NCBI GenBank assembly: GCA_029964075.1 | Contig: CM057135.1 | Coordinates: 6,309,001 to 6,373,000 of the forward strand | Direction: 5' to 3' | DNA from: Patiria pectinifera | Taxonomy: Eukaryota; Echinodermata; Asteroidea; Valvatida; Asterinidae | DNA length: 64,000 nt | Shown: positions 1 to 64,000 of the stretch, one piece after another | How positions within the stretch are numbered: position 1 is the first letter of the stretch | How the letters are laid out: each line of letters opens with the position of its first letter | Program-made: the position numbers and the translations under genes | Notes under the pieces: model-generated | What the model saw: the letters and a program-made list of their open reading frames with translations, nothing else | Database searches by the model: none | Told to the model about the DNA's origin: nothing

Positions 1-81
1 CGCAGGATTCAGGCAGTAGACTATATTCAAGAAATAATAGAGGAATATGCAGGATTGAGGCTATATGCTTTTTCCATGAGG

Positions 82-261
82 CCAATACGGGCGATTCACA
101 ATAGTGCGCCTCCAAGAGTTTGCAATGCGTTGGCCAATCACAATGCGCGAAATCAATCGACCTTTTCCAAACGCGCATTGGGTTGACAGATTTTGCACAG
201 TGTGATTGGCCAACGCGTTGCAAACTCTTGGAGGCGCACTATTGTGAATCGCCCGTATTGG
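82..261. repeat. Palindromic MITE with 61-bp terminal inverted repeats
   Basis: The left arm (82-142) starts CCAATACGGGCGATTCACAA and the right arm (201-261) is its near-perfect reverse complement, around a 58-bp centre. A 3-bp duplication AGG flanks it (79-81 and 262-264). There is no coding capacity of its own; the short open frame across it is a by-product of the palindrome. It lies just beyond the 3' end of the methyltransferase-like gene. Confidence 0.85.
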
Positions 262-410
262 AGGATCTTACAGGAATGAGGCTACATCCTAGCAAAAAGG
301 CCTAGGGAGTTAGGGTTAATGACTGGTTAAAATCTGTTATAAATTATTAAAGCTTTATGGAACTGCAAAAAAGCAAACTTTCTTTATGGTAAACATTTTG
401 GTGTTGTTTT

Positions 411-3400
411 TTATTCTTTAGGAAACACGAGTGATGTCAGACGCCTTGTCACATGTGCTGACTGACTCTCTTCCAGCTCAACTGCAACACAGTTGCGACC
501 TTCCAGCAGACAGGCTACAATCCCTGTTCCTAAGGATGGAAAGTGAAGATAAGGATGGAAAAGTGAAGAAATATGACTTATGTAAGAGTATTTTCATTGA
601 CTGACTACTTAATAAACTTTGTATAAGGACACAATATTGGTATTAAAAACCAACATGAACACTGCACGAGGTTACTTTTCTGTTAAATTCCCTTTCTGTG
701 GAAAACAACACTTGAAAACAACAAATATATTCACTGCAATGCAGATCTTTCTAATGGTATTTTTGGATAGTTAACGCAAGTTATATGGTGTCCATTTTGC
801 ACTTGTGCAATCTTCTGCAAGTATAAAACAAGGCAATTCTCAGAATCTCAGAATCTCAGAAAGTTGACTGGATATGGCCGCTAGGCATCATCATCCAGTT
901 TGACTTCACGCCGGTGCCGTGCAAGCGTGAAATTAAGGTTGTGATGAACAGAATCTCAGAAAGCAAGCAGCAATTATGAGCTGCTTGTAGTCTGTCAATG
1001 TATCCATTTGTTATTAACATTAAGTTGAGAAAAAACGTTTGAAGGGAGAAATAGGCTTTTTCACTTATAAAGTGGACACTGTAACAATATAACGTTATAC
1101 TTCAATTAAATTTTCTCGCAAACTGCAGGCAGCTTCATAATATCAATAACATTACTTGAGACACTTGAGATGTTTCTATTAATGAATACTTTTGCTACTC
1201 TTTTAAACATCATGGCATACCGGTTTTTGTTGCTGACTAGAAGTTCAATATTAAATTACATTTTCTGCACATCATTTACCTGTTCCACTACAGGCATCAA
1301 GGACCCAGCCTTGTTTGGGTGACATTGCGTCCACAATGTCTTGAAGCAGCTGGAGGGGCTTCTGATGTACATTCACTGGAGACCCGTTGTCTGTCTTGGC
1401 CAAGGTCCATGGCTCCTTGATATCAAAGAAGTTGGACCGTGGCTTTGTCAGCTGGTCATCAGTTGACACCCGGCCACTTGCTGACCAGAAACCGCAAACC
1501 AGTGCTCCAACATCTTGTTGCAGGACGGACCGAGTAGCATTGTCCTCTTGCACACTTCCTGCATAGAGAGAGGTGAGAAAAAAATGTTTTTTTGTGTGTC
1601 CAATTTCACTTTCTGTCCCTCTCCCTCCCTTTTTGATTGCCATATATGTCTATATATTTATCTTCAAGCAAACTTGTACCCTGGATACCAATAACAGTGT
1701 GATATACTGTCTCACACAGTACATAACGCACCCTGCGTATTGCACTATTCCATTTCCAAGATGTGTGTGACATTCCAGCTGCATGTGCTAAACCGCTAAA
1801 AGGATTGTAAAGCAAGCTAGTTCCAACTTTACTGCTCGTCAAGTTGCTTGAAGATAAATAGTTATCACGCTCGTGCTTGTGGTATGTGGCACAAAAAAAC
1901 ACTACTTTATTCCATGTTCGACTCCCAGGATAACCAATAATATAGACACATAATATTAATAATATGATGATTAAAACCACAAGTATACATGTAACCTTTG
2001 AAAGACACTTTAACGTCATGAGTTATACCTTTGGCCAAAAATGGAATAGTTCTTTTTCCGATTACATGGCATTCGAAAATAGGGTTGGTAGGTAGGGAAT
2101 TTTTTTTTCTCCAATTTTTGTTGTGTACGATCATATGGAGGCATGTGCGTGTAGTCAAGGGTAAAAGGTAGAAATTGATGCTTTTTGGGGGTTTTTCCCT
2201 TCATTTTCTTCAAATAGGGTAGGGGCTGTTAGAATAGGGTAGATAGGAAAAACAAGCAGAACTATATATGTTTTGGCCTTAGGGAGACATGTGGAATTAG
2301 GGAGATATTTCAATGATTACCCAATGCCTCAGTTCCTATTGAGAGGCAAAATTGTATAGGCTAGAAGGATTGCTCATGGTCCAATTAGTGAACAGACCAA
2401 AAATTGTGAGGTAAAATGAGGTCAAATCATTAGGGTCACAAAATTATTTTTATTATTTGTGCTCAAGTCTATGGGTATGTCTCCCTAATTCACAATTATC
2501 AGTAATTGTTATTGTGAATATTCAAGTGTCATGCATATGTGATACATGTCCTTGTGAAGCAGTAATGGAGGACAATTAGAAACATGCATGCGGCTGTAAC
2601 ATTTATTGAAAACAATTTTCATGTAAATGTAATGTACCTTTTCGGTAAAATGCATGTTCCACCTTGCAGAACGTCTCAGAACTAAGCACACGATGTACTT
2701 CTGCTTGCTGGCTCAAAGAGCACAGACAAACGATGTTATAGTGGGTGAGGGTGGAGAGCTGTACATTTATGTAGCGCAGCATTATGCAGAACCTCTGAAG
2801 GTCAGTCACTGTCCAAGTCTGTAAGAAAAAAGTACTAATCATCACAGTTTGACAAATATTATGGCTTGAGGGTATCACCCATTCAATTAAGCCACATTTA
2901 GAGATCTATTTTGTGCATGCAAAATATTTCCTTGTTGATGAAAAGACTTGTTCACTAAAAGCATTTTCCTTATTCCTGGGGCAGATTAGAGAAGTCCTCT
3001 AAATTTCTAATGACTGCTTTGTGGGGTCTATTGTCCCTATTTCTGCACACGAGAAACCATGTAAGCAGAAACAAATTCTGCCCCATAAGGAAAAGCTGTG
3101 TATTTCAGATTTTAATATAGAACCACATGTATGCTGTGTACATGCTACATACATTTATGGGCTTATTGAACACAGCACGGATACATGTGGTACAATGCAT
3201 ACATACATGTCCAGATTTTTGAGTCGGTCGGGTGTAGGCAACACAACAATATTTTGTTTTGGAACGTGTACATGTATGAAATAACCTTTACTGATTGTGG
3301 ACAGGAGTCCATATGAGGAGTCCATGTTTGAAAAATGTGTACAAAACAGATGGGAGCCCTAGCAGAAAAGTGACGTATATAACTAATAAAAGAGGAACAG

Positions 3401-6400
3401 TAGGAAATTCTTGGTTAACACCATATAAAACATTGGATGTATGTGTGCATTTTAAGGAATTGGGGAGTTACATTTCTTTACCTCTGGAAAATCAAGAATA
3501 GCCAAATGAAAGCCAGAGAAGTTCTGTGTTCTTTGCTGCATGATGTTATCATCTAACTTGAGGACGTCCATATTCCATATGTATCCTTTGCAGTTTCCGT
3601 CAGGGCCTATGAAGGCATCTGCAACTTGGCTTTCATGGACAGCAGCAGTAGTAGACTCTCGTGCAGCTTTAGCATAAGCAACAAGGGCAGCAGGCCTGTT
3701 ACCATATTGGTAGTTGTACTTCAGAAAAGCAGACAGCCGCTCCCTCGAAGTGTGGTTTGGATATTTCCGCTGAGCCTCATCCCATGACTTCAGGTTCACC
3801 TCACGGAGGAATGCTTCCTGAACGAGCTGCAGAATGGACATTAGGGTGAGATCATCAATGTATTATTGGTAATAATCATGTTTTGGTGATGTTGATATAT
3901 TTTAAGTAAGTTACTTCACTTAAGAAAAGCACGAGTGTACAAAACCATCAGACATTGTTCTTCTGAACTAAATGTCCCCAAGTTACATTTTCCACAGCAG
4001 TTAAACTGTCCACATGCACTCTGTGTAATACGCTATTATAAGATGTGTGCGTCATTTTGTACAACACGGAATTGTAATAGGATAACCATCTACGGTACAG
4101 CGTGCCTGTTCCATCTTTACTGCATGTCGAGTTTGCTTGTCCCACTTAAACTTGTCCCACTTGTGCTTATGGAGTGTGGAAAATGTAGTGCATCTGTCTC
4201 CCACATACCACTTGGCCTTCGGCCTTGTGGCATGTGGGACATGAACAGGCGTGCTTCATTATTACGTGTTCCACTCGCACGAATAACTAATAGGCCTACT
4301 TGACTGTTTTTATCATTGGTGTTGTTAATTTTGTGCTTTGTTGTTTATGTTCACGAGGAAGGAGAAATGTGTTAAAAAAAAATTCATACCTTCAACTTAT
4401 GCAAAACTTTCGTTTCACATTTGAAGGACGCAACATCCATCTCTCCTTTGTTGAGCTGTTCCAGAATGGGCAGTTGAGTGGACTTCTCCAACAACAGGAA
4501 ACTCCTGAACACGTTTGGCTTGATGTCTGCCTTCCTGTGTGGCGTTGAGTTGGATCAAGCCTCTGACCTTTCAACTCCCCATTTTCAGCCAGTTTCAGCA
4601 CTTCATCCATTAGTTTTGCCACTTCAGTATCCAGAGACGAAAGTTGCTGCAATATTGAGACATCCATCTTGGCCTAATAGGAGGAGGTAAGTGCATAATT
4701 AAATAAAGAAGTTACTTGCATTCTCCTGAATATTGATTGTGCAAACAATGATTTTGGTTGATGGCAAACAAAAAGAACAAAAAGCCTACAGATCAACGTT
4801 TCCCTTTCACATTCTTATTTCCAACAGCCAGTTTCTATCACATTCCAAAGTCATTTTTTTGGGGGAGGGCCATGTTGGGGGAAGGGGGGGGGGGGAACAT
4901 GACTGTATGCGCTAAAGGAAGCTCCATATACCAGCCTCCACTAAATTGGTTTACATAAAAATTGTATGACTCTTGTAATAATAATAAATCAAAGATGTAA
5001 TAGCATCCGGTTTATTTATTTGTTATTGTAAGAAGAGACTTTTTATTTCAGTTATTTAAATTGTAATGTGAGGCTTGGCACACACTCTGATCATAGAATA
5101 ATTCAACACCTAACAAAACATATTCAGGGAGCAGGATGAACAAATTTGCTTAGTAGACCATAGCATTAAGAATAAGGTCTAATAATACGTACCTTTTCCT
5201 TGAGGATCATGTTGCACATTTTCTTTCGCTCTTCTTTCTTAAAATTCTTGCAGAATGCAACCTTTTTAAATATAAATTTGGAAAGTGTGTGATTAGGCAT
5301 TCTCGGCAACCAAGGAAAAAGGGGCAGGTAGATGCTGGAGAGGCTGCTGCGCTGGCAACCAATCGGCTAAAAACTCATGAACTTTTTTGTGTGGTATGTT
5401 TCCCAGCAGCTAGTGTGCCCTCTCTGTGTTGGGGCCATAAAGCTATATTAAATATTAGAGCACTAACTCTTAAGTGATGCCTGCTGGGCGCATCCATGTT
5501 TGTACACGAACCTATGGAGAACTAGAAATTTTGTACGTATTTTGTACGTCTATCTGCGTTTGTATTCCATACTGGTGCGTTATCGAAGCTGATCGTGCCC
5601 AAAACGCACGATCAGTAAATGAGCGTGTCATTTTGCTCTATGCAAACAGAGCAACATGCAGATGCAGATGCTTTTTGCTGTGACGTATTTTGACCCTTCA
5701 TGGTGCATTTAAGTTGTTTGCGTATCTTCTACTTGTGCGTTGCATTTAGAGTACACTTTTAAAATTAAATCCATCTATTTTGATTGTGTTCTACAAACAC
5801 GCACATAAATTCAAAATGTGTGCGCCCAGAGCGGCTTCAAAGCTTCTCTGTGCGCAAGAATGAAGAGTTAGCGCTCTAGTTATTTGATATAGCTCTATGG
5901 TTGGGGCCGATTCAAGGTGCACTAATGAATAATTGTCAGTGAAAAGCAATCTCATAATTGCTTTGTTTTCATTTTGTTTAAAGCAGTGAAGACAATTTCC
6001 GGGAACATAATGAGCTTTATAGGCCTACCTTGTCTTTCAGGGTCATAGACTTGTGGAATGCATTGGTCTCGTTGTGTCGGTGGGACAGCCACATTGAGAG
6101 ATCATGTGTCAGGTCTGCGTAGACTACACACCAACGGGTCTCAAGAGTTGGATCCTGGCCTCTCATCTGTCTACTGGCTGTTACTAGGTGCTGTCCTCCC
6201 AAAACCTGGTACTCGTAGTCATCCACCTTAGGTACATAATAATAACACAGAATTAACAAGGTTCACTTTCGCATTGTGCTCTGCGTTCACTGAAATTTGC
6301 AGTCTGCCCCAATGTTAAACTGTAAGAAAATGTTCATTCTGGAATAACTCTCAGTGCATGGATTTGTTTAGAAAAAGTTTGATCAATATGCTCCAGAGAA

Positions 6401-9400
6401 AGCCATGGAAAGTTGGGACTTAAATTTTTTGTTAATCCAAGTGTCATCTTTATGGTCTTCAACTTTTACACGGGATAATTGATAAATTGAATATTCTCAG
6501 AATTGGATTATTGAAAGTTCTGATATCGATGGTGCTTATATATGTATATGAAGTGCTTTGCTAGCTTTATTCTATTTCGTACCCTCTTTGCATTGAAGTC
6601 TCCCTTTGTAATATTCTGAATAGCAACACAGACTGGCTGGTAAGCCTCATCAGTGAATTCTTGCATCTCTTTTTTCAGTGCCATCACATAGTTTTCATCA
6701 ATGGACCTTACTTAAGCACCAATCTTCAGCCGATCTATCTTGATCTGGAAGTGGCCTGTAAAAAATAAAGGTTAGTGATTAAATGTTAATTCTTCATCAA
6801 ACATGCAGTTGAAATGTTACAGATGTTTTATGTTGTAGCGGCAAATAGCTGACAGTTCATTTTTTTGTAGGGAGTACTTTCCAAATATATGCTAACTTTT
6901 TAAGCTGTTGACCATGACAGCTTGTCAAACATCAACTAGCCTTATTGACAGGTAATTGAATAAATACAAACAAACAATTTTTGATCGTAAAAAATTTATA
7001 TTTATTTACCTAAATAGTGCTGCTTGATTTCCTTCTCGAAGTCTGTTGCTTCAGCTGTTTTCATTTTCTTCCTGGGCTGTCCAGAGCTGTTATTGGGTTG
7101 CTCCTGTGAACTGAATATAATAGTTTTGTTAAAAGGCTATTTCTTAGATCTAATGATCTGAAGAGTTGTCTCAACTGTGTTTAAGGGATGGTGTGTTCGT
7201 GTCCGAATTTCTGTAACATGCACACATTTTCAAAAGTTGGACATCATTGTGTCTAAATAATGCTCAAATTGTCTCCAAATCAAACTGAAAAACATTAGCT
7301 ATTGCTATAACACCAGAGAGATCTCTGTGTTCTTTAAGTTAAAATAAGGGATTAAATGTGTGCTTGGCTAGTTTTAAACAAGCCCTTTTTAGACCATACT
7401 GGTTGGGGGAATGAACACTGATAACAGCCTGAGCCGAAAGCAAGAGATATTATTAGCAGACACAAGGCCCCCGGCTGGTTTTAAATGGACTTGTTTTATA
7501 CCTGCCAAGCACACATTTATTCCGATTCATAAATACATTTTTGGTCGAAGAGTCAAACAAGTCAAAAACAAATCAACCTTAAAAAATGTGTGACGGTATG
7601 TGTCTCTTGCGAGTAGTAATAACCAGATTTTGAAATGAGTCAAAGTTTTGTGTGACACTGAAAAAGTGTTTACGACCAGCCAGGTCTTTTATCATAGGAA
7701 TAGGTAAACTGCCTCATGTATTTATGAATCGGTGGTAAGTGTCAATATGTGTGTCCATGTTTTCATATTTTCATAAAATATTTGTTACCTTTCTTGGGTA
7801 GATGACCTGGAGGAAGCCTCTGGAGATGCCACCAGCTCTTCAGATACATCCATGTCCTGATCGCTGTCAGAACTCTCATCTGGAAACATTATCTCCTTGA
7901 ACTTTCGGACAAAGCCAACGGCAGTGGTCTGTGCTTTAAAGATTCTACTGAACTGTGTTTTACTCCATTCAAAACTACTCCTTGATAGTACTTGGGACTT
8001 ATCTTCTTTCCCACTGAATTTGATCTGAAATTATTACGAAAAAGAAAACGAAAAATCACAAAAGAAGTTACTTTCTGTTCTGCATCCGTTTACCCTACCT
8101 AGGTAGGGTACAGGTAGGGTACCTACCCTATTCTGACATCCCCTACCCTTATATTTTGTACGGAAAAAAATGAGGGGAAAAAAATGACCCAAACCATTAA
8201 TTTATACCTTTTACCCTTGACTACAGGCAGACGCCTCCATACCTACCTACTCTATTTTCAAATGCCATGTAATCGGAAGCAGAACTCATTTTGTTTTGGC
8301 CTGGGTTTTGTGTAAAATAACACCTCAGGGCTACAGCCCCCCCCCCCCCAAAAAAAATGATTGCCATTGTAAAGGATTGCAGTATTACGAAAAGAAGGAA
8401 TGCCCCCACCTCAGGGGGATATTGATATCAGAGAAAAATATGTATCTTGTCAGTTTATAAAGAAATTTTTAGAGAACTTTGAATTTAGTTAGTGATTTTC
8501 ATAGGATGGTCAATGCAAGGTTTTTTGCACTGTATAATCAAACAAATGATGAATTGGCTATGAATGCTAGATTTATTGCAATGTTGGAATGCAAGTTGGA
8601 TTACTTAATAGCTCATGTAGATAGGGTGGTACTGTGGGACTTAATATCGGTTGATTGCCTCTTCAATCTTACTTTTGCCCCTGATGTTTCCCAAATTTAA
8701 TTAAAGCACACATGAATTGGAATGAAAACATGTAAATATTACAAAAGCCTACATGTTAATATTACACAACACTGAAAATACACAACACTACACACTTGTT
8801 ATGTCCTGTGCAGTATGAGTTGTAAAGTATTTATGTGTGGTATTATTGTTAAAAAAAAAGACTGTGTTGGTCATTAACATGTTTTTTGTGTGTGATATTG
8901 GCATGCTTCAATAGCTCAGATGTGTTGTTATTGAAGGTGAATAATCATATATGTTTTTTCACTGGATGTTTTATTACAGTAGTATTTGGAATGTTCAAAT
9001 TGATGTTATTTAATTTGAGCTTTTCTTTACCTATGAAATGCCTAGGACATGATTTGTGGGAGGGGTGCATACACTTCAAGGGAGGATTCAAAAAATTTTT
9101 TTGGGGGGGGGTAAAAGCAATTTGGATTCTACATGCTCAGTGGTGTGATGCGGGGGGGGGGGTGTCATGGCCCCCCCCCCCACTTTCGCCCTTGGGTGCT
9201 TTTACTAGCCCCAACTTAATTATGCCACAAAATTAAAATAGTAGTTTTGCTTCGGGTTACCCTACCCTATTTTGCAACCCAACCCCCCCCCCCCCTCTAT
9301 TTTTTGGGGGGGGGGGAAATGAGGAGAAAAACCCTTGACACACACAAACGCCTCCATTATTATGATCCACACAAAGAACCCCTCCCCCCAAAAAATCCTA

Positions 9401-10177
9401 CCCTTTTCAAATACCATGTACCTAATCGGAAGCAGAAACAATTTGTTTTAACTGATGAGATGAACCTATAGCCAGTGAAAACTAACATGTGTAGGTCTCG
9501 GCGTATGCATGATATGTGAATTTCCTTAAACATGTTAACAATATGTAAATTAAAATGTAGGCTGGTATTAACACAGGCACGAACGTGACGAATAATAAAA
9601 TCGCTCTTAATGAGAATGTGTGTAAACCTATCGCTAAATGTTTTCATTTCATCTTAAATAAATAAATAAGTAGCCTAGGCCTACTTCCCCATTCATGGGC
9701 GTCGCCAGGATTTTTTCTAGAGGGGGGCAAAACATTTTTCCCAAAAAATTCTTGTATTTCTCAACATATTCTCGATTTATCAGTTTTAGAGTGGGGGGGG
9801 GGGTGGGGGCAGGGACATTTTGCCCCCCACCGCATTGAATTTACACCACTATGACTTCGCGCCTTTTTTTTATTTTTCTCTTTTTTTTCTTCCTTTTTGT
9901 TTGCTTTTCCGGGGGACGCCTTGCCCCCCTTCGCGACGCCCATGTCCCCATTTATAGAACCTAGAACTCATCTACTCACCATGATAGACTCCGACTCTCC
10001 TGACAGCATTGCTTTCAATGACATGATGTGGCCCACTTCATGCCACTGGGAGCCAAACTTGGTCTTCCTATATTGTCGAAGTCGATTTCCATGACTATCC
10101 CCCTTTCTAGGATCATTTACATGAATAAATACTTTCTCCTCTTCCTTCACCATCCACCATAGCCTACCTGGAGGCAT
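411..10177 (-). CDS. ParB-like plus beta-class DNA methyltransferase-like protein, 11 exons
   Basis: Spliced gene inferred from conserved reading frame and phase-matched GT-AG introns. Coding exons: 10177-9980, 8024-7789, 7110-7010, 6755-6583, 6226-6029, 5261-5193, 4673-4390, 3826-3482, 2818-2638, 1558-1280, 529-411 (stop 413-411), about 727 codons. Exons 4-5 resemble a ParB/sulfiredoxin-like domain (IDENYVMALKKEM, then YQVLGGQHLVTASRQ). The last four exons follow the beta-class amino-methyltransferase order: motif IV region (HLAILDFPE), later HQKPLQLLQDIVDA, motif I WVLDACSGTG and GRNCVAVELEE. Expected role is S-adenosylmethionine-dependent methylation of an exocyclic amino group in DNA, but the catalytic [D/N/S]PP[Y/F/W] reads DFPE, so activity is doubtful. 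Two breaks: an in-frame TAA at 6714-6712 and a one-base loss in exon 7 (about 4540-4575), because 284 nt lie between two phase-0 junctions. Family assignment is from motif pattern; an exon in the long first intron could be missed. Confidence 0.72.
2040..2260. repeat. Interspersed repeat, copy 1 (AGGGTAGG-bordered)
   Basis: Shares blocks such as ATTACATGGCATTCGAAAAT, GGAGGCATGTGCGTGTAGTC and GGGTAAAAGGTA with stretches at 8085-8290 (inverted) and 9245-9440 (inverted). It lies in an intron of the methyltransferase-like gene. It is non-coding and its mobile-element class is not clear. Confidence 0.6.
8085..8290. repeat. Interspersed repeat, copy 2
   Basis: Inverted relative to the copy at 2040-2260: CTACCTAGGTAGGGTACAGG near one border, then ACCTTTTACCCTTGACTACA and CAAATGCCATGTAATCGGAA. 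It is followed by a C-run at 8338-8349. Intronic. Confidence 0.55.
9245..9440. repeat. Interspersed repeat, copy 3, with long G and C runs
   Basis: Contains ACCCTACCCTATTTTG, a C-run and a G-run (9283-9318), and ACCATGTACCTAATCGGAAG, matching the copy at 8085-8290. Intronic in the methyltransferase-like gene. Confidence 0.5.
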
Positions 10178-11110
10178 GTTGCTCTTAAATTGCGATCTGA
10201 TTATTAGGCCTAAATATACTTTCTGACTCTAGTTGCAGGACTTCAAGAAACAAGCTAGCAGTGCGAGCGTACTAGCGCATACACATGCGCTATGCACAAT
10301 AATTAATGTACTGCTGTTAATTATCATGCGTACTGCGCGTGATGCAATTTGCCAGAATATTGTTGTTTTATTTATAGTACACCGGCACAGCAAAAATTGA
10401 CCAATTTCAATTTCCCGCCTTTTCTTAATTGGGTTGCATCATTACAAAAAGAGGGGTACCACTACCTGCCGTAATCAATGCAAACGTCTTCGGTGTCTTT
10501 GAGATTGCGATTTTTTAAGTAAACTGAAGTATTCTCGGCTATCAGTTTTGTTTTGTTTCTTTGAACTTTCTTTCGTAATCATGGTCGGTCATATAAGAAA
10601 GTGAACGGCCTTCTATGTTTACAAAAACTTCACTCCAGATACAATGGTCTTTTCCAGAATCGGAACATTTCATTGGTCAGGCAAGCGCCTCTCATCTAAA
10701 TAATATTTGCATTTTGCCATTCTGAAAAAAGGGACAATTTGCATATAGGGCGGTGTCTACCGCCTGAATAATGAATATGCAGTTCAGTAAAAAGTTTCGT
10801 CCAATCACAGTGACCGCTTGAAAAGAAAAAAATGGGTAAAGTAGGCGTGTCTTAGCGCAAAGCAAAAAGAAAAAAAAGAGAGTAATTTTTTTTCAGTACG
10901 CGTATACGACGGACATTCGGATCGTTGGTCATGTACGACCGATACTTCCGTGGAAATTGAAACGCTGAAGGGGCTTGAATTCGGTAAGTTTTGGCATATA
11001 TAGCCTAGACAATTTCTGGTATAATATTGTATTTGGGGTCGTTGAATATTTTTTTTTGTCGGAGTAGGCCTAAATTACGATAGATTTTTTTTCATTTTTT
11101 TTCATTGCAG
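10178..11110. promoter_or_regulatory. Shared intergenic region between two divergent genes, with a 5' UTR exon
   Basis: The minus-strand methyltransferase-like gene starts at 10177 and the plus-strand transposase-like gene has its ATG at 11136. A plausible untranslated first exon of the plus gene ends at 10983 with donor GTAAGT and joins an acceptor (TTTTTTTCATTGCAG) ending at 11110. The roughly 700-bp gap has CCAATCACAG-type CCAAT sequence near 10800. I see no other coding sequence. A bidirectional promoter is an inference from the arrangement. Confidence 0.5.
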
Positions 11111-11135
11111 TTCTCAAGCTGGCATTGGCATCATC

Positions 11136-14100
11136 ATGTACACACTAGCCAGCACTAGCAGTAGGCCCACCTCATCAACTCAAAGCTTTATCATCGGTTT
11201 GCAATCTAGCCCGGGCCCCTCGTCATTTTTCAGTGACATTTCCTCGGAAGAAATTTGCCAGGCCACACCGCGAGGGAGATCAAGAAATTTCAGGCTGCCC
11301 CCTAAAACATTTCACAGCTTGGTTGGTTTGAGCCTAGAAGTGTACAATACCCTAGAAGCATGTTGCAGCAACAATTGTCTCCTTGAATTTAACCCAAATG
11401 AGATCTGGTCACTCCACAGTTCTTTTCTCAATCAAAGTGAAGTCAAACAAAGGCAGTACTTGTTGTCATGTTTCAATGACAATGGCTACCAAAAAAAGAC
11501 TTCATCCGGATTCGTCAGAAGTCAGAACAAATTTTGTTCTAAAGGGGAGAACGGCCTGCCCCATTGCTTTCTGCCAGCTGCAGGGAGTGTCCAAACATAA
11601 ATATGAGTCTGCACAGGAAGCATTCATAGAAGGGCACACTTATACCCTCCACGGAAACCAAGGAAAGTTCTGCATGAGGCAAGTGTACAAAACTCAAATT
11701 TCTGTTATTGCTAATGTTTTGTCACAAAATACTTTTTGAGAAACTTCATTGCAACTAGCCTAACTAGATTGCAGTAAATACAAAAATCGTACCATAGAAT
11801 AACTTTAATTTTTCATCTTAATCTGTGAGGCCCAAAAAATTACAAAACAGTTTCTTTAGGGAACAACTCAGAACATTATGACGCAATTTTGGTGTTTTCT
11901 GCTAAATTGTTGGCCACAGTAAATTGATCATTCCTGTCAATATCATATCTATGTTTTAGGAATAAAACAACAGAGGCACTAGCATGGATGAAGTTCTTTC
12001 TGGAGAGAGTGGGGGACTTTATGCCTCACAACAACAAAATCTATGTGCCTCCAGCATACAACTACACCATTCTATATGAACGAATGAAGAATGACTTCTC
12101 TACTAGAGGAATCACAGATGTGATTACATATGGCCACTTCACAAAGATTCTTCACACGCAACTCCCAGATTTCATTCTTGGAAAGGTGAACATGTACTGT
12201 AGGCCCTACATTTTCTTTAATTTTATATTAAAAAATCGTAGATCAATAAATCAATACATGTACTGTTTTTAGACTAAAGATATACAAACAGAATTGTGAA
12301 AAATCAGTATTTTATCTGAACGAAAGCATATATTTTATTTAGGGACACTTTTCCTTCCATATTCGGCATGATCATAAGATTAATTGTTAATGTTATGCTT
12401 CATTCACTAATCAGGTAAGCACTTTTACAAAGTGCACCATATGCACAAAGCTCAAGGAGGAGCGGCAGAGAGCATCAAGCAACGAGGAAAGGGAGTCTAT
12501 CAAAAGAATTCATGACATCCACATCAAGCATGTTGAGTATGTAAACTATTTATATAACTTACATATTGACACTAATAAATTTGGCATCCATCTTGTATTT
12601 CCTTTTAAACATCTTGCAGCTTCATCATCGCCTATCATTTATGTATCAACTGATCGAGCAAGTTTTAGTTTTACCGAGTTTCTCACAGTTGGCCAGCTGC
12701 TGATCATGTCGACGTTAAATCGCAAGACCCGACTCGTAGTGGCATACTCATTGATCACCATCGGATGCTAGTGATATCGGTAAGGGTAAGATAAACTGAA
12801 CATGTGGAAGTCTGGACGGATGTAGCCTCTCCATGAAATTCAGTGAAGGATGTTCTTAAGATGAATTGATTGAACTTTGAAGGACACTGGTGGTAAGCCC
12901 ACCCCATGGCAACGTCGATTCTGTTCGGCATTCGTCATTTTTCATGGCGAGTTAGGACCCACAGATGGTGGGTGAATCGTCCAGTTGTTCAGTTGTTGTT
13001 GATGATGATGATGATGATGATGATGACATGGATGGGGATGATTAAGGGCGGATGATGATGATGGGAGTCAACCGGCCAGGCGGGGGATGAGGAGTTATGG
13101 GTAGGCCTAGACCTTTTGTAGCGAACTGGTTCACTTCACTGGTCGGTGCAATAATTTTGACCCCACAATGTTGTTCAGGCGCAGATTTTTGGCGGTTGTC
13201 CGGTGAAACTCCGTTATAGTTCAAGAGGCATAAAATATGAAGTTTTGTGTGCACTGTACTGTTAACATTTAGATCGAGATGGGATGATGACAGTCAGCAG
13301 AATCAGAAGCCATGCTCAGCGCTAGCGCTGACGCCGGCCGGCTATGCTCGATGCTCCCGGTATCCCACCTTCGCCGCGTACATGTACATGTACATGTACA
13401 TGTACATACAGTGTATATACATCGGATTAACAGCTGCTCAGATCACCAGCCAGCTCGGTGGTAGAAGAATTGTAGAAATCCTCTGGCAAAATCGGCCAAT
13501 ATCATCAACATCCAGTTATCAGATACCGCAATCATGAGTGTAATCTAAGAATCAGATCTTAGTTGAACTCTTGTTGGTAACATAATGATATCCACCGACC
13601 CAAAGGAGGACCAAAAAAGAATGATTTTCAGAGATGACAAACATCAACAACACGTGAGCTGAGAACATATACGCGTAATATTATAAATTGAAACTAAACA
13701 ACATGCAGTACAGGGAGCTCATGAATAAAAAATTAGCATAATATTGAATGCGCGTAGGAAGCCTTTAGAGTACCCCCCCCCCCCCATTTCATTCCCTTTT
13801 AAAGCTCAGCTATTATTAATCTATGTTGTTTCTGTCATAAAATATTGGATGTTTTATTTAATGAATATTTCGTTAACTAAACCCAACTTTTGTATAAAAA
13901 AAAGAAAGATATCCCAACGTTAATAAAAATGGAGTCGATAAAAGTCTAAAGTAATGCTTATATTCTTTAACCCCAGACTGTCTAGAAAACACTATCATCA
14001 GTGCAGGGAGAGAGCTAGGGATGATCTCTCAACAGAAAATACCATCATCATTGATGGTATGGATCAGTCGAAGACCAATCTCCCTAGTCTGTTGATAGAG

Positions 14101-17100
14101 GACAAGTCGACCAAGTCTGTACCGCGACTGAGGACGCATATAACTGGTGAGATTATTGTGCATATTGAAAAAGTAAGGTACATTTTTAAAACTGTGTCAA
14201 GTTATTTCTCTTTTGTTCTTTTCTGATTTTGACTTTTACCGCAATTGCACCACGTTCATTTGTGTAATTTAAATTTATATGCGTGCACAAATCCTGAAGG
14301 AATCTCAACTTAAAAATAATGTAACCTATTCGCGTATACGTATGCATTTCCCTTCAGGCGTACTATTCCATACAAATGTAGCGGGCGGCATCAAATCATA
14401 TGCCTTCACTGACATTCTCACGATCCCGCACGACAGTAACCTCACCATGCATATCATTCTGCAAGTGCTTGTAGACAATCTTCCCAGGAAAGGAAAGAAG
14501 CTCAATGTGCAGGTAATTCTTAGACAAATTACTGAATGTAGGCTTGCTTGTCTCTAGTATTCAAAACGAAAATAAGTCATATAATTATATAAATATTCTG
14601 GACAAGGATATTAAGAATAACTCTTATCACTTTTCCTTGATGTTTGAAAAGCTAGTTGCAAACAACCTATTTCACACTGTACCGTGATTTTTAGATCACT
14701 ATTGAACACTTTATTGTGCTTTACTATGACTTTTAACTGACACTTTATTGGGAAATTGTGTCTTTTGCATTTTTTTTTAAGGCTTTGTTTACACCTCTTC
14801 ATCTTGTTCCTTGGCTTATGCTTGAAAAACGGATGATGCCTGGTTAAATTTAAGTACTACATTTACTGTGATTAAGAAATAAGCTACAAAAACCTATCGG
14901 ATGTATTTTTCAGATGGACAACTGTTTTAGAGAAAACAAGAACCGCTACCTGCTGGGACTTGGTTTCCTCATGGTGGAGATGGATTTGTACGAGCAGGTG
15001 AGTTTTACATGAATTAGTTAATTGCTGTGTCGTCCAGCCACTTCTTTTTCTGATTCGGCAGAATCATCCTTGAAAACCCACCTTTCAATTACTTTATAAA
15101 ATTAAGCAATTACTTTTACTTTTCTGTTCTTTGCACGCCAATTGCTATAGGTTGATTTCAACTTTCTTCCGGTCGGCCACACCCACGAGGACGTGGACCA
15201 GTTCTTCAGCCGAATTGCGGAAAAGTTGCGGTTCCATAATGCGTACACCTTAGATGGTGAGAAAATATATAATTGGTTTGTCTTCATTCACTCTTCTGAT
15301 TGCTAATAAGTCGTTGGAACTCACCAGTTTGCACAAAAAAGTGAAAATAAGAAGCGGTATTGAAATATTAGTCCTTTTTTTAACACAAGAGAAAAAGATT
15401 CCCAGTATTATGGATTCACCAAGCGATAATATAGTGTGATAATTTGCAAACAAATTGACAAGTACGAAAAGTGCTTGGTTCAAAATCTTTCATTTTGTGT
15501 AAACACCCTCACACATTTTTGTAAATTTGTAAATGCTGACAGATCTCCATCACCTAATTCGAGAGTCCTACACACCAAGGGTTGAAGTGAGGCATATCCG
15601 AGGGCCAGAGATTTTCAATGTCAAAGGATGGATTTCTCCACACCTTGAAGAAATTGGCAATCACAGCAAGCCTCATCACTTCTGCTTCCGTAAAGTAAAC
15701 GGCAAGACGCAAATGAGCTACAGAATGTGGTGTTGTGATCCTTGGCGGCCTAATGATGTAGAGGTCAATGACCCAGACGTGCCTTCCACATCCTCCCCGT
15801 CGGATGGCCTAATCATTTTGAAGGTAACTTTGAACACAAAAATGGTTTCTATTTCGGACATTTCATTTACCATGTTTGCCATTAACTTTACTTCATTAAC
15901 GTATTTCCAACTCACTTTCCAAAAGCATATTAAAATATTTCGTTAAACGAGAGTAATTCAACATAATGCTCTATATTATACAAATATTGAATGCTTCGAG
16001 TGGTGTAGTAAAACTAGCCTCCCGAGGTGATCCATGGACCATTCTATTTTCCCGAGGCGAAGCCGAGGGAAAATAGAATGGTCCATGGATCACCGAGGGA
16101 GGCTAGTTTTACTTCACCACGAGATAAAGCATTCAATATTTGTTTTATAACACTTCACCCACAGATTCTGCTTGATTTTAATATTTTAAATTATTTAAAT
16201 CTGAACACAGCTGAAATAAACTTCAATTTCAATACAAAATTGGTGGAAAATGTATTTCTCTCTTAAAAAACTACCTCTTCACGAAATGTTTGAACCCAAG
16301 TCTGCGGTGTGGCGCCCATTGGCTGCAAACGCTCGAACTGCGTTAACTTCCGGTTCCAAACGGTGCAGAAAGTGCTGGAGGTGACGTCACACTAACGAAC
16401 CGGATACGCGCTACGCACAACGCGCAACGCGCACACCAGCATGCATTTGCACACAAATACCGCGCCGTGGAAATAGTACTTTGGTTGCTAATGGTATAGT
16501 ACTTTGGTTACTATGCGCATAGTACTTTTGGCCGTGCACAGAAAGATAGCAAAATTAGAAAGTAACATGTGACTCGCTCTCGGCCAATCAAGACACAGAA
16601 TCTGTGGGTGAGGTGTTATAAAAAATAATATCTCATAAGACACTGTTCGTTTCATTTATTTTCATAGAATAATCCACCAGCGGGTTCTGTCCCAGCAAGG
16701 GTTGATTCAAGCTTGGAAAAGATTGATCCCGGCCTTGACAACATCCTGCCAGTGTTCGGAAGGAGACTTCCAGACACAGCACAGGCATGGTGGACTGATT
16801 TCCTCGAAGACTTGCACGAATATACGGAGGTAAATATTAGCACATTTTTATTTTATTTAATTTCCATTTCTTTCATCAATGTCGATTTCTTTTTATCTGA
16901 ACCTTTGTATTTTTACCTTCATTGTCTTGAAGACGGTATAGATAAACATCTCATACATGCATGTTGACAGTTTTTATAATTTCTGTTCATTCCGTGACGG
17001 CCCCTGCTTACATTTTGTTTCTGGTATCCTTGAACTGAATCTACAAATAAAAACGACTTAATTATGAAATCAACTGCCAACATAATTTAGGTAATGTGTC

Positions 17101-18073
17101 GATAAATATATTGATATGTAGGCAGTGGAGGATGACAACCATCCTTGGCCCCTAGAGTTGCTGCAGACTCAGCCCAGGAGAGACACCCCGACGGACATGT
17201 CCCATCTTCAACAGATGGAAGAGTGTTTGACCCAAGATTGCCCACAGGTAATCAGTAAAATAAGTGCTATAATAAAATTTAAACTTCGAATAAAAAAACG
17301 TGAATGATGTGCTGTCCATGCTAATTTGAATACAAATCACAATTTTCTGGGGGATTTTAATCTTGCATTTTCTAAACTAGCAATGCATTTTGCCACTTTA
17401 CGAGAAAAGAGCTACCCCACAAGCTATTCTTCGACTTTTGTTTTGACAAATTTCAATTTTTTGTTGACCAAGAATAATCATTTCTTACTGAGTAGACTAA
17501 ACCTACATCAGAACCAACAATGTACATAACTTGTGCAGACAAGGGACTATTCTAGTTTACTGTGGAAAAATATTAGTCTCTAATAATTAGAGGTCAGTGT
17601 GCAAGTTATTCACAGACGGCTTGCTCAATTAAAGTAATACCACATGCGAGTTTCACAAACAAATGCACATTTTTTACTGTTTCTTTTTTCGTCACATTTA
17701 GCTTGTCGTTGGCACAAAAAAACAGCAAATGATCACTCATGTCGATGACTACTCATCCATGAAGGAGGGCATGATGGTGGCCGTGTTCGTCAAAGATATA
17801 ACAAGAAGACCGCAGATTGGTCGCATTGTCTCCATCGAAGACAAGTGGATTCAAATTCACTGGCACACAGGTCAGTGGAGCGGGCCACAAAAAGCGAGCT
17901 ACACCGGTGCTGGAAAGCATCGGAAACCAGCAACAGAATGGCTCGATGAAAAGACGGCCCTTCTATGGGACTTCAAGCTCACAGAAAAAACAGGAGCTCT
18001 GCCGAAAGCAACACAACAAAGCATCAAAGAGAGGTACGAAGAGATCGACTCGCTCTTGGCGCAAGAAGCATGA
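11136..18073 (+). CDS. DUF7869-like, transposase-type multi-exon gene
   Basis: Eleven coding exons in perfect phase: 11136-11678, 11960-12185, 12415-12536, 13977-14146, 14358-14512, 14914-14997, 15151-15256, 15543-15823, 16668-16829, 17122-17247, 17702-18073 (about 781 aa). Recognisable blocks in order are RTACPIAFCQLQGVSKHKY, IIIDGMDQSKTNLP, MDNCFRENKNRYLLGLGF, FLPVGHTHEDVDQFFSRIAE, and a C-terminal MVAVFVKDITRRPQIGRIVS module with aromatic residues like a small Tudor/chromo-type barrel. DNC...NKNRY and GHTHEDVDQFFS are hallmarks of a common metazoan family, probably with an RNase H-like fold and transposon origin; its biochemical function is unknown to me. The first intron is GC-AG. One break: the frame switches by +1 near an A7 run (11491-11497) inside exon 1. 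The start ATG is the first after the acceptor at 11110. Confidence 0.75.
12996..13024. repeat. (GAT)n microsatellite
   Basis: About nine tandem GAT/TGA trinucleotides in the large third intron of the transposase-type gene. Confidence 0.9.
13379..13408. repeat. (TACATG)n microsatellite
   Basis: About five tandem copies of TACATG in the same intron. TACATGTA is frequent elsewhere in the window. Confidence 0.9.
15981..16142. repeat. Long inverted repeat (foldback MITE) in an intron
   Basis: The left arm begins CAAATATTGAATGCTTCGAG and the right arm ends with GCATTCAATATTTG at 16142; the arms of about 78 nt meet around 16061 at CCGAGGCGAAGCCGAGG. It is almost perfectly self-complementary, so the intron RNA (between exons 15543-15823 and 16668-16829) could form a long hairpin. 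Confidence 0.85.
16143..16624. repeat. Second inverted-repeat element beside the foldback
   Basis: TTATAACACTTCACCCACAG at its left is repeated in inverse orientation, with one or two mismatches, as AATCTGTGGGTGAGGTGTTA at 16599-16618. The centre is non-coding and CpG-rich. It probably forms one composite element with the preceding foldback. Confidence 0.65.
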
Positions 18074-18125
18074 CTCTCTTCCATGAAATATCCAGTATCT
18101 CACCTCTTTTATTACGTACATGATC

Positions 18126-18655
18126 CTTGACTCCAACTTTATTGTAAATAGTCCTAATGGCGGATGGTGGTGGCAGTGTAATATATTTCCGTGATTTCAA
18201 CTTTATTGTAAATAGCCCTAATGGCGGATGGTGGTGGCAGTATAATGTATTTCCGTGATTTCAATTTTATTGTAAATAGCCCTAATGGCGGATGGTGGTG
18301 GCAGTGTAATGTATTTCCGTGATTTCAATTTTATTGTAAATAGCCCTAATGGCGGATGGTGGTGGCAGTGTAATGTATTTCCGTGATTTCAACTTTATTG
18401 TAAATAGCCCTAATGGCGGATGGTGGTGGCAGTGTAATATATTTCCGTGATTTCAACTTTATTGTAAATAGCCCTAATGGCGGATGGTGGTGGCAGTGTA
18501 ATATATTTCCGTGATTTCAATTTTATTGTAAATAGTCCTAATGGCGGATGGTGGTGGCAGTGTAATATATTTCCGTGATTTCAACTTTATTGTAAATAGC
18601 CCTCATGGCGGATGGTGGTGGCAGTGTAACATATTTCCGTGATGGTGGTGGCAGT
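18126..18655. repeat. Minisatellite, 64-bp period, about 8 copies
   Basis: Units containing TTTCCGTGATTTCAAC and GGCGGATGGTGGTGGCAG recur every 64 bp (near 18186, 18250, 18314, 18378, 18442, 18506, 18570, 18634) with few substitutions. The array begins about 50 bp after the stop codon of the transposase-type gene, so it lies in its 3' UTR or just downstream. Confidence 0.92.
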
Positions 18656-18689
18656 GTATTATGTAATATATATCAGTATAGCAAGGTTG

Positions 18690-19265
18690 TTGAAAAAGTT
18701 GAGTGATAAAATTTTCTATCCCTCATCAATACGGTTGTTGAGAAAGTTGAGGACTATCCCTCGGTAATGCAGTTGTCGAGAGGTTGAGGGATACAATTTT
18801 CTATCCCTCAGTAATACGGTTGTTGATAAAGTTGAGGACTATCCCTCGGTAATGCAGTTGTCGAGAGGTTGAGGGATAAAATTTTCTATCCCTCAGTAAT
18901 ACGGTTGTTGATAAAGTTGAGGACTATCCCTCGGTAATGCAGTTGTCGAGAGGTTGAGGGATAAAATTTTCTATCCCTCAGTAATACGGTTGTTGATAAA
19001 GTTGAGGACTATCCCTCGGTAATGCAGTTGTCGAGAGGTTGAGGGATAAAATTTTCTATCCCTCAGTAATATACGGTTGTCGAGAAAGTTGAGGGATAAA
19101 ATTTTCTATCCCTCAGTAATACACGGTTGTCGAGAAAGTTGAGGGATAAGATTTGTTTCCCTCAGTAATACGGTTGTAGAGAAAAATTGAGTGATAAAAT
19201 TTTCTATCCCTCAGTAATACGGATGTCGAGAAAGTTGAGGATAACATTTTCTATCCCTCAATAAA
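18690..19265. repeat. Hairpin-bearing tandem array (85-bp then about 47-bp units)
   Basis: GAGGACTATCCCTCGG recurs near 18749, 18834, 18919 and 19004 (85-bp period), then shorter units of about 47 bp follow. Each unit has a self-complementary block GAGGGATA-AAATTTTC-TATCCCTC, so one strand can form a regular series of hairpins. No coding sequence. Confidence 0.88.
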
Positions 19266-19860
19266 AAAGACTCTGATGTGAGAAATCTACATTTACTTTT
19301 TTATGCAAATACTTGTGTAATCATATAGGACAGATTGTGAGTATTGTAGTTTCGGCTTGAATGAAATAAAGCACAGTTTCCTTGCAAATTGACAACGTTT
19401 TTATACACTTTTGATTGGTGTTCTGTGTAATCGAATTTAATATTCTAAATTGATGCAACCGTTACAAGGAAATTATTTTTTGTCAAAACTTTTCCGAATT
19501 GTATGCTTCATTTTGAATACAAAACCTAACACTGAAGAATCAACAGTCTCTGATCCACGACATTATGCATCTTTTTGTATTTTCTGGTTGCAAGGACTCG
19601 AAATTGCATTTCGATGCAACAAATTCATTGTTTTTCTTCAAGCTTGAGGTGACTTTATCAGATAACTGCAAAAACATGCTATAATCTACAACAATAATCG
19701 ACATCTTTCAAAGAGATGCTTTAATATTTTATTTTTTCAATGAATATTTTATTTTTTAGAAAGTATAGCTTAAAAAAAATAAAAGTTCGTCAAAATGACA
19801 AATATGAGCATAATTTTCCACTTTGAGGTGATTTATGAAAAATGACAGTTAAAAATGAAC
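19266..19860. other. A/T-rich spacer, nothing recognised
   Basis: A/T-rich sequence between the hairpin array and the 22-bp array. It includes AATAAA-like sites (about 19365). No ORF with family features and no element ends were identified. Confidence 0.5.
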
Positions 19861-19871
19861 CTGTTTTGAGT

Positions 19872-19981
19872 AGCTAGTTGAGTAACAATTAATAGCTAGG
19901 TGAGTAACAATTAATAGCTAGGTCAGTAACAATTAATAGCTAGGTGAGTAACAATTAACAGCTAGTTGAGTAGCAACCTAT
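19872..19981. repeat. 22-bp tandem repeat, 5 copies, bordering the virus-like island
   Basis: AGCTAGGTGAGTAACAATTA-type units start at 19872, 19894, 19916, 19938 and 19960. The array sits about 200 bp before the first gene of the virus-like island and could be near the element's left edge; no terminal inverted repeat was recognised. Confidence 0.88.
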
Positions 19982-20181
19982 TTAACAAGCTACACTTGTA
20001 TTACAATTTGTTAATCAACAAACGTCAACAAAATACATTTTGTTGTAAGTAAATGATAGCAATATTTGAGTATTTGCAGTTTTTGGCTATTATCATCATA
20101 TCGCTTAATCTATCGCTTTACACCTACGAATACCTTTGCTTTTGTAACAAAGTTGCAACAGCTACAACAAAATTAAATTCG

Positions 20182-20195
20182 TTTCTAAATAAATG
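20182..20195 (+). promoter_or_regulatory. TAAATAAATG start-proximal promoter motif
   Basis: TTTCTAAATAAATGG overlaps the start codon of the first island gene. The same TAAATAAATG or TAATAAATG string overlaps the starts of the genes at 20656, 21338, 24146 and, on the minus strand, 26473. This looks like a virus-type late promoter or initiator, as in poxviruses (TAAAT at the ATG). Function is inferred from recurrence. Confidence 0.55.
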
Positions 20196-20771
20196 GAGGA
20201 CCTAAAACTGACTTTAACGAACGAACAAGATCACAACGCAGAACATAAAGATCGTTTGTGCGGTGTCACAGCAGCCGGAAACTCTAGAAAGTACTTGGGA
20301 AAGGAATACACCGTTAAACATATCGAAGCTCTTGACAGTAAAGAACTCGAAAAGCTGTATCATCTGTACGAAACTAAATTTGGAAATGAAATTGTTAAAA
20401 CCGTTGGTAAATACACTTTAAGTCTATTTTCGAGAGTGTTAGCTGTTGTTACACCCGTACAAGTTTTAGGATATAACGTCACTATAGATTCTGAAGAAGA
20501 ACTCACCAACGACTTGAGTTCTGATCCTATTATAAGCGCGAGTATGGCTGGTATGTTGAGCGACGTTTGTTACAAGTACGGAACTTTAATATCACCCCTA
20601 GTTGCTACGATTATCACAACAAAACATTTGAAATTTAATAAACCTAATATAATAAATGGAAGATCAGAAAGCAGCGACAGCAACGCCTGCAGCTCAACCA
20701 GCAGAGACAGAGACGCCCCCACCGATAAAAACAACGTCGTCACCGACGGTAACGAGAGTGACCAAGACTAA
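20193..20771 (+). CDS. Virus-like island protein 1, conserved hypothetical, 192 aa
   Basis: Intronless ORF. It has a charged N-terminus, then YTVKHIEALDSKELEKLYHL and a largely helical middle with NDLSSDPIISASMAGMLSDV and CYKYGTLISPLVATIITTKH, ending in a Ser/Asp-rich tail of about 40 residues. I recognise this layout as one that recurs beside penton-like genes in virus-like elements of invertebrates, but I know of no function. The last 116 nt overlap the next gene in another frame, so the Ser/Asp tail could be read-through sequence with little constraint. The start is chosen because ATG overlaps the recurrent TAAATAAATG motif. No signal peptide; one moderately hydrophobic segment at residues 125-150. 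Confidence 0.7.
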   Translation: MEDLKLTLTNEQDHNAEHKDRLCGVTAAGNSRKYLGKEYTVKHIEALDSKELEKLYHLYETKFGNEIVKTVGKYTLSLFSRVLAVVTPVQVLGYNVTIDSEEELTNDLSSDPIISASMAGMLSDVCYKYGTLISPLVATIITTKHLKFNKPNIINGRSESSDSNACSSTSRDRDAPTDKNNVVTDGNESDQD

Positions 20772-21039
20772 AAATCCTAAACGAATACAGTAGGGTAAAG
20801 CTTTAGCTGAGCACAATAGACAGATGAAATTAAAATTGGCAAAAATGAACGTAACATCGGACGAAGCTACGAGCTCACCAGACTACAACTCTTGGGTCAT
20901 GTGGGGGGCTGTAGCGTCTATAATAGGGGTGGGGCTGCTGGTACTAAAAAGTAAGGCAACTGCGCCGGTGATACAGCCAGTGCCGGTAGTCACGCAACCC
21001 ACTTCACCCAGCTCCCCCAAAACGCTAGACATGGAATAA
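20656..21039 (+). CDS. Virus-like island protein 2, single-pass membrane protein, with an internal TAG
   Basis: The frame opens at ATG 20656 inside a TAATAAATGG motif, overlapping the previous gene, and meets TAG at 20791-20793 after 45 codons. The same frame continues open to 21039. The first part is Ala/Thr/Pro-rich and ends KNPKRIQ; the second begins GKALAEHNRQMKLKLAKM, carries one transmembrane helix (VMWGAVASIIGVGLLVL) and a Pro-rich tail. The unbroken charge and composition across the TAG suggest one gene of about 127 aa with a nonsense change (for instance from CAG or AAG) rather than two genes. A downstream start at 20824 would keep the membrane part. Function unknown; probably virion- or membrane-associated by context. 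Confidence 0.62.
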
Positions 21040-21056
21040 ACCAGCAATTTAAAAAT

Positions 21057-21075
21057 TGTTATATTAAAAACGATG
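21057..21075 (+). promoter_or_regulatory. TTATATTAAAAAC promoter-like motif
   Basis: TGTTATATTAAAAACGATGAG immediately precedes the ATG at 21073. Nearly the same string precedes the gene at 25341 (TTTTTATATTAAAAACATGAG), and TTTTTATATTAAAAC lies upstream of the minus-strand gene starting at 24104. This second motif class is distinct from TAAATAAATG. Confidence 0.5.
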
Positions 21076-21315
21076 AGTAACTTTGACACCAACGGAATAG
21101 CAAAAACGATTTATCACGGAGCCGTCATATCGGGTCTTTCGATGGGATACGCCATGGTAGGAGCTAAACTACTCAAAATGAAAGCGCCAGATTTAAGCAA
21201 ACTAAGCGTAGAAGATGCGGCTAAATTGACAGGCATTATAAGTGGAGCTCTGGCCACGCAAAATTGGTTGGTGACCCAGGGTATACTACCGGGCAGTATA
21301 ATGAAAACGGCATAA
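21073..21315 (+). CDS. Virus-like island protein 3, small hydrophobic protein, 80 aa
   Basis: Intronless 80-aa ORF with a helical, weakly hydrophobic N-terminal half (AVISGLSMGYAMVGAKLL) and a second amphipathic or hydrophobic segment (AAKLTGIISGALATQNWLV), ending ILPGSIMKTA. Size and hydrophobicity suggest a small membrane or internal virion component. It is 33 bp after the previous gene and 22 bp before the next, in the same direction, with its own promoter-like motif. No family function is known to me. Confidence 0.65.
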   Translation: MSNFDTNGIAKTIYHGAVISGLSMGYAMVGAKLLKMKAPDLSKLSVEDAAKLTGIISGALATQNWLVTQGILPGSIMKTA

Positions 21316-21337
21316 TTTAAATAGGTTTATTAAATAA

Positions 21338-22597
21338 ATGGCTGAGGGAGGATTTGACTTTGACCCCGTTGATGATTACGATTACGATGACGACGATGAT
21401 GTAGCAGAGACCAATCTGGACGACAACTTTGATACTCCTGCACCACCCATCCTCACTACCGACATAGATGACGTTTTAGATCAAGGAAGAAGCATGCTCA
21501 CTAATGGTCGCGTTGATGAGTTTTACGATACTTATAACATATACAATAAACCAATATCTCCAAGATTCGAAAAATTTATTCTCAAACCAGACGGTTTATT
21601 TTATGACACTGGTAAAGGCTTACTAAGGTTAACGGATCAAAGAAAACCAGACAGATTCTTGACTCTGAGGACTATAGAGTTAAATGTAAGAAAGATGGGT
21701 TTAAACGGTAGAGATTTTATTAGAAAGGAATTAGGCTTTACGCATTACGAACGTAAGACACTCAGTGACGATCAAAGTCAACAACTGCAATCAATACAAC
21801 CCGAGAGTATCCCCATGACAGAACTACCCAGAGTCACCGATGAGGTTATCGAGATTATAGACGATTTAGAACAAGACACTGGCGCTCAAACAGAAGGATT
21901 GAATTACAGAGAACTCCAGGGTTTAGACAAAACTCTTCAGACGTTAAGAGGTAACCTAGAACTTAATTTATCGCGTCTCACAGAACTAGACCGAGAGATT
22001 GCAGCCACGAGACAAGAACTCGACGAATCTCACAGCGAGGAGGGTCGACGAGAGTTAAACGATAAATTGAGCGACTTGAACGTTGAAAGATCTGCCAGAT
22101 TAGAAGCCGCAAAAGCCAACGAACGAGGGCTCAAAAGTCAGATCGCTAGAATCAAAGAAACGATTAATAAAATATTAGGCGACGACACGACTCTGGCGGA
22201 AAAGATCAGAACTCTGTTTAGAGAACAAGGTGTGACCATAGTGAGTATTTTAGCCGCTTTTAGTTTAGCCATCAGCACGATAGTGAGTAGCATCGTCGCT
22301 AGCGTGAGAGGTGCGGGTGCCCCACCCGCGCCATCGCCAACACCTGCACCAACACCAACACCAGCACCAAAAGGCGGTATCAAAGAGTGGATTTCAAAAC
22401 AACTCACTAATTTTGCATCTGCTCTTCAAAAACTCGGAGTGAGCGCGTTGGGTGCTCTGCCGGGTATCATAGGCAGCGTACTCAGTTGGATATTTAACGC
22501 GCTGAGTAAGTCCGTATCGTGGTTGGCCGAACACGTGTGGGCTTTGTTTTTGGGTGTGGGAGCCTTGGTGTTTGCGTACCTGCAAAAACGATGGTAG
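21338..22597 (+). CDS. Virus-like island protein 4, acidic, coiled-coil, proline-linker membrane protein, 419 aa
   Basis: The order of parts is clear from sequence: an acidic N-terminus (DDYDYDDDDDV), a globular stretch with ILKPDGLFYDTGKGLLRLTD and LNVRKMGLNGRDFIRKELGF (residues 80-130), a long heptad-rich coiled coil (about 190-290), a hydrophobic helix VTIVSILAAFSLAISTIVSS (about 298-318), a (PTPA)n linker, an amphipathic segment with ALGALPGIIGSVLSWIFNAL, and a final membrane helix WALFLGVGALVFAYL before QKRW. This suits a membrane-anchored stalk or virion surface/internal membrane protein; that is inference. The start is fixed by TAAATAAATG. The gene is intact and convergent with the minus-strand gene at 22689-24104. 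Confidence 0.72.
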   Translation: MAEGGFDFDPVDDYDYDDDDDVAETNLDDNFDTPAPPILTTDIDDVLDQGRSMLTNGRVDEFYDTYNIYNKPISPRFEKFILKPDGLFYDTGKGLLRLTDQRKPDRFLTLRTIELNVRKMGLNGRDFIRKELGFTHYERKTLSDDQSQQLQSIQPESIPMTELPRVTDEVIEIIDDLEQDTGAQTEGLNYRELQGLDKTLQTLRGNLELNLSRLTELDREIAATRQELDESHSEEGRRELNDKLSDLNVERSARLEAAKANERGLKSQIARIKETINKILGDDTTLAEKIRTLFREQGVTIVSILAAFSLAISTIVSSIVASVRGAGAPPAPSPTPAPTPTPAPKGGIKEWISKQLTNFASALQKLGVSALGALPGIIGSVLSWIFNALSKSVSWLAEHVWALFLGVGALVFAYLQKRW

Positions 22598-22621
22598 TAA
22601 TAGTGGTAATCAAGTTTAAAC

Positions 22622-22668
22622 AAAAAAATAAAAGCCTTACCAGCACAAAGTTGGTAAGGCTTATTTTT
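22622..22668. terminator. Bidirectional hairpin between convergent island genes
   Basis: Inverted repeat AAGCCTTACCA (22632-22642) and TGGTAAGGCTT (22652-22662) around a 9-nt loop, flanked by A/T runs on both sides so that AATAAA (plus) and AAAAATAA (minus) sit at the stem base. It lies in the 91-bp gap between two stop codons. A palindromic 3'-end signal serving both strands resembles hairpin polyadenylation signals of mimivirus and virophage genes. The structure is seen; the function is inferred. Confidence 0.72.
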
Positions 22669-22688
22669 GTGTGTGATTAGAGTGTGAC

Positions 22689-24104
22689 TTATCGCATTGC
22701 CTCGTAAGCTAAAATACCCATGCCAACGATAGCTAATATTCCTACCGTCAACGATAATTTTTCGTCTTGGTGAGTTTGTAGTTTAGTGGGCTCTTGGGTT
22801 AAAACTGTAGGTGTTGGTGCTGGTGTTGGCGCTGGTGTTGGTGGGGGTGTAGGTGCAGGTGTTGGTGATACAACATCGTTCTTCATAGGCTCTGGGGGTG
22901 TTGGTGGCGCGACGTCATCGGTGTCATCAAAAGAGTCGTCCGGTTGAGGTTGTGAGTTTAAATCTGGCACCAAACCAGTGTTCATACTCTGGGTAGCGAT
23001 TTGAAGATTGTTGTTATAGCCGTCGTGCGTTCCAACCCTCAAGTTCATATCCGATGGAATTAAATACAACCCCGGTTTCACGACAAAATTTAAAGGCGTT
23101 CTGGCATACTGCAAAGAGTCTTGAAATTGATCGATACTCGTTTCCATGTCGTCTGCTGCATTGATGATATCTTCAACGATGACGTTAAATTGTCTCTGAG
23201 CGTCTAATCCGGTTCCCGGTGATAATACGCTCGTTTTTGTTTGAGCCTGCGCACCGAGTAAAGCGTACACGTAAGATCTGATCGATTCGTTGATCTTTAT
23301 GATTCCTGCGGGGGTAAACGAACTTGTGTCGGGTATAAAATCTAACCAAGCCTTTTGTACCGATTCATTTTGTTCGATGTAAATAACCGTCCAAGGAACG
23401 TAAAGGCTTCCACTCTTTTTGGGACTGTCTAGACCGTGATAGCCGCCGTAAAGAACGTTGGGTTTGTTGGGTAATGCTTTATCGTATTCACCAACCGCCA
23501 CAAACTTGCCTTTATTAAAGATATATGAGGTACCTAAACCGTTAGAGTTTGTGTCTCTCGTCTGTTTAAAAGACTTGTTTTGATCTATGCCAAACAACAA
23601 GCAGGTATCGGTAAATGCTCTGTGATTATAACTGTTGTCTAGAGTGTTAAATGCGTCATCTCCCGGTAAAGGAGTGGCAAAGTCGTACAGGATCTTTCTA
23701 ACCGTAAAATATAAATGAAAGTTAAAGATGGCCCAAACGTAACGGTTGCTCGCGTTTAAAAGATCGAATCCAATACCGCAGCCCGTAGTAGCGCAGTAGA
23801 TCGCAAAATTTAACTGATTTTGATAAAACGACATGGGGTGTGATTTCCAACGATCTACATCATCGTCCCTCTCAACGTGAGGCAATTTATAGTCCGAGGT
23901 TAAGTCGGGAAACATGGTTAAAAACCCGCTGGTATTTTTAACTATGACCTCAAGTTCACTGGGTTTACTGCTGTTTAAAAACTTTGCTTGGGGTGCAGCT
24001 TGATGTTTTAGCTCGTTTGCCTTGGCTACATTTTGATTTACTTGTCTCGTTACCTGATCGGCTATCGATTGTATCTGCTTTTTTAACGACTTAAAATCAC
24101 TCAT
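22689..24104 (-). CDS. Virus-like island protein 5, conserved 471-aa putative structural protein with C-terminal anchor
   Basis: Intact 471-aa minus-strand ORF. It has an N-terminal amphipathic helix/coiled coil (residues 1-45), a conserved central region with SFYQNQLNFAIYCATTGCGI (about 90-110), NFHLYFTVRKILYDF, and INESIRSYVYALLGAQAQTK (about 270-290), then GLYLIPSDMNLRVGT, an acidic stretch, a (PTPA)n proline linker and a C-terminal membrane helix LTVGILAIVGMGILAYEA. The ALLGAQAQT block is one I associate with an uncharacterised protein of invertebrate virus-like elements. It is mostly helical, so I do not call it a jelly-roll major capsid protein. It shares the linker-plus-anchor design with the convergent 419-aa gene. 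It is transcribed away from the penton-like gene across a 41-bp gap. Confidence 0.72.
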   Translation of the reverse strand: MSDFKSLKKQIQSIADQVTRQVNQNVAKANELKHQAAPQAKFLNSSKPSELEVIVKNTSGFLTMFPDLTSDYKLPHVERDDDVDRWKSHPMSFYQNQLNFAIYCATTGCGIGFDLLNASNRYVWAIFNFHLYFTVRKILYDFATPLPGDDAFNTLDNSYNHRAFTDTCLLFGIDQNKSFKQTRDTNSNGLGTSYIFNKGKFVAVGEYDKALPNKPNVLYGGYHGLDSPKKSGSLYVPWTVIYIEQNESVQKAWLDFIPDTSSFTPAGIIKINESIRSYVYALLGAQAQTKTSVLSPGTGLDAQRQFNVIVEDIINAADDMETSIDQFQDSLQYARTPLNFVVKPGLYLIPSDMNLRVGTHDGYNNNLQIATQSMNTGLVPDLNSQPQPDDSFDDTDDVAPPTPPEPMKNDVVSPTPAPTPPPTPAPTPAPTPTVLTQEPTKLQTHQDEKLSLTVGILAIVGMGILAYEAMR

Positions 24105-24145
24105 TATTTTAGTTTCAGTTTTAATATAAAAAGACTTTTAAATAA
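24105..24145. promoter_or_regulatory. 41-bp divergent promoter
   Basis: The start codons of the minus gene (24104) and plus gene (24146) are 41 bp apart. On the plus side TTTTAAATAAATG abuts the start; on the minus side TTTTTATATTAAAAC lies about 15-30 nt upstream of the start. One short segment therefore holds both recurrent motif classes, each pointing to its own gene. Confidence 0.6.
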
Positions 24146-25314
24146 ATGCATTCGTTTCACTTGTTTCAAAATGAGCAGACGTTTAAATTAGAAGACGTCG
24201 TAGATAATTTAAACGGTCAAAAATCTATACGCGTAAAAAGGGTGTTGTTTAACGCCGGATATTTTAATATTTCCAGCGCCACGGAGATTGATTGGTTTAC
24301 GCAAATAGATGGGAGACCCGCGTTTACCACGGATAAACCTCCCCTCATACCCGCGGAGTTTCTTTCCGATGTACACATAACAACGCCGGATAGAGATTTT
24401 ATAGAGCGATTGTTACCCGATATACCATACCACTATTTATTTAACGATGAAAATGTTTTACAAAAAACTATAAACGATCTTATAAAAGCGTACGAAGACG
24501 ATAGACTAGAATCCGTTTTAGAAGCAAACAAAAGAAAAAGAGCTATTATAGCTGAACGGCGAGGGTTGATTTTAGCCGCCATGAATTCAGAAATAACAAA
24601 AACTGAATTAGAACTTAATACGCTTCAATCTTTAGTAAGAATATTATTTGTTAGAGAAAGAAAAATCTTTGAAGGTGAGGAATTGGCTTTAAAGTTTATT
24701 GAAGGAGAAATGGGTGCGAGCGAGTTGAGCGAGTTGAGAGATAGTAGAGAAGCAGGAGTGATTATAAGAGGAAGTCTTATCGTGACGGGTGATGATTTCG
24801 ATTTTATTCCTCCGAGTCATTTAGAGCCGTTGCCACTCGGAAGTATCGGTTCGGTCATCATACCACCGGGGTGGTACGACGTCGATTGGTTCGATTTCAT
24901 TTTAAATTCTATACCCGGGGTAAGTTTTCGAGTATTTAGAGAATCTAAAAAGGTGACGTTGGTGATAACCGACGTAAATCTCAAATTGCGTTTAAACAGA
25001 GAAGTATCTCGATTACTCAATTTACCCAAAGGAAGACTGGTACCCAAAGTGGTGTACACGGGCTATTACGACGTTAATCCGTTTAAATTTTTGTTTATTC
25101 GCTGCCCGCAATTAAGTACGAGTGAGAATGTCCTTCTGACATCTTGAAAATCGTACCCGTGGGTACGCACAAACCCGAGCCTGATAGAGTCGAGGATTTC
25201 AAAAAACTTAAAAACGGTATAATCGACAAACTGACATTTTCTATCAGCGGTGAAAAAGGACAGGTATTCAACAATAAGGGTGAGGGTATCATTATCGAGT
25301 TGGAGATCTTTTAA
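24146..25314 (+). CDS. Penton-like minor capsid protein, frame broken near its C-terminus
   Basis: The first frame runs 24146-25147 (333 aa). The conserved C-terminal segment continues in another frame from about 25141 to the stop at 25312-25314, with IVPVG and ending LEIF. The total length is one base short of a multiple of three, so a single-base loss near 25137-25141 is the simplest reading. The middle has a coiled-coil segment (about residues 130-180) and a beta-rich part (VIIPPGWYDVDWFDFI; LRLNREVSRLLNLPKG; FLFIRCPQLS). The 'YCDL...LLRIVPV...' style ending and the G.Y/LN repeats are typical of penton-like proteins of Polinton/adintovirus-type elements, which form capsid vertices. The similarity is distant. 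The start is fixed by TAAATAAATG. Confidence 0.6.
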
Positions 25315-25325
25315 TTTTAAAATCT

Positions 25326-25343
25326 TTTTATATTAAAAACATG
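25326..25343 (+). promoter_or_regulatory. TTTTTATATTAAAAAC promoter-like motif
   Basis: This A/T-rich box ends at the base before the ATG at 25341 and shares TTTTTATATTAAAA with the box upstream of the minus-strand gene at 24104. It lies 11 bp after the penton-like stop codon. Confidence 0.5.
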
Positions 25344-25995
25344 AGTGTAGATGGTAAGGCGTTATACCCCGATATTTCTGGAGATGTACTCCAATTACGT
25401 AGTAACGAAGAAACAAAAGTGTTCAGACTTAAAAAGATTGAAGAGATTCGATCTTTAATCTTGAAAGAGAGAGACCACCGTGAGCGCACTTATAAAAAAA
25501 TAAAGAGAATGATCGACACTATTAATTACGTAGAGATAGGATTAGAAGGATTGGGGGCTATAGCGGGGGCTGTCAGTATTCCCGCTCTCTTGGGTGTTAT
25601 ATCAGCCCCCGTTGGATTGGTGCTAGAAGGAACGTTTATGGGCGCTTTTCGTGTAGATATTCTGCTTAGAATCACGTCTAAGCGATTATCCGCCAAGCTG
25701 AAAAAGCACGACCAGATTAAAATATTAGCAGACTCCAAACTTAACACGATTGAAGAATACGTGTCTCAAGCCATCAACGACGGAGATATATCGCACGAAG
25801 AGTTCTTATTGATTACGAGAGAGCTCGCAAAATTTAACGAGCTTAAGCAAAAATTAGAACAAAGACCAGCACAAAGCTTCAAAAATTAAAAACGATAGAG
25901 ACTTTGAAAAGGAAGTTAACAAACGGGTAGACGAACGGCTGGCAAAAGAAAAAAAATCTCTTATCGAAAAACTTACAAGTTCAAATTCTCGGTAA
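25341..25995 (+). CDS. Virus-like island protein 6, helical protein with hydrophobic core, frame broken
   Basis: The first frame gives 182 aa (to 25889). A charged tail continues in a shifted frame to 25995, and the 655-nt total implies one extra base near 25870-25885. Parts: an N-terminal helical region (LKKIEEIRSLILKERDHRER), a hydrophobic hairpin with IGLEGLGAIAGAVSIPALLG and VISAPVGLVLEGTFMGAF (about residues 68-110), then long charged helices (LADSKLNTIEEYVSQAINDG, FLLITRELAKFNELKQKLEQ). The shape suggests a membrane-inserting or scaffold-type protein. No enzyme motif is visible. The continuation after the break keeps the same Lys/Glu-rich helical composition, which supports one gene. 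Confidence 0.6.
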
Positions 25996-26023
25996 ATAAA
26001 CATTATGAAAGCGATCCGCCGAG

Positions 26024-26473
26024 TTACACCTCTATTTCACCTCTTAGGGCTACACCCTCGGCCCCGCCTTTATTGTAGTGGTCATCGTATCTTTTTAGTG
26101 CTTTATTAAATTGATTTTGAGTCACTTTAAATAAATCTTTAACTCGTTCTTTGTTCCATCCAACGACGTGATGATAACACGCCGCTATTAACGACCGTTT
26201 TACGCATCCGTTTCCCCTCAATGTTTTGTAATTAACGAGCTCGTTATATTTATTGATTGTTTCTTGGACATCTTCTGAGTCTTGCTCTGGACAAACAGAA
26301 AATATAAGTTTCTCCACAGTTTTTCTTTTGTTTCGATCTTCTTGCGCATTTTCTGCCGAAAAATCAAAGTAACGTGAAACTATTTCACCGCACGTTTTAC
26401 AAACTAAAAAAACATTCTCGATGATTATATGATGATCGCACTAATCTGTTTTATTAGATAGCTCGAGGTTCAT
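26024..26473 (-). CDS. TFIIB-like transcription factor (zinc ribbon plus cyclin-like repeat), with nonsense codon 11
   Basis: Reading from ATG 26473, which sits in a TTAATAAATG motif, codon 11 is TAG (26443-26441). The same frame then stays open to 26024. Just after the TAG come C12, H15, C25 and C28-G29 (VCKTCGEIVSRYFD), the spacing and sequence of a TFIIB-type zinc ribbon. About residues 90-130 read CVKRSLIAACYHHVV then VKDLFKVTQNQFNKALKRY, matching the cyclin-like repeat of TFIIB (R..L.AAC...A ... I...F......FNKALK). Such factors direct RNA polymerase to viral promoters in large DNA viruses; here it would be the natural reader of the island's shared promoter motifs. A start after the TAG (first ATG at 26317) would lose the ribbon. 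Homology is by motif only. Confidence 0.58.
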
Positions 26474-26485
26474 TTATTAAAAATG
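26471..26485 (-). promoter_or_regulatory. TAATAAATG motif of the TFIIB-like gene
   Basis: On the minus strand TTTTTAATAAATGAACC overlaps the ATG at 26473-26471, matching the motif at the plus-strand island genes. Confidence 0.5.
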
Positions 26486-26519
26486 ATTTATTTGTTTTAA
26501 TAAAGTTTTTAAAATAGAC

Positions 26520-27925
26520 AGAGGGAGATGCCTAGACAGAGGGAGATATGGGGTTTGTCGCCGTACCCCCCACTTATAATATAACAACTCGGAGAGAGAA
26601 GAGATATATTTGGGGAGCTAGAGGGAAGATATATTTGGGGAGCTAGACAGATATATTTGGGGAGGGATCTATTTGGGGGCGGGGATCATTGGAAAGGGAT
26701 GGGTACAATGGGAGGGGGGCAGAGACGGGGAGGGGGTAAAGTCTGGTACCCTGGCTTCTCCCCATTGGCCCTGTACTACCCCCAGACCTATGGCAAAGTC
26801 TGGAATCCCCCACTAATACCTACTACAGTCGCCATGATTTTTTTCGCGAAACTTTGCTAGTTTGCTCTATGAAAAAAAAAAAGCCGTTGTCGTGTTTTTT
26901 AGTAAATGTTCGAAATTTGAGAATGCGCGGAGGTGCGAGTGTCAAGATGTATCGAAGTGCAGTACGTGCATGTCATAACTAAAAAAGAATAATGTCACGA
27001 ATTTTCATTTTTCTCGAATCACCTAATTGCCAAAACTAACGCATGAATAGGCGAAATAAAAATAAACGTTACCGTCCCGCTTTTTTGAAAAAGAAGGAAG
27101 CGTGGGTGCACTTTTTAACCTCAAAATGGCCGCCCAACGGTCTATTTTTCAAGACGGCCGTCAGGTTTTTTTTATGGCCGCAATTTCACACGGGAAAATG
27201 ATATACCAGCTTTATACCGGCTAGGATGCAACAGATAAGCCAAAATGATGTCACTGTTGAAATGTATTATTTATTTCCGGTAAAAAAAAGGGAGGCGTAC
27301 TCCACAAAAGCCAGGAAGCGGGCGGGCCGGACGCTAAACATTATTTTTTGTCCTTTATGATTTAGCCTTATGTTATATATATATACATGTACTTTTGTTT
27401 ATTACTGAAAAACTACCCTTGGAATACATGCAACAAATAATAATAATTGGGGATGCCGAAGTGTTTGGTGGTCAATTCATGTACACCCAGTGTATTTGTT
27501 CTAACGAAAACATTTTTTTTCCTCTCTGAATTGGAAGAAACCATGGAGGAAAATGTTACATGCATGTACAAATAACGAAAGTCCATTTATGCATTTGAGC
27601 TAGGTTACATTTTCCAATCCGGCAACCATTCATTGTCGTGAAGTGAAATAAACAATGCCCATCCACAGAGGTAATTACATTATCGGCGGTATGGACTGAC
27701 CATCTGTATGGCCCCCTAGGGGTCCTTGCTCTATAGTTTATTCTTGGCAAGTATGTTTTAGCAGGATGGATACCCAAAGACACATAACACAAACCAAACG
27801 TGGTCAAGACTGCAAGCGCGATTCATTGAACCTTGGAGCTATAAGATTGAACACGGCATGCAACAGTGAAGAACAGTGAAGAAAGAAATCCTTTTCTTTT
27901 TTTGGAATTTCTCTTTTGATGCAAA
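26520..27925. other. Right flank of the island: purine-rich short repeats, otherwise nothing recognised
   Basis: 26517-26690 holds imperfect repeats of GACAGAGGGAGAT and GATATATTTGGGGAGCTAGA. Beyond that the sequence is non-coding, with G-rich runs, poly-A and poly-T tracts and a TATATATATACATGTA stretch at about 27377. No terminal inverted repeat of the island could be identified here. Confidence 0.5.
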
Positions 27926-30378
27926 ATGTCAAGTTTATCGGACTCCGACAACCAACCTGTCTCTGATGTCCCCGGACAACAGGTATAATGTAGATTTTTC
28001 AATTTAGCGTAGAGTTGCATCCAACTTAGGCATAGCACGTAGGAAGGAAAAGATTAGAACAAACCATTTTACGTTTCCATGCGTAGTCGTGCAAGGAAGG
28101 CCACGGGAAACTTCCAATCATTGACACATCTATTTGTATTTGAAACAATGTGAAGGTGTAGTGGCAAATGGGATTTGCGGCTGACTACTACATGTATAAG
28201 TGCCTGGGTGCCTAGTACGTGCGGGCTAACTTGGGTGGACATTTTTTTTATGATCATGAATAGGCCTAGCTAGCTAGCTATGGATAGTTGATAATTTTGA
28301 CGGCCACATTTCCAACTTTACAATGCAATTGAAAATATAAATGTCTATATATTCGTTTACCCCACTTGCCTCGTAGATGGAACGCAAACACTTTATACTT
28401 GTACACATTCTTATTAGTCCATGTTACAAGCGCCACCGGGAATACACCATACATGGACATTTTTTTTCTTATCTAAACCATTACATTTGTAAATGGGTCA
28501 ATTGATTGTATGTACATGTACCTGTACATCTACCGAGTTTTATTTAGGGTATACATTTGTAAATCATTCCTTATGTACAAGTATATTATTAGCAGCCTGA
28601 AGGTACTCCACCAAGAAGGGGAAGGGGAAGGGGCCGCAGAGGACGGGGCAGAACATCTGCAGGCAACAGAGGAGGAAGAGCAAGAGACAGGGAAACGGGA
28701 AGTCGAGGTGTAAGAACTAGAGGAGCTCGGGGGAGAGTCAGACGATGTGGCAGGGGAGCCGCTCTTCAACCTGCTGGGCAAGGCTAACAAGTGGTTGATT
28801 TACCGGATCAACGACGACAAAGGTTGAGGGTATGCAAACCTTATAAATTGTGTAAAATATTATACAAAGGTTCTCACAAAATTTGAATTGGATCTATACT
28901 CCGCCAATGTAGGCATACATTTATTCATTAGTATCGTACAAAAAAAGTGAAAGACAAAGATGTAGCTCCGAGGGCTACATAAAAAAACCTCACTTGTTAT
29001 TTTTCAGAAAACAAACGAAGCCAGCCAGCAATAAATATATTCAGCAATAAACCCATTACAAATTACTCACAAATCCGACTATAAACCAATATCGAATGGA
29101 ACATTTAGTATCTTAGGGACCGTGACCATTCAGCCCCGATATGAAAAGGGCCCCCGGTAAGCTCGTCCCCTCCCAAGTAGTCCTTTCGTACCGTCCCAGT
29201 TACCGGACCAGGAGCTGGTCCGGTTGCTAATCAGGAACTCCTTAATCCTGGGGTCTATTGTTTGCAAGTATTGACACATGTAATATATCCCAGAAGAAAC
29301 CTGCTTGTGGTTTTTATCTCTCAGCGCGAAACAATAGAACACTTTCGCCCGCACAGATCAAAACCCCTGCCATGCGGTTTCGTGCACAATGGGACCGTAA
29401 ATTAAAAAAGGCGTTTGGAAGGATTTTATCTTTAATCCGGTAAGTCTGCTATTGTTCTGCTCTGGATGTTCTCTGAAGGGCAATAAATTGAGGCGCCTGA
29501 CTGACTTCAAAACTTCTGGTCAGACAGGACCATGTACCGGACGAGACTGGGCTGAAGACCGGACTGGCTCTGGACCGGACGAGGTACTGGGGGGGCCCTG
29601 TTCATACCAGGGCTGAATGGTCATGCTCCCTTACAAGACTATTTTTCTGGCCTGTTTTAAAAAAAATCTCTCTTTTTCTGTCGGTAATGGCAAGGATGAC
29701 ATTGGACGCCTTAACCTGGAAGAGGCACGGGACCTCCTGTTCCAGGCAGCAGAACGCAATCCAGGAATGCTGCTGGACATCTTGATGGTGCATCCACCCC
29801 CGCCGCCTGTACCTGACCAGCCACTGGAGTGGTGCACCTGCACTCACTGCAGGCAAATGCCAACTGATGAGGAATGCGTCTGCTGTGGCATGTCTGCTGA
29901 AAATTGCATCACTAGGCACCCTGTAAGCACTGCTCATACCCATTATGATTAATGTCTCATTCATCATGGAGAAGTAAACAGGCAAAATTTGCAGGCCATT
30001 GACTGTTTTATATAACATGTTCCCATTATTTTGACTAGCCATATGTCTCTGATGCGAAGACTCATTAATAATCTTGTTCTTTATTTTTGCTTTTGATTTC
30101 AGATGATGGGCCAAATATTGGACCCGATGTCAATTGCGCTGCAAAGGGCCGTTTGGAGGGAAGTGCTAAACCCGGAGCAGCAAGCCAACCAGCAGCCAGG
30201 GAGGGAAAATAGAAGTAGCCGGCACACAGCATACCGGTGCTACATCCTGTGGCAATATAATCGCCTGGGGGCTGGTGAGAGGCGTGTCATTCCCAGCTGT
30301 GTGGTGCTTCGCATCAGAGCGGCGTACCCAGACCCCCACGGCCAGTACACTGGATTAAGAAGGAATCGTCTAGCCTGA
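27926..30378 (+). CDS. P2X7 C-terminal-domain-like protein, 4 exons, intact
   Basis: Coding exons 27926-27982, 28596-28709, 29695-29922 and 30103-30378 join in phase 0 throughout and encode 224 aa without a break. Exon 1 encodes MSSLSDSDNQPVSDVPGQQ; exon 2 is RG/RGR-rich (RGRGRGRRGRGRTSAGNRGG); exon 3 has a helical LNLEEARDLLFQAAERNP followed by the cysteine cluster EWCTCTHCRQMPTDEECVCC; exon 4 ends with AYRCYILWQYNRLGAGERRV and IPSCVVLRIRAAYPDPHGQY. The WC.C..C..MPT..ECVCC and IPSC...IR..(Y/F)PDP.G.YTG blocks are the hallmark of the intracellular C-terminal domain of P2X7 receptors, here without any channel domain. Stand-alone versions are common in non-mammalian animals, of unknown role. 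The RG-rich part suggests nucleic-acid binding. Confidence 0.8.
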
Positions 30379-30418
30379 ATTTAGTCAAGACACACAGATG
30401 GGCAAAATTTGTCCCCAA

Positions 30419-30773
30419 GGCCCAAAAAAAAGTCTCCGGTTTCTGGTATGGAGCTTGCCCAAAAAGTGGTGCGGCGACGCGGCTTTTCTTTTTTTTTTTG
30501 CTTCAAATGTCGGCTGATGACTGCAAATGGTACCCGACTAAACTTAGTGCAAATATATGGGAGTCCAGAGAGGCCACATAAAGCTTATTCTTGATCATAA
30601 CCCCATCTAAAAACACGTTAAAATTGTGCTGCAGCAGGATTCCAGTCAAACCAGAGAGTTTGGTGGTTTTGAGACGTCATCTTTTATTGAAATATTTTTT
30701 TTTTCATTTTGCCGACGCGCATTGCTACAGCGACCCACGCGCTTACCAGAAACCGGAGATTTTTTGGGGGCCT
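30419..30773. repeat. MITE with CTCCGGTTTCTGGTA terminal inverted repeats, copy A
   Basis: It begins GGCCCAAAAAAAAGTCTCCGG...TTCTGGTA and ends TACCAGAAACCGGAGATTTT. A second copy is at 36,609-36,980, so the internal sequence (AACTTAGTGCAAATATATGG, GGAGTCCAGAGAGGCCACAT) is that of a repeat family. It lies 40 bp after the stop codon of the P2X7-like gene. Confidence 0.8.
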
Positions 30774-31695
30774 AATCCCGACCTGTACAAGTACATGTAC
30801 TGACATCAGACATCATTGTCAGACATGATCAGCCATGTATGTATCAAACATATATGCATTTTATAAGCGAATTTCGGTGTAGGTAACAGAGAGATTGTAC
30901 ATGTATACATGTATACATTTAATCACAGAAACAAATCCCTTCATCGATTTTAAGCTTTGTGATGGTCTGTATTTGAGCCAAAAAATAAATTCCTTCGAGA
31001 ACAACTAGTCCCTTGACCCTCACATTGGGTGTATTATCAGATAAGAAGCAAGACATTTTCTTGGTTTTTTTTAGGTGGGAGGGTGGGGGTAGGCTTTCAC
31101 TTTTGAAATCTTTTTGCAAACTTGCACGAACCTTTCTCCAAGTTTTATGGAAAGGGCAAGTTGGCAGTTTTTCCTTTGGAACTATTGCGGCAACTTTCAA
31201 TACCTCGAGGATGTAACCTTGTCTATCCGCCCGAAATATACCAAAAATTTTGCATTACTACATCTAATACAAGCTTCCGTTGCAGTACATGCACCTCATA
31301 AGCTTATGCATAATACTTTCAGAGAAAGTTGTCAAACTCGTCAAAAGAATATTGTTCAACCTCACAAAAATTAACCACTTTTGGCAATACAGTAACTCCT
31401 AGAGTTTCTACAGCATTGTGGAATTTTTTTTTAAGTGGAGGAGATATCTTTAATGTACACTACAGTTGCACGATTGCTTTGTAAAGCGCATGCGTATTTA
31501 CCATGTTGGTGAATGTGCACATGCTTTGTAAACAGTAAAAACAGCATTTAGGAGGTAAGGGTCATGGACCAGTGAGAGTTTGGCTCTCTTGAATTATGTA
31601 TGAGGTATGGTAATAGACCCCCCACACACAAAAATATTACTTTATTCAAACTCCCCAAAACTGTCCTTTCCTATTGTACATTATGTATATCCTAG
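30774..31695. other. Intergenic stretch between two genes, nothing recognised
   Basis: A/T-rich sequence between the MITE and the 3' end of the minus-strand Kolobok-like gene. ACATGTATACATGTATAC repeats occur at about 30,898-30,916. Open frames here lack conserved features. Confidence 0.5.
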
Positions 31696-34600
31696 TTACT
31701 GTTGTTCGTTTTCTGGGATTCCAAATCTGCTGATGCCGCGTCTCTGCAGAATGGACGCAGTAGTAGGAGGTGCCTTGGGGGCCAGTCTTGGTGCAATGCG
31801 GCGTGGATCATCCATCCTCATGACTGGCCGGACGTTAAGGGGGTTGATGGTCTTCAAAACGCATCTCCAAGATTGCTGCCATCATACCTGGTATGTCGGC
31901 ATATGTCTTGTCCACGCGATCCTTCATGGCCACGTAGTCTTTGGAACGTTTGGACCATTTGGCGACATACCTGCATAAAAAAGGAAGTGGATCGGGAATG
32001 GGAAAGGGCATCATCATATATGTTGCCCCTACATGTGTTAAATGGAATTGAGTTTGGCCGCCAGCATGCAAGAACCGGTTAAATGCAAGCAAAGTTCCGG
32101 GAACAATTTGTTGATACAAATATCTTATTGGAAAATTCCAAAATCACTCCAAGAATGTTGTCGCTACGAATCACAGTTTATGAAGGGGAAGGAAAGTGGG
32201 ATTTATTTTCAGCAACAACAAAGCCGGTCATCATTCTCTGTCTTTTATGGGATGTTCTGCAAGCTGACATATTTTTTGTGGGAAAACATTTTGGAACCTG
32301 CTTTTAGGGAAAATTTCCTTTTATTTTAGACTTCATTCACTGGAATTGATACCAGTTTATGATTGACCTGCCCTCAGCGTATTTGTTAAGCTTTCCCCCT
32401 TTTTTATACTGTAATATACATATAGGGAGTCGTATTAACATCATTAATTATTTAGTTCAAGAGTTATGGGTGAAAGTAGTCGGTCACTTTTTCAGCTGAA
32501 GTGGTTGACATCTGATGACATCATCATGATGTCAGAGTAATATACACCACTTGGGAAGAGGGTTAATATATATTGAGAGTTAGAAGATCATATCATACAC
32601 CGTCTAGGAGAAAAGCCGCAGAGAATTATTGTCTGAAAAAAAGAAGAAAGCCAAACAAAGAAGAACAATTCTAAACATTGATCGGGCTGTGCCCAACCAC
32701 TCAAATAACTGCCTAAGTTGACATGGTATTACAAAAAACCAACAGCAAATTAGCGTTTAATATGCTACACCCAAAGAAGCAATTACATCACAAATTTTAA
32801 AGTCATTGCACATACTTATCATTGCCATCAGCGTCTTTTTTGGTTGGCCTGTCCTTGTGACGTTGGTAGTTTATCATGGCCAAGAGGTTCCTGGCCCTGT
32901 AAGCTGGGTAACTGGAGTGATAAATATAAAAGGTCCTTTTTTCATATTCGTTCACTACTTGTTGAATACAGTTGTATACACTCACATTGTCATTGTCAAT
33001 GATTACGTCTAAATCTATTACATTTTCCTATCCGATTTATATTTATTGAGTTATTGCCAATTGAAAACAAGTGCTGCTTGTTCATTTTGCCCCCGGCACA
33101 ATAAGAACACAGACCGAAACTTGAATTTGGTAAAAAAGGCAACCAAAAAGAGAGCACAGACAAAGCAGCAATGTTGACGTCCAAGAATTTGAACTCGCGG
33201 TTCTTTTCAGGATTCCTGTCATGTCCAAAAGGATAAATGACAATTGTTTTTTGAAATATAAGTAAAAAATACATAAGAGAATTTAACAAGCAACCTATTC
33301 TTACACCCTTTAGATGCCAGAAACTAATCCAAAAACCACGCTGCATGTAGTTTATGACCAACAGAAGTTAGTCTTGCTCTGATAAAACATCAATCATGAA
33401 CAATTTGATTTGCTTACCCGAATGCAAATCGCTTAGAAGCGTACATCAGTATGTGATTGTGGAGCGACTCCAGCTCACCAGTGTGTCTGTGCATGAGAAG
33501 ACAGAAATCATAATTATTCACTGTAACATACATTGTACCATGTTGATTTCAAGAGAGTTCCTCGTATATGCACTTGTTGCATTAACAAAACATGAATGTG
33601 TATCACTATTGTCAATTTTATAACTTTGACATATTTTGGCCAATGTATGATTCCCAGGAAAAGAATTTCAAACAGGTACTGGTGAAATGCACTTGAAATG
33701 TGAATGCACAATAGGGCATACCGGAAGTTCACAAAGTATCTGATGTTGCCAAGAAACTGCTTGTCCATGATGATGTTCTTCAAAGTGTCATGGGGGCCTT
33801 CGCCAGGTGTGAGGTAGTCGTCTCTCGGCTTCTCCAAGGGCTCATGTTCACATCGTCCTTGACCAACAGACCCCCCAAGTACCCACTCATGTTTGCCTGT
33901 AACGTGATGGAGTAGGCCCCTCCATTTCTCCTGCAAAACAGTTAAAAATGTACATAGAACTGTATCATTTTTTGTTTACTCCATTACTTAGGTAAATAAT
34001 TATTTTTTTGGATTTCTTTTTCGGTAACATGTTTGGTTGACACCATAACAATTAATGTATTCAATCTGTTTTGGTTTGACCAGAGGCATGGCCGAATCTT
34101 ACATTTTTCAATGCTTCATGATGTAAAAGTAAGTTTCACATACTTCTGTTATTTAAACTTATAAAAGAATGCCAATAATAAAATATCTGCAAGGAACATG
34201 AACAATTTACGAGCTCAGGTTTCCATTTAATGTTTGTTCTGCTTGGTCTTTTGAGAAGCTGCAGCCTTTGTAAGAGCGAATAAATGGTATATCACACCTT
34301 GAACACGTCCATAGAACCTCCACAAGTTCGGCTGCAAAACCAAAAATGGTTCGTGTTGCCATCTTGCCAGTGGTCTATTGGCAGCTGTCAGGCTTGCCTG
34401 TAATTGTAAGCAAAAGAAAGTGGAAATGATTGACTTCAATCCCATGTCAGACTATGTGTAAATGCATTTGGAGCGACGAATATTGATACCCATCAAAGGT
34501 TATCAAAGACCATTGCTTGTGTTGTCCCAATTGCACATGATATCCGCACTGATCAATCAAGGCATCTCAGGTTAGCAAACAATGCAACTTTTCATTAATC

Positions 34601-37600
34601 TCAGTTTAGGATCTTTTTGTCTATGTTTGAAATGACTAAGTCTTGCCCTTCATATTCTCATATAAATAATACTCCTACACCTTTTATCTTTATAGGCATT
34701 ACGTTGCGTAGACAGAAAAGACGTATTAACGCAAACGTGAACTTACCTTTGCAAGCTTTTTACCAAGATTCTTGGCCCCATGCCAAACATCATATGAATG
34801 CTTGATGTCCTTGTTATCATCTCCTTGGGAACAAAAAAAAACCATTGTAATAAAACTTGTAAATAAAGAGCAGCACATGGGTAACCTACGTACCAACTGT
34901 ACCTATGTTATGTCATACACTGAATATGGATTCACCCTATACATGTACAAAACAAACCTGAACAGAAATCTTTAGTTAATGTTATTGACCTCCTCCTACT
35001 GGTTTCTTCAAAATGATAGCGTGTCAGAGAAGGAACAATCGCATAGAAAGATTTGTGTTATTCCCACCGTGAAACCAAGGACAAATTATAATGTGGTATA
35101 ATGTGCTCGGTTTCTTTTGAATAGCTGCAATTGTTCCTGTGTACCTAATGAGACAAATAAAATGCCTAATTCAATCAATATCTTTCTAACATACAGATAT
35201 TTGCATTTCAAAACAAAAATCTTCTATAATACAATCTGAAGTAAACAAAATCAACAAAAATTGAATATTTACGCATTCTGGCAGCTATGGTTACATGAGC
35301 ATCAGTTACGAGCTCGGTGACTTTGATGCCACTTCGCTGTAACTCATGCAGGCCTTTCTGAAGTGCTTTGGGCTCCATGTTGACGCTTATGTTTTTGCTT
35401 GCACGCTTGTCCATAAACTCAACATGGGTGATATCCTTGGAGATGTTGTTCATGAAGGTGTACGTGAGATACTGGGCACAGTGCCCAGGACTATCATTTC
35501 GACCATCACCTATATATGGATGTAAAAAAAATCATCATGTGTCAACTGCGTGCAGAGTTAAGGGGAATATACAACATTTGCAAACATTAAAAAACAAAAC
35601 TACCAAGTTTTTACGAAATACCTTACTAGGATGTTGGTAACTGACAGTCTAAAGCATCCTGTAAAACCATGGCACCTGGTGTGAAGTCATTTACAAGAAA
35701 ATTGTATTTTTGTATAAATTTTCAACAGTGGTCGGCCCACCACCGTTAAAAAAAACCAAACTATTTTTGAACTACTGCTCTAACTTCACCATTTTTTCAG
35801 TCCATATTTTGTTTGCTATTGGTTACACGTTCATGATTGGGTGCAGGCTAGCTAGACTGGTTCCCTTACCTTACAAATTTCCGGCATCTATAAATTGATC
35901 CATTTTATCTTCATTGGAGTCAAAAAACCAGACTACTGCACCATTTTTGTTTTTCTTGGTTTTTTCAGCATTTCGGAACACATAAGTGGAACAATTTTTG
36001 ATCTATCAAAGTAACCCCTCAAATAGTTCATTTCTGAAAATTACAGCAAAAACCAATGATGTTTATTCCCTTTACGTGGGCTACCACAATTTGAAATGAG
36101 TGATTACTGGAATGGTATTTTAGATTATGTTGCCTTCCACTCGCTTACTCACTAAGGACAAGAACTCCCTCAGCAGCGCACTTTTCTTTGGTAGCCTGAA
36201 ACGTTGCTTCGGCTGTTTCCTCTATAACAGGAAAAATGAACTTATCCTGGTATGCCTGAAAAGTGTAAGATGGATCATGTTCAAATTCATAAATTTGAAC
36301 ATGAGTGCCACCTTGCTGTAGTTGTTCCCAGACAGTAGCAGTGCAGACCCCAGGTTCAGGTCCCCAATGTGACACCGATGTAGTGTCTCCTGACAGCAAA
36401 AGCTGCTACTGTGGCCTTGAGAGCACTTCTGAAATATACCAAGCAGGAAGGATTTTTTAGCAAGAATGTTTGGCACTCATTATGAAGAATGTCCTTGTAA
36501 AAAAAAAAGACTCAATTAAACCATACAATGGATTCCTACAAATGATGTTGGACTAAGAATGGATGAAATCCCCAATGGGTCTGACTGTGTTTACCCACGT
36601 GTAAATAAGGCCCCCCAAAAAATATCTCCGGTTTCTGGTATGGAGCTTGCCCAAAAAGTGTTGCGACGATGCGGCTTTTCTTTTTTTTAACCTGTTTTTT
36701 TTTTTGCTTCAAATGTCGGCTGATGAATGCAAATGGGGCCGACTAAACTTAGTGCAAATATATGGGAGTCCAGAGAGGCCACATAAAGCTTATTTTTCGA
36801 TCATAACCCCATCTAAAAACACGTTAAAATTGTGCAGCAACAGGATTCCAGTCAAACCAGTGAGTTTGGCGGTTTTGAGACATCATCTTGTATTGAAAAA
36901 AAACCTTTTTCATTTTGCCGACGCGCATGGCTACGGCGACGCGCGCGCATACCAGAAACCGGAGACTTTTTTTTTTGGCCTAAAACATAATTTTTTTGAC
37001 CAATGTAATGTCCAATATTGTGAGTGCACTTCAATTACAGGATTTTGTATTTGGAACAACGAGAACTGTAAATAACTAAATATGACTTGGGGAGCAGGGA
37101 AGTTCATCCAATCTTTAACAAGTCTGAGTGTAATTCTGCTATAAAAGAAAAGAAAACACCAACCCATGTAATGTGGGCCGATGTCTCTGAGTGGTGGATG
37201 GTGATGACAGTTGGCAGTTGGCAGGACTGACAGTGAGATCTAGCCTCAACTGCCAAGTCCTTTAGTCTTGTCTCGGTAATGATATATAGGGGTGTCTCCT
37301 CTGCCCCCTTTGGAGTGTTTAGGACTTATGGAGGCCACTCCTTGTAAATGATGGCTCGTCATCATCAGTGCCCTGGATAGGATGAGCCGTCACACGACTA
37401 TGCATTTCTTCCCCCGTGGAAACATATTCCAGGCCGACTGGATTAACTCTAAAACAAAGTAAAAAAATAATGTGGCATTGTCATGAATGAAAATTGATAA
37501 ATACTGCTAGTAGTAGTGATCTTCAAATGTAAACTCTCAAACATCATCTCTCCTATAGTTTATAAAAGGGTCATGCCATCAACGCATTTAAACTTGTGTA

Positions 37601-40600
37601 CACCTGGGATGTAGCTAGATTATTCCCTAGGTTTACTCCAGCATGTGTCTCAACACTGTTTTCACATCATACATCATAACATGTTTGCCACATTTACAAT
37701 CTTACTTGCTTCTCAAAGAGACTACAGGTTCCCACGTTTCGTCCAGTTGTCCTTCATCAGAACTGCCAGGTTGTAGGTAAATGAAATCACCACTCTGCAC
37801 ATAGTCAACGCTAATGCTGCAAAAATTGGAAAACCAACATTTTTTGTTTATTTCAAATAACATTTGTTGTACATACAACTACACCGTATGTGGAAGTTAT
37901 TGTTTTTTAATGAATTGGATGTACTAAATGCATGCATGATTATTATGCAGATATGATGAATCACAAAAATTAGATCTGCACGTTGTTACTATTTTTTTTT
38001 CCTTTCAAACACCAACAAGTGAATTGAGTGAGGTTTTCCTGAACCCGTTAACATTGCTTTTGTGGCACAAGCAATAATCTTTTGGTAATGTTGGTGCAGT
38101 ACCAACATGAAAACCATGCATTATAATGTTCTGTGATCAAATATATTGCTAATGATTACAGTGAACTGAAGAGTATCAAAAACCAGTAAATGTTATAAAA
38201 ACTCACTCAAGTTCATTCTCACTCTCATCCACTGCCGGGCTGATGGTGACACTGCAGACAAATAATATGTGGTTATCAGTGCAATATAGATTTACATGTA
38301 CATGATTGAAAACCAATTGCCTGAAAGTGAGACAAAACAAAGACAGTCACTAAATCTTATATACAAATACATGCCTTTCATGTATGCACAGCTCTGACAA
38401 TTTTGCACTAAAAATGTTTATGTAGGGATCTGGGAATTCCCCTTTAAGAAGTTACGTACGCGCCACAAGCATGATGACGTCACTGACTCGTGGTTGCTAA
38501 GTGCGTTCGGCAACTACATAGTTACAACAAAAACGTTCTTATAATTTCTCAAACTTTATTCTTACTATTTTATTGGGCATGTATAAGTTGGCAAAATACA
38601 TTTATAGTTTTCTCATAATATTAGATCACTCCTGAAATATGATATTTTACCAAAGTAAATCTGGGTTTTCGTGCTTCGGACTTCTTCGGGCTTTTCCGGA
38701 AGTAAGTGGCCTACGTGCAGGATTGGCACGTCCTTTTCCTTTTTCTTCGGACCATGCCGTTGCATGATGTGAGCCAGATTCACATCAAACACCTTCTTTT
38801 GCGAGCTAAAATCTGAAGGCCCATATCTGAACAGCCCATCAACTGAAGTGAAGTGCTGTATAGCTGCTTTTGGAGTCATTTGAGGAAAGATTTGAAGACG
38901 TCGGGGTGAGAATTTAAGGCATTTCTTTCGACACATTTTGTACCGAAATTGTAAACAAACTGAAAGTACATGTACGTGTATTGTACGTATAGTGTGTACG
39001 CTGTGACATGCAAACTTTAATACACAGCGTCTGCTTTTCTATTTCATTGTACAGGGTTTTTATATTCCATTGAAATATTGTATCTCAACTGGATCATCAA
39101 TAAATCAACCAATCAATGAATGACAGAAACCGATGATGATTGTCCACGCTTGGTGATTGCCTCCCATTCTCCTTAACTGGTGGACGAGTCTCCCCCTTCT
39201 GAATAAGACAGCAGGGCCGACCACTACAGAAATATGGCGTCGTAGACAGGATGGAGGCCACTTCCACGCGACCAACCTAGCTTTCATTTTTGGAAACAAT
39301 AGTATTATTGGAAACCCCCGACTTGCATGAAGAGACCTGATTTCGAGTAATTTTTGTAGATTATTAGTGTACATGTGAACACAGCTAATGCACTAATTGT
39401 GTTTAATTCTAAAAGTGTAGTGGCCCATGAAGTACACGCGTATTTTGAAAATGTTGTGTGCATAATTGTACGCTTGTAACTTTTACCTACTGTGATGCTT
39501 TTATATTGGTTAATGAACCTAACACATGTGACCACATAACTTTTAGGGTTGATATTGATTTTTCTTGCTAAACCACATGTTCTGACATTCTGTCAGAGCA
39601 CATGTTATTATTGTAGGCTATCTCTTATTGTTGTGACCCATGTCGTAAATATGACTGGTTTTTAAACCGATTGATTCTGGTCAGCTGTCGAATAGCCTAA
39701 AAGTGTCTGTTGGCACTATACTATTTTTTTTTGTAGTTTCTTATTGCAGCTATAGGCTGCCTGCACCCACTCCTATCACGTGACTCGCAACATTAAGTGC
39801 TGTGATTTTGCTGATGGGCTTTTGTACCCTTATTTCGGTGCATCCTGCGTAGGGATTCTGGTGCGATTATGCGGTGTCTCGCGCACAACGCACTCTGCAT
39901 GCGTATAATTTTCGTTCCATTGGAGTTATTTCAATTTATTGCTGTTTGACATTGCAGGTGGAACAATATGGCCACCACTGAGGAATTATCTGATATTATT
40001 GCTAAGTCTCACAAGGCGCTAGCTGATACACTAGCTGGAGCGTTTGAAAACCTCCAGATAAAGCGCACTCCAACTATAAAATTAGCAAAGTTTTGCGGAC
40101 AACCAAAAAGGTCGGGTGATCCCACTTTAGGGGGATGGTTAAGCGATCTTGATGCATACTTGCGACCCTTGGGTCTAACTGAAAAAGAACAAGTAGATGT
40201 GGCCCTAGACCATCTTGGGGGTCCAGCAAAAGAGGAGGTGTTGTGTTGTCCTAAGGGGGAGCGTGATACTGTTGTGAAGCTAGCTGCGCTGTTGACACTT
40301 AGGTTTGGGGCAATCGAATCACTTAGATCCTTAAATAGCACCTTTTATGCTAGGACTCAGTTGGAAGGAGAAACACTAACTGAGTTCAGTCGGTCGTTGA
40401 TGCGCATCTATGATCGCATGGAGTTGGCGGCAGACCCTAAAGAAAGGGAAGCGCTGCGACAGTTGCGCGCGAACGCCCTCAGAGAGCAATTTGTAGGAGG
40501 GGCACGAGAGGCCTCCACAAAGCGAGAGCTGAGAAGACTTAGCCATGATAATGCAGTGATGCCATTTTACGCATTCCGTGAAATTGCATTGGAATTCTTG

Positions 40601-43600
40601 CGGGACGTGGAATCTACAGATCACACTCAGGCAGACGACTGGTCATGCCCTGCAGTTGGCAATGTGGCTGCTGCTCAAAAACGCAGTAAGAGCGAACATG
40701 AGTTGCTGGTTGGGTTGACTGAAAGCCAACAGCAGCTCTCTGCTGCTGTTGGATGTTTAGTACAACAGCAAGCGGAAACTAACAGGAAGCTGCAGCGCTT
40801 GTTTGAATCCATGGAAGACCACCGAAGGGAGGTCGCGTCAAGTACCCGAAGGGGTACACGTTCGAGCATACAATGCACTTTTTGCAAGAAGATGGGTCAC
40901 TCATACGAGAAGTGTTATGCACGAATAAATCAAGAAAATGGACAAAGGGGTGACCCTAAGCGCAGTACGGATCCTGTGGCTCAAAAGCCACTCAGAGAAA
41001 AAGATAAGTCGGGAAATGTGATTCCTCCGTCATAGAGGGCGCTATGACGGGGGACGAACAGTCGCCCACAGGTTGCACACCTAGCGATACCCTAAATGTT
41101 TTGGCCAGTAGTTTTGAGAAGCCCCCAGAGGTACCAATTGATAAAGTAATGACGGAAAAGGACCGTCATAAAGTTCTAGCCAGTAGTCCTACTGGAAAAA
41201 ATCATAATTTGTGGGGTGCCTGTAAATTGTATCTTAGATACAGGGGCGGAGACATCTTTGATGTCTTCCAGACTTTACCATGACCAATTAGTGCATAGGG
41301 CTGGCGATTTGGGTCAGGTGGGCAAATTTGTAAGGTTGGTGGGAGCCAACAACCTTGACATTCCTGTGGAGGGATACATAGAGGCTCCTGTCTGTATTCA
41401 GGGTCAGACATTCAGTGCAGTCTTTCTTGTGACCAAGGATGACTCTCTTGATTCTCCAGGCGGAAGGCGGGATAAGTTTCCAGTTCTGCTTGGCTGTAAT
41501 ATTCTTCGAGTATTGGCTCAGAAGTTGAGGAATGCTGAGCGAACTAAGATTAGTCCAGATTGGGATCTGGCACTCCGATGGTTCAGATCCAATGAACCTC
41601 CAGTACGGACACAGGGTCGTACTGAATCTAACCATCAGGTGATGAGGGAAGTGAGGACTTGTGAGTCTCTGACCATTCCTCCAGAGACTGCAGTGCAAGT
41701 TCCGTGTAGAGTGATGGGAGAGTGTTGTCCACAGTCGGACACAATATTTGTGGCGTCATGTCCGCCACTTGATCATCCGGATATTCCGCAAAGTTCTCAG
41801 GATGTGTCTTGCGGTTGCCAAATAGTAGAGGGTATCCAGCATGTGGGCAAAGGTCCCATGCTTATTTTAGTTGCCAACGTTAGTGTTGAGCCGTTAGTGA
41901 TTCCTGCTGATACCAAAGTGGCTTTGGCTTGTGAACTCGTCGCTAGTGACGAGATTTTTGTTGATCCATTATCTGATGGAGTGGAAGTATCTGTACACTT
42001 CGTGCATGCAGTTGTTGACGACATAGATGTGCCGCCTGTCTTTTCTGATTCGACCGGGCAGAAACCCGATCATTATGTACAGGAGGACTTGAAAGATGTC
42101 CAGTCCACTGAGCTGCGTGAAGTATTCGTTTTTCCTGATGGGACGACGTTTGAATTGCCCCCTGGTCTGAGCCTCAAGAGCTTAGATGCCACTGATGCGG
42201 TAGCTGCAGCGAAATTAATACAGAAGCATGTAAGTGCTTTTTCTATGGATCCCTATGATCTTGGTTACTGCAACCTCATACCCCACGAGATTAAACTCAT
42301 TGATGAGTCTGTGGTGAACTTACCGTATAGGCGAATTGTTCCAACTTGCGTCACCGAAGTCAGGCGACTGCTGCAGGATTTGCTTGATCGTCAAGTAATC
42401 CGAAAGTCAAAGAGTCCCTTTGCGAGTCCTGTTGTGCTGGTTAGAAAGCGCGATGGAAACTTGAGATTGTGCATCGACTATCGTCGCCTCAACGCCAAAA
42501 TACAAAAAGATGCATTCCCGTTGCCAAGAATTGAGGAGACCTTGGAGTCTTTGGGCGGCTCTAAGATTTTTTCCTCCCTGGACTTAGCCCATGGCTATTT
42601 CCAGGTTGCGGTGCACCCCGATTCTGTGGAGAAAACCGCATTTAGAGTGCCCTGGGGATTATACGAATTTCTCAGACTACCGCAGGGCCTATCCAACAGC
42701 CCAAGCACATTCCAGCGAATAATGGAATCCATATTCGCGGATATGAACCTCTCAGAAGTAGTTCTCTACCTCGATGACCTGCTGGTTTTTTCCTCTACTT
42801 TTGAGGAGCACCTCAGTCGGCTGGATAAGGTGCTCTCCAGACTTGAAGACAACGGTCTAAAGCTCAAAGGTGCTAAGTGTAAGCTATTTCAGTCCTCTGT
42901 GTCCCACCTTGGTCACATCGTGAGTGGTGAAGGTGTAAGGGTCGACCCTGACAAAGTTGAGCGTATTAGAAACTGGCCGAGACCAACTAGTTTGGAACAA
43001 CTTAGGTCATTTTTGGGGCTAGCCTCCTATTATAGGCGCTACGTTTGCGGCTTTGCTAAAATAGCCAGACCCTTGCATGACCTGACCGCTAAGGCTCAAG
43101 AAAAAGCAGGGAAGGCAAGGGAGTTGTGGCCTTGGACTCCGGAAGCTGACACTGCGTTCCAGACACTGAAACAGGCGCTATGTGAGACCCCTGTATTAGC
43201 TTACCCCCGCTTTGACCGGGATTTTGTTTTGGAGGTCGACGCTTCTTTAAAAGGCCTGGCAGGACCAATAAATGTGCAGACGCTTTGAGCCGTAATCCAC
43301 CAGAACACTCGGAGTCGGAGGTAGCAGAGGTCGTGACCACTGCTGTTCCATTAGAGTTACAACCTGCAACTTCATCTAGGCCTAATTGTGCTGATAGTGC
43401 CTTACCTGGTATTCCTTCTTCAGTCCTACCTTCTTACTCCTTTGAGGAGCTGGCCTCTATGCAGAAAGCCGATGAGGTACTGGGCAGAGTCTGGCAGTTG
43501 TGGGATCAGCATTGGGAGCCTGGGCAGGACCATCCCTTGGTGTCAATGGGCGAGTTGAAGGGCTGGATCAGAGAATGGCCGCGGTTGGTAGAGGCCCATG

Positions 43601-46600
43601 GTGTTTTGTACAGGTCAGTAGAAGAGCCTGGTGTTGGACCAGTATACCAGTTCCTGGTTCCTAAGTGTCTGTGCGAAGCTGTCCTGGAAGCAGCCCACGA
43701 TCAATGGGGTCAGCAGGGCACTGGGAGGACGTTGGCCTTCATTAAGAGGCGCTGTTATTGGCTTGGCATAGCAGGTCATGTTCGGGAGCACATAAAGAAC
43801 TGTTTCCACTGCACCGTAGCTAAGGCCCCTACTCCCAAAGTCCGCCCTCCAATGAGGCATCTTCTGGCATTCAGACCATTGGAACGATTAGCTATCGATT
43901 TCGCAAAGTTGGATCCTGGGCGTGGTAAAGTGGAAGATGTCCTCGTGATGACGGACTCTTTTACAAAGTTTGCCATCGCTGTGCCTTGTCGGGATCAAAC
44001 TGCCGCCACAGTAGCCCGTATGCTGCGTGACCATTGGTTTGTGCACTATGGGGTCCCTGCCCAAATCCATTCCGATCAGGGGCGAAATTTCGAAAGCCGC
44101 CTTATTCGAGAACTGTGCCTTCTGTATGGCATAACCAAAACACATACTAGCCCCTACCACCCTCAGGGGAATGGTCAAACCGAGAGGTTCAACCGCACTC
44201 TGTATGGGTTGATCAAGTCGCTTGAGGGTAAAAAGCGAAACCAATGGCCGGAATTGTTGCAGCATTTGGTTTTCATGTACAACTCAACGCCCCACAGCGT
44301 CACTGGTTATACGCCATACTCTCTAATGTTTGGGCGTGAACCAATGGTACCCCTTGATCACTTGCTGAACAAAACACACAATAGCTGGGAAGAAAGTGTT
44401 ATCGCGCAACAGGCTAAATTCATTCAATGTGCACACCAAGTGGCAGCAGAGCGGCTGAGACGGGCTGCTGAGGCCAATAAACGGCAGTACGACAAGAAGG
44501 CTAAGGCTCACCCACTCGCGATTGGGGATCGGGTTTTGATGAAGCAACATGCCTTTAAACAGAGGCACAAGTTAGTAGATCATTTCAGAGAGGAACAGTA
44601 CGTGGTCGTCAAGTGTAATGCAGAGCAGGATCTGTTAGCGGTCCGACCGGCTCTTGGTGGTCCGGTGAAGTGGGTAAACAGAGGTTCCCTAATACTGGAC
44701 CCAAGGAGCTTGTTGCCCTTGTTACAAGAGGGGGCATTGATCAACCTTCCACTTCCTACTTGTGGTGATACCATGGGACCTAGTTCGGAAGAAAGCGAAG
44801 CTGACTCAGATGGTGATTTGATCATAGCTAAGCGAGCAGATGGAGAAAGGCATCCCAAACCTTCGGTTCCAGATAGCGAACCAAGAGCTGTTCCAGAACC
44901 TCAGCCGACAAAGGAACCAGATGTCCGTCGTTCTGAGAGGCTTAGGCGTAAACGGTCAGGTCGTTGGCCAGATGAAATTACTTAGTTGCCTGTGCCTCAC
45001 ATTCTGATGTTTCTAAGGGGATGATTTTGGTGCCGTTTGTAAAGTTGTTTTTCTAGTTGCATTATTATTATAAGATGCTTTCTCATAGTTAACCTCGATT
45101 TGGGAGAGGGCAAATTACTATTGCTATTGATTATAGAGTAGGGATGAGCGTAGTTACCTGCTGACGCACTAGTGTAGCAGGATATAGATTAGCTACATGT
45201 AGAATCTGCGATGAGGTGAGGCGGCCTGCTCTGCAGGATCTGGCATAAGCCACCTCAATGACCTCTTCTTCGACGCACCTGACGATATCTACTTGTACAT
45301 GTATATAACATTGTATATAACATTGGACTTAACCATGTCTAAATATTTGGGCCTATGCTGATCTTTATGCGTACATGTTGTGTGCGAGGCGCGGTTCTGG
45401 TCGTACTATTTTGTTGATTAGCTAATTTTCACCTTGGTTATAACGCGTGCGTTGTGTCGCGATCGCGATCCTTGATATTAGCGGGAAAGGAGTTGAAGCC
45501 AACATGGTGTAGGATTTGGATAAGGTGTGAGGTTATCTGTCCCATGATACTCTTATGTTATGTTACAGGAGCTGGATTATCAGATGATCCTCCGCAAAGC
45601 ATTGCTTGATTCCCAACAGTAAGAAATCTGGGAAAGTATCAGTCTGACCACTGGCCAAGTGTGAATCGATTTGGAAACCAGTCCTAGGAGGCCCAGCTTC
45701 AGAAACAAATTCCTCCTGTAGAATCTGCGATAAGGTGAGGCGGCCTGCTCTGCAGGATCTGGCATTAGCCACCTCAATGAATCGTTGTCCTAAAATGGAT
45801 CGTTGTTTACCTCAATGAATCGTTGTTTACCTTAATGAATAGTTATACCTTGATGACTTTAACTGTTTGCCTCAGAAAGCTGTTTATCTTAATTGTTTAA
45901 CTCACTAAATTGTTTACCTTAATCATTGGCTGATTACATGTACTGCAATGACAAATATTTTGTACTTTCCAGCTCAAGATGTCGGAGCGACCCCTTTTGT
46001 TTCTTTTTGGTCATTCGTTTCCGACCAGGGTTTTAAGAGAGGCTCAGAGAAACCACCAATCAGCAGGAGATTACATAGGATTAAGTAGTGAGTGCGATGT
46101 GTACATAGAGGGTCACCCAGGCCTAACTTACGAAAGGTTCTTTTCAAACACTGCACACTATACTCGGCAGATGAAATCCAGAACCATTGATACATTGTGT
46201 ATTGATATGGGGACAAACGACCTATGTAATGTTGAGGTCACACCTCAAGTTCTGGTTGATAAGACAATTCAGTTTTTAGACACTTTGGGTCTCAATGGTA
46301 TTTCACCAAGGTGTATCATGATCTTTACGGTCATTCGGAGGTCTCGCATTGTACGAGCAAACCAAGTGCCTCTGTCTACATTCAATCACAGAGTGAAACG
46401 CTTTAACGCACTCATTGCCAGGCGCATACAAGAGTACCCTAGGGCACACATGTACCCTCAGAAACGTGTGAACTACCCAGAGTACCTTGTCGATGGGTGT
46501 CATCTGACCCCAGATGGCATGACCAAATACTGTAAGGGTATAAAGGATGCATTCTACCGTAGCAAATCACGTTGAGTGAGACATTATTTAGATGGGGAGG

Positions 46601-49600
46601 CATGTACCAATAAGTTTTTGGTTCTAATCTAGAGTGGATAAAGAAATCTCAAAGTGTTTATTTCATGATTCCTGTGAGGATGTACACATTCATGAATCAA
46701 TCAGTTACCTAAGTTTTGTGTGTGTGACATGTTTTTAACACTTGGTGCTGATGCTATGATTATTTGACTTTCACTCCACTTGCAGGAATAATGCCAGTTA
46801 ATTATAAAGCTTGTATTTTGACTCCATCGTTTATTATCATGTGCGTGTGTGGCGGTATGCTCCCAAACTACAATTGAGATGGTTTTGAACAAGTACCTTG
46901 ATTATCTTGACATGTAATGTCTAGATATATCACTTTTGAATCTGTGACTTAAAGTTTTGTGACATTCTTGCCATTTGTAATCATTGAAGTTCACTTTAAC
47001 AGTTAGTTTTACATGTGAATGTTCGAGAAGAACAGAAATTTTCTTTGTATTTCTGGGCAAAGGATAGCCTACTTATTTTGCATTATATATCTGATTGTTA
47101 AGATGATAATTTATTTTACATATTGTTGATGACATATGTATTTTCATAACGGTCATCTATATTGGACTTGGTCATATGCTTGATGTTTGAGCACTGTTTG
47201 TAGCCTTAAGAGTAGTTTAAGGCATCTGCTCGCTTTGAGTTCGGGTTCGCCCATGCCACTAACTAAGTTGCTCTTTGTTTTACCATTAGTCCATTGTGTA
47301 TTGTATTATATGAAGGGTTTTGTATATGTTTGTTATTAGAGGATACTTCAGAGGTTGTAGTATCTGTAATATGTAATTTTTCACATTTTGAAGTAACATT
47401 CTCAAGTTAACACCTCAAAATTGTCTTATTCTGATTTATAAGATATTGATATTTGATTTGATAGTTAAGTCACCATCCGGGACGTATGGTGTTCAAGCAG
47501 GGAACGTGTAGGGATCTGGGAATTCCCCTTTAAGAAGTTACGTACGCGCCACAAGCATGATGACGTCACTGACTCGTGGTTGCTAAGTGCGTTCGGCAAC
47601 TACATAGTTACAACAAAAACGTTCTTATAATTTCTCAAACTTTATTCTTACTATTTTATTGGGCATGTATAAGTTGGCAAAATACATTTATAGTTTTCTC
47701 ATAATATTAGATCACTCCTGAAATATGATATTTTACCAAAGTAAATCTGGGTTTTCGTGCTTCGGACTTCTTCGGGCTTTTCCGGAAGTAAGTGGCCTAC
47801 GTGCAGGATTGGCACGTCCTTTTCCTTTTTCTTCGGACCATGCCGTTGCATGATGTGAGCCAGATTCACATCAAACACCTTCTTTTGCGAGCTAAAATCT
47901 AAAGGCCCATATCTGAACAGCCCATCAACTGAAGTGAAGTGCTGTATAGCTGCTTTTGGAGTCATTTGAGGAAAGATTTGAAGACGTCGGGGTGAGAATT
48001 TAAGGCATTTCTTTCGACACATTTTGTACCGAAATTGTAAACAAACTGAAAGTACATGTACGTGTATTGTACGTATAGTGTGTACGCTGTGACATGAAAA
48101 CTTTAATACACAGCGTCTGTTTTTCTATTTCATTGTACAGGGTTTTTATATTCCATTGAAATATTGTATCTCAACTGGATCATCAATAAATCAACCAATC
48201 AATGAATGACAGAAACCGATGATGATTGTCCACGCTTGGTGATTGCCTCCCATCCTCCTTAACTGGTGGACGAGTCTCCCCCTTCTGAATAAGACAGCAG
48301 GGCCGACCACTACATTTAATTAAGAGAACGAGTACATTGCTTAACCTAAAAGGGCTGGTTTATTATGACCATTTCTCATCCAAGGGGGGGGGGGGTATTC
48401 CCCCCCCCAAAGATCTGGGCCATTAAAACTCGGCACATGCATAGACATACTCTTCCTTAACATACCCCAGACATTTAAGGACTACAAGTCAAAAAGGTTC
48501 TGGAATTATAGCTATTTAATTATTCATATGTATGAATGGCAATTCTGCTCTGTGTACACGACGTTTATTGGAAAATTCAGTTTTCACGGCAAGTTTTTTA
48601 GCTACGCGGCAACCCGTTTTCTGATTTTTATGTTAGTGGTATCAAAAGATGCGAAAAGCTCGAGGTGAAAAAGTCATAACAGCTGGGGTCGCCAAAAAAT
48701 TTTTGTTGGAGGCTATTGCGGGAAATGTTGAGTGGGGCAGATTCTGCCCCCCGCCCTTTTTGGGTTAATATGCATGTACATCTGATGATCTTAACAGTAC
48801 AAGGAAAAGTGCAAGTCTCCAACTTCATACCTTTTCGCAGATGATGGGTGTGATATCAGTGATTCCACTCCAGACATGTCCGAACTGGGGGAAAAATACA
48901 AAGCACACTCATCACACAGCTCATTAAACATTGAAGACTGAAAAAGTGTCAAAAAGGAATGCCGCCATGCACCATGGAAGAAGGAAAAGCCATGGAGCTA
49001 CCATGTTCAGAAATGTACAGAAGGTAAAAACATGAAACAGTCTAGCATTAAGAATGCACATTAATAACCTATGGCCTGTCATTATTGTAAGTTACAAGGG
49101 ATCCCATTTTCATGCACACATACATTGGCTGGGCACTTTAATTTGCTTGGTCATTCACCTCCCCACTCCAAAATGCTCTGCTAACAAAGAGCTTCCAAGA
49201 CCACACTTTCTGCTGCTAACAAAGGGTTTATATCATGGAGCTGTAAGCTGTAAACACCATTGACCAAGGACAAACAAATCCAACTGCAGGTTTTTTTTTT
49301 TATAATGGATTAACTCCATGAGTCACAATGTTCACCTTAGTTGGTTTGAACTGTTGCATATGATAAGGTACACACATTTGTATGGCTATGAAAGCTCATG
49401 CCATCCTCTAGATTTGATTTGTTTTGAAAGTGCTACCTTATTTGATCTCTTTACAAAAAGTGTGAAATACAATACCTGTCCAAGGAATGAGGCATTTCAC
49501 CTTCCAATGCTTGACTTGGAATGGGGGATATACCCATATGGTAGCTGTAAAATAAGTACAAATATTCATTTACAAAATGTATTCTGGTTTCTTTACTGTC

Positions 49601-51747
49601 TATTTAGTAGCGGTGTCATTTAACAGGTGAGACTGTTATGTGACTATCACAATCAAATGGTGAATTTATTAGCTGTAAAAACGAGCCTTTCATATAGGAA
49701 GATTACAACGACATGTCTCCCCTCACACACACACACCCACACACACCCACACCAATTTTTGGCCAATAGTTTTTGTGAGCCCAATTATACCTCCATCTAT
49801 ACAGAGCAAACCCAGTCTGCATTCACATATCCTATATTAAAATTTAAAAACTGTATAATTGTTACATTTCTTTGAAATGTACCTTAGTGCAAGACTAAAT
49901 GAACCTTGTGTGGGGGTCGATGTAAGAGGCTGCACTCCTGAGGGTCCTGGCAATTGTGATTGAGTGCTGGAATACAAACAAGAGTATAAAAATGTTGTCA
50001 TTCTGCTACTATAGCGCCATGGTTAAAAAAACCACCCGAACTTATGTTTATCTTAAAAAATATTCAGACTCCTTGCGTACATTTATGTTAATGTCACAAA
50101 GAAATTTACCTTGTTATTTACCTTGTTCCTTCAAGGAACAAGGTAAATTTCTTCCTTGGAACAAAACCTATGTTTAAATTTTCCCTGTTGAAAATGGGGC
50201 AACGAATACAGTGTACACATCTTGATAAGACAAATAATTGGATCCGAGTTGACTTTGATACTAGTTGACTCAGGTATGAGTTGACATGGGTGCAAGTTGA
50301 CTCGAATGAGTTGACTTGGGTACGAGGGTGTTGTCTTGGATAAGAGTTGACTGTAATTTGACAGCAACTAACTAGTTAAACCCCAAACTTCTTAATAATG
50401 ACATCATTTTGGCCTATGTATTGCATCTAGCCCATATAAAGCTGGTATGTAATTTGGCGAGTCCAATGGTGGCAAAGAAAAAAAAGGCGGCATTTTGAAA
50501 ATAACCCGGTCAGCTACTAAAATACGTGAACAAGTAAAACGGTCATCAACCCAGCATCATAGTAACACAGAACACCGTCGGCAAATAATTTACAGTTTAA
50601 ATTATTTCAAAATTAGGTTTTTTTACCGCAAAATGTACGACGACTTTGTCGAGTTTGTGTTGGTCGCCATTTTGTGTAAGAGAGCTAGCCATAAGTATTA
50701 CTACGCATGCATAAGTGTACAGTGGGCCATCAGTGGCCATGAAAACAAGATTGGGGCTAACACAAATCAACAAATTTGTCGTACGTTTCCCGTTCAAAAA
50801 ACAACTTTTTTAAATAATTGTAACTTTATTTTATATGTTGAAGGCAAAGCTTCCACAAAATTTGTTGATGACCGTTCACGCTTGTTGACGCCGCGCCAGC
50901 TGATGCTTGTTATAAACACGTATTTTAGTAGGACCATGGAGCATATAGCTAGCTCCATGGTAGGACCTATTGAAAAGAATGTTCCAACTTGACGCTACTT
51001 CGGTGGTGGTGTACAAAGTCTATGGAAAGTTAACAAGTATTTCACAAAACTGGAAATGTTTATCAGTCCCAGATTCATGATTTTTTTAAAAACCAGATCA
51101 ATGCTGCATGCTGTATTACGAGGAGAAAGTATGTATTTGCAAAAAAAAGTTGTTTTGAACTTAAACAACAATTTTTGTCCACAATACAATAGGCCTACAA
51201 AATGTTTAAAAAATATGACCACCATCTGACATGTCTGAAGGTGTCCTAAATTTCACAATCCCACCAAAAAAACAGTAGGGCCTAAGCCTAGTACTTTTTA
51301 GTACTACTACTAAAGACTAACTAGGCCTCGGCCTAGTTAAAAACCTGCGGCATCATCATGGCATATATATTTCAAACATTGCCATGATTGCAGCAGATGA
51401 TGGTGGTACATGGTGGCTATAGTAAAAAACAAACAAAAAGCAGATGGAAATTTTACTTACTTTCGTGACTCGTGCGCTTCATAACTGTCCATGAGGAGCG
51501 TAGCCAGCGCATTTTTGTCCGCACATTCAAGCCGATCCTGCAGCGCGATCCATCGCCGACTGACCGCGGCCGACAGCTTTACCGCCACTGCTGCCCGATG
51601 GCGAGCCTTGATTGCCGATCGGTTTAGTGCCCGGTACTTCAACCGAGTTGCAATCTCATTCCGTCGCTTGGTTTCAGGGGACAGTATTCTCCGTCCTCCA
51701 GAGCCTAGCCGACGTTTTCGTGGTGGTTGGCCCTCCGCGTCCATCAT
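31696..51747 (-). CDS. Kolobok-like DDE transposase-type gene, 13 exons over 20 kb
   Basis: Coding exons: 51747-51461, 48884-48831, 38251-38207, 37816-37706, 37448-37164, 36428-36153, 35509-35273, 34823-34747, 34384-34298, 33930-33722, 33486-33418, 32896-32816, 31970-31696; all junction phases agree (about 697 codons). Blocks in order: a basic N-terminus, CQSC and CSQGHSSSFCCQE cysteine region, NLGSALLLSGNNYSKVALMF, DGRNDSPGHCAQYLTYTF (first Asp), VTELVTDAHVTIAARM (second Asp), SYDVWHGAKNLGKKLAK, NHFWFCSRTCGG, HHVTGKHEW, HTGELESLHNHILMYASKRF (candidate Glu), ARNLLAMINYQRHKDR. These match the Kolobok-type transposase layout as I know it. Three single-base breaks: near 37,320, in an A4 run at 36,259-36,262, and in an A4 run at 31,856-31,859. 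Large introns argue for a host-like gene or an old, intron-rich element. The Ty3/gypsy element occupies intron 2. Confidence 0.68.
35558..36073. repeat. MITE with TTAAAGGGAATATACA-type inverted ends, copy A
   Basis: It starts TTAAGGGGAATATACAACAT and ends AATGATGTTTATTCCCTTTA, inverted relative to the start. A second full copy is at 57,053-57,583 and a fragment at 52,185-52,216. It lies in the intron before the DGRNDSPG exon of the Kolobok-like gene. Confidence 0.75.
36609..36980. repeat. MITE with CTCCGGTTTCTGGTA inverted repeats, copy B
   Basis: GGCCCCCCAAAAAATATCTC... and ...GGAGACTTTTTTTTTTGGCC form the inverted ends; internal sequence matches the copy at 30,419-30,773. It is in an intron of the Kolobok-like gene. 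Confidence 0.8.
38421..39228 (+). repeat. 5' LTR
   Basis: It begins TGTAGGGATCTGGGAATTCC and ends GGGCCGACCACTACA. It has an AATAAA-type signal (CATCAATAAATC, about 39,095) near its 3' end. It includes a complete 107-codon ORF on the opposite strand. Confidence 0.93.
38613..38936 (-). CDS. Antisense ORF within the 5' LTR, 107 aa
   Basis: The ORF encodes a Lys/Arg-rich protein starting MCRKKCLKFSPRRLQIFPQM, with a KKKEKD cluster near its middle. The 3' LTR carries the same ORF with one residue change. Because LTR copies are made from one template, conservation between them is not evidence of selection. Some retroviruses do express antisense genes from their 3' LTR. No family recognised. Confidence 0.3.
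   Translation of the reverse strand: MCRKKCLKFSPRRLQIFPQMTPKAAIQHFTSVDGLFRYGPSDFSSQKKVFDVNLAHIMQRHGPKKKEKDVPILHVGHLLPEKPEEVRSTKTQIYFGKISYFRSDLIL
39235..39252 (+). other. Putative primer binding site
   Basis: TGGCGTCGTAGACAGGAT begins 6 nt after the 5' LTR. TGG matches the CCA end of a tRNA, and the next 12 bases would pair with an acceptor stem and T-stem. The tRNA was not identified. Confidence 0.5.
39968..41035 (+). CDS. gag: Gag-like polyprotein with one zinc knuckle
   Basis: 355 aa. A helical capsid-type region has LAKFCGQPKRSGDPTLGGWL near its start and LRFGAIESLRSLNSTFYARTQ and FVGGAREASTKRELRRL further on, as in Ty3/gypsy Gag proteins. A single CCHC knuckle (CTFCKKMGHSYEKC, C-x2-C-x4-H-x4-C) lies near residue 300. 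Gag packages the element RNA in virus-like particles. It ends at TAG 41033-41035. The frame that leads into the protease overlaps downstream, so Gag-Pol expression would require read-through or frame shifting, or the stop is a mutation. Confidence 0.85.
   Translation: MATTEELSDIIAKSHKALADTLAGAFENLQIKRTPTIKLAKFCGQPKRSGDPTLGGWLSDLDAYLRPLGLTEKEQVDVALDHLGGPAKEEVLCCPKGERDTVVKLAALLTLRFGAIESLRSLNSTFYARTQLEGETLTEFSRSLMRIYDRMELAADPKEREALRQLRANALREQFVGGAREASTKRELRRLSHDNAVMPFYAFREIALEFLRDVESTDHTQADDWSCPAVGNVAAAQKRSKSEHELLVGLTESQQQLSAAVGCLVQQQAETNRKLQRLFESMEDHRREVASSTRRGTRSSIQCTFCKKMGHSYEKCYARINQENGQRGDPKRSTDPVAQKPLREKDKSGNVIPPS
41044..43288 (+). CDS. pol: Pol, first part: aspartic protease, reverse transcriptase and RNase H remnant
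   Basis: A short frame (41044-41283) leads into the main frame (41216-43288), with a one-base shift around 41,210-41,225 just before the protease. The protease active site is CILDTGAETSLMSS. Reverse transcriptase has SPFASPVVLVRKRDGNLRLC, the LPQGLSNSPSTFQRIM block and catalytic YLDDLLVF, followed by the SFLGLASYYRRYV tether typical of Ty3/gypsy. RNase H starts normally (FVLEVDASLKGLAG), but then the sequence passes within about a dozen bases to NKCADALSRNPPE, the usual end of RNase H, in another frame. The RNase H core is therefore missing, and this copy should be unable to complete reverse transcription alone. Confidence 0.88.
43285..44985 (+). CDS. Pol, second part: integrase
   Basis: It begins in the tail of RNase H (ADALSR equivalent just upstream) and continues through a linker to integrase. 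The zinc-binding region reads AAHDQWGQQGTGRT ... CFHC: the second histidine of the usual H..GH.G pattern is Gln. The catalytic core shows LAIDFAKLD (D), IHSDQGRNFES (D) and HPQGNGQTERFNRTL (E). The C-terminal part has GDRVLMKQHAFKQRHKLVDH and FREEQYVVVKCN, like the GPY/F-type module. It inserts cDNA into the genome. It is followed by an acidic, Arg-tailed end (RRSERLRRKRSGRWPDE). Confidence 0.87.
   Translation: MSRNPPEHSESEVAEVVTTAVPLELQPATSSRPNCADSALPGIPSSVLPSYSFEELASMQKADEVLGRVWQLWDQHWEPGQDHPLVSMGELKGWIREWPRLVEAHGVLYRSVEEPGVGPVYQFLVPKCLCEAVLEAAHDQWGQQGTGRTLAFIKRRCYWLGIAGHVREHIKNCFHCTVAKAPTPKVRPPMRHLLAFRPLERLAIDFAKLDPGRGKVEDVLVMTDSFTKFAIAVPCRDQTAATVARMLRDHWFVHYGVPAQIHSDQGRNFESRLIRELCLLYGITKTHTSPYHPQGNGQTERFNRTLYGLIKSLEGKKRNQWPELLQHLVFMYNSTPHSVTGYTPYSLMFGREPMVPLDHLLNKTHNSWEESVIAQQAKFIQCAHQVAAERLRRAAEANKRQYDKKAKAHPLAIGDRVLMKQHAFKQRHKLVDHFREEQYVVVKCNAEQDLLAVRPALGGPVKWVNRGSLILDPRSLLPLLQEGALINLPLPTCGDTMGPSSEESEADSDGDLIIAKRADGERHPKPSVPDSEPRAVPEPQPTKEPDVRRSERLRRKRSGRWPDEIT
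45199..45261 (+). repeat. Internal direct repeat, copy 1
   Basis: GTAGAATCTGCGATGAGGTG... to ...AGCCACCTCAATGA recurs at 45,718-45,780 with two or three differences, within the 3' non-coding part of the LTR element between integrase and the SGNH-like ORF. Confidence 0.85.
45718..45780 (+). repeat. Internal direct repeat, copy 2
   Basis: Second copy of the 63-bp repeat. It is followed by short units of the type CAATGAATCGTTGTTTACC (45,775-45,850). Confidence 0.85.
45979..46575 (+). CDS. SGNH-hydrolase-like protein in the env position of the LTR element, 198 aa
   Basis: Intact 198-aa ORF with the spaced blocks of the SGNH/GDSL hydrolase superfamily: block I FLFGHSFPTRVL (Ser in GHS, residues 8-12), a possible block II Gly in IEGHPGLTYERFF, block III DMGTNDLCN (Asn), and block V VDGCHLTPDGMTKY (Asp and His near residue 170). 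Such enzymes are esterases or lipases acting on ester bonds; the substrate is unknown. SGNH ORFs are known from CR1/L2 LINEs and from some tyrosine-recombinase retroelements, but I do not know them as standard in Ty3/gypsy. An acceptor-like TGTACTTTCCAG ends 6 nt before the ATG, so expression from a spliced RNA is plausible. It lies 1 kb after integrase and 0.9 kb before the 3' LTR. Confidence 0.75.
   Translation: MSERPLLFLFGHSFPTRVLREAQRNHQSAGDYIGLSSECDVYIEGHPGLTYERFFSNTAHYTRQMKSRTIDTLCIDMGTNDLCNVEVTPQVLVDKTIQFLDTLGLNGISPRCIMIFTVIRRSRIVRANQVPLSTFNHRVKRFNALIARRIQEYPRAHMYPQKRVNYPEYLVDGCHLTPDGMTKYCKGIKDAFYRSKSR
47507..48314 (+). repeat. 3' LTR
   Basis: It is 808 bp, aligned base for base with the 5' LTR with four substitutions noticed. 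It is preceded by AAGCAGGGAACG, a weak purine-rich tract where the polypurine primer is expected, and followed by the target duplication TTTA. Confidence 0.93.
47699..48022 (-). CDS. Antisense ORF within the 3' LTR, 107 aa
   Basis: Same ORF as in the 5' LTR, with Ser replaced by Leu in GPxDFSS. In the 3' LTR such an antisense frame could be transcribed independently of gag-pol. No evidence of expression or function. Confidence 0.3.
   Translation of the reverse strand: MCRKKCLKFSPRRLQIFPQMTPKAAIQHFTSVDGLFRYGPLDFSSQKKVFDVNLAHIMQRHGPKKKEKDVPILHVGHLLPEKPEEVRSTKTQIYFGKISYFRSDLIL
48377..48412. repeat. G-run/C-run palindrome
   Basis: A run of 12-13 G, then TATT, then 9 C forms a short G/C hairpin at 48,382-48,410. 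It lies in intron 2 of the Kolobok-like gene beside the LTR element. Confidence 0.7.
49718..49753. repeat. (AC)n/(ACACACCC)n microsatellite
   Basis: CTCACACACACACACCCACA and further ACACCCACACC units in intron 1 of the Kolobok-like gene. Confidence 0.9.
50098..50156. repeat. Perfect hairpin palindrome
   Basis: AAATTTACCTTG (50,101-) and CCTTGTTCCTT are repeated in inverse as AAGGAACAAGGTAAATTTCT (50,136-). One strand folds into a stem of about 18-20 bp with almost no loop, plus a duplicated TTTACCTTGTT unit on the left arm. Intronic. Confidence 0.75.
50243..50358. repeat. Degenerate (GAGTTGACT) tandem repeat
   Basis: GAGTTGACTTTGATACTAGTTGACT and later GAGTTGAC units recur about every 16-18 bp, six or seven times, with drift. 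Intronic. Confidence 0.75.
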
Positions 51748-51961
51748 AGGTTGTGGTCGGATCGCTCCCGATCCCCGCTCTCGCGTCGATTGCTGACGCT
51801 AAATTTTCGTACACGTCGCCTCGCGTAAAATGAATCGTGCTGGCTTTATTTGATCTGGTTCCGTGATACCCGAGTGAACAAATGTAAGTAATGTCCGGAT
51901 GCCAGACTAGCTGGCTCGCGACCCTGTGCCTGTTCACGGATGCGTGACCCATCCCGAACAC

Positions 51962-52548
51962 AGTGTGAACTAACTAAATTCTGTCGATTGGGGGCAGTAT
52001 TTGAAAAAAAATAACGTTTATTTCCAGCGCTGCCCGTCCGATCAGCGTTGCAAAATAATACAAAATTCCAATTTTCAGTAAAACGATAGCACATCTGGAG
52101 CAAATATTTTTCTGGATGCTTTGACATATTATGTACTTTCAATCTAGTAATATATTTTGTATTAATTCGTTTTTTGTTTTTTTTAGTTTTTGCAAATGAT
52201 GTATATTCCCTTTAAACAGGAGCACTGGGATACAAACGAAATCTACGCACAACACGAACCACGCACAACACACACAATTAGGAGACAAGACGAACGCACA
52301 ACACCGCACAACACGAAAGCTGGATAAAAAACACTAGATCGTCTCCTAAAGACGGGAGCAAAAAGCTCGCAGGACAGGAGCGGGGGCCCCTTGCATAACC
52401 GTTCGAGGTGCAGAAGAAGTGTAAACACTCTTCTGTGGAAAAGCCAAGGGTTTAAGGCTTCAACAACAATCGAAAAAAACGGTTTGGTGAGACAACGTTA
52501 GCCCGAATCATGCAATTAAAGTAGAGGGGATAAGGAGGGTGGTTTGAT
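51962..52548. other. Upstream flank of the Kolobok-like gene, with MITE end at 52,185-52,216
   Basis: TTTTTGCAAATGATGTATATTCCCTTTAAA (52,187-52,216) is the terminal segment of the MITE family at 35,558 and 57,053. The rest includes ACGCACAACAC repeats (52,240-52,320). No gene recognised. Confidence 0.55.
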
Positions 52549-53045
52549 TAGACAAACATAGGTAATATGGAATCACATGAAACGTGATGACGTCATCATG
52601 ATGTCACTTTATCACACACCACGGTCTATATAGTTACATACCAACTTTCAACCCAGTTCAGGAGATATTGGCATTCAAAATGTGCTTATTAACTAGGACG
52701 TCATATGTCAAGTGATGGCGCCATTATGACGTCACTTTCATTGTCATCTATAACACATCCCGGTCTGGGTACTTACCAACTTCAAACCCAATTAGACCTA
52801 GTTCTGGAGAAATAAAGTTCGTTTACTATGACGTCATATGTCATGTGAGGACGTCATCTGGAGATATAGGCGTTCAAAAACAAGTATTTTTACAATGACG
52901 TCATATTTTATGGGATGAAGTCATCATGAGGTCACTTTATTTTTCATCTATAATAATAGACCCCGATTTAGTTACATACCAACTTTCAACCTAATCGGAC
53001 ATGCAGTTCTGGAGATATACTCCATAGTCTGTTTAATTTTTGTTC
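52549..53045. repeat. Imperfect tandem array rich in TGACGTCA
   Basis: Units of roughly 110-160 bp have TGACGTCATCATGATGTCAC, ACATCCCGGTCTGGGTAC-type and ACATACCAACTTTCAACC blocks followed by TCTGGAGATATA, about three to four times. The same array recurs at 58,020-58,470. TGACGTCA is the palindromic CRE/ATF consensus. Confidence 0.8.
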
Positions 53046-54950
53046 CTTCACGTGATAACTTTTGGGAGAAAATTCCACCCAATTTCATCTAAATTTCCTA
53101 GAAATACGAGCTTGCAGTCCTGTGCACGGCTTTCAGCCATCTTTTTCACAAACCTTTAAGTTTATGGCCTTCAAAATGCTCTAATAGCAAAGAATTTCAG
53201 GGCATACAAATTGTGATTTAGCATATACGCAGTGTCCTATCTTGCGCTGCTTCGCAGTGCCATGCAATCTTTGGTTCGGTCAACTGTACAATGCCCTCTA
53301 TTTAAGCTTTTACGTCAGACAAGACTTGTGCAAAGACATTAACACACGAATTGTCAAAATAAGCATCATATATACGGTACACAACTGGTAAATGCACAAG
53401 GCAATGTGTATCCAAAGTGGACACACATTTTGGGCCTTAACTAATGTCTTATTGTGTATTAGCGTTGAACGTTATGTACAGACCAATAAATAACTTATTT
53501 ATAATTTTGCTTTATTTCTTTACTTATAAATCACATTCATAATGTATAAAACAGGCAGGTTTTTTTCATAAAACATTATACCTAATTGTTTTATTCTTTA
53601 CAATAAACTGGAGGTGTTTCACCATTGAACATACAGTCAGTCCTCGTGGAATCACTCCTTTTTATCCAGGCTTTTCGAAAATGTACGCCGTACATTTGTA
53701 CACTTCCTTATACATGCACATGTAATGTCTGTGCTGTAGTCGAGTCCATCACAAGTCCCTGCAAGGCCTCCAGTCTCAAGTCACAAGCTATTCAAATAAG
53801 CTGTGCAAAAGGCATTCCTTTGTCATTGTTGACCCCTTACTTCTGTTTGTCGACTACAGCACTGATGCATGTGCAATGTCGGGCAAAATTATCAAATTCT
53901 GTAACATGCTAGTGTGCACACAAGTGTGTTATCTAAAGTAGAAATTTGTAAAAAAATCAGGTTAATCATTTGGGCTGTAAATTTTCAAATGATTTGGTAT
54001 TCGAATGTTGGAAACTGGAAATATTCAGGACAGCCTTATTGATCATCGTGGATTCTGAAAATATGTTTTAAGAATGACAAAGACTGATTTTACATAATTA
54101 TATAAGATTTAACTAAATGCAGCCCAGCTTTTTAGTGAATGTTTAAATTAATTTAAAATGCAGTTATGCAACTTTTCCTTGGATCAGCTTCACGTTTAGG
54201 CCAATGAAAATTGGAAAACACTGTACATGTACAAAATGTTGTAATTTTTTTTAATTTCCTCATATTTTTGTTGCAGACCACTGTTTTATTCAAAGTTGCA
54301 ATTAATTTACAATCACATTGATCATTTATATTTCCAAAAAAAATTGCATAATGATTGAAACTCTGATTTACAAACCTTTACAATATGTTCATTTTGAACT
54401 AAATACATCCCATCATTTTATTTACAATCAGATTGATTCATTTATTGCTCAAAAACCAAATTCATAATGACTGAAACTTATGTTTATAAGACCTTTTTAA
54501 GCAGAGTATAGCAACAGGTTGGTTTTATTATCCTGAAATAAAAAGGGTTTTTTTGTCATGATTGCTTATGTACCTTTATAATGCAATTTTATACTACATA
54601 ACATGTTTTGTCTTTCAACACTTGATTTGAAAATACTGCTTGCTTCTCAAATTGGAGGCTTTATCAAGAATCTTATGTTCTTGATAAATGGATGCTGCTG
54701 GAAATTTCCCCTGTAACATACAAATATCCATAAAATGTGAGAATTGGAAATCAACATTTTTTTACACGATACCTCTCGATGGTGAGTTATTAAATTTTTT
54801 ATGGACCACAGTGTTCTCAATTTCATAAGAGCGTTTAAATTTGGCATGAAAATTGCATATTAAATGTTATGCGTTTGCCAAAAGTTTCTCTCTCGTTATT
54901 AGAAGACCTGTCATTGTCGAATTTTTTTTTTTGCGCCAGGGGGCGAGTAG
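53046..54950. other. A/T-rich intergenic stretch, nothing recognised
   Basis: Short direct repeats of the type TTTACAATCA.ATTGAT.CATTTAT occur at about 54,303 and 54,420. No conserved coding frame, RNA gene or element end was seen. Confidence 0.5.
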
Positions 54951-54989
54951 CATGCCCAGCAAATTTTCAAACGCAAGCCCGCAGTTTAC

Positions 54990-55610
54990 GACTCTGAGGA
55001 AGCAAGGAAAGGACACAGTCACCGCCACATCAAACAAAAACGTAACTGCTAAGACGAAATTGTCGATGAAAGAAATCAACTACATGTATACTAACTTACA
55101 GAATTGCTCTTGATAAATATAAACAAAGTAACCATACACAAGTCAAAATTATTTGCGCCGAACTAACTATCATTATGACCAACCAACTGCTGATTACAAA
55201 GATCGCCAGTTAACAATATAATAGCTTTCGATGTACGGCATCGCACACACAGATTCGTAATCATGTCCTAATTCTAACTGGGCAATTGTAAAACCCACGG
55301 AGGCAAGTATTTGCATGTGACGCCTCCGTCCCTTAAAGTATTGGAAAACATGGGGTGCAAGTCGAAAACGCCCCAAATTAATTCGTCAACAAACGACACC
55401 CTCGTTAGTTAGCCGAGCTCCGCGCAACCCAATTTCGGCTAACCGGTTTTGAACACTGAGGGCGCTGTCTCTTGCGCAGGCTGAAACAACCGTGGTCAGT
55501 AATACCGGAAAATCAAGAAAACTAACCATATAATGTGCTGTCATGTGATGACGTCATCATTACGTCACTTCAATTTTTATGTAAAACACATCCCGGTCTA
55601 GGTGAAAAGC
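54990..55610. repeat. Dispersed repeat copy A, partner of 58,505-58,860
   Basis: GGACACAGTCACCGCCACAT, GAAAGAAAT.AAC.TACATG, TTTGCATGTGACGCCTCCGT and TGCTGTCATGTGATGACGTC occur in the same order at 58,505-58,860. The region ends directly before the DNA polymerase relic. Confidence 0.75.
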
Positions 55611-55619
55611 AAGAATACG

Positions 55620-56935
55620 ATAGCGAAACAGAAGTACAATTTATCGCTAAAAAATCAGAAAAGTATATTTCGTTTTCCATATGAAATCTATGCTTTTTAG
55701 ACTCGTTTAGTTTTATGACATCGTCGTTGGATAAATTAGTGAAAACCTGTCAAAAAGAGTCGTTTAATCTACTCGGAGAGCATTTTAAAAATCAAAACGC
55801 TGACTCTTTATTACAAAAAGGAATTTATCCTGACGAATAATGAATTCGTTTGATTAATTCCAAGAGACCAGCCTACCACCCATCGACAAGTTTTACAGTA
55901 GTCTAAAAGACGAAAATATATCGCAACAGGACTACGACAAAACTCGACGAGTGTGGAACGAGTTTAATATACAAAATCTAAGAGAATATCACGACTTGTA
56001 CGTGACTACCGACACGTTATTACTCGCTGGCGTTTTTGAAAACTTTAGAAGAACGTGCAAAGAAACTACGGGTTAGATCCACCAAACTATTACACAGCAC
56101 CCGGCTTGTCGTTAGATGCTTTGTTGAAACACTCGGAAGCTAAACTCAAATTGTTGCAAGACGTCGACAAACATTTATTTTTTTGAAAAAGCAAAACGAG
56201 GAGGAATATTTAGCGTGGGCGGAATGAGACATCACAAAGCCAATAATCAAGATCTCGATGACTACGATTCAAACAAGCCGTCGAGTTATATCCCTTATCT
56301 GGATGCCAACAATCTGTGCGGATTGCCTATGAGTCAATATCTACCGTACAGAGATTTTAAATGGACAGCCTCGAAACTGTTCACCGAAGGAAGAATATTA
56401 ACGCTTAGGAAAACGTCGAACATCGGTTATTTTTCGAAGTAGATTTAGAATACCGCACGATCTACACGCCAAGCATAACGATTATCCCCTAGCACCCGAA
56501 AATATCGTCATACCCCAAGCTTGGATGTCTAATTATCAAAATGATTTATTGACTACCGAACCTAGTAGCGACGTACACCAATTAACATGTACGCTTAATC
56601 CAAAACAAAAATAAGTTTTGCACTATGTTACGTTGCAGTTGTATTTGAATCTCGGTTTGAAACTAGAAAAGGTACATCGCGTGTTAAAATTTAAGCAAGC
56701 ACCTTGGATGAAATCTTACATTGATAAAAACACGCAACTCCGAACAAAAGCGACCTCTGATTTTGAGAAAGACTTTTTTAAATTGATGAACAACAGCGTG
56801 TTTGGCAAAACGATGGAAAACGTTAGAAATCGAATAGACGGCTACCTACTGAGAGACAATAACGAGAGCGATCCAGCAAAATACAAAAAAAAATTGGAAT
56901 TTGTATATATGTATAAGTCATGCTGAACATAACTA
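55620..56935 (+). pseudogene. Relic of a protein-primed family B DNA polymerase (Polinton/adintovirus type)
   Basis: Several frames, broken by frameshifts and stops, carry consecutive polymerase blocks: SLPPIDKFYSSLKDENIS, NLREYHDLYVTTDTLLLAGV, NYYTAPGLSLDALLKHSE, then motif A region YLDANNLCGLPMSQYLPY (Asp), DFEKDFFKLMNNSVFGKTME for motif B. Motif C (YxDTDS) and the exonuclease domain are missing, so both ends are gone. Protein-primed polymerases of this type replicate Polintons, adintoviruses and related linear elements. Base composition resembles the capsid-gene island at 20-26 kb, about 30 kb away; common origin is possible but not shown. A MITE follows at 57,053. Confidence 0.82.
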
Positions 56936-57052
56936 GAGACGAGAGCAGTTGACATCTTTAAAAGTGGGAGCCTGTGCTCTTCCCAACTTTATTTTACCTC
57001 ATAACGTTCACGGCTCACATATACAATACATACATATGCAGACATAATCAGC

Positions 57053-57583
57053 TTTAAAGGGAAAATACAAAATTTGCAAACATCATAAAATAAAACTACC
57101 AAATCATGCTGAAATACCTTGCTGGACTGTTAGTGAATGACAGTGTAAAGCATCCTGTAAAATCATGGCACCTGGTATACTGTCATTTTCAAGTAAAGTG
57201 GTATTTTGGTATCAATTTCCAACGGTGGTCGTCCGACCAGCGTTGGAAAACACTGGCTTTTTCCAAATACTGGCCCCAATTGACCATCGCACTTGTTTGC
57301 AATCGATTACACACCTATAAACGGGTACAAGCCAGCTAGACTGGTTCTCTGACCTTACAATTCCCCAATGTATGTCAACTGCTCTGTTTCGTCTTATAAC
57401 GGAGTCAGGGAACCAGACTACAGGAAAAAGATTGTTTTTCTTGGTTTTTATCGCATTTTCGAACCCAAAACCTAAAAAAAAGTCAGTGTAACTATATTTG
57501 CTATATATTTTCACCCCCCCCCCCCCATTCCATCCATTTCTGAAAATTACAGCAAAAGCAAATGATGTATATTCCCTTTAAAT
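57053..57583. repeat. MITE with TTTAAAGGGAA.ATACA ends, copy B
   Basis: It starts TTAAAGGGAAAATACAAAATT and ends AAATGATGTATATTCCCTTTA, aligned along its length with the copy at 35,558-36,073. It contains a C-run at 57,515-57,529. Confidence 0.78.
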
Positions 57584-58019
57584 CATAATTAAAATCAAAC
57601 TAACGTTGTACATAAGATTTTTTTTCATTCATTCAAACATTGTTTCAATATTGCTGACACAAAATGCACAATGAATCAATTTTTAAAATAACTTTAATGA
57701 GAAACTGAGTAAGGAACAAAAAAAATTCATTAACCAACAAATAATGTAAATAATCCACAAGAACTACGACTCTTTAACAAATAATAAATTATAAAAACCT
57801 CAATATGGTGGCATGCGCAGAAGCCGAGGGCTTACATTGCCAGGACAAACAAACACAAACAATTTACAAACATGAGAGGACAAACAAGAAACAAAGACAA
57901 GAACAATTATTTGAATTCTCTGCAGATTGTAAAGAATTGAAGCGTGCCTGCCTAACTTGGAGCGAAAAGTAGAAGAGAAAAAGAGAAAAGACTAGATTTA
58001 TGTCAAGTATATTTGTGAA
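57584..58019. other. A-rich intergenic stretch, nothing recognised
   Basis: Short A-rich runs (AACAAACACAAACAA and similar). No coding or RNA features. Confidence 0.5.
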
Positions 58020-58860
58020 CAAACATAGGGCTGTTTTGGTAATATGGAGTCACATAAAACGTAATGACGTCATCATGTTGTCATATTATTACACACCACG
58101 GTCTATATAGTTACATACCAACTTTCAACCCAGTTCAGGAGATATAGGCATTCAAAATGTGTTTATTGACTGGGACGTTAAATGTCACGTGATGACGTCA
58201 TCATGACGTCACTTTCATTGTCATCTATAACACATCCCGGTCTAGGTACATAGCAACTTCGGACCCAATCGGACCGAGTCCTGGAGATATAGGCCTTAAA
58301 ATAAAGCTCGTTAACTATGACGTCATATCTTATGAGATGAAGTCACCATGAGCGTCACTTTATTTTTCATCTATAATTATAAACCCCGATCTAGTTACAT
58401 ACCAACTTTAAACCCATCGGACATGCAGTTCTGCAGATAAAGTCCATATAGTCTGTTAAATTTTTGTTCCCTTACGTGATGACTTTTGTGAAAAATTCTA
58501 CCCAAAGATAATGGAACGGAACGGACACAGTCACCGCCACATCAAACAAAAACGTCTAAGACTGCTAAGACGAAATTTTGGATGAAAGAAATACATGTAC
58601 ACTAAATTACAGGAATTGCTCTTAATACATTATAATAGAAATAAAGTACACAGATTCGAAATCATGTCCTAATTTGTAACTTGGCAATTGTAAAACCCAC
58701 GAAGACAATCATTTGCATGTGACCCCTCCGTCCCTTAAAGTATTGGAAAACATGGCTAATGCTAATGTGCTGTCATGTGATGACGTAATCATTACGTCAT
58801 TAAAATTTTCATATATAACACATCCCCGGCCAGGTGAAAACCAAGTTACAACCTGTAATT
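58020..58860. repeat. Second TGACGTCA-rich array joined to dispersed repeat copy B
   Basis: 58,020-58,470 matches 52,549-53,045 and 58,505-58,860 matches parts of 54,990-55,610. Here the two repeats are adjacent, while around the polymerase relic they are 2.4 kb apart, which suggests that they belong to one composite repeat. Confidence 0.75.
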
Positions 58861-59101
58861 CTGTAGATATAGGCCTTGAAAATATATCTGTCATATCTAG
58901 CAGAAATCTGCTAGAAAATGGTCACCGTAGAAAAATCACATATAATGCGCCAAAAATAAAGGCAATCGGATTGAGTTTAGTGCCTGATGTGCCATGCACG
59001 ATGAAAACGTGTACAAATGCTATGGGCAATGACTGAAAAATAACTAAACTAGAGCTGTTTGTCTGTTTTGAAAACAGAACACAGGGCTTTTTGTAAACAG
59101 G

Positions 59102-59192
59102 TGCTCTGAGAACAATTTAGAATTGAATGTTAGCAAAACAAAGGAACTTATTGTAGACTTTCGGAAGAATCCATGAGAGAAATGATGGCTCT
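59102..59192 (+). pseudogene. Rex1/CR1-like LINE reverse transcriptase, left fragment
   Basis: The frame reads CSENNLELNVSKTKELIVDF and then RKNP, the end of the catalytic palm region in CR1/Rex1-type LINEs. It is interrupted here by the Penelope-like element; ATGGCTCT (59185-59192) is the left copy of its target duplication. The fragment resumes at 62,372. Confidence 0.75.
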
Positions 59193-59426
59193 ATCCCATT
59201 CAGAGACGCCTCTCTTATAGATTGGCTTGAGAATAAAAAATTGTGCGTAAGAACAACACATTGAATTATTCGATGGTGTGATATTGTGTGGTTTATTTCT
59301 TCAATTAAGACACATGAAGGGGTCTTAAAAATTGGGTAGAAATAGGAGGGAGAAATCAATTGAAGTTTTGACCGTAGCCAAGTTTACCCAGGCAGTGGGG
59401 TGGGTTAGGTTTTACCTGAGGGCATT

Positions 59427-59469
59427 AGCGGGAATGCATTTTCGTCCCTTCGGGGACTCATCAGCCGCT
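59427..59469 (-). ncRNA. Hammerhead ribozyme (minimal type I)
   Basis: On the minus strand all conserved parts are present in order: stem I AGCGG, CTGATGA, stem II GTCCC-CGAA-GGGAC, GAA, a tiny palindromic stem III AATGCATT, C17 and stem I return CCGCT. Predicted self-cleavage is after the UUC triplet, between 59432 and 59431. Hammerheads with such short stem III, which may act as dimers, are known from Penelope-like elements, where they process element RNA. Confidence 0.9.
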
Positions 59470-59568
59470 GGATTCAAAGAATCCGTAGGTATGGGTTAGT
59501 GGGTTAAGTGGAACTCACTTTGAGGAAAAGATTCTGTCTAATTTATCCGGTATTTTGTGATTACAACT

Positions 59569-61576
59569 TCATTCGGATGGGATTTGTTCATCCAATAGTG
59601 AAATTAGGATATCAAGTGTGTTATCTTCGTTCTCAGTTGTGGAGGATTGAATGTCTTCCGTATGGCTGAGTTTGGCTCTGACAAGTCTCTTCTTGGTGTT
59701 TTCAGCTATCTTATAAGTAACTAAAGGAGGTTTCGGGAAAACTTCCTTCAAAGTTGGGTTGCTTGAGATAAGATGCCAGTGTCTGGAGAGAGCACGCTTG
59801 ATGTCCATGTGTTTTACATGGGGGTTGTAAGTTGTGGTGAAGACGAGGGGAGGTTCTTTTTTGGTTTTCACTTGTTCTGTGTGAATCATAGATTTCCTTT
59901 GTGAGAAATCAATGGATTGCTTGCATTGGTGAATGTCGGCTTGATTGTAGCCTCTTTTCAGTAGTTTTTCTTCGAAACTTTGTACTTTTTTTTACGAAGT
60001 CATCCTCATTGTTTGTGTTTCTGGCATATCGTAGGATTTCTCCTTTGATAAAACCGTGGAACACATGGTCTGGATGGGATGATGTTCTTTCCAAGTATTG
60101 ATATGTTTCCGTAGGTTTCGTGAACACGCGTGTGTCCAGGGTACCGGTGGATAGGAAACGTGGGCCTTTAAAAATGGTAAGGTCCAGGTATGTGATGGAA
60201 GTTTCGGATGCCTCAAATGTGAATTTGAGGGTGGGATGCAATTGATTCAACTGGTGAACAAATTGGGTGAAAGATTCGAGTTGGCCATTGAAGACGATAA
60301 GTATATCATCTCTAAATCTTGCCCAGAACAGGATTTTGTCTGTGAGGGCTGAGATTTGTAACTCAAAATCATGTAACGTAATGTCGCAGATTTCTGGACT
60401 AGCCACCGATCCCATTGCACATCCTATTTTCTGGCGGAAGAATTTTCCTCCGAATTGAAAATAGTTGCGGCCTAGAACGAGTTCCAGGAGCGTGCGGATG
60501 TGTTTTGAAGGGGGTTTGGTTATGGCGTAGTTGTGGTTGGATTTTTCGTAGGCTTTGCATACTGATTCAATGGCTTCCGCCTGGTGAATGTTGGTATACA
60601 TGGACACTACATCGATACTTGCAAGGAGTGAGTTTTGTGGGAAAGTTTCCTTTTCTAGTTTCCGCAGAATGTCTGTGGTGTCACGGACATATGTGGGTTG
60701 GGCGGATACTATGGGAAGGAGAAAGTAATCCACATACTCGGATATCTTGGCTGTTGGACTTGTGCAACCGCTGATGATGGGTCTACCGACAAAGGGTTCA
60801 CCCGGTGGGGGTGTTTTATGTATTTTCGGAAGAAAATACATGGTAGGGCAGGTCGTGGGTTGTTCAAGTGGGTCAAGATAGGCAAAGGTATGTTTGTCGA
60901 TGTGCTTGTTTCTGATCATGTCGGTGAGGGCACTGTGTACCTTGAGGGCGGTTTCGTGAGTCAGATCTCTGTCCACTTTCTCATAGTGGTGGGAGCTGAG
61001 GTGTTTGAAACCAACGTTGAGGTAATCCTCACGGTTCATGATGCAGATGCCTCGGCCTTTGTCATAAGGCTTGATAACAACAGAAGGGTTGTTTTTGAGT
61101 CTGCGTATTGCTGATAGTTCAGCTTGGGACATGTTTGTTTGAGGTTTTCTCAATCTAACATGGGCGAGTTCCATCTTGATAGCTTCCAAATAGTTCTCAA
61201 GTGTGGGGTTTTGAGTGGATTTGGGTTGCCAGGTAGATGGAAGTTTGAAAGGCCTCTTTTTCAGAACTTTTTTGTGCATTAGAAATGCAATTCTCATTCG
61301 TCTTCGATATTTGTTTATATCTTGGATAAGTGAGAGACGGGTTGGTTTAGCCGGGGTGGGAACAAAATTTAAACCTTTACCTAAAGCTATTTTCTCGGTA
61401 AGGGAGAGTGATAGCTTTGACAGGTTGGTTATGAATTGTTCATTTTGGTTGGCTAATTCTTTCCGTTGGTTTGCTTGGGACAGCTTTTGGAGATTTGAAC
61501 AAGAAAGGGCAAATCGTTGGGCTTTTTTTCTTAGTTTTCCTTTTTTGTGGAATGAACTAATGTTTCTCCTAGTCAT
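59569..61576 (-). CDS. Penelope-like reverse transcriptase, one frameshift near the C-terminus
   Basis: The main frame 61576-59909 (555 aa) has an N-terminal basic region, KPYDKGRGICIMNREDYLNV, YFLPKIHKTPPPGEPFVGRP followed by IISGC, SIDVVSMYTNIHQAEA, IGCAMGSVASPEI and catalytic FRDDILIVF, then ITYLDLTIFKG. These are the reverse transcriptase blocks of Penelope-like elements (KIHK and RxRDD/YVDD region). The conserved C-terminal part (PPLVFTTTYNPHVKH; SRHWHLISSNPTLKEVFPKP) is in another frame, 59889-59569; the shift falls at a T8 run (59986-59993, plus strand). No GIY-YIG domain follows, so this element resembles endonuclease-lacking forms or has lost the domain. Confidence 0.87.
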
Positions 61577-61578
61577 GG

Positions 61579-62355
61579 TTATTTATTGATAATAATAATG
61601 ATAATTATTATAATAAATAAGAGGTAAACACATTGATCAATCTCTTTTGGAAGATGGGGTGGCTCTGAAAAGAGCCGTTTGTGTTTATTGGAGACCGGAG
61701 GTGGTCTAGCAGTCGACCGCTCACGCAGAAAATGGGCGAGCAGTTTCTTGGCTGTGTTGATGTTCCCCTTGGTCAGGAGATGCCCCTTGATCTGGTCCAG
61801 GGCCTCGAGGTGCTGTCTGTCGAAAGAACGGTCGTTTTCCCTCTTCCAATCCTGCAACTGCTGTAGACTGAGTCTTGCTCGCCCAAGTGCAGCTGTCACG
61901 GCTATCTCCTTCCACACGTTCGTCAAATTCGATTGAATTCGATGACCTTTGGGTGGAGTGGGAGCTGGTACTTGGCTGATGAGGTACTTCGGTGGGTTCC
62001 TGTTATTGACAGCGTTCTCCAGCAGGTTGATTTGTTTGTTCAGGGAGACTCGCTTTGAGACCAGTTGTTGGAGCGGTACCGCTAGTCTTCGGACAAACTT
62101 GTAGTCCTCAGGTTCTAGTCGGTGGGCTCTACTGGTTTGTTGCTTTTCTCTTGTTCTGGGTGCCGGTTTTTCCTTACTTTTTGTGTCTCTTAGTGAGATC
62201 TGACTTATTGAAGTTTGCACTTCATGGGCCAGATGACTATGGAAGAGCGATTTTTGACTGTTGTCAGACGAGTCTGAGTCAGATGAATCAGTTTCAGGAA
62301 TGACCTGTGCACATGGGAACGGCGAACTTGGAGGGCTTGATTCTTGGCTTGACAT
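61579..62355 (-). CDS. Penelope-like element ORF1, 258 aa
   Basis: Intact ORF ending 2 nt before the reverse transcriptase ATG. It has a Ser/Asp-rich N-terminus (SSDSDSSDNSQ), basic segments (RTREKQQTSRAHRLEPEDYK), a helical middle (RVSLNKQINLLENAVNNRNP; LGRARLSLQQLQDWKRENDR) and an Ile-run tail encoded by an ATT/ATA repeat. It is probably an RNA-binding or structural partner of the reverse transcriptase, translated from the same RNA; function is inferred from position. Confidence 0.65.
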   Translation of the reverse strand: MSSQESSPPSSPFPCAQVIPETDSSDSDSSDNSQKSLFHSHLAHEVQTSISQISLRDTKSKEKPAPRTREKQQTSRAHRLEPEDYKFVRRLAVPLQQLVSKRVSLNKQINLLENAVNNRNPPKYLISQVPAPTPPKGHRIQSNLTNVWKEIAVTAALGRARLSLQQLQDWKRENDRSFDRQHLEALDQIKGHLLTKGNINTAKKLLAHFLRERSTARPPPVSNKHKRLFSEPPHLPKEIDQCVYLLFIIIIIIIIINK

Positions 62356-62371
62356 GATGTCTTAGTCTTCA

Positions 62372-62890
62372 ATGGCTCTGAAGTTGAAAGAGTGCAATAT
62401 TTTAAATTCCTTGGTGTTCATTTATCATCGGACTTGAAATGGCGATTTAATACGGATTTCATTGTTAAAAAAAACCCAGCAAAGATTGTTTTTTTTTTAG
62501 ACGGCTGAGAAGCTTCCATGTCAATCAAAAACTGCTGTTGGAAGTTCTACAGGACGGTGATTTAAAGTGTCTTGACACAGTCAATACTCGTTTGGTGGGG
62601 CAATGCCACTGCTGAGGACCGGAAGCGTATCAGCCGGATCGTTTGTACTGCAAGTTAGATCACTGGATGTCAACTTGATGATTTGTATCACTCTCGAGTT
62701 AAGAAAAGGGCTCATTCTACTGTAGACGACAAGTTTCATCCGGCACACGACTTCTTCCAGCCTTTGCGATCAAAGAACCGTTATCGATCATTAAATCTGG
62801 TTCAATTCGTACATTGCTTAGTTTTTACCCAACAGCTGTTCGCATTCTAAATGATGACACTTCGTGTGAACTAGAACCGTGAACGAGGCT
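62372..62890 (+). pseudogene. Rex1/CR1-like LINE reverse transcriptase, right fragment
   Basis: The LINE continues after the Penelope insertion: NGSEVERVQYFKFLGVHLSS, later in shifting frames WWGNATAEDRKRISRIVCTA, VKKRAHSTVDDKFHPAHDFF and RSKNRYRSL. This is the typical C-terminus of CR1/Rex1-type LINEs. Several frameshifts show that it is dead. Confidence 0.78.
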
Positions 62891-64000
62891 GTATACATAG
62901 CCACGCTTCAATCTATAGTAAAAACACTCTATTGTAATCCACGGTTACTGTGATTGAGTGGCCGTTCTAGCCGAATTTCGGCTACATTTGACAGAATATT
63001 TGCAAACAAAAATGAGTTGTACAGAAAATCCAGCAGAATATTTTTTTCGGCAGAATTATGTAGATGAAGGACAATGAAAAAAAATAGAGAAATATGGGCA
63101 CATTTGGTTTGAAAAACCTTCGGGTTTTTTTTTTTTAAAGATCCTGAAACAAACCCTTACACAATGGAACAGCAATATATACTGGGTGATTGGCAGACTT
63201 TCAAAGTGGATTTAGCAGAATTTTACATGGTATTACGGTCATCCTGCCATGTAAGACTGTCAGTCAGGTAACCATTGGTAGGACTCCTACCGTTTTGCGG
63301 AACTCGGGGTACCAGATTGTCATGTCTGTCTTTCGTTTCCTGATCATTTTGAAAACATTCGTTGTGACAAAGTTGTGCCGTATTTTACTAAGACTTTTTT
63401 GACAATGACTAGATCCAACACTCGCGTAAATTCACAGGAAGCTTAACAAGTAAGTGATTTACCTATTGGCAAAATTATACGTGGTTATATGTAGCGGATC
63501 GAAAGATATAATGATTTCGCTTGTATTTATGCGAGGGAAGCGCGTGGCGTTGTATACAACGCCATGTTCACGGGTCTAAGTGTGAACATGATTGCAGTTT
63601 TTAGGTGTAATATTATGGCATACATACTTGTTAAGTTTTACTGTCGTCTTTATGTCAAATTATTTTATTGTAGCTGTAATTGTATATAGGCCATACTGTT
63701 TTAGAATTAATGATATAATTATTATGTATATTTCTGTTTGTTCTTACTGTCTTTATAATTATAATTGTAACTGTGTACATGTGATGTTTTTGTGTGTATT
63801 TTCGTATGTATTTTTAATGTTTTAGGCACGCAAAATCATAGAGCATTTTACTGTACATTTATATATAAGTGACACTAAATAAATGAATGTATTCTGATAT
63901 ATTGTATTCTGAATAGCATAAAAGGATGTCAGACAATAATAAGACCTATAATAAGTATTAAACCACGAATAAGGATTATATAAATCAAAGAAACAACGTT
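62891..64000. other. Probable LINE 3' region and unassigned sequence
   Basis: T-rich sequence with a late AATAAATGAATGTATTC (63,878-63,896) like the short tail of a CR1/Rex1 LINE. No other gene, RNA or element end was recognised before the window end. Confidence 0.4.

Follow-up and report, generated by a model that had tools for sequence, protein, structure and literature searches.

A probable left-truncated Polinton/Maverick-type provirus in Patiria pectinifera, its full-length relatives and two exchangeable gene segments

Vertebrate Mavericks/Polintons are linear elements with terminal repeats starting with AG(T), short target duplications, an integrase, a packaging ATPase and a major capsid gene, and their capsid genes are under purifying selection (PMC8097293). 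The element family of Patiria pectinifera described here shares these features, the capsid gene among them being a likely identification. In the available part of the vertebrate study, Mavericks are also described as having an adenovirus-like protease and 6-bp target duplications (Barreat and Katzourakis 2021, PMC8097293), and as mostly of low copy number, with a median of eight per genome and at most 38 intact (PMC8097293). In contrast, the family in P. pectinifera has 5-bp duplications, no recognised protease, a capsid model most similar to those of large DNA viruses, and 292 genomic places that match a single gene. The same source names pw as the sole gene favouring a host-switch model in cyprinid Mavericks, and its available part does not describe exchangeable penton alleles (PMC8097293).

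The nearest description that we found, matched by description alone, is that of the 'Meld23486' meldvirus genome (Buck et al. 2024, preprint, PMC11071296), for which the available part of the preprint describes neither amplification in a host genome nor allele exchange. Adintoviruses share the rve integrase and the adenovirus/Polinton-type gene plan, and are defined, according to the same portion of that preprint, by hexons that are mutually recognisable by BLASTp (PMC11071296). Endogenous mavirus-type virophages of Cafeteria are likewise viral genomes integrated in a host, and relatives among them differ in hypervariable regions; however, their host is a protist, and the penton is not among these regions, which in the available part of the source consist of a primase/helicase gene, small accessory ORFs and a gene with FNIP repeats (PMC10945749). 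Judged by its gene plan, its ends, the integrase and ATPase genes and the fold predicted for its capsid protein, the family in P. pectinifera works like a Polinton/Maverick; the points on which its candidate formal membership depends are the polymerase profile, the protease, the penton fold and the target-duplication length.

The analysed stretch, referred to as the window, is 64 kb of genomic DNA (positions 6,309,001-6,373,000 of its contig in a 613.5 Mb genome). An initial annotation of the window had described a compact, virus-like island at 20193..26473 with eight intronless genes on both strands, and the eight ORFs were indeed found in their places (192, 71, 80, 419, 471, 333 and 182 aa, and a TFIIB-like frame). 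The extent had to be revised: the element starts at 19866 and finishes at 26824, where a terminal repeat ends. In BLAST comparisons, homology with ten other copies in the same genome begins at 19866-19871 in nine and at 19915 in one, and ends between 26446 and 26829. Very probably the island represents the right-hand half of a Polinton/Maverick-type element that had integrated, and the family of this element likely spread by replication, packaging and re-integration. Its features are as follows.

19866..26824, + strand: probable left-truncated Polinton/Maverick-type provirus; delimited by BLAST against ten own-genome copies, right end at the terminal inverted repeat
19866..19980, + strand: 22-bp tandem repeats at the truncation point; just past the packaging ATPase gene in copy c1
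20193..20771, + strand: 192-aa gene, function not assigned; open, no stop, 98% identical to the reference copy
20656..21036, + strand: 127-aa gene encoding a hydrophobic stretch; interrupted by a stop, with the 71-aa ORF as what is left
21073..21315, + strand: 80-aa gene; open
21338..22597, + strand: 419-aa gene, coiled-coil-like with a hydrophobic C-terminus; open, 424 aa in copy c1
22689..24104, - strand: 471-aa gene; open
24146..25314, + strand: penton-like gene, 393 aa in copy c20; frameshift near the 3' end
25341..25992, + strand: 218-aa gene; frameshifted, leaving a 182-aa ORF
26024..26473, - strand: TFIIB-like frame, 158 aa in copy c20; in-frame stop
26567..26824, - strand: right terminal inverted repeat, ending in CTACT on the + strand; 96.5% identical to the left terminal repeat of copy c19 on the reverse strand

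The description of eight genes holds for ORFs and fails for intact genes: relative to other copies the 127-aa, penton-like, 218-aa and TFIIB-like genes are broken, and the 192-, 80-, 419- and 471-aa genes are still open. The 71-aa ORF corresponds to the 3' portion of the 127-aa frame, which carries a stop, and the 333-aa ORF is the penton-like frame shifted before its last ~60 codons, the tail continuing in another frame up to 25314. Two of the gaps between the listed ORFs, of 193 and 134 bp, are larger than the 10-90 bp initially given. These oversized gaps are partly frame lost to decay.

On the left, the flanking bases as far as 19865 form a repeat; two other copies of it appear among the junction matches and both end at the same base, and we therefore conclude that the element lost its left half at the point where another repeat now terminates. 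The sequence ACAGT at 19845-19849 was considered as a target duplication and rejected, since the bases up to 19865 belong to that repeat. As the left side is truncated, no empty site is demonstrable. Integrase, capsid and ATPase genes were not found elsewhere in the 64-kb window. The window copy is a fossil, and the object of interest is the family around it.

This family is abundant. The 471-aa protein has at least 90 matches in the genome including the window (among those scored out of 2,265 first-look candidates; all with a reported E of 0, 94-100% identical), 78 of the 90 scored being without an internal stop. The 333-aa ORF has at least 121, including the window, among those scored out of 957 candidates, 92 of them without an internal stop. 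Because these two proteins recur at so many scored places, the ORFs are not chance. A 26-base word of the 471-aa gene, present in 11 of 11 copies compared, is matched with at most one mismatch at 292 genomic places, and its reversed control at none.

That the ORFs are host genes, or virus genes domesticated by the host, is extremely improbable. Four window genes do keep open frames, and contigs >100 kb hold five of the 38 homologues found for the 471-aa protein; on the other hand, 25 of the 38 lie on contigs <10 kb, four neighbouring genes in the window are broken, and the family is dispersed in many copies with target duplications. Spliced host exons were rejected, and neither these nor homologues occurring solely as host genes, the two outcomes named initially as evidence against a viral island, were observed.

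Ten other copies, taken from the top of the 471-aa similarity ranking, were fetched as two halves each. All ten have much additional sequence in common on the left side of the island, i.e., the half that is missing from the window. In copy c1 this left part contains ORFs with polymerase motifs, an integrase gene on the opposite strand and genes for a 140-aa protein, a 422-aa protein and a 201-aa ATPase; the ATPase gene is followed by the 22-bp tandem repeats and then by the genes of the window island. Three copies could be traced to both ends and measure 16,382, 16,624 and 17,353 bp; all three have inverted terminal repeats of ~157-258 bp starting with AGTAG, with which the right end in the window agrees, and 5-bp target duplications. 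Among ten right ends, the window included, the terminal repeats fall into three types on one coding core; the right end of copy c8 was not found. Full-length copies with terminal inverted repeats are thus present in the same genome, as the initial annotation had proposed to search for. Both of the options it gave for the island, an incomplete module of Polinton/adintovirus type and a less known element class, hold, the missing parts being present in these copies.

A further possibility is that the window island represents a shorter, non-autonomous element class amplified in its own right, given that it is compact and has a terminal repeat at its right end. However, a 261-bp query spanning the junction 19865/19866 gave 111 matches (with 40 of 207 candidates scored), none of which crosses it apart from the window itself, and the left half is present in all ten other copies. 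The junction being unique among the matches scored, we rejected this very improbable alternative.

No major capsid protein, packaging ATPase, protease or integrase had been recognised in the island at the outset; the relatives carry an integrase, an ATPase and a likely capsid gene. The integrase matches PF00665 (rve) with E 6.9e-11 and, in the PDB, retroviral integrases (best E 1.6e-6); the packaging ATPase matches PF04665 (Pox_A32) with E 8.1e-10. Among the ORFs scanned with Pfam no protease was matched and none of adenain type was recognised; a diverged one may lie in an unassigned ORF. The 422-aa product is likely a double jelly-roll capsid protein, judging from a predicted structure of its homologue P0048. 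The predicted model resembles capsids of large DNA viruses more closely than it does adenovirus hexon; by structure it matched one Adintovirus entry in BFVD, at 12% identity. Neither the 422-aa protein itself at E<=1 nor P0048 at E<=0.1 had a Capsid_N match in Pfam.

The long ORFs contain YLDANNLYG, NNSVFG and YTDTDS, which we take to be motifs of family B DNA polymerase (PolB), and from these motifs we infer that they encode a putative DNA polymerase; no polymerase profile matched them in Pfam or PHROGs. They contain an endonuclease VII-like insert (Pfam E 3.2e-4, below its cut-off; PHROGs E 6.3e-5). The penton-like and TFIIB-like labels of the initial annotation are based on sequence patterns; Pfam, where neither protein had a match, lends them no support. 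The 393-aa penton-like protein, a likely capsid-vertex protein with a putative penton fold, has two homologues among the matches listed. The 471-aa protein has a predicted helical domain and a C-terminal helix with a confidently predicted core, for which a structure search gave no fold match; it represents a conserved, unannotated protein family.

Along six profiled genes identity to the reference copies is 90-100% in most 20-residue blocks, save those hit by frameshifts in the 218-aa gene. Two segments behave differently, 1) the N-terminal ~160 residues of the 419-aa protein (about 21338-21817) and 2) residues ~60-240 of the penton-like protein (about 24323-24865). Between the 419-aa classes, which we call I and II, identity drops to 15-60% in residues 1-160 of the 419/424-aa protein and to 45% in residues 221-240; between the penton classes, P1, P2 and P3, it drops to 16-80% in residues 61-240. 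Synonymous sites between classes are saturated at aa 41-160 of the 419/424-aa gene and reach 1.20 at aa 121-200 of the penton-like gene. Measured in 14 copies, dS in the intervening 471-aa gene is 0.061 across the 419-aa classes against 0.052 inside class I; for the penton classes it is 0.059 between P1 and the others and 0.053 inside P1. Along single pairs of copies, identity falls and recovers sharply inside the genes. Near-saturated sites beside genes at ~0.06 point to exchange of old alleles rather than recent drift, and the pattern is that expected of recombination between long-separated alleles.

Of 21 places typed, which are a non-random sample, 18 have both genes, and in these all six class combinations are present (counts 10, 1, 1, 1, 2 and 3), the classes being partly linked (Fisher p = 0.013); one I/P3 copy, c14b, aligns poorly past the penton segment. 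The occurrence of all six combinations would fit a virus that likely travelled in particles. Identity to the metagenome homologue P0167 is 36% for P1 and 30-33% for the other penton classes. The penton classes differ little in likeness to their two metagenome homologues. The PolB of copy c8 shows only 78% identity along most of the protein, and the pooled dS of PolB is 0.21; consequently, divergence extends beyond the two segments, and exchange with diverged lineages reaches other genes too. Both this and the partial linkage of the classes count against the preferred explanation given below.

Pooled over all pairs of copies, dN/dS is 0.14 for the ATPase, 0.19 for both integrase and capsid and 0.27 for the polymerase, 0.38-0.52 for the 140-, 192-, 127- and 80-aa genes, and, above the core genes, 0.54 for the 419/424-aa gene and 0.55 for the penton-like gene; the values for the 218-aa (0.74) and TFIIB-like (0.38) genes are unreliable, since copies with frameshifts were aligned to a reference. 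The capsid and ATPase genes are constrained as strongly as the integrase, which fits particle-borne spread. The high values in the two variable genes, together with the division of class I into three subclasses that are 65-83% identical to each other in the segment, are what one would expect if the segments were merely unconstrained, change-tolerant protein parts with no role in host recognition. We regard this as somewhat unlikely: synonymous sites between classes are near or beyond saturation beside neighbours at ~0.06, the segments are 88-100% identical within class II and within the penton classes (except for c11, counted as P1 yet 79% identical to P1), and the matched stretch is free of stops in four of five 419-aa and five of five penton allele representatives.

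Less probable still is that the family is an intracellular self-synthesising DNA transposon only, its capsid genes kept by copying from master elements and its divergent segments derived from old genomic relics through gene conversion. The presence of hundreds of copies in a single genome would suit this explanation, and a diverged polymerase relic at 55612-56895 together with the diverged c8 PolB indicates that older lineages are present and mixing. However, the low capsid and ATPase dN/dS values argue against it, and gene conversion would be expected to act more evenly, whereas the steepest breaks lie inside two genes with the 471-aa gene between them at dS ~0.06.

According to the preferred explanation of replication, packaging and re-integration, the linear DNA of the element would be replicated, packaged into putative particles and re-integrated into the genome. 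The two segments may be outward parts that touch the host, binding its cells or meeting its defences; their diversity would be kept by selection and shuffled through recombination between co-replicating genomes. As an extension, which we put forward tentatively and rate at a little under an even chance, the family could be a germline animal DNA virus with 'serotypes', i.e., infectious and repeatedly recombining its host-contact proteins like adenoviruses; its capsid would be of the large-DNA-virus type, and its virion would include a new family of helical proteins.

In the debate on whether animal Polintons are transposons or viruses that leave the cell, the arguments in the available part of the vertebrate study come from capsid genes and the purifying selection acting on them (PMC8097293). 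Virion-type alleles that diverged long ago and can be exchanged, set against an otherwise uniform genome, would provide another kind of evidence for selection acting outside the genome, and one that can be tested directly. A host with 292 matching places would be a good place for seeking particles and, if the reading with serotypes is true, its integrated copies would record infectious virus.

Places of the Polinton/Maverick-type element family are strongly clustered in the first ~20–24 Mb of contig C7 (CM057135.1), where the window sits at 6.3 Mb. A 26-base word from the 471-aa gene occurs, with at most one mismatch, at 292 genomic places; among the first 100 listed, 65 lie at 0.86–19.65 Mb of C7, the expectation for 20 Mb being 9.5 of the 292. 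Matches to the penton-like gene fall on C7 in 50 of 121 scored cases, and those to the 471-aa protein in 13 of 90. One possibility is that this part of C7 recombines little or is sex-linked.

Within the window, a polymerase fragment at 55612–56895 on the + strand shows 80–90% identity to the element family. Genomic copy c8 matches it at 89.6% identity, and beside it none of the 11 other reference genes was found with a search set that did not contain the 471-aa gene. The fragment is a second remnant, older than the island copy at 19866–26824. Other features of the window are as follows.

17996–19865: flanking stretch left of the island, with 64-bp and 85-bp tandem arrays
29617–29952, + strand: host-type ORF that matches the C-terminal domain of P2X7 receptors (PF20478, E 1.6e-6)
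30421–30765 and 36613–36971: ~350-bp repeat, present twice at a spacing of 6.2 kb and bearing short inverted ends

The right part of the left flank is itself a repeat. At three genomic places it stops at an identical base (19865 in the window), and the sequences adjoining this end differ among the three.

Three terminal-repeat types were found on one coding core. About 1–2 kb of extra sequence lies ahead of the right end in copies c1, c12, c20, c7a and c7c. An 83-bp-type tandem array is present in the right part of these 5 of the 10 copies (fetched sequences L012, L026 and others), with 13 units in L026.

A search with the predicted double jelly-roll major capsid protein returned many database proteins (P0059–P0151) at 46–50% identity, mostly in single-member clusters and on contigs reaching 8 Mb in length, which suggests that a related element has been greatly amplified in one or more other eukaryotic genomes already sequenced.
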